DNA of 58,185 nt from Parietichytrium sp. I65-24A (taxonomy: Eukaryota > Sar > Bigyra > Thraustochytrida > Thraustochytriidae), in contig BLSF01000115.1 in the NCBI GenBank assembly GCA_012862575.1, positions 1 to 58,185 on the forward strand, written 5' to 3'. A program made the translations under genes and the position numbers. Positions within the stretch are counted from its first letter, which is position 1. Each line of letters begins with the position of its first letter. The notes under the pieces are model-generated. The model did no database searches, was not told where the DNA came from, and was given only the letters and a program-made list of their open reading frames with translations. Shown here piece by piece: positions 1 to 58,185 of the stretch.

Positions 1-70
1 AATTCACTTTAATTTAGAATAAAAAATAAAAATCATTTGCTCATGTGAGCCCTCCTCCCCTACGAGAACA

Positions 71-595
71 TCACCAGTATGAATGCCCCGGAGCCCATGC
101 CAGTGGACACGAGGTAAACCGTGTCCGCGGAGGTGATGTAGACCTCTTGTTGCCGGCGAATCCAATGACCATCATGATGACGCTTGCGATGACGGAGAGT
201 GGAATGACTGCCTTGCTGACGTTGCGCTCCAGCGACCCGAGTCGTTTTCGTAAACACGCATGCTCGGGAGCATGTATCCGGTCGGTGCAGTCCATGTCTG
301 AAAGGCAGTACTTGCCGTGATACTCATTCGATGCCGTCGTCCTGGCCTTCAGCAACTCCTTCCCATTATCCGAGGTGGTCGAGGCCGTCGGTGCCTTGCC
401 GGAGTCCGTCGTGGCCAAGTGCACTTCGTCATGCTGGCCGCGCAAGCGCGCGAGGAAGCAAACGCAGACTGACCAGCAAGGGGAAACCCGTCTCGTGCCT
501 GTGAAGGCTTTGAAGACCATGAGCCGCCAATAAGAGTCGAGGTGGAATCTCCCAGCCATGTCCGCATAGTAGTCCTCTTGCAAATAAGGACTCAT
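71..595 (-). pseudogene. Degenerate membrane-protein-like coding trace
   Basis: An open minus-strand frame of about 174 codons contains a Cys-containing stretch (YCLSDMDCTDRIHAPEHAC) followed by one hydrophobic segment (IPLSVIASVIMMVIGFAG). After that segment the coding-like signal moves to another frame, which ends near 60 with a second hydrophobic segment (TVYLVSTGMGSGAFILVMFS). That pattern suggests a frameshifted or spliced two-pass membrane protein. No donor-like GT was seen at the switch, so a frameshift is the simpler reading. I do not recognise the family. Its 5' limit is unclear. It may be a decayed neighbour of the broken frames at 905-1918. Confidence 0.25.
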
Positions 596-904
596 TCTTC
601 CGCCATATCTTCCACACGGGTGTGCTCTGGCGGCTCAGAATCGTCCACGGACGAAGGCTCTTTCACTCCTGCTTTGATGTATTGCATGACCGTCTTCACC
701 GCTGAATTAAGTTTCTTTGCCGATTCTTCGCCTAACTCGTTGCGCAGAAATGACTTAAAATGACTTAAAATTCAGCGGTGGCAGATGTTTGCCGTTGACC
801 AACGTCGGAGGCCGAAGGTAACTTCGGGCGATATTCTCAATATGAACCTTAGGTAAAGCACCAAGCAATGAGGCTCTCGTTGTCTTGACTGGGCACACAG
901 AAGG

Positions 905-1918
905 TTGCCTTTTAAAGAACCGCGGATAATTTTAGCGTTGAGAGCGGAATCTATCGCGAGGATCACAAACTTTGGAAAACTGTTCAGGGTGAAACAACGG
1001 CCACTGGCAGGACGAAAGACACCGAGGCAGATGATTCCTATTGGATTATACGCAAAATCGGCTGGTTTATGGGTATCGATTTCCGCGTGCGCGAGCTCTT
1101 TATCAACTACACGTTGTATGGCCCGGACGAAGAACTGCAGAAACGCGTCATGCTCTCCTCTCCGTGGAGTTTTTCATCTCCCGCAATGCTTGTTCCATCT
1201 CAATGATTGGACCCCTCTGGTGGGACGACGCGATGCGCAGGAATACTCCATCGAAAATCTCATGTGTCAAGTTTTCTCCAGAGCCGATGCTCAACGAGTG
1301 CACACGCGAATCCTGCTCCGCCATTTCAGATGAGGTTTAAACAAATTCAAGAGTTGAACACAGTGTCTCTCATCTCGCGAACAACCCCTGCAGCCAATGA
1401 CTACGAGACGTGTGGTATTGATCGTGCAAAGTTTCCTCTTGGTCTCCAATTGCTCGTACTGAGCCTGGAGGAAGTACTCGCTCCGCGAGAGCAAGCTTTA
1501 TCAGGACCTGTGACCAATTCGGGTATCGCCAAGTTCCTCGGGCCGACAAGGACAGAGATTGCCGGGATTATCGAGCGCTACCCGCTAATCGCAGTGCTGC
1601 TGGTCTCGGATGCTCTGCCTTACAATGCCACTGATGAAAGCATAGATGCACTGGAAGCTGATGAAGGACGTGCAAGTGAATATCTCCGTGAAGAGCACCA
1701 AATTCACCATTCTTTTCCCAATTCGCGCTTTGACAAAACCAGATGACGACGTTGGCCGCATCTACTCGGAGAACAGGAAAGCGTCACATAGAATGTGGGG
1801 CTACAATGGCCTTGCGACTCTTGGTGCAATAGAGCGTATCATCGCTGTCACTGCGACTCATGAAATGAAGTCTTGGTTTCATCATCGTCGCCAACAGCAA
1901 TCCGCACCCCCACCATGA
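905..1918 (+). pseudogene. Fragmented coding trace, multiple frame changes
   Basis: Between about 1020 and 1900 protein-like composition on the plus strand jumps among all three frames: a piece ending near 1203, a piece near 1205-1340, a longer piece at about 1330-1660, and another at 1646-1918 (containing RALTKPDDDVGRIYSENRK). No strong GTAAGT/AG intron pairs were seen at the switches. The likeliest reading is one old gene carrying several indels. Function unknown. I did not attempt to restore it. A heavily spliced gene or chance open frames remain possible. Confidence 0.25.
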
Positions 1919-2426
1919 TCATTTGAAAACCTGTTCACGTATTCACGGGATTTCACGGGCCAATTTTTTTCTATGTATGTGTTGCACTAGTTTATAAGGA
2001 AAGCCATGACAACCCATACCGTTCGCCGCACCTCCCCGGAAAGACTGCCTCTACCACCACTAAGCGTAGGAAGACTACGACTTTGCGCAAAAAAAGATCG
2101 AAATGACTCGGATTCGGGGAATTCGGGGCGCAGGAAGCGTACAGCTTCGGTCCAGTTGGCCCATCTGTAGGCGGTATGTTCCGCGCTCAATTCCACCTCT
2201 GTATTCCTCTTGACTTTGGCAAGGAAGAATAACTCCCTTCATTCTTCACCATTGACGATCATTGACGCCACTTCCATAGTTTTCTTGGGCAATCTGTAAC
2301 AACAGTGAAAACTACTCGTAACTCACCAACTTGATCCAAAGTTTGCAACGAGCGCAACGACCGCAGAACAGGGAGGCATACCCCGCGGACCGTTAGCCGC
2401 GCTATTCAAAATCCTATCCATACGTG
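1919..2426. other. Spacer and UGGT 5' region
   Basis: No supported gene. The last ~130 bases before the UGGT start are moderately GC-rich and presumably contain its promoter and leader. No clear TATA box was identified. Confidence 0.4.
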
Positions 2427-5400
2427 ATGCGCGCTAAGTCTGCGCTAGCGCTGCTGGCGGTGCTGGCGGCGGCGGTGTTCGGCGGGGTGGCAGCAGACCC
2501 CAAACGCGCGGGAGCGCGGAGCAGCGCGGGTCTGTCCGTGTCGCTGGAGACGGCATGGCCCGAGCACCGGCATGCGGCGCTGCTGGAGGCGAGCGAGGCG
2601 GTGGGCGCGCGCGCGTTCTGGCCTTTCGCGCGGCTGGTGGGCGCGGAGTCCGCGGAGTCCGCGCAGGCCGCGGAGGAACGGGGCGGCGCGGGGAAGATGT
2701 GGGTGAACGACGCGGCCGAGGCCTTGGACGCCGCGGCGCGGCTGGTGAGCGCGGTGTTGGGGGAGGGCGACGCGCTGCGAGGACGGCTGGCGCGCACGGC
2801 CGTGGAGATGCGCGCGCACCTGCCGGCGGTGGAGCAGCAGAGGCAGATGGGCCTTCGCGCGCTGCAGGCGCTGCGCGCGCGCGGAGCGCTGGGGGAGGAA
2901 GGCGCCGCGGCTGAGGCGTGGGCGATCGTGGGACGGCGGGAGGCCGCTGGCGCAGGTTCCGCGGGACACGCGGGCACGCGGATGGCAGTGTCGCCGGAGG
3001 AGCTGCGGAACGCCGTGCGCGAGGAGTGGGCTGCGCGCGCCGCGCAGGACGAGGAGTGCGAGGCCGCGGCGGATGACCTGCTGCGCGTGCTGGAGACGGA
3101 CCACGTACACCCCGAGTCCGCGACGGAGTCGAGCAGGCGCGCGGCGGCCGTGGTGGTGGTGGTGCTGTACGGCGTGCTGGGGACACAGAGCTTTCACGAG
3201 ATGCATGAAGCAGCGGAGCGCATGCTCAGAGAGCAGCAGCAGGAAGGGGCTGCGCAAGTCGTGTACGTCGTGCGGCACTTTTTCGGAGCGGACTCGGAGC
3301 TGGCCGATGGCTTTGCCAGACTGCAGGGCTATGGCGTCCACCTGGACGTGAAGAACATGGAGTATATCACCGTGGACGATTCCAAAGGAAAGGCTGGCGA
3401 AGCTGAGGAGCCTGGCGATGATGCGGAGCTCGTGCCGGACAGTCTGTCAGAGCCTGTCGGTGGCGTCAACTTTGAAAAGCTGGCTAACCAGGTCCCAGAC
3501 GCGAAAGATGGTCTGATGAAGCTCCGTAGCGAGCTCGCCGAGGAGGCCGCGGAAGGTGTGAGGGCGGGCGAGGTGCAACAAATGAAGGTCTGGGAGATGG
3601 CGAGCTTGGGCATTAACGCGGCGTGGAAGGTGCTTTCCGGTGCAGACCCGCTCGGCACGTGGGGGGATCTGGTGAACAGCTTTCCCCTTCGCGCGAGAAG
3701 CTTGCTGAAGGTCAAGCCTGACCCCATGTTCGCTGAGACGGTGAAAGAGGCCAGGGAACAGTTTGCGACGACGGGAGAGACGCTGAGCTTGAATGGCATC
3801 TCGTTCGATCCCACCAGCGAGTCGTTTAACATTTTTAGTCTGATGGAGACCATCCGGAACGAGGTGGAACTCATTTCGCAGATTGAGCAAATCGTCTCCC
3901 CAGGGGCCAAATCAACCCTTTCCCTTGTGGAACAGACATCAGCCGCCATGGCGAGCGGTAAACCCGAAGCTTCGACTCGCGAAACCCAGTTGGTAGCCAT
4001 CCTCAAGAGCATGGGGAAGAGAGTGGACTATCGCACTGGGGCAAAGGGTGCGGTCATCTTTTTGAACAATATCGAGAAAGATAGCAAGTATTCGCAGTGG
4101 CCCGCTTCGGTTGAGAGACTGCTCCAGCCGTCATACCAGCTCATTCCCGTGCGAAAGAATCTTTATACGGCGATCCTCGTGCTTGATCCGATGTCGGACA
4201 CGGACCGAGCCATGTTGCGAAAAATATTCAGCATCATCGAAACTGGAGCCCCGATTCGTTTTGGCATAGTTTTTGCCTCCGCTGAAGGCGCAGACCCAGA
4301 AACTGACGGGAAGTGCGGCAGTAAGTGCTTTGTTGGCCTCTTCCTCGCCGCCGTCTCGTCGTGTGGAAGAGATGTTGCCCTACAGGTTCTCACCACTCTC
4401 TCACGGACCAAGGCAGAGCAGACCACCCTCGACATCGCGGCGAGCCTTTTTACAGTGTCGTGCGCGCAGTCAGTCTCTGAAAGCAAACGCTTGTCTACGC
4501 AAGAATACGCCACCTTTGCCAAGGATTCCATCGCATCCGAAAAGACCGCATCTACCGTTGAAAAAATGGAGCAGTACGTTCGCTCAAAAGGCATTCAAGT
4601 ACCTTCATGGTCAGTTAACGGTTTGTACCGTCCTGGACTAGAGACATTTGAAACCGAGGTGTCCCAGCTCGTCTTTACAGAGCAGCGCGTCATTTCGCTT
4701 ATGGTGCACTTTAAGGCTATCACCATCAAGACCGACCTCTTCAAGTTCATTCTCTCCAAATCCGAAGCGATTCCACGTGTGAATGACGAGGTGTTGAAAG
4801 AAACTGTCCAATCGGAATTTGTCATTGTACCGCAGGAAGCAGTTCCGGACGCGCCCTACCTTTTGGACACAGCGAGCGACCGGAAAGACAATATTCCGAT
4901 TACGATTTGGCTCTTGACCGACAGCATTGCAGCCTTGAAGGAGTTCGCGCCAGGTTTCCTCGCGTTTGGTTTGTCAAGCCCGAAGAATGTCCGCATGGCA
5001 ATTCTTCCTTCGCGCGATTCTCCTGATTTGACGAAGGCCGGCAAGTTCTGGAGCGCAGCATTCGAGCCGGAGACAAAGCTTGAGGACTTACTCTCGTTGC
5101 TCTCAAATGTGCCGGAGACCCTCGAAGGTACCGATCTTAGCAAAGGTGTTTCCAAGGTCGCGAGCGCCGTTGCGAACCTCCTTGGCCAAAGAAACGCAGG
5201 TGCGGACGTCGATTCAGGGGCCGCCATCGTGCTGTGCAATGGTCGCATCTTGGAGCTTGCCCCGGGAACGCGCATGGACGAGCAAGACTACAACTTGCTA
5301 GTGATGCACGAACGTGAGTTGCGCGCTGACTTTCTCAAGGAAGTATTGCAGTCCAGCAACTTGATGAACAAAGTCGACCCTGAATATGTTCTCGCCATCT

Positions 5401-7406
5401 CGTCCTTGATTGGCAAGTATGCCGTGGTCGGCAGAGACGCTGTTGATTCGGCTTCTTTTGAAGCCAAGTTTCCTGATCTTGTCTTGAAATCGAACCCCGC
5501 GGACCTGGGCGTCTCAAGTAGCGGACCACAATTACAGGTCAATGCGATTCTAGACCCCCTATCCGAGTCCTCTCCGCGGGTTGTCGCGGTGCTAAAACTT
5601 TTGCGAGACAGGCTTGGAGCAACCATAAAGGTATGCCTGGTACCCAATCCTTCCATCTCCAAGTTCCCGATATCGAGCTTCTTCCAGTTTGTTGCTCACA
5701 CCGACGAAGCAAGCGTTTTCCCGCAAGCCTTATTTACAAAGCTTCCCCAAGAGCAGCTATTGACGTTGAAAATTTCGACCCCAGAGCCCTGGATCATTTA
5801 TGCGCTTGATACTGATGGTCTGGACACGGACAATATTATGCTGGGACGCGAAAAGGGCCTCAAGTCGGTGCGATTTCTGCTCAAGTCACTGCTTGTGACC
5901 GGCCACTGTATTGATATTACCAAGAATGTTGCGCCTCAGGGCCTTCAATTGGAACTTGTCTCAAGCAGTGGAGATGATGATGGCGGCGGGAACGATACCC
6001 TGGCGAGTGGCGTTCGAACGGTAATTTCGGATACTTTGGTCATGAAAAACCTTGGTTACATGCAGCTCCAGGCAGGGCCTGGCGTTTGGGGCCTCGAAAT
6101 TGCGCCTGGTAGAAGCAGGGACATCTTCACCATCGACTCGGCTTCATCGTCCTCCGCTCAAGGCTCAACGTGGATGTCTGCCCGCCGCATTCGATCGTCG
6201 TCTAAGGATACCGATCCGAAGAACATGGTTCACCACAAAGAAGTGCTGATTAGGGATTTTGCTGGACAAGTAGAACAGGTAATTGTCAGACGGCGGCCTG
6301 GAATGGAGAAGGAGAAGCTGCTGGAGAGTTTGGAGGAGCCGGACGGTGGCAAGCAGACGGAGTCAGCGAAAAGGAATAAACAAAACGGCCTCTCTGGAAC
6401 GGCACAGGATTCGGTTGGTGGTTTTCTAAACGGCATGTTTCAAAGAGTCAAGGAAATATTTGTCGGTGAAGGGGCATCCGAATCTGCTGTGTCTTTGGAA
6501 TCTTCTTCAGCCAAACCAGATGATGCTGTTGCAAAGTTGAAAGGTAGCAACGAGACGATTCATGTGTTCTCACTTGCTACCGGAGCTTTGTATGAGCGAT
6601 TCCTGCGCATAATGATGGTCAGCGTGACAAAGAGAACGAATAATCCGGTCAAATTCTGGCTGTTGGAGAACTTCTTGTCCCCAGAGTTTCGAAAGACCAT
6701 TCCAGTCTTGGCTAAACATTATGGCTTCCAATATGCTCTCGTCACGTACAAGTGGCCCCACTGGCTACGTCGGCAGACGGAGAAGCAGAGAATTATCTGG
6801 GGCTACAAGATCCTCTTTTTAGATGTACTCTTCCCGCTGGACGTGCCAAAGGTAATTTACGTTGATGCTGACCAAGTCGTGCGAGCTGACTTGCGAGAAT
6901 TGTGGGACATGGACTTGGAAGGAAAGCCATATGCGTACACTCCATTTTGTAAGTCAAGAAAGGAGACTGCGGGCTTCCGCTTCTGGGACGCCCCAGGTTC
7001 ATACTGGGTGAGCCATCTGAGAGGAAAGCCCTATCATATCTCTGCGCTTTACGTGGTGGACCTGAAGGTGTTCCGGCACAAGATGGTCGGCGACCGATTA
7101 AGAGCAACGTATGATCAATTGAGTCGGGACCCAAATTCACTCTCCAATTTGGATCAGGACTTGCCCAATTACGAGCAACATATGGTTCCAATATTTTCTC
7201 TTCCGCAAGAGTGGCTGTGGTGCGAGTCCTGGTGCAGTGACGAGTCCAAGCCCAACGCCAAGACCATTGACCTTTGCAACAACCCGCTCCACAAGGAGCC
7301 AAAGCTGGACATGGCGAAACGCATCATTTCAGGCAATTTGTTCCCGCAATCGTGGACAGAGCTTGATGAAGAAATTGCGTCCGTCATCAACCCGGTGGCG
7401 GCCTAA
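2427..7406 (+). CDS. UGGT: UDP-glucose:glycoprotein glucosyltransferase (UGGT)
   Basis: This is the folding sensor of the ER lumen: it re-glucosylates Man7-9GlcNAc2 glycans on misfolded glycoproteins so that they re-enter the calnexin/calreticulin cycle. The protein is 1659 aa, about the family length. The ATG at 2427 gives a typical signal peptide (MRAKSALALLAVLAAAVFGG). A long divergent N-terminal sensor region is followed by a well-conserved C-terminal GT24 domain from about residue 1375. It contains NIFSLATG-like HVFSLATGALYERF, the DxD motif VIYVDADQVVR (D1480, D1482), NLDQDLPN and the WCESWC block. The first ~800 bases are extremely GC-rich compared with the rest of the gene. The C-terminus ends INPVAA with no KDEL/HDEL-type retrieval signal. 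No introns are seen. Together with ALG3 (24283-25560) it indicates a full N-glycan quality-control pathway. Identification is secure. Confidence 0.95.
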   Translation: MRAKSALALLAVLAAAVFGGVAADPKRAGARSSAGLSVSLETAWPEHRHAALLEASEAVGARAFWPFARLVGAESAESAQAAEERGGAGKMWVNDAAEALDAAARLVSAVLGEGDALRGRLARTAVEMRAHLPAVEQQRQMGLRALQALRARGALGEEGAAAEAWAIVGRREAAGAGSAGHAGTRMAVSPEELRNAVREEWAARAAQDEECEAAADDLLRVLETDHVHPESATESSRRAAAVVVVVLYGVLGTQSFHEMHEAAERMLREQQQEGAAQVVYVVRHFFGADSELADGFARLQGYGVHLDVKNMEYITVDDSKGKAGEAEEPGDDAELVPDSLSEPVGGVNFEKLANQVPDAKDGLMKLRSELAEEAAEGVRAGEVQQMKVWEMASLGINAAWKVLSGADPLGTWGDLVNSFPLRARSLLKVKPDPMFAETVKEAREQFATTGETLSLNGISFDPTSESFNIFSLMETIRNEVELISQIEQIVSPGAKSTLSLVEQTSAAMASGKPEASTRETQLVAILKSMGKRVDYRTGAKGAVIFLNNIEKDSKYSQWPASVERLLQPSYQLIPVRKNLYTAILVLDPMSDTDRAMLRKIFSIIETGAPIRFGIVFASAEGADPETDGKCGSKCFVGLFLAAVSSCGRDVALQVLTTLSRTKAEQTTLDIAASLFTVSCAQSVSESKRLSTQEYATFAKDSIASEKTASTVEKMEQYVRSKGIQVPSWSVNGLYRPGLETFETEVSQLVFTEQRVISLMVHFKAITIKTDLFKFILSKSEAIPRVNDEVLKETVQSEFVIVPQEAVPDAPYLLDTASDRKDNIPITIWLLTDSIAALKEFAPGFLAFGLSSPKNVRMAILPSRDSPDLTKAGKFWSAAFEPETKLEDLLSLLSNVPETLEGTDLSKGVSKVASAVANLLGQRNAGADVDSGAAIVLCNGRILELAPGTRMDEQDYNLLVMHERELRADFLKEVLQSSNLMNKVDPEYVLAISSLIGKYAVVGRDAVDSASFEAKFPDLVLKSNPADLGVSSSGPQLQVNAILDPLSESSPRVVAVLKLLRDRLGATIKVCLVPNPSISKFPISSFFQFVAHTDEASVFPQALFTKLPQEQLLTLKISTPEPWIIYALDTDGLDTDNIMLGREKGLKSVRFLLKSLLVTGHCIDITKNVAPQGLQLELVSSSGDDDGGGNDTLASGVRTVISDTLVMKNLGYMQLQAGPGVWGLEIAPGRSRDIFTIDSASSSSAQGSTWMSARRIRSSSKDTDPKNMVHHKEVLIRDFAGQVEQVIVRRRPGMEKEKLLESLEEPDGGKQTESAKRNKQNGLSGTAQDSVGGFLNGMFQRVKEIFVGEGASESAVSLESSSAKPDDAVAKLKGSNETIHVFSLATGALYERFLRIMMVSVTKRTNNPVKFWLLENFLSPEFRKTIPVLAKHYGFQYALVTYKWPHWLRRQTEKQRIIWGYKILFLDVLFPLDVPKVIYVDADQVVRADLRELWDMDLEGKPYAYTPFCKSRKETAGFRFWDAPGSYWVSHLRGKPYHISALYVVDLKVFRHKMVGDRLRATYDQLSRDPNSLSNLDQDLPNYEQHMVPIFSLPQEWLWCESWCSDESKPNAKTIDLCNNPLHKEPKLDMAKRIISGNLFPQSWTELDEEIASVINPVAA

Positions 7407-7783
7407 TTCCGCCTTCTAGTTTCGAATAACATTTATGAAATGAATGAGCCGGTAATTTTGTTCTTCTCGATATATCTGGGAAAAAGTGCATCATCGTAAG
7501 TCTGTTTTGGGGCATTGACTCTGAGACGTTAAAAATTACATTATTATCCATTTTCCGTTCGAGGAGATTGAACTGGCTGATATACCCCTCATTCTTTACC
7601 TTGTTTGTCCGGGCTAGGCCAAGTCTTTCCCCCTCCGGCTCCTCCGGCACGACAACAACGCCACACACATACACACAAGCTTAATGGTCACCAAGATGAC
7701 ACTAGCCGCGGCACAACTTTGCGGCGGCATGGAGCCAAATAATTAAAGTACAGCTTTTCGGTGCCCAAGTAATAACAAGTTGT
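7407..7783. other. Convergent spacer, 3' UTRs
   Basis: This spacer lies between the UGGT stop and the proposed stop of the minus-strand gene that follows. It is AT-richer, with no credible coding signal, and presumably holds the two 3' ends. Confidence 0.5.
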
Positions 7784-8834
7784 TCATTCCACCTGAAGGC
7801 TCACGGCTGACTCCGCAACATCAGGCAGACCGCCAAAATATTTAGCAGTCGTGTCCTTGACTAGCTTGTTGAGCTATTCGAGAGCGGCGAAATCGGAGGT
7901 TAGAGTCATTCGAGAGGTGGCTTGCCTTCACAGGAAAAACAAAACAAAACACGTACGTCTTGTCCTGAGGAGGTGAACTCCTGATGGGCCTTGTCTAGTG
8001 CCCTTGGATGATCGAGAGAGAGGAGCAAAAGAGGTATTAGTGGTGTCGCCAGGCACAATTTCGATTGTACGTTCGCGCGGAGACTTACTCCAAATATGTG
8101 TGAATTGCCTCTGAAGCCCCTTCAGCTGGCGCACATTGTACAAAGACGACCACAAGAGACGTTGCTCCCCGTTTACATTGCAAATAAATTTCTTCGTTGC
8201 CGTGGGTCTGTAACAAAGATAGCGTGAAATGGTCAGTTGTCCGCAACATCTCATCGGCAACAAGCGCTGATGGAAAGACGCACCTTTTTCGAAGTCCCCA
8301 AAACAGGTCCGGTTCTGCTCCTACTTCTGTTGTGTCGATTAGGTTTCGAGTCATGGACAGAGGAAAACTTCACCTTGGATATCTCTAGTCGTCTGCAGGA
8401 GTCAGGGTCACGCGGAGATCAAGTTCATGCATCACCCTCGCAAACTCACCGCCTTCGTCAATTTCTCCTGCAAACTGATAAAACGACCTCACCAGACCGC
8501 TCACGGCGTCCGCAGACCTGTCCCCGGACCAGCCCACAATATGATCGAACACGCACGAAAACGTTTCCAGGTCCAAAAAGCTCACGCGCTTCACGGATGT
8601 CTTTCAATGACTGCCGCTCGTCAGCATTCATTCGCCTTTTCAACTTGCACTCCAGCAAAGAAACCGTCCAACGCTCTCTGCAACCGGTCCCTTCCCATCC
8701 GATAACGCATTCCCTCAAGCCCATTCGCGCCAACTTACGACCATCGCGGACACTGTTAAAAAAACGGCCACCGATAACAATAGCAGTTGCACCAAATCGC
8801 GCTGTGCGCGAGTACACCACGCCTGGTACTCACT
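7784..8834 (-). CDS. Probable intron-dense gene, product unknown
   Basis: No long frame exists here, but minus-strand pieces join through GT-AG introns with matching phases. Proposed exons are 8600-8450, 8384-8284, 8207-8089, 8002-7957 and 7873-7784, the last ending in TGA after LPDVAESAVSLQVE. Introns are 8449-8385 (65 nt, GTGAGT), 8283-8208 (76 nt, GTGCGT), 8088-8003 (86 nt, GTAAGT) and 7956-7874 (83 nt, GTACGT). CTGAC branch-like motifs are visible in the first two. Upstream, weaker candidates are exons 8677-8651 and 8752-8739 and a donor at 8833. The start is unresolved. The exon 8600-8450 piece is acidic and helical-looking (GDRSADAVSGLVRSFYQF). I do not recognise the family. The exon pattern is supported only by splice motifs and phase, so small errors are likely. 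A frameshifted pseudogene is the alternative. Confidence 0.5.
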
Positions 8835-8866
8835 CTCCGAAGCTTCCCACAGACACCTCAATTCAC

Positions 8867-8874
8867 CGAGGACA
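8867..8874 (+). promoter_or_regulatory. CGAGGACA motif copy
   Basis: One copy of the 8-mer CGAGGACA that recurs in several upstream regions of this window. This copy lies just upstream, on the transcribed side, of the proposed minus-strand gene 8834-7784. Regulatory meaning is inferred only from recurrence. Confidence 0.25.
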
Positions 8875-9947
8875 CTTTTTCCAACGAGCCAGCAGCGCAC
8901 GGGGGCCACGGCATAGCGCTATTCTAGAGGGTTCCATTAATGCAATCCTGGCCTGGGCATGTCTGCCGGAAAATAAATGTCTATCCTCGCAAATCGCACT
9001 GTGGATTGTTGAAAACCCGTGAAATTTATCAATTTGAAATCAATCATTGATCTAGAAATCTATCCATCAATCATTGGTATCTATCCATCATTCATGGACA
9101 AAATTCAATCAATCGACTTTGAAATCAAATCCATCAAATTAGTCAGTCACGCTCAACTCAGAAATCAATCTTGATGAAAACCCATCTTCATCTTACAACA
9201 AGTAATAGTACACTGTTACTCCATTCACATCATCCTTACTGCTAATTAATACCTACCCCACCTTATCGCCCATCACTACGCTCACCTACTCGTTTCTGGT
9301 AGCGCAAGGTGATCATGCTCCTTGGACCTACCTCGCCAACGCTCATGACCTCGGCCTTACACTCCGCTATGTGGCGCCTACGCAAAACGGAGAACAAGGA
9401 GCTGTTCTCTGGGCTCTTGGGAGGGGGTGTTTAATTTTGAGTAACTGAGTATACGAATAGAGGTAGATGGATTAATGTGCGCCTGGCACGATTTGGCTGC
9501 CCCTGGAAGGAAGCAAGGAAGGAGATTGGAGCGAGCTGGGTCCGCGCCGGGGACTGTCGGCGAAACCAATATTGCCGACGGCGTTATATCCAGTGGCGTT
9601 GTCGGCAAATTTGACTGCGAGCTTTAGCGGGAACGGATCAAGAATCAAAGCGCAAAGCGCAGAGGAGAAGGAGGAGAAGGAGGCATTTGCATTATTACGT
9701 TGCAAAGGTCGGCGATTTTCCGATTCTGTCTTTCGCAACTATTTCTCCGGCGACTGCCAAGTTTGGCCTGCGAGGACAGTTTCTTAGACAGAAACGCCAC
9801 GCCAGGTGTGGGAAGTGCGGGCTGCTGGGGAAGTTTGGCTTGATAATTGCATCCATCATCGGGAAGGGAGGAGGACAAAGGCAGAGCGAGGAGATAGCTA
9901 GGATTTGCGGTGCAGATTGATAGATTGGTAGACTGGTAGATTGGGAA
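8875..9947. other. Intergenic region with short-period repeats
   Basis: From 9040 to 9180 there is an imperfect array built from ATCAATCATT/TATCCATCA words. The 3' half forms the leader and promoter of the RhoGAP/SH3 gene. A copy of CGAGGACA lies at 9771-9778, and an imperfect repeat (GATTGATAGATTGGTAGACTGGTAGATTGG) ends just before the ATG. No gene is supported. Confidence 0.4.
9771..9778 (+). promoter_or_regulatory. CGAGGACA motif copy
   Basis: Copy of the recurrent 8-mer, 170 bases upstream of the ATG of the RhoGAP/SH3/EH gene. Confidence 0.3.
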
Positions 9948-11837
9948 ATGAAGATCTTTCAGCGGAAGCGCAGCTCGAAGAGCTTGAAGAAGGGCGAAGG
10001 ATCGGGGTCCTTGTCTGGTGCCGGATATGCCCCGAAGCCTGCAAATAGAGAGCTCGAGCTCAATCCGGAAGAGGAAAGCAGGATCTTTGGGCTGTTGCCT
10101 GTCGTGGTGGGGCGATTGAGGCAAGAAGATGCGTTGACAGAGGATAATCTCTTCTTGAAAAAGAGCAGGGACACGGCCATGGATCCGCAAGCAGCTCGTG
10201 CAACGAACAAGATGGCCGCCACAACTCTGTGCAGCCACATGTCGAACCCCGATCCTGTGCTTGCCAGTTATGACGTGCATGTCTGGGCGAACGTCCTCAA
10301 GTTGTTCTTGAAGGAGATGAAGAACCCTTTGATTCCGCAGCACCTGGCGCAGGTACTCGTTACGAGGGACTTTAACAATCTTGATGTGCAAACCATCTGC
10401 AAACAAGCCGCGAACGACTTGCCGCATAAAAATTTTGAGATTCTCCGCGACATCTGCTTACTACTAAGGGACTGCTCCACGGACTCGGTCCGTCTTGCGC
10501 ACTCCTTCAGTGCAATTCTATTCAGTCCGCCGGAGAGCGAGGGAGTCTTGGACTCGACGACCATGATTCGCCAGGCGGAGGCAATGACGAATCTTATGAA
10601 ATGTCTAATCACGGAGGCAAGTAATATATTCGACGTGGGAGACGGGTACGTTCCCCCGCCAGTTCGTGAGCCCGTGGCGTCCGCTGTGGGTTACTACATC
10701 AGCCCGACAATGGGTAACAACCACAAAACGACTACTTCTGAGCCAAAGAATGCGCCGCTGTTGTCTCAGCCATATACAGCAAGCACATCGACATCTTCGT
10801 CATCAAATGCTTGGTTCGTGACCTCCTTGTATGCTTACGATGCTGTGGAAGAGGATGAGCTCGACTTTCAGGAGGGTGAGCGCATAAAGGTGCTAGAGCG
10901 GATCAGCGATGATTGGTACCGTGGCGAGAAGACGCTGCCTGGCGGTGGAACTGTTTCAGGGCTTTTTCCTGGAACCTTTTGCGGACTTTCTGGAGAGGAT
11001 GGCCCAAGCAAGGACATTGGCGTCCAGGATATTAACAAGACAGAGCTCGCTCAGGTGGAAGTGGAGGCGGAGGCGGGGGCGGAGGATGGGGATTCTCAGT
11101 ACGTGGTTGCCTTGTACGATTTTGATGCTGCTCACTCGGTGGAGCTGTCCCTTCGCGCAGGGGAATACGTCAAGTTGCTGAATACCTCAGTTCCTGACGA
11201 TTGGTGGTTTGGCGAGAATGTGGAGGGCCAGCAGGGGCTATTTCCCCGGAGTTATGTTGAAGCCGCCAATCCCTCACCCGCTCCAGTGAGCACCATTTCA
11301 GCTGACCCATATGTAATATCCGATGATTTGCTCGTCCGCGGCAGCCCAACGGCGGCAAAGCCAACTTTGAGCGAGCTTGCTCCGCCGCCGCCCTCGCGGC
11401 AGACGGAGCCTGGGGCTATTCTTTTGAATCATGTTACGGAAACCTTCAAAATGCAGCCCACAAATCCCCCGTCATCTTCCGGGGTGCAAGCGTCCGTTCC
11501 TTCCTCCAGCGACGCTGCACCCAAACAGTGGAAGATCACCAAAGATAGGTATTCGCTGTGTTACAAGTTTTTCCTAAAGCTCTCGGTGGACGAGAACGGG
11601 AGCAAATATGTGCGTGGAAAGGACGCGGGCGAGTTCTTGCTGAAGTCCAAACTCTCCATGGCCACGGTTGCCCGAATCCTCGAGCTCGCCGATATTGACC
11701 GTGACGAACGTCTGGATCGAGACGAGTTCATCGTAGCGCACCATCTCGCCATATGTATCAGCAAGGAAGGCATGCCGGAGCCTTCTGTTTTGCCATCCTA
11801 TCTCATTCCCAAGGCCAAGCGCGACCTACTCAGATGA
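9948..11837 (+). CDS. RhoGAP-like / SH3 / SH3 / EH domain protein
   Basis: The 629 aa single-exon protein has a striking domain order. Residues about 45-215 resemble a RhoGAP helical domain, including the hallmark VLKLFLKEMKNPLIPQ. The usual Phe-Arg arginine-finger motif is not evident: the region reads NLFLKKSRD. Residues ~285-345 form an SH3 domain (LYAYDAVEEDELDFQEGE; WYRG; LFP). Residues ~383-440 form a second SH3 domain (ALYDFDAAHSVELSLRAGEY; DDWWFGE; LFPRSYV). A Pro/Ser linker leads to a C-terminal Eps15-homology (EH) domain (~525-620) with an EF-hand-like loop (DIDRDERLDRDEF). EH domains bind NPF peptides in endocytic adaptors, and SH3 domains bind proline-rich actin regulators. The likely role is an endocytic or cortical-actin scaffold, with GAP activity doubtful. 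The start ATG lies in a clear leader. The architecture is certain from the domains; the cellular role is inferred. Confidence 0.85.
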   Translation: MKIFQRKRSSKSLKKGEGSGSLSGAGYAPKPANRELELNPEEESRIFGLLPVVVGRLRQEDALTEDNLFLKKSRDTAMDPQAARATNKMAATTLCSHMSNPDPVLASYDVHVWANVLKLFLKEMKNPLIPQHLAQVLVTRDFNNLDVQTICKQAANDLPHKNFEILRDICLLLRDCSTDSVRLAHSFSAILFSPPESEGVLDSTTMIRQAEAMTNLMKCLITEASNIFDVGDGYVPPPVREPVASAVGYYISPTMGNNHKTTTSEPKNAPLLSQPYTASTSTSSSSNAWFVTSLYAYDAVEEDELDFQEGERIKVLERISDDWYRGEKTLPGGGTVSGLFPGTFCGLSGEDGPSKDIGVQDINKTELAQVEVEAEAGAEDGDSQYVVALYDFDAAHSVELSLRAGEYVKLLNTSVPDDWWFGENVEGQQGLFPRSYVEAANPSPAPVSTISADPYVISDDLLVRGSPTAAKPTLSELAPPPPSRQTEPGAILLNHVTETFKMQPTNPPSSSGVQASVPSSSDAAPKQWKITKDRYSLCYKFFLKLSVDENGSKYVRGKDAGEFLLKSKLSMATVARILELADIDRDERLDRDEFIVAHHLAICISKEGMPEPSVLPSYLIPKAKRDLLR

Positions 11838-12397
11838 GGACCCAAATGCTGGCATCCAGAAGCCTAACAACCCTTCGGGAAAAGTGAAAAGACAACCAAG
11901 ATCAAACCCTGAAGAATAATACCAATATGTTTCGTTTGAATTGAAACCATCTTCGAGCCCTGCACACTCTACACACTCTGCGTCATCAAGGTCCGAAGGG
12001 TCCTTTTTTGGGGGAGACCTTGCTTCAAATTATCTCCTCCGTCGAATACCGCCGACACATTCTCTGGAGTCCGTTCACTGGGATCTGGCGGATTGGATTA
12101 TTATTTTCAATCTCCTCTCATTCACACATGAACATTACCTACCCATGATAAACCGACAATAGGGCTCTGTCCGACACTCTTCAAGTTCGGCAAATTTCTC
12201 CACAAAGTGCACACCTTCTGTGCATCTCAAAATAACGCGGCAAGCGCAGGCACTGCACAGAGGGCCAGCGCGCTTTCGCCTTTGTCTTTGTCTTTAAGGC
12301 TAAGAAAGAAGGAAAGTGCCAGCGAACTGGTGCGAGATCTTCGCAAGGAGACAAAGGAGACACAGGAGACACAGGAGACACGTGAGAACTTGCGAGT
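11838..12397. other. Intergenic; crotonase leader
   Basis: Contains the 3' end of the previous gene and, at about 12345-12385, a short tandem repeat of GGAGACACA-like units ending 12 bases before the crotonase ATG. The repeat lies in the presumed leader. No gene is supported. Confidence 0.4.
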
Positions 12398-13408
12398 ATG
12401 GGCGAAGAGGAAGCCACGTTCAATGGCGTGCGAACCGAGATCAGCTATGGAGGAGCAGTGTTCACAGTGATCATTGACAGACCCGAGCGCAAGAATGCAG
12501 TGGACTTGGCCACGGCCACGGCGCTGTATGATGCCTTCAGCAAGTTTGAAAGAACGCCAGAGCTTAAAGTGGCAGTACTCTGCGGCGCGAACGGAGTGTT
12601 TTGCGCAGGCGCGGATCTCCTGGCAGCTGCCAGAAGGGATGGCTCAAGTAACCGAGTCCGACCGGACGGCATGGGACCGATGGGACCGACCAGAATGCGT
12701 TTAACGAAGCCTGTGATCGCTGCAGTGGACGGGTACGCTGTGGCAGGGGGTCTGGAACTTGTAAGTTGAAGCCTCTCAAGTGAACTTTTTGGTCTCACAG
12801 CCTTGCCAAGTAAAACTGTTTCGGATACGAGGTGTTGCGGCCTCGAGCTTTTTGGATTAGATTGGATTGGATTGGATTGGATTGGAGGGCAAGACAAAGT
12901 TCTTCGATGCTGTGTACCGATGCGATATTAACGTGATGCGAGGGGATTGCAGGCGTGCTGGGCCGATCTCCGGGTTGTGGAGGAGGACGCAATATTTGGA
13001 GTCTTTTGCAGACGATGGGGGGTGCCATTGATTGACGGTGGAACGATTCGCCTGCCTCGGTTGATCGGCCACTCGCGAGCAATGGACTTGATGCTGACGG
13101 GTAGGCCGGTGGGAGCTGCAGAGGCAGAGAGGATGGGCCTCGCAAATCGTGTGGTTGCAAAGGGCACCGCTCGCCAAGAAGCCGAGAAGCTGGCTGCAGA
13201 AATAGCTGCGTTCCCAGAAGGGACGATGCGATCCGATCGTTTGTCCGCTTACGAGCAGTGGAACATGAGCGAGGAGCACGCGCTTTTAAACGAGTTTAAG
13301 CACGGGTCCGCGGTGCTGGAAGACGGCTTGAAAGGGGCGGCCAAATTTGCGGCGGGCTCCGGGCGCGGCGGATCCTTCAAAGACTTTAAGGCCGGCTCGA
13401 AATTGTAG
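12398..13408 (+). CDS. Enoyl-CoA hydratase/isomerase (crotonase) family, 2 exons
   Basis: Exon 1 is 12398-12760 and exon 2 is 12953-13408, joined in phase 0 across a 192-nt GTAAGT...GCAG intron. The product is 272 aa, a normal length for a single crotonase domain. The oxyanion-hole segment (GVFCAGADLL) and the second signature (VDGYAVAGGLEL followed by ACWADLRV) are present. The split falls exactly inside this motif. The first catalytic Glu (in LEL) is present. The region that carries the second Glu in mitochondrial hydratases reads FGVFCRRWGVPLIDGG, with none at that place, as in many single-Glu crotonases. Hydration of enoyl-CoA is therefore not assured; isomerase or another acyl-CoA reaction is possible. 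No obvious targeting peptide or PTS1 (ends SKL preceded by AG: AGSKL*). The terminal SKL is itself a canonical peroxisomal PTS1, so peroxisomal location is likely. Confidence 0.92.
12761..12952 (+). other. Spliceosomal intron with pentanucleotide repeat
   Basis: GTAAGT donor and TTGCAG acceptor. It contains an (ATTGG)n run at about 12859-12886. At 192 nt it is the longest intron I can place in the window. Confidence 0.85.
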
Positions 13409-13582
13409 TTGCTTTTAGTCAACGGTTTACTATTGTTTTATTTTATCTTATTTTATATTTTATCTTTAATTATACTTTTTAAAAAGAAAATGTTTCCAAT
13501 CTACCCGTTTTCCTGTGTTTGATGAGTCTTTTCAGCACTTGAAGAACTCCCTTCCGCCACACCTTCCATTCCCCTTTTCGCT

Positions 13583-14116
13583 TCACTCGCACTCGCTAGG
13601 ATACACTGGATGCTCCAAAGGTATGATGGACTTTTTGTCCACGTCGCGGGGCAGCGCCTTCCTCATGTCATATGCATCTTCGCTGGCCACGCCACCTCCG
13701 CCGCTATAGTACCCAATGACCTGCCGATACACGCTGTATCCAAAAGCTTTGTACATTGTGATCGCCAGTGTGTTGGACATGCGCACGTAGAGGTCCACAA
13801 AGTAGCCGTTGTGCACGTGCTCCGACACTGCTTCCAGGTCCTTCATCAGCCTCCGTGCCAGTCCCAAACGGCGATATTCAGGAGCCACAGTCAGCGCGGT
13901 GACGTGGCCGTGCCAGTTCTCTCCTTTGCCTTCCGCCTTGCCCATCACGTAGCCCATGATCTTTCCGTCCGGCGCCTCCTGGGCCTGAAAGTACTCGGGC
14001 CATTTCCCCAGGTACTGCAAGTAGAACGGCTGGTTGTACGTCTCCGTGAGAGGGTCCAGGTTGACGTTGTTGAACTTGAACAGGTCGTCCACCGTGAACG
14101 GCCGCAGCGTCGTCAT
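13583..14116 (-). CDS. NAA20: N-terminal acetyltransferase NatB catalytic subunit
   Basis: The 177 aa protein matches the NAA20/Nat3 family along its whole length. It opens with MTTLRPFTVDDLFKFNNVN and contains NLDPLTETY, the acetyl-CoA-binding RxxGxA motif (EYRRLGLARRLM) and the conserved YFVDLYVRMSNTLAI / MYKAFGYSVYR blocks. It ends close to the family length (~178). NatB acetylates the N-terminal Met of proteins starting MD, ME, MN or MQ on the ribosome, with NAA25 as auxiliary subunit. Actin and tropomyosin are classic substrates. The start lies at CAT 14114-14116. Its leader carries a GAA repeat on the sense strand (TTC on plus, 14130-14153). No intron. Confidence 0.96.
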   Translation of the reverse strand: MTTLRPFTVDDLFKFNNVNLDPLTETYNQPFYLQYLGKWPEYFQAQEAPDGKIMGYVMGKAEGKGENWHGHVTALTVAPEYRRLGLARRLMKDLEAVSEHVHNGYFVDLYVRMSNTLAITMYKAFGYSVYRQVIGYYSGGGGVASEDAYDMRKALPRDVDKKSIIPLEHPVYPSECE

Positions 14117-15218
14117 CTCTCTGCACTTTTTCTTCTTCTTCTTCTTCTTCTTTCTTGCTCTTCTGTACTCGCTCTCGGCGCCGCCGCGGCAGAGATCTAT
14201 CGCTGGAAAACGCTCCTTTCTCTTTTCGATATTCTCTCTGCGGACTGCGTTTTTCTCCGTTTTTCTGCGTTTGCGTACTTTGTGTGTTTCTTCTCGTAGT
14301 GAGTCTGTGTCTGTATCTGGGTAATCTGGGATAATCTGGGTATGTGAATGTGATCATCACGGTCCTGTCTGTAGATTTGCAGATAGTTGGATACTATTGC
14401 GGGTTCATCGGCTTACTGTTGGGGTCGTCCTCGGTGCTTTGCTGTTGTTGTCATTTTGGTTGCCACCTCTTTATTTGATTCTTTCGTTGTTTCATTGATT
14501 CATCCATTCATGTATTGATTGATTCATTCATGCGTTGGTTCATTCATTCATTCATTCATTGCTCTTGTCTGGTTGTTTGTGCTTGTTTGTTCTTCTTTGA
14601 TTGATGTTCTAGCTAGTTGAGTTTCGCACATGGTTGAGTTTGAACATTGGTTGCTGGAGACGTTTGAGGTGAGCGAGCTTTGGTGGTTGAAGGGCTGTCG
14701 AGTTCCGAGCTGATGAGCTCGACTTGATGACCAAGACGGAAGAGAACTGTTTTTATGAAGGAAAAGTGGTCAAGAAGTTGAATTAAAAAAAAGAGAAAGA
14801 GGAGGATGATGGTCAGCGCGCAGCGAATCCCTCACCTGAACGAGAGACAAAGGATGGCGCAATGTATTGAGTGCGGGGCTGGAACGAATTAGAAGCCAAC
14901 ACAGCGGGGACAGAAGAAGAAAAAAAGAGGATCATCAAAGACGCCAAAAAGGAAGCTCAAATAAAAAGAGAAAAAAAAAAGAAACAAGTCAAGAAGCAAA
15001 GCGCTCGTAGACGAGATCAGATTTCGAGTTCCTTAAAGACCGCAAGGCCGACGAGAAACTACACTATAGAGTCGCAGCCTCCCACAAACTAATAAACGCC
15101 TGCCGCAACCATCTCCCGTCCCGTCCGCGACGCCGGTCCACCTCTCCTCCTCGCGCTCCGCAAGCTGAGCTGAGCTTCATCCACTTTCCTTCTTTCTTTC
15201 ATTCATTCCTTAAATCAC
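14117..15218. other. Intergenic, repeat-rich
   Basis: It begins with the (TTC)n tract at 14130-14153 in the NAA20 leader. From about 14487 to 14560 it has ATTC/GATT-type tetranucleotide repeats (TTCATTCATTCATTCATTC). The A/G-rich stretch 14880-15000 gives a short Lys/Glu-rich open frame that I reject as coding. The end is the 3' UTR of the P2 gene. Confidence 0.4.
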
Positions 15219-15560
15219 TTAGTACGCGCCGCCATCGCCGCCGAACAGGCCGCCGCCGCCCACATCAACCTCCTCCTCTGCCTCCTCGGCCTTCTCCTCC
15301 TCTGGGGCGTCTCCGCCAGCTGCTGCGCCAGCGCCTCCAGCTGCTGGGCCTGCGCCGCCGCCGCCGATGCTGAGCAGGCTCTCCTTGCCGGTGGCGAGAA
15401 GCTCCTTAAGGTCCTTGCCCTCCAGCTTGCCCATCACGCGCTCCAACTCGGACGCATCCACCTCCACTCCGGCCTCGGAGAGAAGAGACTTGACGTCCTC
15501 GGAAGAAGGGCTCTCCTTACCGCCGAGAGCCAGAAGCATGTACGCTGCGATGTACTTCAT
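15219..15560 (-). CDS. RPLP2: 60S acidic ribosomal protein P2-type, altered C-terminus
   Basis: The 113 aa protein has the P2 dimerisation domain (MKYIAAYMLLALGG, SSEDVKSLLSEAGVEVD, LLATGKESLLSIGGG) and the usual Ala/Gly hinge and Glu-rich segment. P1/P2 dimers form the ribosomal stalk, which recruits and activates translational GTPases. Family members almost always end in an acidic tag with GFGLFD. Here the tail is EEVDVGGGGLFGGDGGAY, keeping a GLF core but losing the acidic SDDDMGF context and adding a Gly/Tyr end. The frame is open and the stop clear, so this is not an obvious truncation. The start is supported by the perfectly conserved N-terminus. Identity is sure; the stalk-tail function is the open question. 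Confidence 0.95.
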   Translation of the reverse strand: MKYIAAYMLLALGGKESPSSEDVKSLLSEAGVEVDASELERVMGKLEGKDLKELLATGKESLLSIGGGGAGPAAGGAGAAAGGDAPEEEKAEEAEEEVDVGGGGLFGGDGGAY

Positions 15561-16574
15561 CTTTCCTTTGTTTGCACTTGCTCTTCGCGCACTCTCTCTC
15601 TCTCTCTCTGTGTCTCTTGTTGTGTATGTGTGTGGGGGTACTCGCTCCTCTCTCTCTCTTTCTTTCTTTCTTTCTCTCTCTCTCTTTCTCTACCACCAGC
15701 CTACCAATCGATGCGGGCTGTCCTACTGCGGTCCTACGGTTTCGGTTAGTCTGCTGTGCTGCAGGGGTAGGCCGGGGGGGTTAGGTGATTGGGTAGGATG
15801 AGGGGGTGGGGGTAGTGGAGGGGTAGTGGAGGGTAAGGAGAGTGGGTGGTCTCTCCGGGGGGAGGGTTTCTGGGGGGCGGGTGGTTGGGGGAGAATAGGG
15901 GGGATGGTAGGGTGTGCCCCGGGGTCTGGGTTGGTGAGCCAAGTGATTTCGGCCTCGTAAGGGGTAGTAGGGAGATGTAGGATTGGGGTGTGGCTCTAGA
16001 TGCACGTGGATGAGGGTAGTAGTAGTTGGGAGTGCACTAAAGCGTAGTAGAAAGGGCGGGTGGGGGAGGAACGGACGAAGGGTTCGCTAGGGTAGGGTTG
16101 CTGTGGTTCTGGCGGTTCTTGGGGTACGGGTACTACGACAAGTGGGTTCTTCCGACTTTTGACGCGGCGGGTTCCGGCGGGTCCTCCAGGTTCTCCGGTT
16201 CTCCAGTGACTTGGTTTCGGGTCTGCAAGAGACGAGTTTGTTGCCTTTCAAAGTTGGAAGCTGTCGTTGGCGTTGTTGAATTGATTAAAATTAGATTGTT
16301 TCTGCTTTGCGAATGAATGCATTTGGTTGGCGAGAAGAAGAAGAAGAAGAAGAAGAAGAAGAAGAAGAAGAAGAAGAAGAAGAACAACAACAACAACAAC
16401 AACAACAACGCGTAGATGCGAGCGCGTTAGAACGTGCAATTAGAGATGCGAGCCGTTCGTGGAACGCGGCGAGGAAGAAGTGTGTTCTTGGAGATGGGAC
16501 CATGCAAGGCCTTGCGAACTGTTGGGAAGGGATGTGACAACATGAAATGAAAAGATTGTTTATTTTTTTATTTC
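15561..16574. other. Intergenic with CT-rich, G-rich and GAA/CAA tracts
   Basis: Immediately upstream of the P2 start is a CT-microsatellite (15594-15690), GA-rich on the sense strand. A G-rich stretch (about 15770-15900) and a long (GAA)n-(CAA)n compound repeat (16332-16409) follow. Poly-Glu/Gln and poly-Leu/Ser frames read through the repeat are artefacts. No gene is supported. Confidence 0.5.
16332..16409 (+). repeat. Compound (GAA)n(CAA)n microsatellite
   Basis: About 17 GAA units followed directly by about 8 CAA units, uninterrupted. It lies upstream of the duplicated block, outside any supported gene. Confidence 0.95.
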
Positions 16575-17425
16575 ATGGCACGTCAATCGGCCGCACGAAG
16601 ACTGCCGCAATACCCGTGTTGCGTGTCGTGCGTTGCGTGATGCGTGATGCATGGTGCGTGTTGCGGGCACTGGCGAGTACGAACCGTGCTTGCTCATTCC
16701 ACGGTTGAACGCGATCTGCTGGATGCGTTTCTTTTGGGAAGAATATGGCTGGTATGTGTTGAGCTTGGAACAGTCGACTAGTTCTGAGACTCGTTGGCAA
16801 AGACGGGCAAAGGTTGATGATTGTTGACAGTGGCGGCCAAGAAAGCTTCTTTTCATTGACCAAGAACAAAGAAATTTGCTGTTCTGACGATTGTTCACGA
16901 CGATAGTTGGGAATAGTCGGCAGTCTGAGATCGCAGTTGGGAACGCTTGGCAATAGTCATAACGCTCGACAGCACAGTGCCTGACCATCGTCAATCGTTC
17001 AGTCTCAGTCTCAGTCTCAATCTCAATCTAACGAAGGCGGCATATCAAGCAATTCTGCAGCGGCGAAGTTCCCAGAACCGCGAGCGGATCGATCTCGCCA
17101 TGAAGGTAGCAGCTGGCGTCAAGGTAGCGCGGGCCTACGCGGCATTTACAGCTAATTCTGGCTACTTGTTCCGGGAATAGAGTCAACAGAGTCAGGAACA
17201 GGAAAAACAGGAAGCAGGAAGCAGAAAGGAGGGAGCAGGGAGAGTTCGAGGGGAAACGCGAGCTGAAAGTTCGAAGCTCCTATTGACATGGGCAAAAAGC
17301 GCCAGCGCTCGCAGGATGGAGCGGTGGCCTCAACCGACGACGTTGCGGTCCGCACGCTGAAGAAGAAGAAGAAGAGGAACGACTTCAGCACTGCCAAAGT
17401 CGGGTCGAAGGTAAAAGAGTTGAAA
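16575..17425 (+). repeat. Tandem duplication, copy 1
   Basis: The first of two ~860-bp direct copies. It runs from TGGCACGTCAATCGG through a shared promoter/leader to the beginning of an oxygenase coding sequence (ATG 17288). It differs from copy 2 by scattered substitutions and small indels, for example a GCGTGAT run that is longer in copy 2. It ends at an ambiguous base (n) at 17426. Confidence 0.9.
17288..17425 (+). pseudogene. Truncated 5' copy of the 2OG oxygenase gene
   Basis: 46 codons starting MGKKRQRSQDG nearly match the N-terminus of the intact gene at 18174, with a few substitutions (VAST for AASA) and an extra TAKV insertion. The match stops abruptly at the n at 17426, after which the next duplication copy begins. 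It is either a real truncated duplicate or an assembly artefact at that ambiguous base. Confidence 0.7.
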
Positions 17426-17434
17426 NACACTACT

Positions 17435-18299
17435 CGTGGCACGTCAATCGGCCACACGAAGACTGCCGCAATACCCGTGTTGCGTGTCGTGCGTTGCGTG
17501 ATGCGTGATGCGTGATGCGTGATGCATGGTGCGTGTTGCGGGCACTGGCGAGTACGAACCGTGCTTGCTCATTCCACGGTTGAACACGATTTGCTGGATG
17601 CGTTTCTTTTGGGAAGAATATGGCTGGTATGTGTTGAGCTTGGAACAGTCGACTAGTTCTGAGACTCGTTGGCAAAGACGGGCAAAGGTTGATGATTGTT
17701 GACAGTGGCGGCCAAGAAAGCTTCTTTTCATTGACCAAGAACAAAAGAAGTTTGCTATTCTGACGATTGTCCATGACGATGGTTGGGAATAGTCGGCAGT
17801 CTGATATCGCAGTTGGGAACGCTTGGCAATAGTCATAACGCTCGACAGCACAGTGCCTGACCATCGTCAATCGTTCAGTCTCAGTCTCAATCTCAATCTC
17901 AATCTAACGAAGGCGGCATATCAAGCAATTCTGCAGCGGCCATGTTCCCAGAACCGCGAGCGGATCGATCTCGCCTCAGGCTGGTGTCAAGGTAGCAGCG
18001 GGCGTCAAGGTAGCGCGGGCCTACGCGGCATTTACAGCTAATTCTGGCTACTTGTTCCGGGAATAGAGTCAACAGAGTCAGGAACAGGAAAAACAGGAAG
18101 CAGGAAGCAGAAAGGAGTGAGCAGGGAGAGTTCGAGGGGATACGCGAGCTGAAAGTTCGAAGCTCCTATTGACATGGGCAAAAAGCGCCAGCGCTCGCAG
18201 GATGGAGCGGCCGCCTCGGCCGACGACGTTGCGGTCCGCACGCTGAAGAAGAAGAAGAAGAGGAACGACTTTAGCGGGTCGAAGGTAAAAGAGTTGAAA
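17435..18299 (+). repeat. Tandem duplication, copy 2
   Basis: The second copy of the ~860-bp block. It carries the promoter/leader and first codons of the intact oxygenase gene. The offset to copy 1 grows from about 860 to 886 bases because of small insertions. Confidence 0.9.
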
Positions 18300-19093
18300 G
18301 AGAGCGCCGCTCTCGACCCTAGCGAAGGCGACGTGCCGGAGGACCAGTACCAAGCGATCGTTGCGGCGCTAAGACAGGTGGACTGGAAGAGCGTGGTGAA
18401 TACGGGCAGGAAGAATGTCATTGACCCGAGCAAATCTGACCGTAAGTTAACTTTGTGTCACCTGAGCTGGGTGAAGTACGGTCACTCACGTCTTGTTTGG
18501 TCGTCGCAGGCGATGCCAAAGGAAAACCTTACTGCAGGTCGTTTATTCTCGGCCCAAATATGAAAGACCCAAACCACGCCCCGTCGTTCTGGACGGAACA
18601 GAACCCCGAGCTCTGGCAGCTGTTGTGTAAGGCCATGCGCTCTCACGACCCAAAGCACAAATTTACAAATATTACGGTGAATATGAACTTCAACTGCAAG
18701 CCGCACAGGGACCGCGGAAACAACGGCAAGAGCTACATCATTGGGTTTGGGGAGTACTCTGGTGGCGAGTTATTCGTCGGTCCGCGGGACACCCATCAGA
18801 CCACACCGCCGGATGAAAAGCCCGCAAAAGTCGATAAACTCGATCTCTTTAGGCGTTTTACCCATTTCTATGGCTGCGAGCAAACGCACTGGGTGAACGA
18901 TTTCAAGGGAGAGCGTTACACATGCGTCTTCTACAACTTTCCTGAGCTGCATGAGAAAGGAAAGCTCCAACAAAAGTTTACCAAAGAGCAGGAACTGCAG
19001 CCAAAATTGCTGGACGACCCTCGAGCGAAGAAGATGCAGTCCAAGCTGGAGGCTTTTAAGGCGAGGCTGAAAAAGTCAAAGTCCAAAAGGTAA
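18174..19093 (+). CDS. 2-oxoglutarate/Fe(II)-dependent oxygenase-like protein, 2 exons
   Basis: Exon 1 is 18174-18441 and exon 2 is 18510-19093, joined across a 68-nt GTAAGT...GCAG intron with matching phase (one base left in exon 1). The product is 283 aa. A basic N-terminus (LKKKKKR, probable nuclear signal) precedes the double-stranded beta-helix core. The proximal metal motif is HRDRGN (HxD) in NMNFNCKPHRDRGNNGKSYI, then GFGEYSGGELFVG. The distal His is in THWV, followed by the 2OG-binding Arg in FKGERYTCVFY. This layout resembles the TET/JBP-related and other nucleic-acid-modifying oxygenases, but protein hydroxylases look similar, so the substrate is unknown. A Lys-rich tail (KKSKSKR) also suits nuclear or nucleic-acid contact. 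The promoter and first 46 codons are duplicated upstream. Confidence 0.85.
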
Positions 19094-19277
19094 AAGGAAA
19101 GAGTGTATGGACATGTGTGATGAAATGAAAAAGTAAAACAAGTTCGAAAGCATGTCTTTGTTGGTCATATCATATCTATTATAATCACACTTTTCCCTTC
19201 TCTGCATAGTCAAGCCAGCTAGCCCGGCAAGAGGGTCCGTTCGTAGTTGAGTTATCCATCCAGGGATGCCAACGCTG

Positions 19278-20717
19278 TCATTCCGCGCGAGACTTCTCGA
19301 TGGCTTCCACAGCTTGAAGTATTTCGCGGGCAATCTCAGGGTCCTTTTCCAGAGGCCCATCGCCTTCCAGGAACATTCCCGCTATATTGCGGTAGGCCTC
19401 CAAGTTCCCGAGCTTGGCTGCTTGCTCGTACGCACGGTAGGCTTCCAGGTGATTTTTGGGCGTCCCCAAGCCGTGATAGTGCATCGCGCCAGCAGCGCAC
19501 CAGGCGCCGCCGTGACCGCTCACCCCCGCTCGCTCGTAAAGCCGCAGGGCCTTGACGTAATCCCTCCCAGAATTGCCGTAAAAGCTCCCTTCAGCTTGCA
19601 TGTGTAGATCCGCGCAAAGAGCTAGCGCGTCGGGGTCCTCTTGTGCAATGCCCATGTCAAGGAAGCGCTTGGCGGCCTCGTGGGTGGCAGAGTCGTGAGC
19701 CAACAGCTGGGCCGCATAAACTTGTGCCTGAGCGTTCCCTTCCTGGGCAGCCTTGCTGACCAGCTCCCATCCTTCAATGTCCAAATCAGAGTCGTCGCCC
19801 TCTTCCGCTGCGGCTGGCACACCTTCGAGGTACCTTTGCCCGAGCCAAAACATTGCGCTAGGGTCCTGGCACTGGAAGGCGGCCTTTCTCATGTACCCGA
19901 TGGCCCCAGCCATGTCGCCAGCTTCCTCTCTCAGCGTGGCCAGGTTGTACAGGGCGTCCGGGTGCGGCGGGTCCCATTCCGCGGCGACCTTGTAGAACCC
20001 GATGGCATCTTCTTCGTCGACGCCGAGCGCCAGCATCTTTTCGCGGTGTTTGTCGTTGGACAGGAACGAATTGGCGAGTAGCACCATCGAGTCCGTGTGC
20101 CCCAGTGCCGCCGCGCTCAAGAGCCACTCGATGGCTTCCTTCCTATTATCCACCGGCGCCTTGCCCTTGTTCACGTTCCTGATCTTCATTATCTCCAGCT
20201 TGGTCTCCTTCGCGCTGCCCCTGCCGCCCGTCGGCTTGCCCTCTGAGTCGTACCCTGGCACCCGCGACGCCAGCGTCTCCAGCGTCTCCAGCGTCTCCAG
20301 CGTCTCCAGCGACTCGAGCTCCAGGGCGCTGGCGTCGGGAACGTGGCTGACCTTGTCGTCGGCCAGCGCCTCCTGCAGCAGCGCTTGTCCCAGCGCGCCT
20401 TGCGCAGCCACGTGTCCCGCCTTCGCGGCTTGTCTCAGCTTCCGAATCCCTTTCGCCAGCTTCGCTTCCGAGCCCAGCCACTCCATGCCCAAGCGAAAGT
20501 CCTCATCCGCAGCGCCACCAGCGCCACCAGCGCCAGTGCCCAACCCCGACAGTCCGCGCCGCGCTTGGGCCAGATGGGACAGACGGGACGAACGGGACAC
20601 TTGGGACAGCTGGGACACTTGGGGGAAGCGGGGCTGCGGGGCGGCGAGGGGAACACGCTGGCCGCGAGCACACGAGCGCAGCCTACGGGCCAGTCCCACC
20701 GCGATGTGGGACGCCAT
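19278..20717 (-). CDS. Sel1-like (TPR-type) repeat protein, putative mitochondrial
   Basis: The first usable ATG (20717) gives 479 aa. The N-terminus (MASHIAVGLARRLRSCARG) is rich in Arg/Ser/Ala without acids, like a mitochondrial presequence. The rest contains Sel1-like repeats, recognisable as A-x-x-G-(x4)-A-x-x-x-L/LG units such as EWLLSAAALGHTDSMVLLA, AIGYMRKAAFQCQDPSAMFWLGQRYLEG, ALRLYERAGVSGHGGAWCAAGAMHYHGLG and AYRAYEQAAKLGNLEAYRNIAGMFLEGDG. Sel1 repeats are protein-protein scaffolds, for example in ER degradation and respiratory complex assembly. Partner unknown. A low-complexity LETLETLETLETL run comes from four tandem 12-base copies (20273-20310), probably slippage-prone. No intron. 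Confidence 0.85.
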   Translation of the reverse strand: MASHIAVGLARRLRSCARGQRVPLAAPQPRFPQVSQLSQVSRSSRLSHLAQARRGLSGLGTGAGGAGGAADEDFRLGMEWLGSEAKLAKGIRKLRQAAKAGHVAAQGALGQALLQEALADDKVSHVPDASALELESLETLETLETLETLASRVPGYDSEGKPTGGRGSAKETKLEIMKIRNVNKGKAPVDNRKEAIEWLLSAAALGHTDSMVLLANSFLSNDKHREKMLALGVDEEDAIGFYKVAAEWDPPHPDALYNLATLREEAGDMAGAIGYMRKAAFQCQDPSAMFWLGQRYLEGVPAAAEEGDDSDLDIEGWELVSKAAQEGNAQAQVYAAQLLAHDSATHEAAKRFLDMGIAQEDPDALALCADLHMQAEGSFYGNSGRDYVKALRLYERAGVSGHGGAWCAAGAMHYHGLGTPKNHLEAYRAYEQAAKLGNLEAYRNIAGMFLEGDGPLEKDPEIAREILQAVEAIEKSRAE

Positions 20718-21165
20718 GAGGGACTCCTGTGGGGGACGCGCGAGGACTGCAGGTGTGTACGCGCGGGCAAGGCGGATTGGGCGGATTGGGCGCTCGGTCA
20801 GGCAGGTGGCGTGAGTTTGTTTGGGGCTGTCTGTGGCGTGGCGGCTGTTGAGAATGGCAGTGAGAATGGCAATGGGAATAGCGACCTTTGCGGCGTTTGC
20901 GTTCAACGCCTTCGGTGGACCACGCTTCGAATTGAGCGTTTGGAGATCGGAACGCTCGCGACGATGGTGGGGACTTGGAGAAGAAACGCGATCCGAGGTT
21001 TACATCGGCGAGGATGGCCAATCCAAATGTATTCGAACTTGGAGGCAAGTGCTGGGTTTGAAGGGACCGGAGCCAAGACACAGGGATCATAGAACTCGGA
21101 AGACAGACAGGGACTGGGCTTCCTTTGCCGTTGTCGAGCTCATGTCTATCCATCAATTTGCGAAA

Positions 21166-21652
21166 CTAGGAGATTGCTTCTTGAAGCTGGGCGGCGTACA
21201 TCACGGAAAGATCCAGGTCGTTCAAAGTGCAAAGTGAGGATCCAAAGGCAGCCATACCGATGGCTTTGAGAGGAACTTCGAAAAGTGTCAAAAGTGACGC
21301 TTTGCTAAACTTTGCTGGGCATCTTCCTTGCGCATTCCATGGGAACCAACAGAGAATTCTCACGAACCCCCAGAGACTGGACATTTGTCGAAAGATGCCA
21401 TTGCTTACAAGCGAATTGCAGCCTATGCTGCCCCGATCTACCGCGTTCTGCGTTGTAGAGCTCCAGAACACACACTTGCTCAGGCATCGAGTTGCATGTC
21501 ATCCACCACCAACGGGCTTGATATCGATGTCTCTTCGTCCAACAAACTATACCTTTCAATCAAGATACAGTCTTGCTTTTTCTCGTCAACCAACCGGCAA
21601 ATCCCACGAACATAACTGCGTATCCCCAAAGCATTTCGGCGTCCATGAGTGC
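21166..21652 (-). CDS. Possible small spliced membrane protein, unknown
   Basis: Minus-strand pieces read as protein: one starting at an ATG near 21645 (MDAEMLWGYAVMFVGFAGWL, a transmembrane-like segment) and a C-terminal piece ending at 21166 with KAIGMAAFGSSLCTLNDLDL and a TAG. A GTGAGA...TTTAG intron of about 61 nt before the last piece is plausible. Other junctions are not resolved. An alternative is a run-on open frame through 21471. I do not recognise the family. Confidence 0.3.
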
Positions 21653-22167
21653 GCGGCATACGCGGCACACGTGCTGCAGTTCCACATGTATAAACAAGAG
21701 ATCCGAGTGAGAGAGGTGTGTACTACTAGTACTTTCCCTAAGTGAACGGGACGCACGTGCGGAACGCATCTAGTTAACCATTCCTTAAGAGTTTGATGTA
21801 GAACATTTCTTGAGAGCAACTACTGTACTCCGGTAGAGCTCCCTATTCCCGAGAACTGCTCGTTGTTCTCTGCGAAGACTGTTCTCTATTTTCCTGCCTA
21901 CTAGACCTTTTGAATAGATAATATAGGACTGGTCGTAGGGTACTGGTTGATCCTTACTCCTCTTGTCTATGGTATACAGTAATGGACAACTGATACTACA
22001 GTAATATATATGAATGTCTTACGTTTCTGGCAGAACATGATGGAACCAGGTGGTCACTAGTAGGTTGCTTATCTCCCACTACTATGAAAGCAGCACCGGA
22101 GTCCCGTAATTTATCCTAGCAGACCCTTACACACAGGATACTGTTTCCGTCTCCTGCTTCTTTCCTG

Positions 22168-22175
22168 CGAGGACA
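22168..22175 (+). promoter_or_regulatory. CGAGGACA motif copy
   Basis: Copy of the recurrent 8-mer 343 bases upstream of the CBS-protein ATG. A related CGAGGACT lies at 22361-22368. Confidence 0.3.
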
Positions 22176-22364
22176 CTGCGTCACCGTACTATCTTACCCG
22201 AATCTCTCCGCTTTTAGGTTTATACCTAAACTCCAACCCCGCAGCGAAGAAGAGAGCCGCGTTAAGCAACCGCTCGGCGCAGTCTATTTAGTGTCCAGGT
22301 AACACAGGTATCTGGTTCGGTACTGTTCGACGAGTGGGGCGTTAACTGCGGACACACGGGCGAG

Positions 22365-22487
22365 GACTGGGACTGGGACTGGGACTGGGACTGGGACGCT
22401 TGGATAGCGGGACGCGACGTAGAGAGAAGAGGGCGCGACATTTGTTGTTGTTGTTGTTATTGTTGTTGTTGTTGTTGTTGTTGTTGA
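22365..22487 (+). repeat. (GGGACT)n and (TTG)n microsatellites
   Basis: Five or so GGGACT units (22365-22397) are followed, after 45 bases, by about 15 TTG units (22442-22487, one ATT variant). They lie 30-150 bases upstream of the CBS-protein start, in its presumed leader or promoter. Confidence 0.9.
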
Positions 22488-22517
22488 GCTGTAAAGTCGA
22501 AAGAGGAGATCGGAGAA

Positions 22518-23636
22518 ATGGCGTCCAAGAGCGCGACGAAGGAAATGGAAATCTTTTACCAAGGGCTTTTTTCCTCGAAGAAGGTGGGCAGTTTCCCCTT
22601 CCCGGAGAAGGCGATCATCGAAGTCAAGTCGACGGACACCGTAGACTCGGCGTTTAGAAAGCTGGTGGAGCACAAATTGCTGTCCGCTCCGTGCTGGGAC
22701 GAAGAGAAGCAAAAGTACCTTGGATTCTTCGACATCGCAGACGCTCTGGCGCTCATCTACAGCGTGGATCTGCTTATCACGGCCATTCCGGACTCGATGC
22801 TCAAGACTTCCACAGCAATTCGATTGGCTTCTTCGGGCAGCGCTTGCCCGGACTGCACGGAGCTGCTGGTCGGCAGCATCTTCGATGACGTGGACAATGG
22901 GCAGGAGCAGCGCTCGGCGGCTTGGAACCCGGTGACAAACGACGCTCCGATGAGCCAAGTCATCTTCATGCTGGCCACATCCACGCGCAGGGTGCCGGTG
23001 ATCGACCCCGAAACGAAGCGCGTGATTAAGATTCTTTCGCAGTCGCTCGTGACTCAGGTGCTCAACGACACGCTTAAGGAGATGGAGTCGCGCGGGGACC
23101 CTATGCCAGAGCTCTTCAGCAAAACGCCAAGGAACAGTGGTGGCTTTGGTGTTCGCCCCGTGCTCACCGTGCACGCGGACAACAACACTGCCCGCGATGC
23201 CTTCAAGAAGATAATAGAGAATGGAGTGTCTGCTGTGGCTGTGTTGGATGAAGACGGCAAAATGCTAAGCAGCATCACCACAAAAGACATCCGCCTCTTC
23301 AAGAGCTTGGAAGAGGCTGCTCTGCAGAGACTGAGCGCTGAGAAATCAAAGCGAGACTCGGATAGCGACAAGAACCCAAAAGAGCACTTGGCTCTGATGG
23401 ATTTGACTTGCGGTGACTTTGTGTCTATGATCGAACTCACTGCGACCAACACTGGCGTCACTATGGCCCCCGTTGTCATTGTCGATCGCGATGCTCCAAT
23501 CCGAAAGATGATTGCTCGCCTTGCTCTAACCAAGAAACATCGCTTGTTTATCTGCGATGATCGCAGACCGGCCGGAGTAGTCTCAGTGTCCGATATTGCA
23601 AAATTGTTGGTGACCGACCCCAACAAGAAAGAGTGA
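22518..23636 (+). CDS. Four-CBS-domain protein, AMPK-gamma/SNF4-like
   Basis: The 372 aa intronless protein consists of two Bateman modules. CBS1 lies around residues 20-75 (DTVDSAFRKLVEHKLLSAPC, YLGFFDIADALALI), CBS2 around 130-185, CBS3 around 210-265 (DNNTARDAFKKIIENGVSAVAVLD, SSITTKDIRLF) and CBS4 around 305-365 (DAPIRKMIARLALTKKHRLFI, AGVVSVSDIAKLL). CBS pairs bind adenine nucleotides. In AMPK/SNF1 complexes the gamma subunit senses AMP/ADP and controls the kinase. The length and pattern fit a gamma-type or plant CBSX/SnRK1-gamma-like subunit, but no beta-subunit or kinase contact motif can be checked here. A Ser/Thr kinase with a KA1-like tail is encoded at 45680-48223 in the same window, so a functional link is possible but speculative. 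Confidence 0.88.
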   Translation: MASKSATKEMEIFYQGLFSSKKVGSFPFPEKAIIEVKSTDTVDSAFRKLVEHKLLSAPCWDEEKQKYLGFFDIADALALIYSVDLLITAIPDSMLKTSTAIRLASSGSACPDCTELLVGSIFDDVDNGQEQRSAAWNPVTNDAPMSQVIFMLATSTRRVPVIDPETKRVIKILSQSLVTQVLNDTLKEMESRGDPMPELFSKTPRNSGGFGVRPVLTVHADNNTARDAFKKIIENGVSAVAVLDEDGKMLSSITTKDIRLFKSLEEAALQRLSAEKSKRDSDSDKNPKEHLALMDLTCGDFVSMIELTATNTGVTMAPVVIVDRDAPIRKMIARLALTKKHRLFICDDRRPAGVVSVSDIAKLLVTDPNKKE

Positions 23637-24282
23637 TCGCGTGGCCCGAATTTCTGGAGCGCGAGAATAGCTTGCACGCTGCTGAGCAGCCGAGGGGCGT
23701 TGGGGAAGGACTCTGCTGATGCTTGCTAGGGACGATCATCCCCTTCAACAGGATTGCGCGATACGGCAACATTGAGATTACTTTTGCGAGTTGTGTTTTA
23801 GCAAGAACGAGCGGGGAAGTAAGATTACGATATATAGGTTGTGCTAATTTTGCATAAGACATGTTTTCCCCTTTCTCCATGGACAGATGATCTTAACAAA
23901 GGTGTCTGTTTCTTTCTTTTCCTCACATTTTACTTTACAACAAGAATCCAAAGCGATACATTCCAAGACAACGCATCAAACAAGAAAGGCGGCACCCACC
24001 CCCCCTCGCCACGAAGTCGTGGCGAGGCAGCTAGCTGCAAACACGCAACAAGACGTGCGGTTGCCCATCACATTGATTTCACAAGTCCAAATTTTGACCT
24101 TGAAAAGAAAGTGCAGAATTCAGCAAACACCAGAACCGATGATTCGTAGAAATGTGTAAACTTCTCGTCAACGTCTTTCTACCTCTGTGGGAAACACAAT
24201 GCATAACTTCTCGTCAGAGTACTTTTACCGCAGATTCGTGCGTAAACAGAGACAACGTTCATAAAAAGAATTAAGTCAGGAA
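23637..24282. other. Convergent spacer
   Basis: 3' ends of the CBS and ALG3 genes. One small inverted repeat (CCTCGCCACGAAGTCGTGGCGAGG, about 24004-24027) could form a strong hairpin. No gene. Confidence 0.5.
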
Positions 24283-25560
24283 TTACTTCTCCTTCCTCTG
24301 TATGTCCTTCGCAGAGGGAAGCTTAATTGGGGTTGAGAACCACAGACACATCAAAAGTGCGACGTGGCATACCTGAAGTAGTGCGCTTGACACTGGCGTG
24401 GCCGGGAATACGTTGTAGCAGTATTCTATGGATAGAATCAATGGGATACCGACCAGGGGGTGCAAACATTGCGACGCCAAGAAGCCCAGTGTGTGGAAAT
24501 ACCACGCATAGAATTGGTAGTGCATGGACCGCGAGAAGACGATTCCGATAAAGTTGCTTGCGAAAAGGGTAACGCAAATGTGCTGCACTCCTGTTGCAGA
24601 TTTGAGCGCGCTTGCTAAAGGCGCCAACGTTGGCCTGAACAAGCAAGTCTTGATCAAGCCAAAGAGACCACCGGCGTGGGACGCAGCGAAATGTTTGTGC
24701 CCGAATGCCACCCAGGTCAGCAAGGTCGCCACCATGAGTCCAAGAGCCAGCTCACGAGACACGAAGATTTCCTCGGGCAAAAACTTAAAGTTCACGGTCC
24801 ACTTGAACTGAAAAACGCGACCAAGCTCAAATGCGCGGTCCAAGTAGGTGGCCGGATTTTCGAGTAGGAAGGGAGTTGCGAGAAGGATTTGAATGGAGAC
24901 GCACAACAGGCCACGGAGAACACTAGGAATGAGACCCCCGCCCTCCAGCAAAATGACAGCCAAGCCCGGCAAGAAGAGCACAATGTTCATCTTGATGCTC
25001 AGCGCTAGGGAGAAGAGCACAGTTGCGAGTGTCCAACACCGCCGGACAAGCGCAAACATGCACGCATACATAACGAGCATAGCAAGGCCATCGTTAAACA
25101 GCCTGAGAACAAAGATGGAGAACACCCGCTTGCTGATGAAGAGCATCGGAACAATCCACCATGAGGTGAATCGAGATGCCGTAGATTTGCTGGATTCTGT
25201 TGGACGGTAAAAGACCGTGCCGAGCACGAGAAAGAGAGTCAGTGCATGCATGACGGCAAAGATATATTGGCCAGTGCGTAGGTCCATGCCACTGTCCGTC
25301 GCCCAGCGCAGCGCCATAAACGCGTACACAAAGCCTGCGGGGTACACGAGCGGCCCAGTATCCCCCTGCAATTTGCTGTAATCCCACTGACCGTGCAGCA
25401 GCGGGCCCTCCACTTCCTGCATATAAGCGCGCCAGTCAATCTCTGTGTACGCCACCTTTTCAATAATCACGATGCACATCGCCAGGTCGACCACCGCCAG
25501 CGCGGCCCACGCCAAAGGCTTGCGCAAGACATTATCCATCACCGAGTTGATCTTGTCCAT
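24283..25560 (-). CDS. ALG3: Dol-P-Man:Man5GlcNAc2-PP-dolichol alpha-1,3-mannosyltransferase
   Basis: The enzyme adds the first lumenal mannose (from dolichol-phosphate mannose) to the lipid-linked oligosaccharide in the ER membrane. The protein is 425 aa, within the family range, and has about ten hydrophobic segments. Diagnostic motifs are YTEIDWRAYMQEVEG near the N-terminus, GDTGPLVYPAGFVY, the lumenal SKRVFSIFVLRLFNDG block, KMNIVLFLPGL and the LFASNFIGIVFSRSMHYQFY/WYFHTLG block near the C-terminus. The C-terminus (QRKEK) resembles a dibasic ER-retrieval signal. The leader has a TTC/GAA tract (25664-25684 on plus). No intron. With UGGT it places a eukaryotic N-glycosylation pathway in this organism. 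Confidence 0.97.
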   Translation of the reverse strand: MDKINSVMDNVLRKPLAWAALAVVDLAMCIVIIEKVAYTEIDWRAYMQEVEGPLLHGQWDYSKLQGDTGPLVYPAGFVYAFMALRWATDSGMDLRTGQYIFAVMHALTLFLVLGTVFYRPTESSKSTASRFTSWWIVPMLFISKRVFSIFVLRLFNDGLAMLVMYACMFALVRRCWTLATVLFSLALSIKMNIVLFLPGLAVILLEGGGLIPSVLRGLLCVSIQILLATPFLLENPATYLDRAFELGRVFQFKWTVNFKFLPEEIFVSRELALGLMVATLLTWVAFGHKHFAASHAGGLFGLIKTCLFRPTLAPLASALKSATGVQHICVTLFASNFIGIVFSRSMHYQFYAWYFHTLGFLASQCLHPLVGIPLILSIEYCYNVFPATPVSSALLQVCHVALLMCLWFSTPIKLPSAKDIQRKEK

Positions 25561-25943
25561 CTCTTCCTTCTCGCACTCTTGTGCCGTTTCGCTTCACCAG
25601 GTCGCTAAACCCGAAGGCCAAAGCTAGGTGTCGTACTTTTTTTTTCCCAAAAGCCTGACAACTTCCTTCTTCTTCTTCTTCTTCAACCTAACGTCAACTC
25701 GATCACTCAGCCCTCTTCCCCAAGGCTCGTGCTCTCGTACAACCTCCTAAGATCCACTACGCTCTGATTCGCACACCCTTTGCGCGTACCTTACGCATAC
25801 GCGCGTACTGCTAGTACCTCACTGTTTACACTACTGGTACTCACTGTCAGTACTGTCCGTACCGTACTTTCACAGAGTGTGCTAGCTAGCTGGTTTACGT
25901 CTAACGTAGGGCCATTTAATGAGGAAATTACCTGTTCTGTAGT

Positions 25944-25990
25944 AGATAGATAGATAGATAGATAGATAGAGAGATAGAGAGATAGATAAG
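25944..25990 (+). repeat. (GATA)n microsatellite
   Basis: About nine GATA units with two GAGA interruptions. Confidence 0.9.
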
Positions 25991-26302
25991 TAGAGCCAAG
26001 GGTTTTGGTGTTCACTGTTCACATCTTGATTTTTATGTTCATTCAAATTTTGGTTCTCACTGTTAACTCAGTCAATGTTCAAAGCACCAAGCGCTTCTTG
26101 TTTGTTCGAAGGTGTTTCAATATTTTCAATCCTCGTCGAAAGATTAAAAGAGTCACAGAAATAAGATAGCAAGAAGGCATCTTGACAGTCACATACATAA
26201 TTTCCTTAGATAATTTCCTGAATAGTAGTATAGTATAGCTCCGTCGTAACGGCCACTATGTCATAAAAGCTACAGGATAGTTGGACTTACCGGTTCTAGA
26301 CC

Positions 26303-26322
26303 GGGTTCTCCGGCGAAGAACC
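26303..26322 (+). promoter_or_regulatory. Palindrome copy 1 upstream of TrmO gene
   Basis: GGGTTCTCCGGCGAAGAACC. The arms GGTTCT and AGAACC flank a 7-nt spacer. It is 18/20 identical to the copy at 26439 and lies 145 bases upstream of the start codon. It could be a dimeric DNA-binding-protein site or an RNA stem-loop in the leader. Confidence 0.45.
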
Positions 26323-26377
26323 GATCTCCCCTCCACTCAAAAAGCAGACACAGCAGGCCGATCACACAACGAACGCG

Positions 26378-26385
26378 CGAGGACA
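26378..26385 (+). promoter_or_regulatory. CGAGGACA motif copy
   Basis: Copy of the recurrent 8-mer, 82 bases upstream of the TrmO start. Confidence 0.3.
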
Positions 26386-26438
26386 GGCGGGACCCGGTTC
26401 TCCTCCCAATCCTGGCACGCCGCGCGGGCCGATCGTCC

Positions 26439-26459
26439 GGGTTCTCCCGCGCAGAACCC
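26439..26459 (+). promoter_or_regulatory. Palindrome copy 2 upstream of TrmO gene
   Basis: Perfect 7-bp arms (GGGTTCT / AGAACCC) around a 7-nt spacer, ending 7 bases before the ATG at 26467. Spacing and sequence match copy 1. Its position so close to the start makes an effect on translation as plausible as one on transcription. Confidence 0.45.
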
Positions 26460-26466
26460 ACCGCCC

Positions 26467-27639
26467 ATGTCTTCCAGCGGGGCCCCTTCCCGCGGCTGCG
26501 CAGCCGCCTTCGCCATCGCCACCACCACCCTCCTCACCGGCCTCATCATCATCCGCCATCGCCATCGCCATCGCCATCCCCGATGCCGCGAACGCGGGCG
26601 GGACGTCTCTCCTGAAAATCGTCGCCACGGGGACACTCCCGACGCACGGACAAGTACACGCAACCACGCCATCAACGCTACCAACGCTATCAACGCGGTC
26701 GAAACGGGCGCCATTTCGGAGCATGAGACGGAGCTGGGCTCTCCCAATGCCACTGGGAGCAGTTTGGACAAGATGAAAACAGAAGAAGGAGAAGGAGATG
26801 GCGATGGCGACAATGCGGAGGACTACAAGACGCTGGAACTGCGTCCGATCGGCGTGGCGTTCACGGTGTTCGCCGACCGTAACCTGGCGCCTAACCAGCC
26901 TACGCGGTGCCCTGGCGTGGAGGCTGTGATCGACCTCTCCGGCGCGGAGAGCGGGAGCCTGGACGGTCTGCGCGAGTTCTCCCACGTGTGGATCGTGTTC
27001 TGGTTCCACCGCAACTCTGCGCGGCTGCGACGCAAGGGACGCGTGCTGCCGCCGCGCAAGGCGGACGGCGCCAAAGTGGGCGTGTTCGCGTGCCGCACGC
27101 CGAGTCGCCCTGCGCCATTGGGTTTGTCGCTGGTGAGGATTGTGTCCGTGGACGAGCGCCGGTGCAGACTGCGCGTGGCGGGCGTGGACCTGCTGGACGG
27201 CACGCCCGTGCTGGATATTAAGCCGTTCATACCGCACCACGACATGGCCATGGGCGCCGTGCGCGTGCCGGAGTGGGTGGCCGCGTCGGCGCAGTTGGAG
27301 CCGGACATGGAGTCGGTGGAGGTGGCGGAAACGGTGGAGCGGCGGCTGAAGGCCATGGCGTGGCCGCGCGGAACGTATCGCGGCGCAGATGAGGTGCTTG
27401 CGGCGCTGCGGGAAGTGCTGCGATGGGACGGGCGAAAGCAGCACGTGAGGAAGGAGCATGCCGCGGCGGGCGGCGGACAGTGGATTTTCGAAATGGCGCC
27501 CAAGCTCGACTTTGTGCTGCAATACGACGGCCAAGGAGGCGTGCGCTGTCTGGATGTCTTCCCAAAGGGTCAGGTGCGCTTCGTGAAGGGGAAGGGCGTG
27601 GTGCGCGCGGACAACGGCTTGCCGGCTGTGGAGACTTGA
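26467..27639 (+). CDS. TrmO/TsaA-like tRNA (t6A37) N6-methyltransferase, membrane-anchored form
   Basis: The first ATG (26467) gives 390 aa. The N-terminus holds one hydrophobic stretch (AFAIATTTLLTGLIII) followed by His-Arg repeats and a polar, low-complexity linker (NATNAINAV, Glu/Asp-Gly run). The conserved TsaA/UPF0066 beta-barrel spans residues ~125-265: LRPIGVAFT, AVIDLSGAESGSLDGLREFSHVWIVFWFH, then VGVFACRTPSRPAPLGLSLVRI and GTPVLDIKPFIPHHD. In bacteria and humans (TRMO) this enzyme uses SAM to convert t6A37 to m6t6A37 in ANN-reading tRNAs, especially tRNA-Thr. The C-terminal ~110 residues match the extra domain typical of longer TrmO proteins. The hydrophobic N-terminus could be a membrane anchor or an organelle-targeting signal. 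GC-rich throughout, no intron. Confidence 0.9.
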   Translation: MSSSGAPSRGCAAAFAIATTTLLTGLIIIRHRHRHRHPRCRERGRDVSPENRRHGDTPDARTSTRNHAINATNAINAVETGAISEHETELGSPNATGSSLDKMKTEEGEGDGDGDNAEDYKTLELRPIGVAFTVFADRNLAPNQPTRCPGVEAVIDLSGAESGSLDGLREFSHVWIVFWFHRNSARLRRKGRVLPPRKADGAKVGVFACRTPSRPAPLGLSLVRIVSVDERRCRLRVAGVDLLDGTPVLDIKPFIPHHDMAMGAVRVPEWVAASAQLEPDMESVEVAETVERRLKAMAWPRGTYRGADEVLAALREVLRWDGRKQHVRKEHAAAGGGQWIFEMAPKLDFVLQYDGQGGVRCLDVFPKGQVRFVKGKGVVRADNGLPAVET

Positions 27640-27921
27640 GGGCTTCTTGTCTCTCTTTTTTTTTGCAAGATTCAGAATTCTGGCTTGAGGTGGTGCACGG
27701 GAGCTGAGAGCTCAGGCTCAATCTGATTTGGTACTTGTATTGATGTGTAAAATTTTATGATAGGAAAAGAGTTGAAATAAAAGTTGCGCCTCAGGTAATG
27801 AATGTTTCACAGTAACAAATAGAACGATTTTTTTGGTTTGACCTCTGCACGAGAGCGCCAGTGAGAGCGTTGCTTGGTTGGGTGGATGGATGTCTTGCGG
27901 CTGCACGCACGATACTCAAGC
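27640..27921. other. Convergent spacer
   Basis: 3' ends of the TrmO and AIM24-family genes. No gene is visible. Confidence 0.5.
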
Positions 27922-28929
27922 TCACCAGTCACCCCCTACAAAGCCTCCCCGCCGGTTCCCACGCCGATGCATTTTATTCTCGTCCTGAAATGCGACGGCA
28001 AGGAAAACTACGAAGAGCAGCGACAGAATCAGCACGATGGAAATGATCACTCCGCAGCATCGTGTCTGCGCGTTCTGCTTGAAACCGCTCTGTAACTTGC
28101 CGCTGAAAACCTGAGGGCGGTGCGACTGCACATATATGACTCCTGGCCCCTTAAAGTGACACATCATCCCTTCTCCGCTCGTGAGGCTCGTGTAAATTGA
28201 CTTTGTGGCCAGACCAACGTTGTAGCTCATTGTGGACGTCCACGCAACCACATGGCCGTTATCAACACTCCTTTTCTCCCCCTCCTGCAGCTCGTAGCGG
28301 ATGATAGATCCAACACTGTTAACAGCCAGCATTCCGCTGCCCGAAGATTCCAACACGAACAATCCCGACCCGAAAGCAGCCTTCTTCAGGTCAAACTGCG
28401 CCACTGTAGAAACCTCTACGCCATCGTCGCAAGCCAAAAACGCTCCACTGACGAGTTTGTACTGCTCTTTGGACCCCACCTGCAGCAGCACGATATCCCC
28501 AAACTTTTCCGGCGCAACGAGCACATTCTCGTCATCTCGCTCGGCCTCGAGCGTCTGAAACCAGAGTGACTCACTAGAGAGGAGCGATCGCAGCATGGCC
28601 TTCATCATGCCGCCTTCCATCGCCGAGCTCAGCTTGACATGCGCGCTGCGCGTTACCAGAGCATCCGACTCGCATTTGATCTTGTCACCTTTCCGGAGCT
28701 GCACGTCCAAAGCCGCTCCCAGCCCGCCGCCATTCACGACCGTGAAGATGCCTCCTCGCCGCATTCCGCCTCCCATTTCCAGCTCCTGAGACCCCGCCGA
28801 GTCCGCGAATTCCAATTCTGCAAAGAGCGCAGCGTCCGCCGGGCTCGCCAGTGTTGCCAGCAAGAGAGTTGCGACAAGGGCCACGACTGTCAGCGTCAGC
28901 CAAGATACTCTGCCCCTCTGCGCGAGCAT
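27922..28929 (-). CDS. AIM24/DUF124-family protein with signal peptide and C-terminal membrane anchor
   Basis: The 335 aa protein starts with a signal peptide or anchor (VVALVATLLLATLASPADA). It then has a beta-rich AIM24/TRAP-like fold (VQLRKGDKIKCESDALV, SGEGMMCHFKGPGVIYVQSH, with repeated MEGG / GDIVLLQVG turns). It ends with a single transmembrane segment (CCGVIISIVLILSLLFVVFLAVAF) and a short basic tail. In yeast AIM24 is a mitochondrial inner-membrane protein supporting MICOS; bacterial homologues are uncharacterised. The combination of signal peptide and C-terminal anchor suggests a secretory-pathway or plasma-membrane version instead. Function unknown. No intron. Confidence 0.82.
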   Translation of the reverse strand: MLAQRGRVSWLTLTVVALVATLLLATLASPADAALFAELEFADSAGSQELEMGGGMRRGGIFTVVNGGGLGAALDVQLRKGDKIKCESDALVTRSAHVKLSSAMEGGMMKAMLRSLLSSESLWFQTLEAERDDENVLVAPEKFGDIVLLQVGSKEQYKLVSGAFLACDDGVEVSTVAQFDLKKAAFGSGLFVLESSGSGMLAVNSVGSIIRYELQEGEKRSVDNGHVVAWTSTMSYNVGLATKSIYTSLTSGEGMMCHFKGPGVIYVQSHRPQVFSGKLQSGFKQNAQTRCCGVIISIVLILSLLFVVFLAVAFQDENKMHRRGNRRGGFVGGDW

Positions 28930-29867
28930 AACCGTGCCCGCGTGGCCTCCGACCTAATCAAACAAAGTCCTCACGCGGACGATGGCGACTATCCTTTCCT
29001 TTCCTTCCCTCACTCCCTTTTTGGTCAATTAGATCGCGGTCTGCTGATGTCTCCTGTTGCTCTGCAACTCGAAAGATGACCGCTATGGAATGGGAATTGG
29101 AAACTGGAATGGAAGAGATCCAACTATTGCTGTCTTCTTTGACTGCTTGACTGACTGATTGACTCAGGCTGATTGATTGACTGACTGACTGAGTGATTGA
29201 TTGATTGATTGAGATAGGAAAAGCTGAACTAGCAAGAAACGACTCAGTTTGACAAGTTTCATTGTGAACTCAGGAAAGATGAAAACGAAGAGAAAGCGAA
29301 GAACGAGAAAGAACAGAAAGTGAAGAAAGGTGTGCAAGCCTGACGTCCCATAGCAAACCAAATGACGAATAAGCTAAGACCTTCGCGATTGGGAATGGTA
29401 AATTTGTTTCGTTTTGGAGGTAGGTCTTGGAGGCCGATGCGTGCGTGATGTCGACTGTTTGACTGTTGACGGTTGAGCTTGCCAAGCAATGCAGTGCATG
29501 GCACTCTTCAAGTTGGCCTTCGAGATGAAGACAAGCGTTTGGACTGGCAACGGTGGGTTTTGCAAGCACGAGCAAGGGCACGGGAGGAGTGAGTGGGCTG
29601 ACGTGGCGAGTTCGACTCAATCAAAAGGACTCGGGAGTGAGTGAGTTGATAACGAGGTTAACGAGGTGAATAGGGAGTCGCGTAGTCACGGTCGGAGAAG
29701 TCTGAGACTCTGTCAAGGTATCTGGATTTGGGATTTGGGTCCAACGTTTCGATCACTGAAAAGGGAAAAACAAGCAAGCGAAAGAAACGGGAGGAGAACA
29801 GTGAAATTGTCGATCAGATGCAGAAGGAGGTTGGCGACATTCGAAAAGAGGAAAAAGATGAGGGTTC
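28930..29867. other. Intergenic with GACT/GATT-type repeats
   Basis: The upstream region of the AIM24-family gene includes a run of GACT/GATT words (about 29140-29213). The remainder, up to the end of the translocase gene, shows only chance frames. Confidence 0.5.
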
Positions 29868-31877
29868 TCATATTATATGCTGCTCTGGCACGGGCGGCAA
29901 CTCGGAAGCACGAGAGATAAACTTGCTTGCGAGAATTGCCGCATGTATCCACGCCATCACAACGATCATGTACACTATCGAAATGGGAAGGACTCCCGCC
30001 ACAGAGCTAAGAGAGCCAAACATTAGAATGACAAGCTGGAGAATAATGGAGCCGCCACTCTTGGAAAGGCGATAGGCTACAACATCTATCGCAGCTTTCC
30101 CTAGGGACTTGGAGTTTTCATCGAGAGGAATAAAGATGATCTCCTTGGTGGCGTCAAAGAACGCATATTTTGCCGACTTTGCAAAGAGAACCGCCGCGCC
30201 GCCAAAGTAGGCCGGCCACGGGATGTCGCTCCCTGGAGTATGCGAGCCGAGAGCGGCATCCCCATTGCCCGAGTAGTCCTGCACAATGGACACAAGGAAG
30301 AAGAGGGAGCCGGCAACAGCCATACTCGCAGGAGTGAACAAAATGGCCGGCGCGTAGCCAACTTTTTGCAAAATAACACGACCGATGAGCATAAAAGCCA
30401 TGGACACCAGGCCAGTCATCGTCCAAAACATGCCCATAAAACGCGAATAGTCATTTGGAGACTCCAGCGCCTTCTTTACCTGGCCTTTCCATGACACTTC
30501 CACGAGACTGATTGAGATCCCGTACGAGATCACGAGGGTGGCTGCATAGCGCAAAGGGGACGATTTGACAAGAGCTCGCAGTCCTTCTCCGAGAGTGAGC
30601 TTGACCTTGGACTTTTTAAGCACTCCTTCGCTATCCCTCCGAGCTGTCGAGCTCGAGGAAGAAGATTGACCAGAACCATCCAGAGCAAGATTTGTTTCCC
30701 AATACGCAACGCCATCCGAGCCATTGGAAGTCCCCATCTGTGACCCACCGGTGCTGCCGGAGGCGGAAGAGGAGTTGACTACGACCACACTGCTCCCAAG
30801 GGCCAGTCCTCCACCAATCGTGTGGGTCTGGGGATACTGTCCTGAACTGCCCGTGCGCCGCTTGACAGCAACATGGCTGTGGTGATTCCCATTGAGGGAA
30901 TACGATGGCTCTGCGACGTCCAAAACTGGGTCTTTGATCTCGACGACATCCGTGAGGGGCACCAGGGAGTTTTCCTTTGCCTTGCGCTCATAGATCAGAT
31001 CGTACATCCACACAATGACGAAACTAGATAACCCCAACAACATGCTGATTCCCAATAATGAGACTTGCCAAGCCTGGTCGGCAGGCTTCATCCCTTCAGT
31101 GTCAACGAACGGAGAAAAAAGATTCGCGAGCGCCAAATTAGGGCCTTCTCCTGAAAATGGCGACCCGCCCATATTCTTTACTTGCAACACTCCTTCACTC
31201 TTGTCTATCTTGGCAACGACACTGTCTGCGTCGCTCTCCGAGATCCGTACGTACGCCCCAGCAGCAATCATATCTCTCTGATTCGCAAGCATTTGCAGCA
31301 AATAGCCAGCGCAGACCATTCCCATGTTTCCCATGGCGCCGATCAGCGGGTAGATTGACTTTGCGTGATCTACGGACACTACGCTGTTGGCAACCTGCCA
31401 GAACATGAACTGGCACACCGCGGAGGCATAGATTTCCGACACGCAATAAAAAATGCCCAAGAGCCAGTTCTCCACCAGGTGCTGCAGCGGCCGGGCATTC
31501 TCGGGCAGGATATTTTGCAGCATCTCGGTGAACCTCGTGGGAGTGAGCTCATATTGTCGAGGGAAGAGCAACATTGCAAACACAAAATAAAACCCGTTAA
31601 ACAGGAACAACACAAACACAAACATGGCGCGCGGCGACATCATCGTCGACACCTTGTAATAAAACACAAAGTACAGGAAAGAGAACGGGATCACCGCCCA
31701 CGACTTGAGGATCGGGATCGACTCCACACCCGCTTGGCTCGTCACCAGCAGCGTATCCTTCGTGTCGCGCAGCAATGTGTTCATCAGCAGCAGCATAAAG
31801 TACATCATCATCAGCGGCGCCGACAGAGACGACTCTAACCACTCCCGCGCTTCGCGCATCATTCCGCCCCGATGCAT
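29868..31877 (-). CDS. TLC-family ATP/ADP (nucleotide) translocase
   Basis: The first ATG (31877) gives 669 aa. The family exchanges ATP for ADP (or other nucleotides) across plastid membranes and in intracellular bacteria such as Chlamydia and Rickettsia. Hallmarks are LLMNTLLRDTKDTLLVTSQAG near the N-terminus, IPILKSWAVIPFSF, NWLLGIFYCVSEIYASAVCQFMFW with VANSVVSVDHAKSIYPLIG, and near the C-terminus KYAFFDATKEIIFIPLD and KAAIDVVAYRLSKSGGSIIL. About 11-12 membrane helices are visible. A long Ser/Gly-rich hydrophilic loop (about residues 325-455) splits the two halves, larger than usual. Only ~45 residues precede the first helix and they do not resemble an obvious plastid transit peptide, so location is uncertain. 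The upstream region holds five CGAGGACA copies. Confidence 0.93.
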   Translation of the reverse strand: MHRGGMMREAREWLESSLSAPLMMMYFMLLLMNTLLRDTKDTLLVTSQAGVESIPILKSWAVIPFSFLYFVFYYKVSTMMSPRAMFVFVLFLFNGFYFVFAMLLFPRQYELTPTRFTEMLQNILPENARPLQHLVENWLLGIFYCVSEIYASAVCQFMFWQVANSVVSVDHAKSIYPLIGAMGNMGMVCAGYLLQMLANQRDMIAAGAYVRISESDADSVVAKIDKSEGVLQVKNMGGSPFSGEGPNLALANLFSPFVDTEGMKPADQAWQVSLLGISMLLGLSSFVIVWMYDLIYERKAKENSLVPLTDVVEIKDPVLDVAEPSYSLNGNHHSHVAVKRRTGSSGQYPQTHTIGGGLALGSSVVVVNSSSASGSTGGSQMGTSNGSDGVAYWETNLALDGSGQSSSSSSTARRDSEGVLKKSKVKLTLGEGLRALVKSSPLRYAATLVISYGISISLVEVSWKGQVKKALESPNDYSRFMGMFWTMTGLVSMAFMLIGRVILQKVGYAPAILFTPASMAVAGSLFFLVSIVQDYSGNGDAALGSHTPGSDIPWPAYFGGAAVLFAKSAKYAFFDATKEIIFIPLDENSKSLGKAAIDVVAYRLSKSGGSIILQLVILMFGSLSSVAGVLPISIVYMIVVMAWIHAAILASKFISRASELPPVPEQHII

Positions 31878-32211
31878 TTCTACACTTTCCTCTACACACT
31901 CTGCCAACCTGCCAACCTGCCAACCCCCCACCCACCCGCCTGGCGGGACACCTCTCCACCCCACGCAAACCCTGGGGTTTACGCTCCCGTAAGTCCCTCA
32001 GTTCCGTTCCTTTCTGTTCCTTCTGTTCCTTCTGTTCTTGCTCTCCTCCTTCTCCTTCTCCGTTCCCGAGGACAGTGCGAGGACAGTTACCCTTGGCCCG
32101 TAACCGTACCGCGTAAAGCGTACAGAGTCCTCCCTCTGTACCTTCTTTCTTTTCTTCTTTCTTTTCTTCTTTGTTTCTTTCTTCTTCCTCCTCCCGAGCT
32201 GCGCGGACACC

Positions 32212-32255
32212 TGCCAGTGGCTGCGAGGACACTTGGCAGTGGCTGCGAGGACACT
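32212..32255 (+). repeat. 22-bp tandem repeat
   Basis: Two adjacent, almost identical units of the type CAGTGGCTGCGAGGACACTTGG, preceded by a partial third unit near 32203. Each contains CGAGGACAC. Confidence 0.85.
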
Positions 32256-32348
32256 TGCGCTGCCACGAGCGAACGAGGGGACCTTCCGCGCTCTCGCTAG
32301 CGCTCCCCGTGCTACAGACCACGCTGTTTGGTCAGGGGGTTTACGGGG

Positions 32349-32376
32349 GTAGGTAGGTAGGTAGGTAGGTAGGTAA
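32349..32376 (+). repeat. (GGTA)n microsatellite
   Basis: About seven GGTA units in the translocase upstream region. Confidence 0.9.
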
Positions 32377-34038
32377 GGGGGTACGCGTCGAGGACACCGC
32401 GCTGTCTCTGTTTACGTAAGAATTACTTACGTACGTACGTAACACGTGTACGTCCCTTGCAAGTCAGTGCAAGTGACGAGCTGTTTCTCCTCCGCGAATC
32501 GCGGAGAGTCAGGGCAGACAACGGGGAAGGAACAAAAGGAACCCGCGAGGAATGTAGTCGTGGCTACGCCTCAGTAGGACTCGCCGGAGGGAGGGAGCCG
32601 AACAGTAGAGCTGGCGCGTAGGCGAGGCTAGCAGAGTGACGTCATTGGGAGGTAGGGGCCGGGATGGAGGGAATAGAGGGAATGACGTAAGGAAGGGAGG
32701 AGACGATGTGTGTTTGCACCGTCGTTCCTTTTGTTCGCTGGGGTGATCGCTTGAGAATACTAAGGTCTCGAGAACTCACTCTGTGTGTCAGTGAATGAAC
32801 GAATGTTGAATTTGATGATTTAGTCGGGAATGGAAGTGCAGAAATGTTGTCTTCCAAGCGCGAACAGCGCGAATGAGAAAGAAAAAAAGAGAGAGAGAAA
32901 GATTCAGGAGTCTGATGTCCCGATTCTGATTCATGTCTTCGGAACCAATGCTGGTTGGACTTGGCGAGAGGCTGGTCGATTGCTGCGCGAGGCCATCGTG
33001 GACGAAATGAGCAGAATACATCGGCAGCCGAAATGAGTCCTTGACCAAAAGATAATCGCTTTAAACTAGACCAGAGACTGCGACATGTGTGGGGACCAAG
33101 CAAGCGATATAGTGAAAAGCGAGGCTCTGGGTAAAGACGGTAAGAAGTAGCGACTCTCCGCCACAACCAAGAAGAGGTGGTACTCAGTACTCGGAGTATC
33201 GCAAGAAGAATCGCGGGAAAAAGAAGGGTGCACTTCCTGGAAGTGAAACAGAGACAACGGAAAGTGGATCTGTCGAGGATAATGACAACTACCATGCTAG
33301 GAACCAGGCAGTGAATCGAATCGTCAGGGGAACAGTCGCAGCTTCCGTTAAAACAACCGACGAAATTACATACCACGCATGCATCAACAAATGGCATCGG
33401 GTCGGTTCCACTAGACCCGTACACTCTTTGATAACGGTCAACTTCCGGCTTTCGCCAATTCGCCTGATTTTCGCCGGTCCTTGCCAGTTTCCTGGGTATT
33501 CTCGCCTGTTTCTTTCGGGTTTCGGGTCGCCACATCGCCGGGAGCATACTTATTTGCGGTGGAGCGCTCAACTGATGTTCTTGATGTCCTTCCCGATCAA
33601 TCGACAGGCTTGACTCATGGTGAATCAAAGTTCGCACAAGTCACCGTTTGGTGCCCTGAAGTCTGAGAAAAAGTATCGCTAATATGCCCCCGCATTGTCT
33701 TCTTTTGGTACCAGAGAGATACTTCAAATGAGAATGGCCTAACTGAAGACGAGGTGCGCACACCTTCTTCTGATATTGTCATCTGCAGCGCGAGCTGCCG
33801 AAGCCTCAGACGAGGCGTAATCGGTAATTCGCCGATCCCTGGACTTGAGGATAGGCTCCAGGCGGAGAGTCGAGAGCCGTCGTGGCAAGCACCTTAAACT
33901 TGGCATGACTACATCGCTTAGCAAAGGCTGTCAAATGTACTTCTTCTCCTGATCCCCAGGCGAGATCGACACAAAAATAGGACAAGTTACTAAGCAGACC
34001 ATTTACATCTGTTATATACTACACGAGCAGGAAGAGGA

Positions 34039-35595
34039 CTAGATCAGATGCTTCGCATTCACAAGTTCAGTGATCGATAATGTTGTATTCCTGGGCTGTT
34101 TCATATCGAACGAATCGGAGCCCTCATCGGATTGGTGCGAAAGCCTTCTGTGCCTGCGCTTCGAAGTGGTGGGCGGCGCGGACATGTTGTCCGCAAAGGT
34201 TCTCATTTCTTCCATACGTCGCTCAAGGACTTCATGAAGCTTGGTCGCCGTGTCGGTGTGTAAGCGCTGAACTCGGAGTCTGTCCTTCTCGTAGTAGGAC
34301 ATACTCTCGAGATACGTCTCGAACCACAGACGAGAGCAACACAACGTTTTGATTGGCGCGACGTCCTCGTGATTCAACGTTCCTGCTAGGGTCTTTAAAA
34401 AGTCATCCAGCGACATCTTGCCGTGCTTCTCTTGACTCTTCATGAGTTGCTCCAGGTCTCTGCGCTGCTTTTCAATGATAAAGTTCTTACGGCGACGAAA
34501 CAACTCATTTCGTTTTGCTTCTCGAATCGCCTTCTCTTCGCTCTGGGCCTCCTCTAGATTCTGCACGACCACACCAATGAACAGATTGGTGAAGATGAAG
34601 TTGCCCACGAAAATCCAAGGGACAACATAAGCAGACACTACCGCCAAACCGAATTCTCGCTCCAGAAGTCGATCCTGAATATCCGTCCAGCTGTCAAGTG
34701 TCACAAACACCCACAGTTGATACATCGAGTACTGAATGGTGCCCCACTCCTCATCGAGAGAGTCCGGCCCGCGCCCAAACACGTAGTGGCCAATCATTGC
34801 CCAGACAAACATGAGCAACAGGAGAAGCGCCACCAAATACACGATGGAGCTCATAGTCTTCAACAGAGCACTAACCAAGACTTGTAGCGGCCGAATGAAT
34901 GAAATACTCCGTAGCGCCCTCAACGCCCTCAGCGCTCTAAAGAGCTTCAGGAAAGACACGTCCACGTTTTGGTTGTCCTGCTCCAAAAATACGTCCGTGA
35001 CGTAGGAGATGGCCAGCACAGAAAAGTCCATCCGATTGTAGTTGTTCTTCCAGTAGTTGACTGGCTCAGCAAATATTTTGAACAAGAACTCCACTGTATA
35101 GATGGATAGGTAAATGAGACTCAACATTTGGAATGTCTTTTCCGCACGCTTGTTCTGATAGGCTTCCAAAGTTTCCAGTGCAATAGTAATCATATTCACA
35201 AGGATTGTGCCTATGATTGCGGCATTGAAAGCGTGGCTCTCAATGGTCTTGCAAACCACCATGTGCATCGACGAGCGATAATACATTTTCGGCGCCAGCC
35301 CGACCTTTGCTTCATCCTCGTCCTCCTTGGACTTGCCCAGACTAGGGAACTCCCTTCCGATAAACTCCAACAGCCCGGTCTTCGCCCACAGCGCCGAGAG
35401 GAACCCTTTCTTTTCGATGGCCTGCCTCTTCTCGCGCGAGGTCAGCGTTGGCTTTCGCCCAGACGCATCGCCTGTGGGCCCTGGGGCAACCTTGGCCCCA
35501 GCCTTGCCTTTCCCAGCATCGAGCACCCTCGCACTTGCCTGCCTTACCGAGCTGTGCCACGCCTGCCTTCTCACCACGCCCGACCTTTCCTCCAT
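34039..35595 (-). CDS. Single-domain voltage-gated cation channel, CatSper/EukCat-like
   Basis: The 518 aa protein has one six-helix domain (about residues 115-355). S1-S3 are followed by an S4 voltage sensor with Arg every third residue (FLKLFRALRALRALRSISF). S5 comes next, then a pore loop with filter TLDSWTDIQDRLLEREF and an S6 ending NLFIGVVVQNLEEA. The pore Asp residues and the sequence around it resemble CatSper3/4 and single-domain EukCat-type channels, so Ca2+ or Na+ conduction is expected. Four such subunits would form the pore. The C-terminus is a long basic/acidic coiled-coil-like tail (RRRKNFIIEKQRRDLEQL) rather than an EF-hand. The N-terminal ~95 residues are polar and cytoplasmic. 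No intron. Known relatives act in flagellar Ca2+ signalling or in action potentials of algae; its role here is unknown. Confidence 0.9.
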   Translation of the reverse strand: MEERSGVVRRQAWHSSVRQASARVLDAGKGKAGAKVAPGPTGDASGRKPTLTSREKRQAIEKKGFLSALWAKTGLLEFIGREFPSLGKSKEDEDEAKVGLAPKMYYRSSMHMVVCKTIESHAFNAAIIGTILVNMITIALETLEAYQNKRAEKTFQMLSLIYLSIYTVEFLFKIFAEPVNYWKNNYNRMDFSVLAISYVTDVFLEQDNQNVDVSFLKLFRALRALRALRSISFIRPLQVLVSALLKTMSSIVYLVALLLLLMFVWAMIGHYVFGRGPDSLDEEWGTIQYSMYQLWVFVTLDSWTDIQDRLLEREFGLAVVSAYVVPWIFVGNFIFTNLFIGVVVQNLEEAQSEEKAIREAKRNELFRRRKNFIIEKQRRDLEQLMKSQEKHGKMSLDDFLKTLAGTLNHEDVAPIKTLCCSRLWFETYLESMSYYEKDRLRVQRLHTDTATKLHEVLERRMEEMRTFADNMSAPPTTSKRRHRRLSHQSDEGSDSFDMKQPRNTTLSITELVNAKHLI

Positions 35596-36960
35596 CCTGC
35601 GCGCGGCGCCTGGCTGCGCCCGACCAATTCAATCTTAGACCAAACTGCAACCACAATCCACCACGCCGCACTCGAACTCTCGAACACTCGAACACTCAAA
35701 CACTCGAACTCTTGAAACCTCGATCACTCGATCACTCGATCACTCGAACTCTTGAAACCTCGAACACTCAATCACTTGAACACTCGAGCCCGCGCCCGTC
35801 TTACTCTCGCCGGCTTGTCAGGTTGCTGCTTCCAGCCTGCCTCGGCCCACACCTCCAAGGACCGGCACGAGCCTTACGGGGCTCACTCTCTGCCGCCACT
35901 GTTCTGCGGAGCGCATATGTGGTGGATGAGTGAGCGAGTGGCGAGTGGATGTGCTTTCGACGTTGTTTGACTATGTTTGACAGCAACTGCAAATCGGTGT
36001 TGTGCTCTTACGGAAATGGCTTTCTCTTTCCGCAATGCTTTCACAGACAATCAATCAATCAATCAATCAATCAAACAAACAAATAAACAAATGAACAAGG
36101 TGAGAAAGTTAACAAATGAGTAAAAATAAACAGGAGAGCGAGCGTTCTTTTGTGTTTGTTGGTTGAAGTGACTGTGAGAAGAGTGAGAAGCACTTCTTCA
36201 AGTTTTCAATGAAAGCAACAGAAAGTGAAGCACTGTCAAGACTGTCAAGTACACGTGCGGACATCACTAGGACTCACCCACCGGCGAATACCACCCGCCA
36301 ACGTGAATTAACGGATTCATCGCCGCACGCGGCAGGCGTTTCGCGTCACTCTGGGTCCATTAGTGACGTCATAATAGTACTCCATCGAAAATGGTAGCAG
36401 TGGCGGATGCTGATATATGTTGATCCGCGAAACGCAATTTGCCTAGCACTGCGTAGAAAGCGTAGAACCCAGCAGTTTCAGCAGGTTCGCCACCCCATTT
36501 CCGCTACGATGGATTCCCTCCCGCGTAAAGTGTCGACGTATGGACTGCAGACTGGACATGATGTTACGCGAACACGAGCCCGCAAGGTGAAACACGTTCA
36601 TTCCGGGATACAGCCGCCGTGCTGAAATAGCTGAAACAGCAGAAATAGAAAGTAACTGGTCCGCGGCGAGTACCCCTGTGTCAATACAGTGTGCGCGGGG
36701 ACTGATAGTTCAGCTTGCGTCTGATCGCACAAGACCGCACAGCGCAATTGAGAGCTGGCGCGCAAGTGTTTGTGACGGACGACGGAAAGTTCAAGTTGAG
36801 AGGTTCGGTTGATCGAAAAACTGAAAAACTGAAAAACTGAAAATCTGAAAGTCTGGAAAACTGAAAATCTGAAAGTCTGAAAGTCTGAAATCTGCAAGGG
36901 ATAGAGTAGGAGGAGGGTTTGGATTACTTGCAAAGTAGTGTAGATACAAAGAGTGAGAAC
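35596..36960. other. Divergent intergenic region with minisatellite
   Basis: It starts with a CTCGAACA-type minisatellite in the channel leader (35660-35790), followed by an AATC microsatellite (36047-36075). Near 36815-36895 repeated CTGAAAATCTGAAAGTCTGAAA words lie in the leader of the multi-SH3 gene. No gene is supported. Confidence 0.5.
35660..35790 (+). repeat. CTCGAACA / CTCGATCA minisatellite
   Basis: Roughly fifteen 7-9-base units (CTCGAACA, CTCGATCA, CTCAATCA), interrupted twice by the same longer unit (CTCGAACTCTTGAAACCTCGA). It lies 65-195 bases upstream of the channel start codon. Confidence 0.9.
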
Positions 36961-39876
36961 ATGTCGGAGCTGGCCGCCATTCTCGCGAAGAGGCGGCAGA
37001 AAAATGGCGAAGAGCCCAAGTCTCCGGCGACTGCTCCTCGGGAGGGAAGCGCTGGCGCAACGGTAGGTGTTTCGAGCCAGGGTGGAGGCCCGTGCTCTGA
37101 TTTCCGCATGGATGTGACGGGGGACTTTGGTAAGTGCAAATGCGGATACCCGAAATCGGAGCACAAATCTACCGCATGCAGCAGCCGACCGTCCTCGATG
37201 GTTTCGACAAAGTCAGTGGCGTCTGCAAGCTCAGCAGCTCCAGGTCACTCATCCTTCCGAGCTAGTCCGAGTCAGCAGAGTCAAACGACACAAGAGACAC
37301 CCGGAAAAGATTTTCAGCAGGGAAAGCAAATTTCAAACGCGCCATCCAAAGCGTGCGACGAGTATACTCTGGATGTCACGGCAGCAAAATTTGGGTCTTG
37401 TAAATGCGGGTTCCCAAAGGCCGAGCACTCCAGGGACGCGTCACTGGGGCGGAGATCTAGCGCCAAATTATCTACCAAGCAAAAGTCCATCAAGCTCATG
37501 GTGCCTCAGGTGAACGGAGGCAGCGATGCTGGAAAGTCGAGGGCTACCGAACAGAATGACCCACCCGTGGAATCTGACAAGGCCGAAATGCCCGCTGTGC
37601 TGGAGCCTGAGGTAGTAGAAACTCGAGGCGAGTCGGAGAAGAAGAAGGTTGCCAGGGTGCTGGCACTGTATGATTTCAACTCCTCAGAGGGCGACCTCTG
37701 TCTAAAGCAAGGCGACGTTGTCGAGGTTTTGGACGACTCGAATGAAGGTTGGTGGGTAGGTCGTATCGGCAAGCGCGAAGGCATGTTTCCTGCAAACTAC
37801 GTGCAGCGAATCCCAGACGTTGTGCCTGAAGCAGGTACGCCGAAGCCTCCTGCCAGAGGAAACGATAAGGTTTTGGCGTCTGCGGCGAGCGGTCAAGAAA
37901 CAATGAAAGTTGATGCACCGAGCAACGAGCAGCGTCAAGGTGCTGGAAAAAGTGATTTGCTTACTATTAAGAAGAAGTTCGACAAGAGCGATGGCTCTGT
38001 TCCCACGCCAAAGGACCACCGCGGGCGAGCCAATCCTTTGGAAGCAAAGAGCCCGCGCAAGGAGCTCACTACGGGCAAAGACATTAAACCTGTACCGAAG
38101 AATAAAGTGCGCGCACTGTATGATTTCGCGGCGCCTGAAAAAGGCGACCTGAAATTCAAGCAAGGCGATGTCTTGACTGTGCGAAGTGAGGTGAACGAGG
38201 ACTGGTGGGAAGGGGAGCGAGAGGATGGCGCGATTGGCGTATTTCCGAGCAATTATGTGGAGAAGCTCGTCATTAGCAGTCAATCGGCTGCCGAGGAGGA
38301 GAGTGCTGGCGTCGTTGCCACAGTAGCTGACTCCTCGGCTCGCACGCATTCGGAGGAAACGCAAATTTCATTTGCTGAGCGCAAGAAAAGACTTTTGGAG
38401 CAGAATGGATCGGTTATAGGGGGATCCCTGAACCCTATCGATACATCAAGGAATCAAGTGCCGTTGGAGGGACCGCCGCCTCAAGCAGAGGCAAATACAG
38501 CAGAGGTTCGCGTTAGAGCAATCGATAACTTTCCTGCGCACGAGGCGGGCGATTTGGGTTTTGATCGCGGCGACGAAATTCTTGTCTTGAGCGAGGTTGA
38601 CGAGAACTGGTATTATGGGCGAGTCATTAAGGGAGCAGCGGCTGGCCCTTCGGAGGGGATCTTTCCAAAGAACTTTGTTGAAGCTATCCACGCGCAAACA
38701 AAGCCGGCGGCATCACAACGGCATGCCAAGAACGAAGCTCTCTCTGAGCCGCCTCCACCTCCTCCACCACCGCCTCCGCCTGGAGCTTCTAATTCGCCGG
38801 CCTCGGAACTCTCCACACCACAAGGACTTCCGCCGCCCCCACCTCCACCACCTCCGCCCCCTGCTGTCACGGCGGCAGGCGGCGCTCCACCACCTCCTCC
38901 ACCTGTATCCGGACAGCGGAAGGAGATTCGATTGGAGCCCGGTTTTTCCAAAGGAGAGATTGAAAGAGCCCCAACGCTGAATTCGCAAAAGCCACCAGCG
39001 CCGTGGTATACCCCCGGAGACACGTACTCGTGCTCTGTGAAAGTTCAAAGTGGGGGATTCCAGTCCACAAAAGGTGGACAAGTCAAATTCGAGACTTTTG
39101 AAATTGTGAAAGGAGATCGTACCAAAGTTAAACTAGAGCTCTCCCAGTCGCTGGACTCACCAGTGGCTACTTATCATGCAGATGTCACCCTATTCGAGCG
39201 TCCCCCAAAGCAGATCCTAGAGCTCTCTTCTCAGAAATTTGGTCCTCAGATTGTGAAATATGGCGAGAGCAAACTTGGGCAGGTTGTTGGGAATGGCGAG
39301 TGCTGGACACTTGCCGACCAAGCTTTAAAATATTGCAAATGCAGCCACGCAGTTGGGAAAAACTTTGGAGCAAAAGTAGAGCTGCCGGAGATTCAGCCCG
39401 GGGACATCTTGCAATTTTTAAGTTGTGTGTTCCGCACAGCTACGTCCATGAAAACCGCTGGCATGCCTGACCATACTGCCATAGTGCTGCGAAGACTTGG
39501 TCCACAGAGTTTTGAAGTCTACGAGCAGAACCCGGGACCGGTAAAAGTGGGCAGCTACGACTTTTCTACACTTGTGCAGGGCTCATTTGATGCATACAGA
39601 CCTCTGCCACCAGATGGCTACAAGGTAGAGGATCTTTTCGTTCCCGCCCCTCAAGCCGCAACTTCCTCGCCTCCACCGCCGCCGCCACCTTCGTCAACAA
39701 CCAATGCTAGATTGTGCGAGGCGTTGTACGACTTTGACCCGGAGACCGATGCCGACTTGGGCTTTCGCCAAGGGGATAGATTGTACCTCGAACAGGAAGA
39801 GAGCGGTTGGGGTAAGGGCTACATGGGTTCTCGCCGAGGAATGTTTCCTCTCAACTATGTCCGTATTTTAAATTAG
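36961..39876 (+). CDS. Bbc1/AIM3-like actin scaffold with four SH3 domains
   Basis: The first ATG (36961) gives 971 aa. The N-terminus MSELAAILAKRRQK resembles the start of fungal actin-patch proteins and a WH2-like basic helix. Two unusual short motifs follow, each with CxCGxPKxEH (KCKCGYPKSEH; SCKCGFPKAEH), possibly metal-binding. SH3 domains lie at about 238-290 (LALYDFNSSEGDLCLKQGD), 382-435 (RALYDFAAPEKGDLKFKQGD), 515-575 and at the very end 916-969 (EALYDFDPETDADLGFRQGD). Between the third and fourth are long poly-proline tracts (profilin/SH3 ligands) and a domain matching the Bbc1/AIM3 cysteine-proteinase-like fold (GNGECWTLADQALKYCKC ... DHTAIVLRRLG ... YEQNPGP), with Cys, His and Asn in order. 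The family regulates Arp2/3-driven endocytic actin patches. No intron. Confidence 0.9.
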   Translation: MSELAAILAKRRQKNGEEPKSPATAPREGSAGATVGVSSQGGGPCSDFRMDVTGDFGKCKCGYPKSEHKSTACSSRPSSMVSTKSVASASSAAPGHSSFRASPSQQSQTTQETPGKDFQQGKQISNAPSKACDEYTLDVTAAKFGSCKCGFPKAEHSRDASLGRRSSAKLSTKQKSIKLMVPQVNGGSDAGKSRATEQNDPPVESDKAEMPAVLEPEVVETRGESEKKKVARVLALYDFNSSEGDLCLKQGDVVEVLDDSNEGWWVGRIGKREGMFPANYVQRIPDVVPEAGTPKPPARGNDKVLASAASGQETMKVDAPSNEQRQGAGKSDLLTIKKKFDKSDGSVPTPKDHRGRANPLEAKSPRKELTTGKDIKPVPKNKVRALYDFAAPEKGDLKFKQGDVLTVRSEVNEDWWEGEREDGAIGVFPSNYVEKLVISSQSAAEEESAGVVATVADSSARTHSEETQISFAERKKRLLEQNGSVIGGSLNPIDTSRNQVPLEGPPPQAEANTAEVRVRAIDNFPAHEAGDLGFDRGDEILVLSEVDENWYYGRVIKGAAAGPSEGIFPKNFVEAIHAQTKPAASQRHAKNEALSEPPPPPPPPPPPGASNSPASELSTPQGLPPPPPPPPPPPAVTAAGGAPPPPPPVSGQRKEIRLEPGFSKGEIERAPTLNSQKPPAPWYTPGDTYSCSVKVQSGGFQSTKGGQVKFETFEIVKGDRTKVKLELSQSLDSPVATYHADVTLFERPPKQILELSSQKFGPQIVKYGESKLGQVVGNGECWTLADQALKYCKCSHAVGKNFGAKVELPEIQPGDILQFLSCVFRTATSMKTAGMPDHTAIVLRRLGPQSFEVYEQNPGPVKVGSYDFSTLVQGSFDAYRPLPPDGYKVEDLFVPAPQAATSSPPPPPPPSSTTNARLCEALYDFDPETDADLGFRQGDRLYLEQEESGWGKGYMGSRRGMFPLNYVRILN

Positions 39877-40382
39877 TCACAAAACTGCGACCCCTTCAAC
39901 GGTGTGAGTCCTTCGAAAATCCCCCACCCAAACACGGCATGGCGTTCCCTTTAACGTGCTGAGTCTCTCGTTTGAATTCTCGCCACCCAAGCACGGCCTG
40001 GGAACGCGCATTTGGCGTTACTTTCGAAACATTGATTCTTGGAAGCAGGGAATGGGGGACGGTACAAAGAAGCCGGGACTACCCTTTCTGTTCGAGTTTT
40101 CAATCCATTGCCAAGACTCAAGTTCGTATTTCCCGTGTCTAGCCACAGGGTTTTAAGCCAAAGAACAAAGCGTCGTCATTCCCATATCTTTCGGGAACTT
40201 GCTCCTACTTCGTCTGACACATCTTCTCTGTGTGACACAAATTGAGGAATGGAATGGAAACAATGCAAAATATGAAGGACATCTTGTCTTGTCACTGTTC
40301 AGAGCTCACATCAAATCAGTCGATGGGCAATCACCAAATACATACAGCACAGGATGTACATAAATACAATACTTTGACTCTT

Positions 40383-40737
40383 TCACCTATTCGCGTCTGT
40401 GTCCTCTATTAGCTTGACTGTTTCATTTGGCATCAATATCAAGACTTGATGATTGTACCAGCCTGAATTTCGAGCAAAGTTGGTGTGAATTTCATAGGAG
40501 CAGCGAGTGGAAGACCCCATATTGCTGTGTGATGACGCGGTCCTCAAGTCCAAGTCTGGTTCTGGCCTGTTATTCCTGGCACACTCGTGCAAGTGTTCGG
40601 GATTGAAGCAAATCTACCGACTTCTCGGAGATCCTGCCTTGAGAGAAGCCATCAATTATTTCGGCAAGAGCCTCGCCGCTTGGATCGGCAAGAAAGCGGT
40701 GTCGAGTATTTCTCCTGCGGCTCTGAAGCCTTGAACG
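40383..40737. other. Ambiguous short coding trace (both strands)
   Basis: On plus, about 75 codons to a TGA near 40732 read plausibly (YRLLGDPALREAINYFGKSL) but lack an ATG and follow a TAG at 40495. On minus, the piece ending at 40383 (NSGWYNHQVLILMPNETVKL, then EDTDANR and a TAG) also reads well. At most one is real; splicing would be needed in either case. Confidence 0.2.
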
Positions 40738-41551
40738 TACCAAAAAAAGGGTTGAGGCCGTTGTAGCTGATATTGCATTAATAAGAGCTTTCTCGATCAG
40801 AATTTACAAAACAGCATCCTATTTAGACAAAACAATAGAACATTAGACGGGAGGGTGACTAGAACCGCTCCGTAATGACGTCTATTGTTTTTTTATAGAA
40901 ACCCTGACTGTACGACGCCTAATGAAAATGTGAGCCCGATGTACTTAGTGATTGGTTAGGTTAGGTTATGCGGGGAGCGGAGAAACGTTTTTGACACCTT
41001 TCTTGTTGAAGTCACAATGAGAATCAATGAGAATCAATGAGAGAATCAATGACATGTGAATCAATCAGATGCAATGAGTTCACTGTCAATCAATGAGCCC
41101 AAAAAAAGAAGAAGTAGTAGAACTGCACTCACATCCAGTAGCCGCGAGAGGCGATGAGAGGTGATGAGTGCTGCGAGCATTGTTCGTGAAATGCGAAGAA
41201 CGATCCGCGGAGGGCAGCGGAACACGTCAATCAACCAATTTTAATGCAATGCCAATGGTCGGTTGTTTTCAACGTCAATGAAAACCAATACCTGTTTACC
41301 TGTTTCATTGTTTTCATGCAATCATGCAATGAACATCGAATGACAGTGAGCACTGACACACTGATTCTGATTCTGATTCTGTACTCGCTGTCAGTATCGG
41401 TGGTACACATATGTCAGGAGTGTGTTACTGACACGAACGAGAAAATATCTTCGACCAGAGACTAGTACAGAACTGACAGAATACAGAAAGAGGAGCGTTG
41501 TTCGGAGTTGAGGCGCGACAAACGCCGGCGAACGACCAAGTCAGCGAGTGG

Positions 41552-41594
41552 CTCACTCACTCACTCACTCACTCACTCACTCACTCACTCACTC
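41552..41594 (+). repeat. (ACTC)n microsatellite
   Basis: About ten uninterrupted CACT units, 250 bases upstream of the homogentisate dioxygenase ATG. Confidence 0.95.
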
Positions 41595-41845
41595 CTTCAC
41601 TCTAGCCCTTCCAGCGACATCGCCCCTCTCACAACTCCCAAGTCAGGTCAGAGTGGCAGCCAAGTGCGCACTTTCGGGGTTTCTCTGAGCGACACGCGCA
41701 AGGTGCGAGCCACGAGGTCCTCTCTCGAGCGTCGAGACGGGAGAGCAGAGCCCAAACTTGAAGAGTTGAAAGTTGACGAGGTTGGACAGAGTTGACAGAG
41801 GAGACTGCGTGTGGGCCAACCCGATTCGTGCAAATCGCGAACGAG

Positions 41846-43441
41846 ATGACGACGGAACTTAAATATCAGCGCGGATTCGCGAACAGCTTTCGCAGCGAGG
41901 CGCTGGAAGGCGCTCTGCCGGAGGGCCAGAACAATCCGCAGACTTGCCCGTACGGACTCTATGCCGAGCAGCTTTCCGGCACGGCGTTCACGGTGCCGAG
42001 GGACCACAACTTGAGGACATGGCTGTACCGCATCCACCCTTCCGTGCAGCATTCGCACATGAGCCCCAGCTCGGTCGGAGGGCTCGGTATGTCGCGCGAC
42101 GAGAAAGAGCGCAAGCTGGAGGTGGATCCGAATCAGATGCGGTGGCAGCCGATGGAGATTCCTGCGAAGGGCGAAAAGGAGGTGAGCTTCTTGCACGGTA
42201 TCATGCACGTGGCACAGGCTGGAGACCCAAATATGAAGAGCGGCTTGGCAGTGTACAACTATGTGTGCAATACTGGCATGGGCAACGATGTGCTCACGAA
42301 CGCGGACGGAGATTTGCTGATTGTGCCCCAGGAAGGCACCCTGATAGTGAAGACGGAGCTTGGTATTATGCGCGTGGAGTCATCGGAGATTTGCGTGGTC
42401 CCTCGCGGCATTCGCTTCACTGTTGACCTCGAAGGAGACCAGGGACGCGGATACATGCTCGAGGTATTCTCTGGACACTTTCGCCTGCCCGACCTCGGCC
42501 CGATTGGCAGCAATGGACTCGCCAACCCCTGGGACTTTGAAACACCTGTGGCCTACTTTGAGGACAAGCAGGAAGAGCACATGATTTACACCAAATTCGC
42601 TGGCAAAATGTTTGAGATGACTCAATCTTTCTCGCCATTCAATGTCGTGGCGTACAACGGCAACTACGTGCCGTACAAATACGACCTGAAAAAGTTTAAC
42701 TGTATGAACTCAGTGACCTATGACCATCCGGATCCGAGCATTTACACAGTTCTTACCTGCCCGTCAAATGAGGCCGGGGTCGCTGTTGCGGACTTTGTGA
42801 TCTTTCCGCCGCGCTGGATGGCTATGGAGCACAGCTTCCGTCCACCTTGGGTAAGTTGTGGTAGTTTGGATATTTGAGCCGTCCAAAACAAGATTGCCAT
42901 ATTAATGATGAGAGATGTTCTAACTCCGTGCTCAGTTTCACCGCAACACAATGTGCGAGTACATGGGTCTCATCAACGGAGTTTACGATGCAAAGAAGGG
43001 TGGCTTCGTACCTGGCGGAAGCAGTCTACACAACACCATGACGCCGCATGGTAAGTTTCGCTGCTAGTTTGTGCCGTATCAATTTTTGTATCTTTCTGAC
43101 GACTAGTGCATGATTATTTCCCTGAACCTGCAGGCCCGGACGCTGAAACGTTTAAGCGTTTCTCCGATCCAAGTCAGGTGGACACCAGCAAGCCAGAGTT
43201 TTTTGACAAAGGTCTTGCATTTATGTTTGAGACCACCTATGTACTATCTCTCACAGAGGCTGCGATCTCGGCTCCAAACCGCGAGCTCACATATCAGGAC
43301 TGCTGGCAGAATATGCCTAACACCTTTACTCCAACAGACGAGGAGAAGGCCAAGGCGACTAGCCAATCTTCAAATTTGCTTGCCTGGCGCGCGGAGTCCG
43401 CAGAAGAGAGTCCGGATGCTAAGAAGCGCAAGCTCAAGTAG
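41846..43441 (+). CDS. HGD: Homogentisate 1,2-dioxygenase, 3 exons
   Basis: This enzyme opens the ring of homogentisate to maleylacetoacetate in tyrosine breakdown, and competes with tocopherol and plastoquinone synthesis for the same substrate. Exons are 41846-42850, 42936-43050 and 43134-43441, with GTAAGT introns of 85 and 83 nt and consistent phases, giving 475 aa (human HGD 445). The ATG at 41846 starts [15 protein letters not shown], matching the family N-terminus. The Fe(II) ligands are in the short middle exon: His and Glu in [12 protein letters not shown] and His in MTPHGPD (the last spans the second junction). Further conserved blocks are [16 protein letters not shown] and [11 protein letters not shown]. 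The C-terminal tail is slightly long and Lys-rich (DAKKRKLK). Identification is secure. Confidence 0.96.
42851..43133 (+). other. Two spliceosomal introns of HGD around a 115-nt exon
   Basis: Intron 1 is 42851-42935 (GTAAGT...CTCAG), intron 2 is 43051-43133 (GTAAGT...TGCAG). They flank the exon that encodes most of the iron site. Confidence 0.9.
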
Positions 43442-45679
43442 TCGTGTCCCGCATCTTGCATGCGTCGAGAACGTCTGTGAGCCCTTTTTTTATTTTGCAC
43501 TCAAACGAAAGCCGTGCGTGTCTTCCCATAACGCTTCGCTTACCTCTAATAATTTATGGAAAAAAATTTCATGCCCATCACCTCTCGATCGCTGTTTTTA
43601 CTATCCACAAGCAATCAAAACTTAGCGCAAAAAGAGCGATGAAACAACACAATCTCTCGCACATTTAACCCTCCGACCTTGCGCACGTACTATGGCGAAG
43701 AAATGGTGCGGCGGTAGGTCCGTCGATGAGCTTTGTTGACATTTATCGCAGTCAACGCGTGGCGTCGCTTCCTCGCGCGTCCATTCACGGCAATTCTCCA
43801 AGTGCGGCGGTGTGCACTTGGTCTTTTCATTGATTGATGTGTCGCACTGTAAGCTGCTTACCCCAAACCTATAGGCGACTCTAACCACTGCGGCCGGGAC
43901 AAGGGACAAGCGAATACGCTGCGGAAGGAAAAGAAGCGAAGCGTCGATATCTGCAACGCTTGAGCAGCTTCTTCTCGCCAGTTTCGAAAAGTAATTAAAA
44001 TATCTTTCAGCGTCTCTCCTACCGATTAAAGTCGATAATCTCGCTGCTCACGCTATTTTCCTCGGGTTGGGTTTTCCTCACCCTGGGTGCCGCATTCTTC
44101 CTCATCAGGTACGCTGGCAGCAGCCTCGTACGGTACGGTTACCGTCACGTGTCCTAGCGCCCCAGCTAAGACGAGCTGGAAATTGAGCGGCAGATGAGAA
44201 AGTACACAGTGCGCTGAGGTCAGCCACATCTTCCTATCCAACATCCCCACCCTCGATCACCGTTGAGCTCAAGCAATCCCTGAACGGAATCCATCAATCC
44301 TGTGATCTTGTGATCCTTTGATCCATCCATTTGTCCATCCATCCAATCCATCCATTCATTCATCCATCCGTCCATCTCCTTCTTTTCTTGCATCTGTCTA
44401 TCGATCTATCTGTTTATCGATGATCGTGAAAATCGTGAAGAGTGAATCTGATTGTTGAGTTTTGACTGGTCCAACTCGTTCCAGGTAAAATCCACCGACA
44501 GCGAACTCTAAGTTCTCAATTCTGAATTCCGAGTGGTAATAACACTGCTTTCATGAGCAGTGGTGAACCAGTGAGAACAAAAACGACTGACTGTGAATGT
44601 TCAATGAAAATCGGGCAAACAAAACTTGGATGATAAAAATTGCGTTGGCAGTTCTGAGATTGAGCTGACTTGGTCAATCAATCATTGATTTGTCAATCAT
44701 TGATTTGTTGAGTTGCTCATTCGTCCTTTCCTACTTACTCCTTACGACGCCGTACAGCGTTTACCCTGGCAAGCAATCACAGTCGCGATCTACGACTTCG
44801 ACTAAGCGTTTAGGCTATTGAATGCTAAGAGCGAGCAGGAGAAGGAAGGACCAAAGGGGTAGGACGTTAATAAGAGGTTGTTAGCTAGGCGGAGCTGCAG
44901 GACTTCGAGTGGGTGAGACTACTGGTTTGTGGTAGTCGTTGTAGGCGTTTTCTGGACGTAGGCCGGTCCTCTCGGAAAAAGAAAACTTGACTTTTCCAAT
45001 TGGAAAACCGGAGCTGGCTAGAACTTATTACCGTGGACAGTAGGCCTCGCTCAGTAGTGTGCAACCACACTCCACTACCGCAGTGCTACCGTTAACCCCA
45101 GGGAACATTTCACCTTCCTTTTGTTCCTCCGGTTCTACCGTTATCCATAGTCCGCCATAAGCCCCCGATCGCATCTATCCCATCACAGCTAGCGTTTACA
45201 CTACCTCGGTGGTACCTGGCAACCCCACCCGCCAGAACGACTCGCCTAGTAGCTCGCTATCGTCCTCCTACTGAAACATCGGCGCAAGAACCCCAGAGGG
45301 TGACTCGAGGGCGCCTCTCGCGGACTTAGTCTCAATCGGTGGGAAGGAGAGTTTGGTGCTTTCAGGCTACTAGCTAGACACTGCTTTGCACGACTCGAGA
45401 GGGGTACGCGGCGCGGACAGACTCATCGCCGAGGACAGCACGGGAGGGCAGGACAGGACAGGGCGACTCCGGAAAGCGGCGCTCTCTCCAAATCACGTGC
45501 CACCCAGCTCTTTTGTGAGGGCGGAGACAGAAAACACAGAAAACAAAGACACTCGACCTGTACCTCCGCAGGCTTGCTTGTTCACTTTGCTCGCGGGAGC
45601 TCCGGTGGTGGGACGCTTTTGGTACGCGGGGACGCTAGTGGGACGCTGGTGGGACGCTAGTGGGACGGGGAGCGGCAGG
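43442..45679. other. Intergenic region, repeat-containing
   Basis: No supported gene over 2.2 kb. About 44285-44400 is built of ATCCATCC/ATTC-type words. 44670-44715 has a duplicated TCAATCATTGATTTG. The kinase leader has a CGAGGACA copy (45430-45437) and a GGGACGCTAGT-type short repeat (45610-45670) just before the ATG. Confidence 0.4.
45430..45437 (+). promoter_or_regulatory. CGAGGACA motif copy
   Basis: Copy of the recurrent 8-mer, 250 bases upstream of the kinase ATG. Confidence 0.3.
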
Positions 45680-48223
45680 ATGCAAGGCGTGGTGCAGATC
45701 CACAGGTACGACGGGCAGACGATCATCGGCGCAGGAGGGTGGCGGTATGAGCTAGGAAATTACCTTGGCGGAGGAGCTGCGGGCGTCGTGTACGAGGCGT
45801 TGCGGCAAGATGGGGTGGCGTGCGCCGTGAAGATTTTGCATCCGGTGGGTTTCAAGCTGGTGCGCAGCTCGGCCCTGTCGAGATACGTGATGGCTTTGGG
45901 CGAAGAGAGCGGGCTCAAGTGGCTGGTGCACCCAGCGAGTAAGCAGGTTGTGGCGGCAACGCTGGACGAGAAGAGCGGGCTCTTGCGCGAGGTGACCTTG
46001 CCGTGGTGTATGCAGAAATTCGGCACCGACCTTGCCGCTGTGGAGAAGGTGCAACAGTTCCGCGTCAAGAAGGTGGGTGGCGTGCGCGTGCGCATCCCTG
46101 TGGTTCCTGTCAAATATGTACAGTTTTTGAGGCAGCGCCGCAGTATCTTTCAGGAAATCGATAACATGATGCACACCAAGGGCCACACAAACGTCCTTGA
46201 GCTTCTCCATGTCTTGGAATTGGTACAGGATTCCAAGTCCACGCTCTTCCTCGTCCTCGAACTCGCCAGTGGTGGCGAGCTCTTCGACAGGATCAAGGTA
46301 GACGAAGGATGTGACGAGCGTACCGCTCGGCCATTCTTCTCTCAGCTCTTGTCGGGAGTTGCGTACTGTCATTCCAAAGGCGTGGCTCATCGTGATCTCA
46401 AGCCAGAGAACTTGCTCTTGTCAGGCGACGGCGAGGTTCTTAAAATTGCTGATTTCGGCCTTTCCGCTCTGTGCGCTGCCGAAGGCAATCCCGTGAGCAC
46501 CTCGGACTCGATGGCCACGGCATCCGCTGTGCCTCCTGTCTCTTCTAGTAACTTGTCACATGTACCTACAGATAGCGAGAGCGATGCTCTAGAAACTGGT
46601 CAAAACTCTTCTGCGAGCACGCCAACGAAAAACGGAATCCGCAGACTCAACTCTGTGGTGGGCTCTCCTCACTACGTCGCTCCCGAAGTGCTAGAGGGGA
46701 CCGGGTACGACGGCTCCAAGGCCGACGTGTTTTCTCTCGGCGTCATCCTCTACGCCATGTTGGCTGGCAACCTTCCATTCGGTAAGGACCTGCTGCGCTG
46801 TCAGCGGTTCCGAGCGTTCCGCGAGTGGAAGTTGAACGGCGGCTGTGCAATTGGCGAGGGCGGCCTACTTGAGCAGCAACCAGCTGACGGCCTCACTACA
46901 GCTTGTATTGTATTTCCTACGTGGTTTTTTCCGCGACACTTGTCCCCATGCGTGATCAGCCTAATCAGCGCTTTGTTGGATCCGAATCCTGCCAGTAGAA
47001 TAACGGTGGAAGATGCGAGACAGCATTCTTGGCTTTTGGAAGGCCAGGAGGTGCCTTGCGAGATGGCTCCGAACGATGAGGAGGTCGAATCTTGCTATTT
47101 CGATGACGAGGATCTTTACCACGAAGATGAGGACGAAGATGTTGATGTGGATGAGGATGAGGACGAAGACGAGGAAGATGTTTTGGACGATGAGGACTCC
47201 ACTCCAAGACGGAGTACATCGGGCAGGTCTTTGCGTGATGTCCCTTCGGCGTCTAGCTCTTTGCAGCCTCACCAGCCTTCTCCATCCCCACGGCAGGAGC
47301 GACCTCACCTGCCTCACCACCACTCTCGCTCGCACTCTTGCCCGGACGAGATAGATGATATCACTGCACTGCTCGAGCGCCAAGCCATGATGGACGGGAA
47401 CGACGAGGTCTCTGTCCCGGAAAAGTTGTCCATCACCGAGCCAAAATCAGTGACTAGCAGAGATGGCCTTGCTACCCGCTTTCAAAGTCCGCCATTGGCT
47501 CCTCAGAACCTGCCAAGCTCGTTGCGCTCGAGATTCCACCGCTCAAACTACCGGCTGGAGCCACTGTGCAAATCCCCTGGGGCTCTTGGAGATCGCAGAC
47601 TTCACAGGTCGCTCTCGCCTCGCCGTGATAACCGGAGTAGCGACGACGATCCGAGCAGTGACAACGACGAAAATCACATTCTAGCTCCTCAAACGGAAAG
47701 CGAGTTTACTCGCGAGGTTGTGCAGCCAATTCGATGCGATGTCAAGAACGGAATGGGTATGCTGCGCGCCTCTTTGCGCCAGGAAAACTCCAACACAATT
47801 AACACCAAAGGTGACAACGAAAAGCCAGTAGACAATGAAACCCCAGGAGAGTGCACTTCTCCGCGGCTGCCAATTTTCAGCGATTCAGTCAAACGATCCA
47901 CACGATTCTCCACTTGCGTGCCAGCCGCTGAGGTCTTGCGCCGCATAGAAGAGATTGTTGTGGGGATGCCAACGCACATGGTTTGCGTGGTGGACTACGA
48001 TGCGTTCAAACTGGATGTGCTCGCCGGCAACACTAAAATGTACACAGTGCGTATCTACCTTATCAAGGCGGGGTACTATATGGTTGAGTTTTTGCGCGAG
48101 ACTCATGAGATCTCAGTGTTCGAATTCAAACAAATGTACGACCAGATTCGCCAACGTCTCACAGAGATTGTAAAGAACGATTATACTCTGGCCATGCTGG
48201 ATGACCAGATTACCCGTGTATAG
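45680..48223 (+). CDS. Ser/Thr protein kinase (CAMK/SNF1-like) with insertions and KA1-like C-terminus
   Basis: The first ATG (45680) gives 847 aa. The kinase domain spans about residues 15-455. The Gly-rich loop is LGGGAAGVVYEA, the ATP lysine is in CAVKIL, the catalytic loop is HRDLKPENLLL, then IADFGLSAL and GSPHYVAPEVLEG. Two large insertions are unusual: ~90 residues between the ATP lysine and helix C, and ~65 Ser/Thr-rich residues between DFG and the APE motif. An extremely acidic stretch (DEDEDVDVDEDEDEDEEDV) and a His/Ser/Pro-rich linker follow. The last ~110 residues (RRIEEIVVGMPTHMVC, FKLDVLAGNTKMYTVRIYL) look like a KA1/regulatory domain of SNF1, CIPK or MARK kinases. Membrane or autoinhibitory regulation is therefore likely. 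Catalytic residues are intact. No intron. The exact subfamily is unsure. Confidence 0.88.
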   Translation: MQGVVQIHRYDGQTIIGAGGWRYELGNYLGGGAAGVVYEALRQDGVACAVKILHPVGFKLVRSSALSRYVMALGEESGLKWLVHPASKQVVAATLDEKSGLLREVTLPWCMQKFGTDLAAVEKVQQFRVKKVGGVRVRIPVVPVKYVQFLRQRRSIFQEIDNMMHTKGHTNVLELLHVLELVQDSKSTLFLVLELASGGELFDRIKVDEGCDERTARPFFSQLLSGVAYCHSKGVAHRDLKPENLLLSGDGEVLKIADFGLSALCAAEGNPVSTSDSMATASAVPPVSSSNLSHVPTDSESDALETGQNSSASTPTKNGIRRLNSVVGSPHYVAPEVLEGTGYDGSKADVFSLGVILYAMLAGNLPFGKDLLRCQRFRAFREWKLNGGCAIGEGGLLEQQPADGLTTACIVFPTWFFPRHLSPCVISLISALLDPNPASRITVEDARQHSWLLEGQEVPCEMAPNDEEVESCYFDDEDLYHEDEDEDVDVDEDEDEDEEDVLDDEDSTPRRSTSGRSLRDVPSASSSLQPHQPSPSPRQERPHLPHHHSRSHSCPDEIDDITALLERQAMMDGNDEVSVPEKLSITEPKSVTSRDGLATRFQSPPLAPQNLPSSLRSRFHRSNYRLEPLCKSPGALGDRRLHRSLSPRRDNRSSDDDPSSDNDENHILAPQTESEFTREVVQPIRCDVKNGMGMLRASLRQENSNTINTKGDNEKPVDNETPGECTSPRLPIFSDSVKRSTRFSTCVPAAEVLRRIEEIVVGMPTHMVCVVDYDAFKLDVLAGNTKMYTVRIYLIKAGYYMVEFLRETHEISVFEFKQMYDQIRQRLTEIVKNDYTLAMLDDQITRV

Positions 48224-48537
48224 AAGATTTTTTTTCCCCTCAAATCTATCGAAAAGAAAAAAAGGTTTCTCTTTTTTATCTCTTCCTTTCCCGCCCACCC
48301 CACCTTCCGTTTACGCTGCACTTCGTGGCTTCACGTACTGTTTCCGCCGTCATTCTTTTTCGCGCAAGACACAGAAACATTACCGCTCCCGCTAAATCTT
48401 TCATACGACCTTCACTATGCGACTTAGTGCGTTGCGTAGAACCTTGTAGCAAAATGGAGGGTACCCAAGGTTTATAATCCATTATGATGTGACCAAATGG
48501 TGCAATGGTGGTCGCTAATAGTAGCGCTACATTGATT
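48224..48537. other. Spacer
   Basis: Kinase 3' UTR followed by an unremarkable stretch. A short palindrome GTAGCGCTAC lies at about 48521, shortly before the tRNA candidate. Confidence 0.4.
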
Positions 48538-48692
48538 GCTCTCGTAACTCAGTGGTTAGAGTGTCTGGCTTATGACCAGAAAGTCGTGAGTGTACGTTAT
48601 GGAACAACCAATCCGTCTCCGTTACGCACAGTCCTGATTTCGAATCCTAACTCCTGATTTCAATGATACGCAGTCAAACCTCACCTGGAGCA
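48538..48692 (+). tRNA. Candidate tRNA-Ile(UAU) split by an 82-nt intron in the T loop
   Basis: 48538-48591 reads as a tRNA up to the first T-loop base. It comprises acceptor strand GCTCTCG, T8 A9, D arm ACTC-AGTGGTTA-GAGT, anticodon arm TCTGG-CTTATGA-CCAGA (5 perfect pairs, anticodon UAU), a 5-nt variable loop and T-stem strand GTGAG. The rest, TCAAAC CTCAC CTGGAGC A, appears at 48674-48692. Rejoined, the T arm is GTGAG-TTCAAAC-CTCAC with five perfect pairs and a canonical 7-nt loop. The acceptor pairs at 6 of 7 positions (one wobble, one C-U mismatch). The A box TAACTCAGTGG is intact. Introns outside the anticodon loop and rearranged tRNAs are known in red algae. Odd: G at position 37 instead of the A expected next to U36. 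A tRNA pseudogene is the alternative. Confidence 0.65.
48592..48673 (+). other. Ectopic tRNA intron (T loop)
   Basis: 82 nt between T54 and T55 of the tRNA candidate. It contains a B-box-like TTCGAATCC (48649-48657) flanked by a 10-nt direct repeat TCCTGATTTC. Exact ends are uncertain by a base or two. Confidence 0.5.
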
Positions 48693-48728
48693 CTTCCCCA
48701 ATGGGGCCGTGGGTGGTTACCCGCGATC

Positions 48729-48735
48729 TTTTTTT
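48729..48735 (+). terminator. Pol III T-run terminator
   Basis: Seven T residues, 37 bases after the tRNA candidate, with a second T7 at about 48751. This fits RNA polymerase III termination. Confidence 0.5.
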
Positions 48736-49230
48736 ATCGGCACGCCGCCCATTTTTTTATCACCATTTTTTTTCGTCATAGCGAACGGTCACAAGAAAGA
48801 AAGAGAAGAAAGATTGTAGAAGCAACAAGAAAGAAAAGAGAGAGACGAGCACTGACAGCGAGGAAATAATGTGAACAAACAAATACATTTACATTCACAT
48901 TTGCATGTACACGAAAGCGATGCGGTTCACGAAATAGCAAAACAGAGCAGCTTTGACTTCGGAAACTCTGAGTTGAACGGTAAAATGTTGCGGACCAGTT
49001 CGGGTCGAAAGAGAGACAAGTCGAGTTCGACTGGTTTGTTTGACTTTGTTTCATTGAACAATTGAGTTATATTTGTTGAATTTTGGTTGATTGGTCCAAT
49101 TCGAGCGCGCGACGAACGAATGAGTGAATGAGTGAGTGAGTGATTGCGTTGACCGCGAGGGAGTCGCAGTTGTAATCGTCATCGCAGTTGCAGCTGGTCC
49201 CGCGGCAACGGCAGGCAAGCGGCGGTGAAA
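48736..49230. other. Intergenic
   Basis: T-rich then A/G-rich sequence. GAATGAGTGAGTGAGTG repeats (about 49118-49145) lie in the leader of the next gene. No supported gene. Confidence 0.4.
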
Positions 49231-51300
49231 ATGGACAAGCGGACGGTGCACGAGTTGGAAGCGGTGGACAGGCAAGTGCGCAAAGCGAAAGCAGATGAAG
49301 ACAAGGCGGCCGAGAAAGGGGACGGCCGCAAGAAGGCGGACGGCGAGGCTGAGCTTGACGAGGACGTCGAGGGCGATGATGCGGAAGATGTGTCAATGGA
49401 GAAACTCACAACGTTCGAGATCGAGCAGAGACTGGTGCAGCTCATGGACACCCTCGGCAAGAGGAAATTAAAGGAAATGGCCGCGAAGAACATGTTTGAC
49501 CAAGACGCGAACCAGGTTCGGGCGCTCTCCATGGTGCGGGTTGAAGCCGCTAAGGGGCTTAAAAATGTCGCAAAGTATGTGACGATGCACGAAGAGAAGG
49601 TGCGCGCGCGGTACGAGGAGTTTCGAAAAGCAGGGACCGCACAGGACTCTGCGGCGGGAGCAGGGCGCAAATTCCACCACAATGGGCGGAAACGGAAAGG
49701 CCTCGGAGGGGCAAAGGCAAAGGCAACAGACCGCCTTGACTCCAAGCTAGATGGGGTGGTGCGGCTCAAGGATGGTGTGGAGGGTGACATTTTCAAGTAC
49801 TTTGAGCAACAAATCACCCCCGAGAGCATCGCGGAAGCCACGGCTGCCCTTGAGAAGGCCGAAAACGCCAATCAAAAAACGCACACGAGTGACCGTGAAG
49901 AGGACGAATTGAATGCCCCAAATTCGGTGTGGAGCTCCGGCGAATCCTCAAAGCACGCCATGAAGGAGCTCCCAAAACGCGAATCAGACCTTTCAACTTT
50001 GAAGAATCAGGCAATGGAGAAGGGTGGTGAATACTTTCGAGCCACCGACAGCAAATATATCGAAGCAGCATATGAGGAGTTCGAAGCCAATGAGCGGGCC
50101 ACCGAAGAGCTACTTCAAAGTTTTAAAACACACGCCCCTCGGCAAGCCATCAGCTTGCCGCAAAGCCCGGTAAGCCCTAATCAATCCTTTCGTGCACCAT
50201 CCTCACCCTCGTCTCCAAATCGAGGAAACAATCGTGTGCGAAGGCTCTCGCCCGTTGGAAGAATGAGCAAGGCTTCCGTACTAGAGCGCCAGAATAGCGA
50301 AGCCAACTTGTTTCAGCTCGCCCCCATGGAGAGGGACCTGGAGGAGAAAATGTTGCGAGCCAAAAAGCGGCAAGAGAAAAAGAGCCGGGGGTCCAAGTCG
50401 GCGATGGAGTGCCATGAGAGCTTTATGAGGCCGATCGGGGCACTGCCAAATACACCTATCTTTCACACGGACTGGTTTGTACCGAACCTCTCCTTATGCA
50501 CCTTGGAGCCAAATTTCTTTAAAGAGTTTAAGGAGCTTCGCGGACCAGATCTGATGGAGACCGGCGCGATTTTCGAGAAGCCCAACAAGTTTGGTGAGTG
50601 GTGCATTGGGGATCTGACCGAGCAATACGAGCGCGAGGAAGCAGGCAAATGTTCTATTCTGTCAGAGCTCGACAACCTATTTCGAACTGAGTATAAGAGA
50701 GATCTTGCGCGAGCCAAGACAGTTTCTTTGGAAGAGACTCTCATGCCTCCGCTGTATCTGCAGACAAACTCGTTGCGAGATCTGCCAGACACTCGGGCTG
50801 AGATCTGGGAGGACAAAGTGGCCGACAGGCTTCTTGCAGAGCCAGATTATGGCGTTGATGTCCTCGACCTGCCCGACAGCTTTTACCAGTCAGCAATCGA
50901 TGACCTGGCCGAGATGGAAACTTTTCAGATTGCACTGATTGAGCAACACTGGGCGGTTCTCCTCGAACTAGCCAGGAAAACCTGCAAATCGAACGAGTGT
51001 TCTGGCAAAACCTCTGATGCCGAGTGGGTGCAGATTCATACGAGCTTGGATATTGAGCTCGAACAGAACATAAATTTTGATTGTAATAGCCAAGTCTCAG
51101 ATCGGCTTCACAAGGTCGCATTTGACGGCCTGCATGGCGATGGATTCGCATACGCAGATTTGGTTCTCCGTCTCAAACGTTTCGACGACGAAACAGAAGA
51201 TGGCATGGAGCAAATCTTGAGAGAGACGGCTTCCCAGCCGCAAAGCCTGACTACCCGTTTGTTTGCGCTTCGAAACTGTTTACTGTTGCACTCTTCTTGA
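49231..51300 (+). CDS. Uncharacterised acidic, partly coiled-coil protein
   Basis: The first ATG (49231) gives 689 aa without introns. The N-terminal ~120 residues are highly charged and helical (AVDRQVRKAKADEDKAAEKG, then DEDVEGDDAEDVSMEKL), consistent with a coiled coil. A basic patch (GRKFHHNGRKRKGLGG) at about 145 could be a nuclear signal. A low-complexity Ser/Pro linker (~300-345) leads to a more globular C-terminal half with aromatic and Cys/Trp residues (IFHTDWFVPNLSL; FGEWCIGDLTEQYEREEAG; ALIEQHWAVLLELARKTC). No enzymatic motif, membrane segment or known domain is recognised. Codon use and conserved-looking blocks support a genuine gene. Function unknown. Confidence 0.75.
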   Translation: MDKRTVHELEAVDRQVRKAKADEDKAAEKGDGRKKADGEAELDEDVEGDDAEDVSMEKLTTFEIEQRLVQLMDTLGKRKLKEMAAKNMFDQDANQVRALSMVRVEAAKGLKNVAKYVTMHEEKVRARYEEFRKAGTAQDSAAGAGRKFHHNGRKRKGLGGAKAKATDRLDSKLDGVVRLKDGVEGDIFKYFEQQITPESIAEATAALEKAENANQKTHTSDREEDELNAPNSVWSSGESSKHAMKELPKRESDLSTLKNQAMEKGGEYFRATDSKYIEAAYEEFEANERATEELLQSFKTHAPRQAISLPQSPVSPNQSFRAPSSPSSPNRGNNRVRRLSPVGRMSKASVLERQNSEANLFQLAPMERDLEEKMLRAKKRQEKKSRGSKSAMECHESFMRPIGALPNTPIFHTDWFVPNLSLCTLEPNFFKEFKELRGPDLMETGAIFEKPNKFGEWCIGDLTEQYEREEAGKCSILSELDNLFRTEYKRDLARAKTVSLEETLMPPLYLQTNSLRDLPDTRAEIWEDKVADRLLAEPDYGVDVLDLPDSFYQSAIDDLAEMETFQIALIEQHWAVLLELARKTCKSNECSGKTSDAEWVQIHTSLDIELEQNINFDCNSQVSDRLHKVAFDGLHGDGFAYADLVLRLKRFDDETEDGMEQILRETASQPQSLTTRLFALRNCLLLHSS

Positions 51301-51957
51301 GGCCCTCGAAGTGATAACTCGATCGCACACTTGCCTGATCACGTTCGCATTATGTACGCTGTTGGCCTACGTGTGATGCAGTGCCGCGTTTGCATGTTCA
51401 GAAAGGCCTCTGTTGACCGCTTAATGCTGTTTTCTTGTACTTGCTGACACAAAGAGATGCAATGACATCTTTACGCAAAGTCAAATCTCCAGCTTCGTTT
51501 ATGAATCAAATTTGATTTTTACAAAAACAGATTACCCAGGTCGTTTCGACTATCTGCTCAGCCCTAGCAATTTACGCGCTGTACGCGCTCGAAGCAATCA
51601 CGGGAGACAAGACCTCGCCTTTTAACACACCGAAAACCGGGCCGGTCGAATTGCGAGGCAATTCTCACTTTTCTGTATGCCCCATTGCTCTCCGGGCTCT
51701 CAAGTGCTGCTATTGGGAAGTAAATTGAACCCTTGTGCAGGACCTCGCTTGTATAACAGGCGAAGGAGGCTGTGTCGCGTGCTTTCTTTGGTCTTCAAAG
51801 TGGCTGTGTCGCGTGCTTTCTTTGGTTTTTAAAGTGGGATGGCTGTCTTTTCGAATCTTGCAATACCAAGCAGTCCCAGCTTGAAGTGCCAGAAAGAGCG
51901 AGGCTGCAAGCAGACTTCGCCTTTTTTCCTGCTTTGAGGACAGGCAAAGTTAAACTC
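51301..51957. other. Convergent spacer with 34-bp tandem repeat
   Basis: 3' ends of the neighbouring genes plus a 34-bp tandem duplication (51768-51835). No gene. Confidence 0.5.
51768..51835 (+). repeat. 34-bp tandem duplication
   Basis: Two adjacent copies (51768-51801 and 51802-51835) beginning GGCTGTGTCGCGTGCTTTCT, differing at only a few bases. Intergenic. Confidence 0.95.
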
Positions 51958-54711
51958 TCAGATCGACTTCGACTTTCCTTTTATCGTAAGAAGCTTCTGG
52001 ATAATGTCTCCTCCTTCATTCTCTCCAAAAAGTATGTGAATATTAGTCGCGTCAACCACAATTTGATAGTCATGCCCCTCATCACACTTGGTTTCGCTGC
52101 ATACCCACGTGCTAGTGACATGCACGCGGCCTGACACAGCTTTGGATTCGGATTTGGCCTTGGCGGGGAACTGGATCAAGCAAAACAAAGTGAATAAGTA
52201 TCCTTCGTCCTAAATATGAAGGGGCCAAGTGCCTCAACTTACTTGAATAAAGAGCCGCATGACTGGCCGTTGAATCTTTTCCGCAGTCAGGAAAACTGCT
52301 TCTTTCGCCACATTCCATTGGTCATGCAAATGCCCAGAAAGCACCGACCTTCCGTGCTCGTTTGCGCCTCCAGTGCGGTTTTGACAGAAAAACAGCTGCG
52401 GAACCAATTTGGACAGCGAGGCATCGGATTCATCAATGTTCACAAACTTGGTTTGACAAAACACGGGCAGCACAGACTCCATCGAGTCGTCTCGCATCAA
52501 AAAGACAACATTTGGCCCGAATGACAAGTCGGGAAGACAAAATGGTGGCAAAGTGCCCTCAAGCTGATTTTCGTTCAGAGTCTCCTCCAACCAGCTGAGG
52601 GTGTCCTCTGCTTTGCTGCACAAGCGCGTCAACACACCGTAAGCAGAAAGTTTGGATGCCTGAAACTTTGCGAGCTCTTTTGAATGATCTGGCAGCTGAG
52701 CCTCGAACAACGCTGACATGTTGTTCTGTAAAAATGGCAACAAGAATCGCTCAAAAAAAGCATACCCTTCGCCAGAGGCACTCATTTGCGTCTCAGCATG
52801 ACTCAGCAACATCTTTGAGAAAGAAAAATACTGCAGTGCTGCTTCAATAGACAACGGCTCATCAAGAATCCCCAAATCAACGTCAGGCGCTACTCTCACG
52901 ACTCCTAACTCAACGAGTCCATCGTACACACCCTCAATTCTCACAGGTAGACCATTTCCCGAGTAATTAAATACTGCGTCCCTAAACTTCGCTTGCAAAT
53001 CCTGCCAATTGGTTGTCGGGAAGGATGTGTCGTCCTGGGACACGGTGGAATCTCCGATCTGCTCGAAAAGCTCTGCAACCGCATTATTTACTGAGCGAAA
53101 AAAATCTTGAGAAAGACGTTTGCCATACAAAAGAACACTAGGAGGAGTCTTGGTCAGGGAATCCACGTAGCGATCAACCGCTTCCATAAACACTTTGTTG
53201 AACATTTTGCCATTTTCGCCCAGCAGTCGTCCTCGACTTTTGGGGTACCCGTTCATGTGTGGCAGAGTCAGAAACCTTTCGATAAATGCGGATGTCCACC
53301 GAGGACGGCCGCTGAGCCACCTACAGACATGGCAAATCACTTCCTCGTCCACGTTCTCAAGGGCCAAAAATGTGTTTAGGTACGCCCGCACGCCCGCAAC
53401 GTTGAATAAAGTCAGTCCAGCAAAGATGGGAGCGGGGTCTCTTCCTGGCTTTGCTATTTGAGCCCCAATCCATTCCTTCTCGAACGTTTTCCTTGAAATT
53501 GCAGTTCCAGCGAAAACCAATCCACCAACGCAGGAACGGAGATAGACGAAGCCATCAACAATAGCAGAGTACAAAAACCGCTTTAGCTCTGGATTAGAGG
53601 TCGACCTGAGTTCTCCTTGAAATGTAGGGAGTAAAGTCTGCGACTCATCCACCACACAAATGCGGGACAAAGGCTTAACCCATCCACAATCACGCCTCAG
53701 ACCATCATTTCTCAGCGCCTGAGAAAGAACAACGTGAAACACATCAATTCCGAAAAAGTACAATGGAAACAATTGGAATAAAAGCCACTGGTATGGCGTC
53801 ATCGTGCTGTCGAATTTCGTCTCCAGAAATCGAAACACGGACTGGCGAACCAGAAGCAGAAGGAGAACTCCACATTCTACAAGCTTTCTCCTCTCGTATT
53901 CTGAGTCCAAGGCCAAAAGTTCAATTTCAAGTCTCCAGACCAGCTTCTCCATATCATCCGACCCCAGGTTGGAGAGTGTCCGCAAAGGTGAGAAATAGTT
54001 CCCGTAATTTTGGCTCAGGAACTCAAATACACTGCGCGTCTTGCCCGCTCCCGAGGTGCCGTACAAAGCAGTTTTTGTGAATAGGCCTGCGAGCCTGAGC
54101 TGCTCGTAAACGGGTGTGCCTTTATTTGCCTCATTGCACAAATCAAAGAGCAACAGACTTGGTTTGTTGTTGACAGGGTTCAGAGGAATGCAAACCCCTT
54201 CCCGCAGAAGAGGCGCGAACAAGTGCCCGTTTTCCTCAGCACTGGTACGATCAAATATTGGCAGCTCCGGCAACTCCGCAGTCCATTCCTCAAGACACTT
54301 TTTGACCATGGCGTCAATATCAAGTGTGGCCTTATTGCCATTCCGCTTGCCATACTTTTCCATGAGCAAGTTCGCGTACACCTTGTCCGCAGTTTGCTTG
54401 ATGACGAAAGCCTCGTTTCGCCTTTTATCCAGAGAGAGAAGTGCCTTCTCAGCTGCGTCGTAATCCTCTCGTAAATTGATGTATCGGTCATTCTCCTCCA
54501 ACTCTTTTCGCGTGAGACCGCTCTTCAAGGCGCGTATCTCTCCTCGAAGGGACTCCAGCTGCGCTTCCTTTCTCTTCCCGGCTTCCTTCTTCTCCATGTA
54601 TTTAGCACTCCACTTGTCACATTTCTCCCGAGCCTTTTTAAGCTGATATTCCAAGTCTTCTTCTCGGGGAGGAGTCTCCGCGAGACGCTTCGAAGCACCT
54701 TCTGCACTCAT
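51958..54711 (-). CDS. Crinkler/RHS-like P-loop ATPase with nuclease-like C-terminal domain, 2 exons
   Basis: Exon 1 is 54711-52243 and exon 2 is 52170-51958, joined in phase 0 across a 72-nt GTAAGT...TCCAG intron, giving 893 aa. Residues ~10-145 form a Lys/Glu-rich coiled coil. A STAND-like P-loop module follows, with Walker A LYGTSGAGKTRS (~residue 216) and Walker B ICVVDESQTLL (~348). The C-terminal region (~720-760) has VVFLMRDDS followed by PVFCQTKFV, the D...QxK layout of PD-(D/E)xK nucleases. That combination is typical of the Crinkler/RHS-type proteins found in oomycetes, fungi, algae and kinetoplastids, where they act as effectors or in conflict with mobile elements. No secretion signal is present at the chosen ATG; an upstream extension in the same frame lacks another ATG. 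Function here is inferred from family resemblance only. Confidence 0.75.
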
Positions 54712-57020
54712 CACTGAACACTCCACGACCTCTTTCGTCCACTCACTCTCACCGTGGCTCGTTCGCACAGCTGCGGGAACGTACGCCAGTGAGCGCGCGC
54801 AAGCGTGCTCGTGGAAAACGTACAGGTAAGTGACGTTCAGGCCCCCAGAAACTGACTGTGAAGTGTCTTCCAATCTTGCGAGTCGAGGAATGCGTGTTTT
54901 CTTGGCTAGAAGGTTTTACGAGGAGAACAATTCCGGGCTTTGTCGCATTCCGGCGGAGGTCGACGAGTTGGAAGAATGGTGGACTCTGTGGACTCCATGA
55001 CGCGAGGAGAATTCAACAGAATGAAGATTAGGTGCCAGGCAATTGTCCGATAGGCGATGGAAGGTATGCAAAAGAGCGAGGCATGGGCACGGTGACACAT
55101 GCTCACGCCGCTGTGAGGTTTGCTCAGGCAGCACACAGTGGAGGGGTCATGGTCGACCCAGAACTGAGAAGTAGCTGAGAACCCGGCGTCGGCCAGCCGT
55201 CGAGGATGCGAGCTGCATCGAGATCGAGGAGTACGAAGGCTTGATCGAAGAGGAGAATGAGGACGATGACCTGGTTTTGACAAACGCTGTCGAAAGTTCC
55301 GTTTCAAAGGGGGGACACAAGAGTGAACTCGCAAAGGCTCTACTCTGTCGAGGTGTCGGGCGGGCTGCTGTCAAGAAGCTGCCGAGTTTGCAAATCCGAA
55401 AGCGAGAATGCCAAATTACTGATTGATGAGGAGTTGAAAACTAGCTAGAACACCTTTGTGAACGCAAGACCTTTCTTTCATACTCACTTCTGCGCTGACG
55501 AGCACGCTCTGGTCGCAGCATTCTTTGCATGTCGGGTAGGCCTCGCGCATACACTTGACGAGGTCGTGGAAGAAGGTGGTGCGGAGTGGATGGACCCGGA
55601 GGGGATCAAAAGCTGTTTCTGGTGGATCTGGACACCGCGCAGGGCAGAGCGGGAGAAAGCCAGCGATGAGGACGACTATGCATATGTATGCAGAAAGCCG
55701 TACGATCGAGATTACTTTACGCCCTCGTGGCGATCACGAGCATTGCAAAGAGGATAGATAGGATGTCCAGATATGTCCAGACTGTGAGTGCTGAGTTTGC
55801 TAGCGCGTGAGCCCAGTGCAGGGCCGCCACCATCTGCAGGGGAGCTGGCGAGCGCTGGCGATTTTTTTTCACGCCAGCGATACGAGAACTGAAACAAACA
55901 AAGTCACTTTCCATCCCTCATCCTCTTGGCGCTGCGCTATAGCTGCGCTTCAGATACTTGCCATCTTCATAGTCTCGACGGCAAAAAGCAACATTTGCTT
56001 CAAAGAAATCCTTCATGCATCCGAAAGCTGCCAATCAAAGTGAATTCTTATGGAAATATCTTGGCCGAATTTGACGGTACTAGTACTCACACTGTCAGTA
56101 CTCACAGTCAGTAACGCTGCAGTATTCAAAATGCCATCGACCAACACTCCACACTGCGTTCATTCATTGCGTTGCATTCAGAACATGGCTTACTATGGCA
56201 AGCCGAGAGTGCACACCAGCCGTGAGCACTAATCTCAGCAAGGTCGCGGGGTCTCGGAGAGTGCTATCTAAGCGGTCATCTCCTTGTCTCCTTCCCCCTT
56301 GATCAAGACGAGTTGCACAGTTTGAACATATTTGAACATGTTTGAACGTTGCTTGGTCTACGCCTCTCCCGCTGGAAATCTATCACGCCACCTTCCACTA
56401 TGCACCCACTACATGCCTCCTACAGAAACTTCGTAGCCCAGACAGCCCTTCCCAGCTAGTGAGGTACATCACTTTTTCTACCACATACCATAGCATTGCG
56501 CAAGTACGGTACGGGTACACACTCTCGCATAACAAATCTCGGCTTAACCAATTGCTATCTAATGGAGTAGCTGGATGCTATATGGCTACTACATGGTTGG
56601 GTAATATGGTGTTGCGGTGTTGGGGTGTGTTAGCTGAGGTGCTATCTGTTGCGCTAGCTGCTGGCTTTCTCTCAGCGGAAGTGAACGACAGTGCACAGTG
56701 AGCAGCTGCAACCCGTAACCACTGTCTACTGTACCCAGTATAGTGGGGTGGGTTTCTCTCGTTTTGTGATTGGACAAGTGTTGAAGGCAGGCAATGTGGA
56801 AAACAGGTAAAGCTGGAACACAGTTTACACAGTTGAAAGGCGGTCGATTCGACTGTGAAGAGGAAGGGAGCACGCAGTGGCAGACCCAGAATTGGCGTTG
56901 GCATTGGGAGAAAGCGCGAGAGAGAGCGGAAAAGGGGCGCGTGCGATTGGCCTGACGGAGAGAGGTTGGAGAAAAGGAGTGCTTTGGGGAAGCAGGAAGA
57001 ACGAGCGGGGCTAGGAAGAG
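54712..57020. other. Intergenic, possible small spliced gene
   Basis: Apart from the possible gene at 55370-55833 (listed separately), no supported gene is seen. A plus-strand trace at about 55215-55385 (EDDDLVLTNAVESSVSKGG) may be part of another decayed or spliced gene. Confidence 0.35.
55370..55833 (-). CDS. Possible small spliced membrane/Cys-rich protein
   Basis: On minus, an ATG at 55833 opens a hydrophobic N-terminus (WTYLDILSILFAMLVIATR) ending near a GTAAAG donor at 55720. A second piece (about 55630-55495) reads FFHDLVKCMREAYPTCKECC then DQSVLVSAE and stops at a strong GTGAGT donor. A third short piece (LLDSSPPDTSTE then TAG) follows an acceptor near 55395. The last junction keeps phase; the first does not fit cleanly, so the model is incomplete. 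The Cys cluster recalls small mitochondrial or ER proteins, but I do not recognise it. The plus-strand frame 55458-55757 over the same bases lacks an ATG. Confidence 0.3.
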
Positions 57021-57776
57021 ATGGGGAAGAGACACGTGGACCTCAGCGGCACAGTGGGCGCCGTCCCCGGGGCGGTGAGCGCCAGTGTGCAGCCTGCATC
57101 CCTGGACGTTCGGAGTAGAGTGGAGCCATATATTCAGCCGGGGCATGGCGAGCTGCTGCACGCCTTCGGGGGGGAACCGGCGGTCGTTGAAAAGGCTAAA
57201 GGCTATGTGCAACGCGTGAGACGTGTCTATATGCCATTATTTGCGAGCGCAATTGCTTTATTACCCATCGTTTTGATGTCAACTTTTGTGGCTGTAGTGG
57301 GCATCCCATACATTTTGATCGGAGCTGTCCCTCTTCTGCTCTTAATCTTCGCAACTGGGTATTGTTTCTATATAAAGGCGGGTCAGAATATTGTAAACAT
57401 AGAAGACATGGTGTACTTTGTTACAACGCGGGGAGTTGGCTCTATCAGCCCAAACCCTTCCAGCGCCAATGCAAAGGACAAGTGGTCAACGCAACTTGGC
57501 TGGGTAGAGAAAGTGACCTTCTACACGTGGGACGATGTGACAGAGATCTCGACGCCGACAGAGACCGGCTTCTTCTCGAGCTCAGTGAATGGACTTCTTC
57601 AAGTCAAGACCAAACATCAAAAGCTTATTGTTTCTGGTGGCGGTGAGAATTCTCGTGTCCGATCCGAGAATTTCAATTTGGCCCTGATCATTTTGCAGCC
57701 TCATGATAGCAAGTACCGTGGCATGTTGATGGACGCGTGGAGAGACCACGAAGCCACGCGAAACTCCAAAGTATGA
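57021..57776 (+). CDS. Two-pass membrane protein of unknown function
   Basis: 251 aa from an ATG at 57021. A soluble N-terminal ~65 residues precede two adjacent hydrophobic segments (PLFASAIALLPIVLMSTFVA and IPYILIGAVPLLLLIFATGY) separated by a very short loop. A C-terminal ~130-residue soluble domain follows (TQLGWVEKVTFYTWDDVTEI, GLLQVKTKHQKLIV, NFNLALIILQPHDS), beta-rich in appearance. The hairpin plus beta-domain recalls bacterial PH-domain membrane proteins and Ycf4-like thylakoid proteins, but no signature proves either. No intron. Function unknown. Confidence 0.72.
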   Translation: MGKRHVDLSGTVGAVPGAVSASVQPASLDVRSRVEPYIQPGHGELLHAFGGEPAVVEKAKGYVQRVRRVYMPLFASAIALLPIVLMSTFVAVVGIPYILIGAVPLLLLIFATGYCFYIKAGQNIVNIEDMVYFVTTRGVGSISPNPSSANAKDKWSTQLGWVEKVTFYTWDDVTEISTPTETGFFSSSVNGLLQVKTKHQKLIVSGGGENSRVRSENFNLALIILQPHDSKYRGMLMDAWRDHEATRNSKV

Positions 57777-58185
57777 CTTTTTTAATTCAAGCCTACTTCT
57801 ACGGCGTATGTCTGGGGTCGTTTGCGTCAAATGTTGCTGCAGAAATGTCGACCGGCACTTACAGCGTTTAGACAGGTCTACTCTTCCTAACAACTCAAAT
57901 ACTTTTCCTCGACTCATTTGATCCACTCCATCTTCTCATAAATTGTTTTGCTTTACAGTTAATTTAAATTTGATCTCTGCAGTGGATGTCGCCCCATTGC
58001 CGTCAAAGTCCGTATGTGAGCGCCTCTCAGCGAACAAGGCTTTCAAAAGCAGTCAAAGAATAAAATTTGGTGGGCTCCAGAACTTCGTTCAAGGGGGGTG
58101 GATTGCTGCACATCCAAGTTTGGAATCGCTCAAGCTTTTTGGAGCAACGGACTTCAGCAGGTCTTGCTCGGCGGCAGGATATAGG
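57777..58185. other. Right edge: 3' UTR and possible partial exon
   Basis: From about 57981 the plus strand stays open to the window end after an acceptor-like CTGCAG and reads GGLQNFVQGGWIAAHPSLES in one frame. It could be an internal exon of a gene continuing beyond 58185, but there is no start and no upstream exon to pair with it. Confidence 0.25.

Follow-up and report, generated by a model that had tools for sequence, protein, structure and literature searches.

Introns of nuclear tRNA genes are removed by an endonuclease-ligase pathway and spliceosomal introns are found mostly in Pol II transcripts, with few noncoding exceptions such as U6, whose snRNA genes do contain spliceosomal introns in some fungi. 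The systems closest to the locus described here are the ectopic tRNA introns of red algae and nucleomorphs. The tRNA-Ile(UAU) of C. merolae has introns at positions 12/13, 37/38 and 53/54 (PMC9602550), and recognition of a bulge-helix-bulge (BHB) by the tRNA endonuclease is invoked for the tRNA introns of this species (PMC3978253, PMC4090602). In the nucleomorph of Guillardia theta, the same sources describe ectopic tRNA introns of 3-24 nt, at sites that include the T arm, whose excision was seen by RT-PCR (PMC4090602, PMC3978253).

The window studied here is a stretch of 58,185 nt, a complete contig within an assembly that totals 42.5 Mb in 172 contigs, and its forward strand harbours two parts that together make up a tRNA. 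The first (48538..48591), identified from the sequence, by Rfam and by ARAGORN on the joined form, extends from the 5' strand of the acceptor (GCTCTCG) to T54 and comprises a D stem paired 4/4 (ACTC/GAGT), an anticodon stem paired 5/5 (TCTGG/CCAGA) that encloses the loop CTTATGA with the anticodon TAT (48571-48573), and the T stem strand GTGAG. The second (48674..48692) extends from T55 to the discriminator A73 and consists, in this order, of TCAAAC, CTCAC, CTGGAGC and A73. Their joining yields an RNA of 73 nt in which the T stem is paired in all five positions and the acceptor in six of seven (five Watson-Crick pairs and one U5-G68 wobble, besides one C6-U67 mismatch). ARAGORN calls this molecule tRNA-Ile(UAU) (tat), i.e. 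removal of the insert gives a cloverleaf with a single acceptor mismatch, and it can be aligned to the yeast and human tRNA-Ile(UAU). An earlier note, made from the sequence alone, had claimed canonical arms up to T54, a five-of-five T stem and six of seven acceptor pairs completed by 48674-48692, and hence a tRNA-Ile(UAU) gene with its intron at T54/T55; its coordinates for the tRNA parts and the insert are all correct, the pairing is reproduced on the joined form and the intron is supported. What it left unmentioned is position 37, where an A was looked for beside U36 and a G was found. Ile tRNAs carry A37, for t6A. By minimum energy, moreover, the 73-mer does not fold into a cloverleaf, a behaviour that is common for unmodified tRNA sequences.

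In its unspliced form the locus is invisible to ARAGORN, which returns no tRNA across the whole window, while the Rfam tRNA model covers just the initial 55 nt (48538-48592, at 37.8 bits) and aligns it as a molecule without a T arm. A T-armless tRNA ending at 48592 is nonetheless ruled out because 48674-48692 provides both the T arm and the acceptor. A circularly permuted tRNA is ruled out as well, since the 5' half precedes the 3' half. Could the 3' completion be fortuitous, the locus being a tRNA fragment with an unrelated match downstream, or a dead gene with a random insertion? Calculated analytically, the probability of an equally good completion is 7.8e-7 at any one position and ~2e-4 within 300 nt, and the corresponding test was passed at 2 of 367,468 positions, one of which is the tRNA-Ile(UAU) locus itself. 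These figures bear out the view of the earlier note that chance completion is unlikely. The one other position that passes speaks for coincidence; against it, the splice signals described below occur, independently, at exactly the tRNA junctions, and we regard coincidence as highly improbable.

The insert (48592..48673, + strand, 82 nt) starts with GT at 48592 and finishes with AG at 48673, so that GT-AG falls exactly on the exon junctions, which cannot be slid (a T in the exon stands opposite a G in the intron on both sides). These ends had been set in the earlier note by tRNA positions 54/55 with no consideration of splice signals. The complete pattern is GTACGTT...CTAAC-22 nt-CAG, in which CTAAC (48647..48651), 22 nt before the intron end, is a candidate branch site by comparison with introns of the same genome. 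In a de novo scan of open reading frames, which served for leads only, CTAAC was not enriched (7 matches, compared with 30 for CTGAC and 13-33 for five permuted versions), and none of the four candidates from a coding-score scan had a branch motif. The comparison set was built instead on protein homology, judged by eye and in one gene additionally by Pfam, which placed the ends of nine introns. Two interrupt a homogentisate 1,2-dioxygenase gene within the window (41792-43625), at 42851-42935 and 43051-43133, and Pfam covers both domains of the joined protein in full length; one is in epsilon-tubulin (L061) and six, visible as gaps separating Pfam matches, are in CCT chaperonin genes (L068-L073). 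Their donors are GTAAGT in 8/9 and GTACGT in the remaining one (L070), with T as the following base in 8/9. Within 8-45 nt upstream of the intron end, the range searched, the branch motif is CTAAC in 5/9, CTGAC in 3/9 and TTAAC in 1/9, while the acceptor is CAG in 7/9 and TAG in 2/9 and lengths range from 71 to 217 nt.

In donor, branch motif, acceptor and length the insert fits these nine introns, its GTACGTT being found again in L070 and its CTAAC at 22 nt in epsilon-tubulin. When the insert was shuffled 1,000,000 times, 2,204 shuffles had GT..AG, 12 also had GTA[AC]GT and YAG and 3 had the branch motif too, and among 364,066 nuclear 82-mers (the locus included) the counts were 1,314 for GT..AG, 2 for GTA[AC]GT..YAG and 1 with CTRAC in addition, the motif sets for both tests having been written after the insert was known. 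Judged by its signals, then, the insert looks like a spliceosomal intron of its own genome, a likeness absent from the earlier note. There are competing motifs, a donor-like GTGAGT formed by the T stem and T54 (48586-48591), which could compete with GTACGT six bases downstream, and a CAG at 48629. As further observations on the same stretch, the intron has two copies of TCCTGATTTC at a spacing of 20 nt (48632-48661), and TCCTAACTC at the branch site is similar to TCGTAACTC at the tRNA D stem. A multi-copy mobile intron is ruled out, the 361-bp region matching itself alone.

The earlier note had seen the insert in a red-algal frame and had suggested that the precursor be folded in search of a BHB. 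If it were an ectopic tRNA intron like those of red algae and nucleomorphs, the tRNA splicing endonuclease would cut it out and a ligase would seal the exons, and the GT-AG, donor and branch motifs would be coincidental. Precedent exists in C. merolae, where the T arm is interrupted at 53/54 in the same isoacceptor (PMC9602550) and at 55/56 in tRNA-Gly(CCC) (PMC3978253). A strict BHB, sought at the junctions for two topologies with two cleavage registers, does not form: the central helix has 3, 3, 1 and 2 of 4 pairs, and the one register in which the complete T stem flanks it is that with 1/4 central pairs. One register has 3/4 central and 3/5 inner pairs, and relaxed BHB-like forms may exist; the fold of the precursor is ordinary (z -1.28). 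The missing strict BHB is not decisive by itself, because a defined BHB is also missing in many nucleomorph ectopic introns (PMC3978253). It is the rarity of the splice-signal match in the shuffles (the 3 in 1,000,000 above) and among the nuclear 82-mers that, together with the poor central helix, makes the endonuclease route improbable.

The host itself also argues against the red-algal frame. A contig of 39,303 bp (C141, loci L057-L060) is mitochondrial by eye, as it bears cox1, cox2, cox3, cob, nad2, nad7 and other genes, and ARAGORN finds 21 tRNAs on it, including tRNA-Leu(CAA) and tRNA-Leu(UAG). No tRNA-Leu(UAA) was found on this contig by ARAGORN, part of the contig reading N, which could hide one. 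Six of its genes (cox1 being a partial stretch) have eight TTA codons in all, each of them either upstream of the first Met or among the final 20 codons of the open frame. This is consistent with the use of TTA as a stop codon, as in the Thraustochytrium mitochondrial code. The pattern of TTA codons and tRNA-Leu therefore points to a labyrinthulomycete as the most likely host and not to a red alga, an origin rejected because neither a tRNA-Leu(UAA) on this contig nor any inner TTA in the six genes was found.

The intron splits the B box at its usual place, so that an intact internal B box is not found. The best nearby site is ATTTCGAATCC, a weak B-box-like sequence within the intron (48637..48647, + strand) with 8/10 consensus bases. 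Matches this good occur at 159 of 368,494 positions and hence by chance in ~3% of 82-nt stretches, so that a substitute B box is a mere suggestion. Downstream, a 7-bp hairpin with a T7 run (48708..48735, + strand) is a possible Pol III terminator. The T7 (48729-48735), 37 nt past the tRNA, is the first run of at least four T past the tRNA start, there being no such run in 48361-48728. The hairpin itself is no evidence, because its count is at chance level (one hairpin plus T run in the region vs a shuffle mean of 0.8) and its fold, with a z of -1.88, is stable yet within chance. The tRNA gene is located in a gap of ~1 kb between the end of a kinase ORF (48223) and the first in-frame ATG of the next ORF (49231), all on the + strand. 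Elsewhere in the window, 9948-11837 and 36919-39876 encode proteins with several SH3 domains, of which one also has RhoGAP and EH domains and the other an AIM3/BBC1 C-terminal domain. In the assembly, a similar repeat around a common 12-mer is present in five places (L034, L036, L037, L038 and L040), four of them near contig ends (C23, C55, C75 and C144), which is perhaps a subtelomeric family.

A key question is whether the organism has another tRNA-Ile(UAU), since the earlier note had named an intact second gene as a finding that would speak against its proposal. Five different searches of the assembly uncovered none. In BLAST, the 73-mer matched nothing but itself. The 12-mer CTCACCTGGAGC had 10 matches (6 for the reversed control) and a D-loop/anticodon pattern had 6 (control 13), and in both cases the tRNA-Ile(UAU) locus alone was tRNA-like, the 12-mer matches and the other five pattern matches having been judged by eye. 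The D-loop/anticodon pattern works, because its AAU version, used as a positive control, had 10 matches (control 7) of which eight are tRNA-Ile(AAU). An anticodon/T-arm pattern had 6 matches (control 17), with no ARAGORN tRNA among them, and an anticodon arm with A37 and up to three mismatches had 52 (reversed control 54), the best being the tRNA-Ile(UAU) locus and the remainder being assessed from the matched letters only. These negative results apply to an assembly that may be incomplete and to copies other than one with an odd D loop plus an anticodon intron, which could evade the searches; an Rfam search of the assembly scored 63 of 1,347 candidates and cannot decide the matter. In a scan for relatives, a 17-mer had no match in viral contigs. 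As for the arrangement of these genes, the eight tRNA-Ile(AAU) matches, which share one identical 22-nt stretch, form a cluster of 3.4 kb on both strands of one contig (C13:260301-263735), one gene of which is confirmed by ARAGORN. Asn and Glu tRNAs are also clustered by isotype (C20 and C37), and tRNA-Ile(UAU) is solitary.

The main rival explanation accepts the intron and doubts the tRNA. The locus might be a pseudogene or former tRNA embedded in a Pol II transcript, e.g. in an untranslated region, from which a genuine spliceosomal intron is spliced without any product that decodes. G37 and the acceptor mismatch, the split B box and the strand shared with the flanking ORFs, ~1 kb apart, would all fit this view. 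Moreover, AUA might be decoded by tRNA-Ile(AAU) through inosine, so that the eight genes of that type could cover it and the tRNA-Ile(UAU) gene may be dispensable. AUA is uncommon: in 34 of 48 long ORFs it accounts for 73 of the 791 Ile codons, a rough count because some of these ORFs are antisense to real genes. According to a review, such non-canonical introns predicted in eukaryotic tRNAs were mostly deemed pseudogenes among synonymous copies (PMC4090602). Against this, and unlike the situation of those pseudogenes, no other tRNA-Ile(UAU) was found in the assembly; in addition, pairing is complete in the D, anticodon and T stems, and removal of the intron would be exact to the base at T54/T55. 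We consider the pseudogene unlikely, if clearly less so than either the endonuclease route or coincidence.

Two tRNA halves, unambiguous junctions, a match to the intron signals of the host and no second copy found are thus established, and on this sequence evidence the locus is probably a tRNA-Ile(UAU) gene whose T loop is split at T54/T55 by a spliceosomal intron. We infer that it is transcribed, that the spliceosome removes the insert and that the product functions. In such a scheme, a nuclear gene would be transcribed, probably by RNA polymerase III, to a precursor that terminates in the T7 run, 37 nt past the tRNA; the spliceosome would then excise an 82-nt U2-type intron, using the donor GTACGTT, the branch A in CTAAC and the acceptor CAG; its removal would rebuild the T arm; and trimming of the ends plus addition of CCA would give the tRNA. 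G37, the C6-U67 mismatch, the U5-G68 wobble, the interrupted B box and the non-cloverleaf energy fold are counted against function. A bolder proposal, which falls just short of being probable, is that the only tRNA-Ile(UAU) of the organism is matured by the spliceosome, i.e. that Pol III produces an RNA with an mRNA-type intron, and perhaps with a substitute B box, whose T loop cannot exist until splicing has taken place, the decoding of AUA by this tRNA thus depending on pre-mRNA splicing. If true, a spliceosomal intron in a T loop would cross the divide between tRNA introns and spliceosomal introns and would open questions about whether the spliceosome can act on a tRNA precursor, how Pol III deals with a split B box and what failed splicing costs. 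It would also mean that a needed tRNA can escape tRNA finders, as illustrated by the blank that ARAGORN draws on this locus.

How does this locus compare with known systems? An interrupted T arm as such is not new, in view of the 53/54 and 55/56 introns reported for C. merolae; the novel part is the presence of spliceosomal signals at a T-arm position. A search of open-licence papers brought up no nuclear tRNA gene with a spliceosomal intron. The likeness to fungal U6 introns is that of an mRNA-type intron within a noncoding RNA transcribed by Pol III, but the host gene here is a tRNA. There is no second intron-bearing Pol III gene of that kind in this genome, because its U6 has no intron, the full Rfam model being matched uninterrupted. 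With the nucleomorph introns of Guillardia theta, the insert shares a non-canonical position in the T arm, and many of them also have no defined BHB, but they measure 3-24 nt and belong to the reduced nucleus of an endosymbiont, whereas the insert has 82 nt and spliceosomal signals. The closest published case is the tRNA-Ile(UAU) of C. merolae, which is the same isoacceptor, has a T-arm intron one nucleotide off and likewise has its T loop rebuilt by splicing. In contrast to it, the present gene belongs to another host group, has neither a strict BHB nor an intron at 37/38, and displays GT-AG ends together with the donor and branch motifs of spliceosomal introns.
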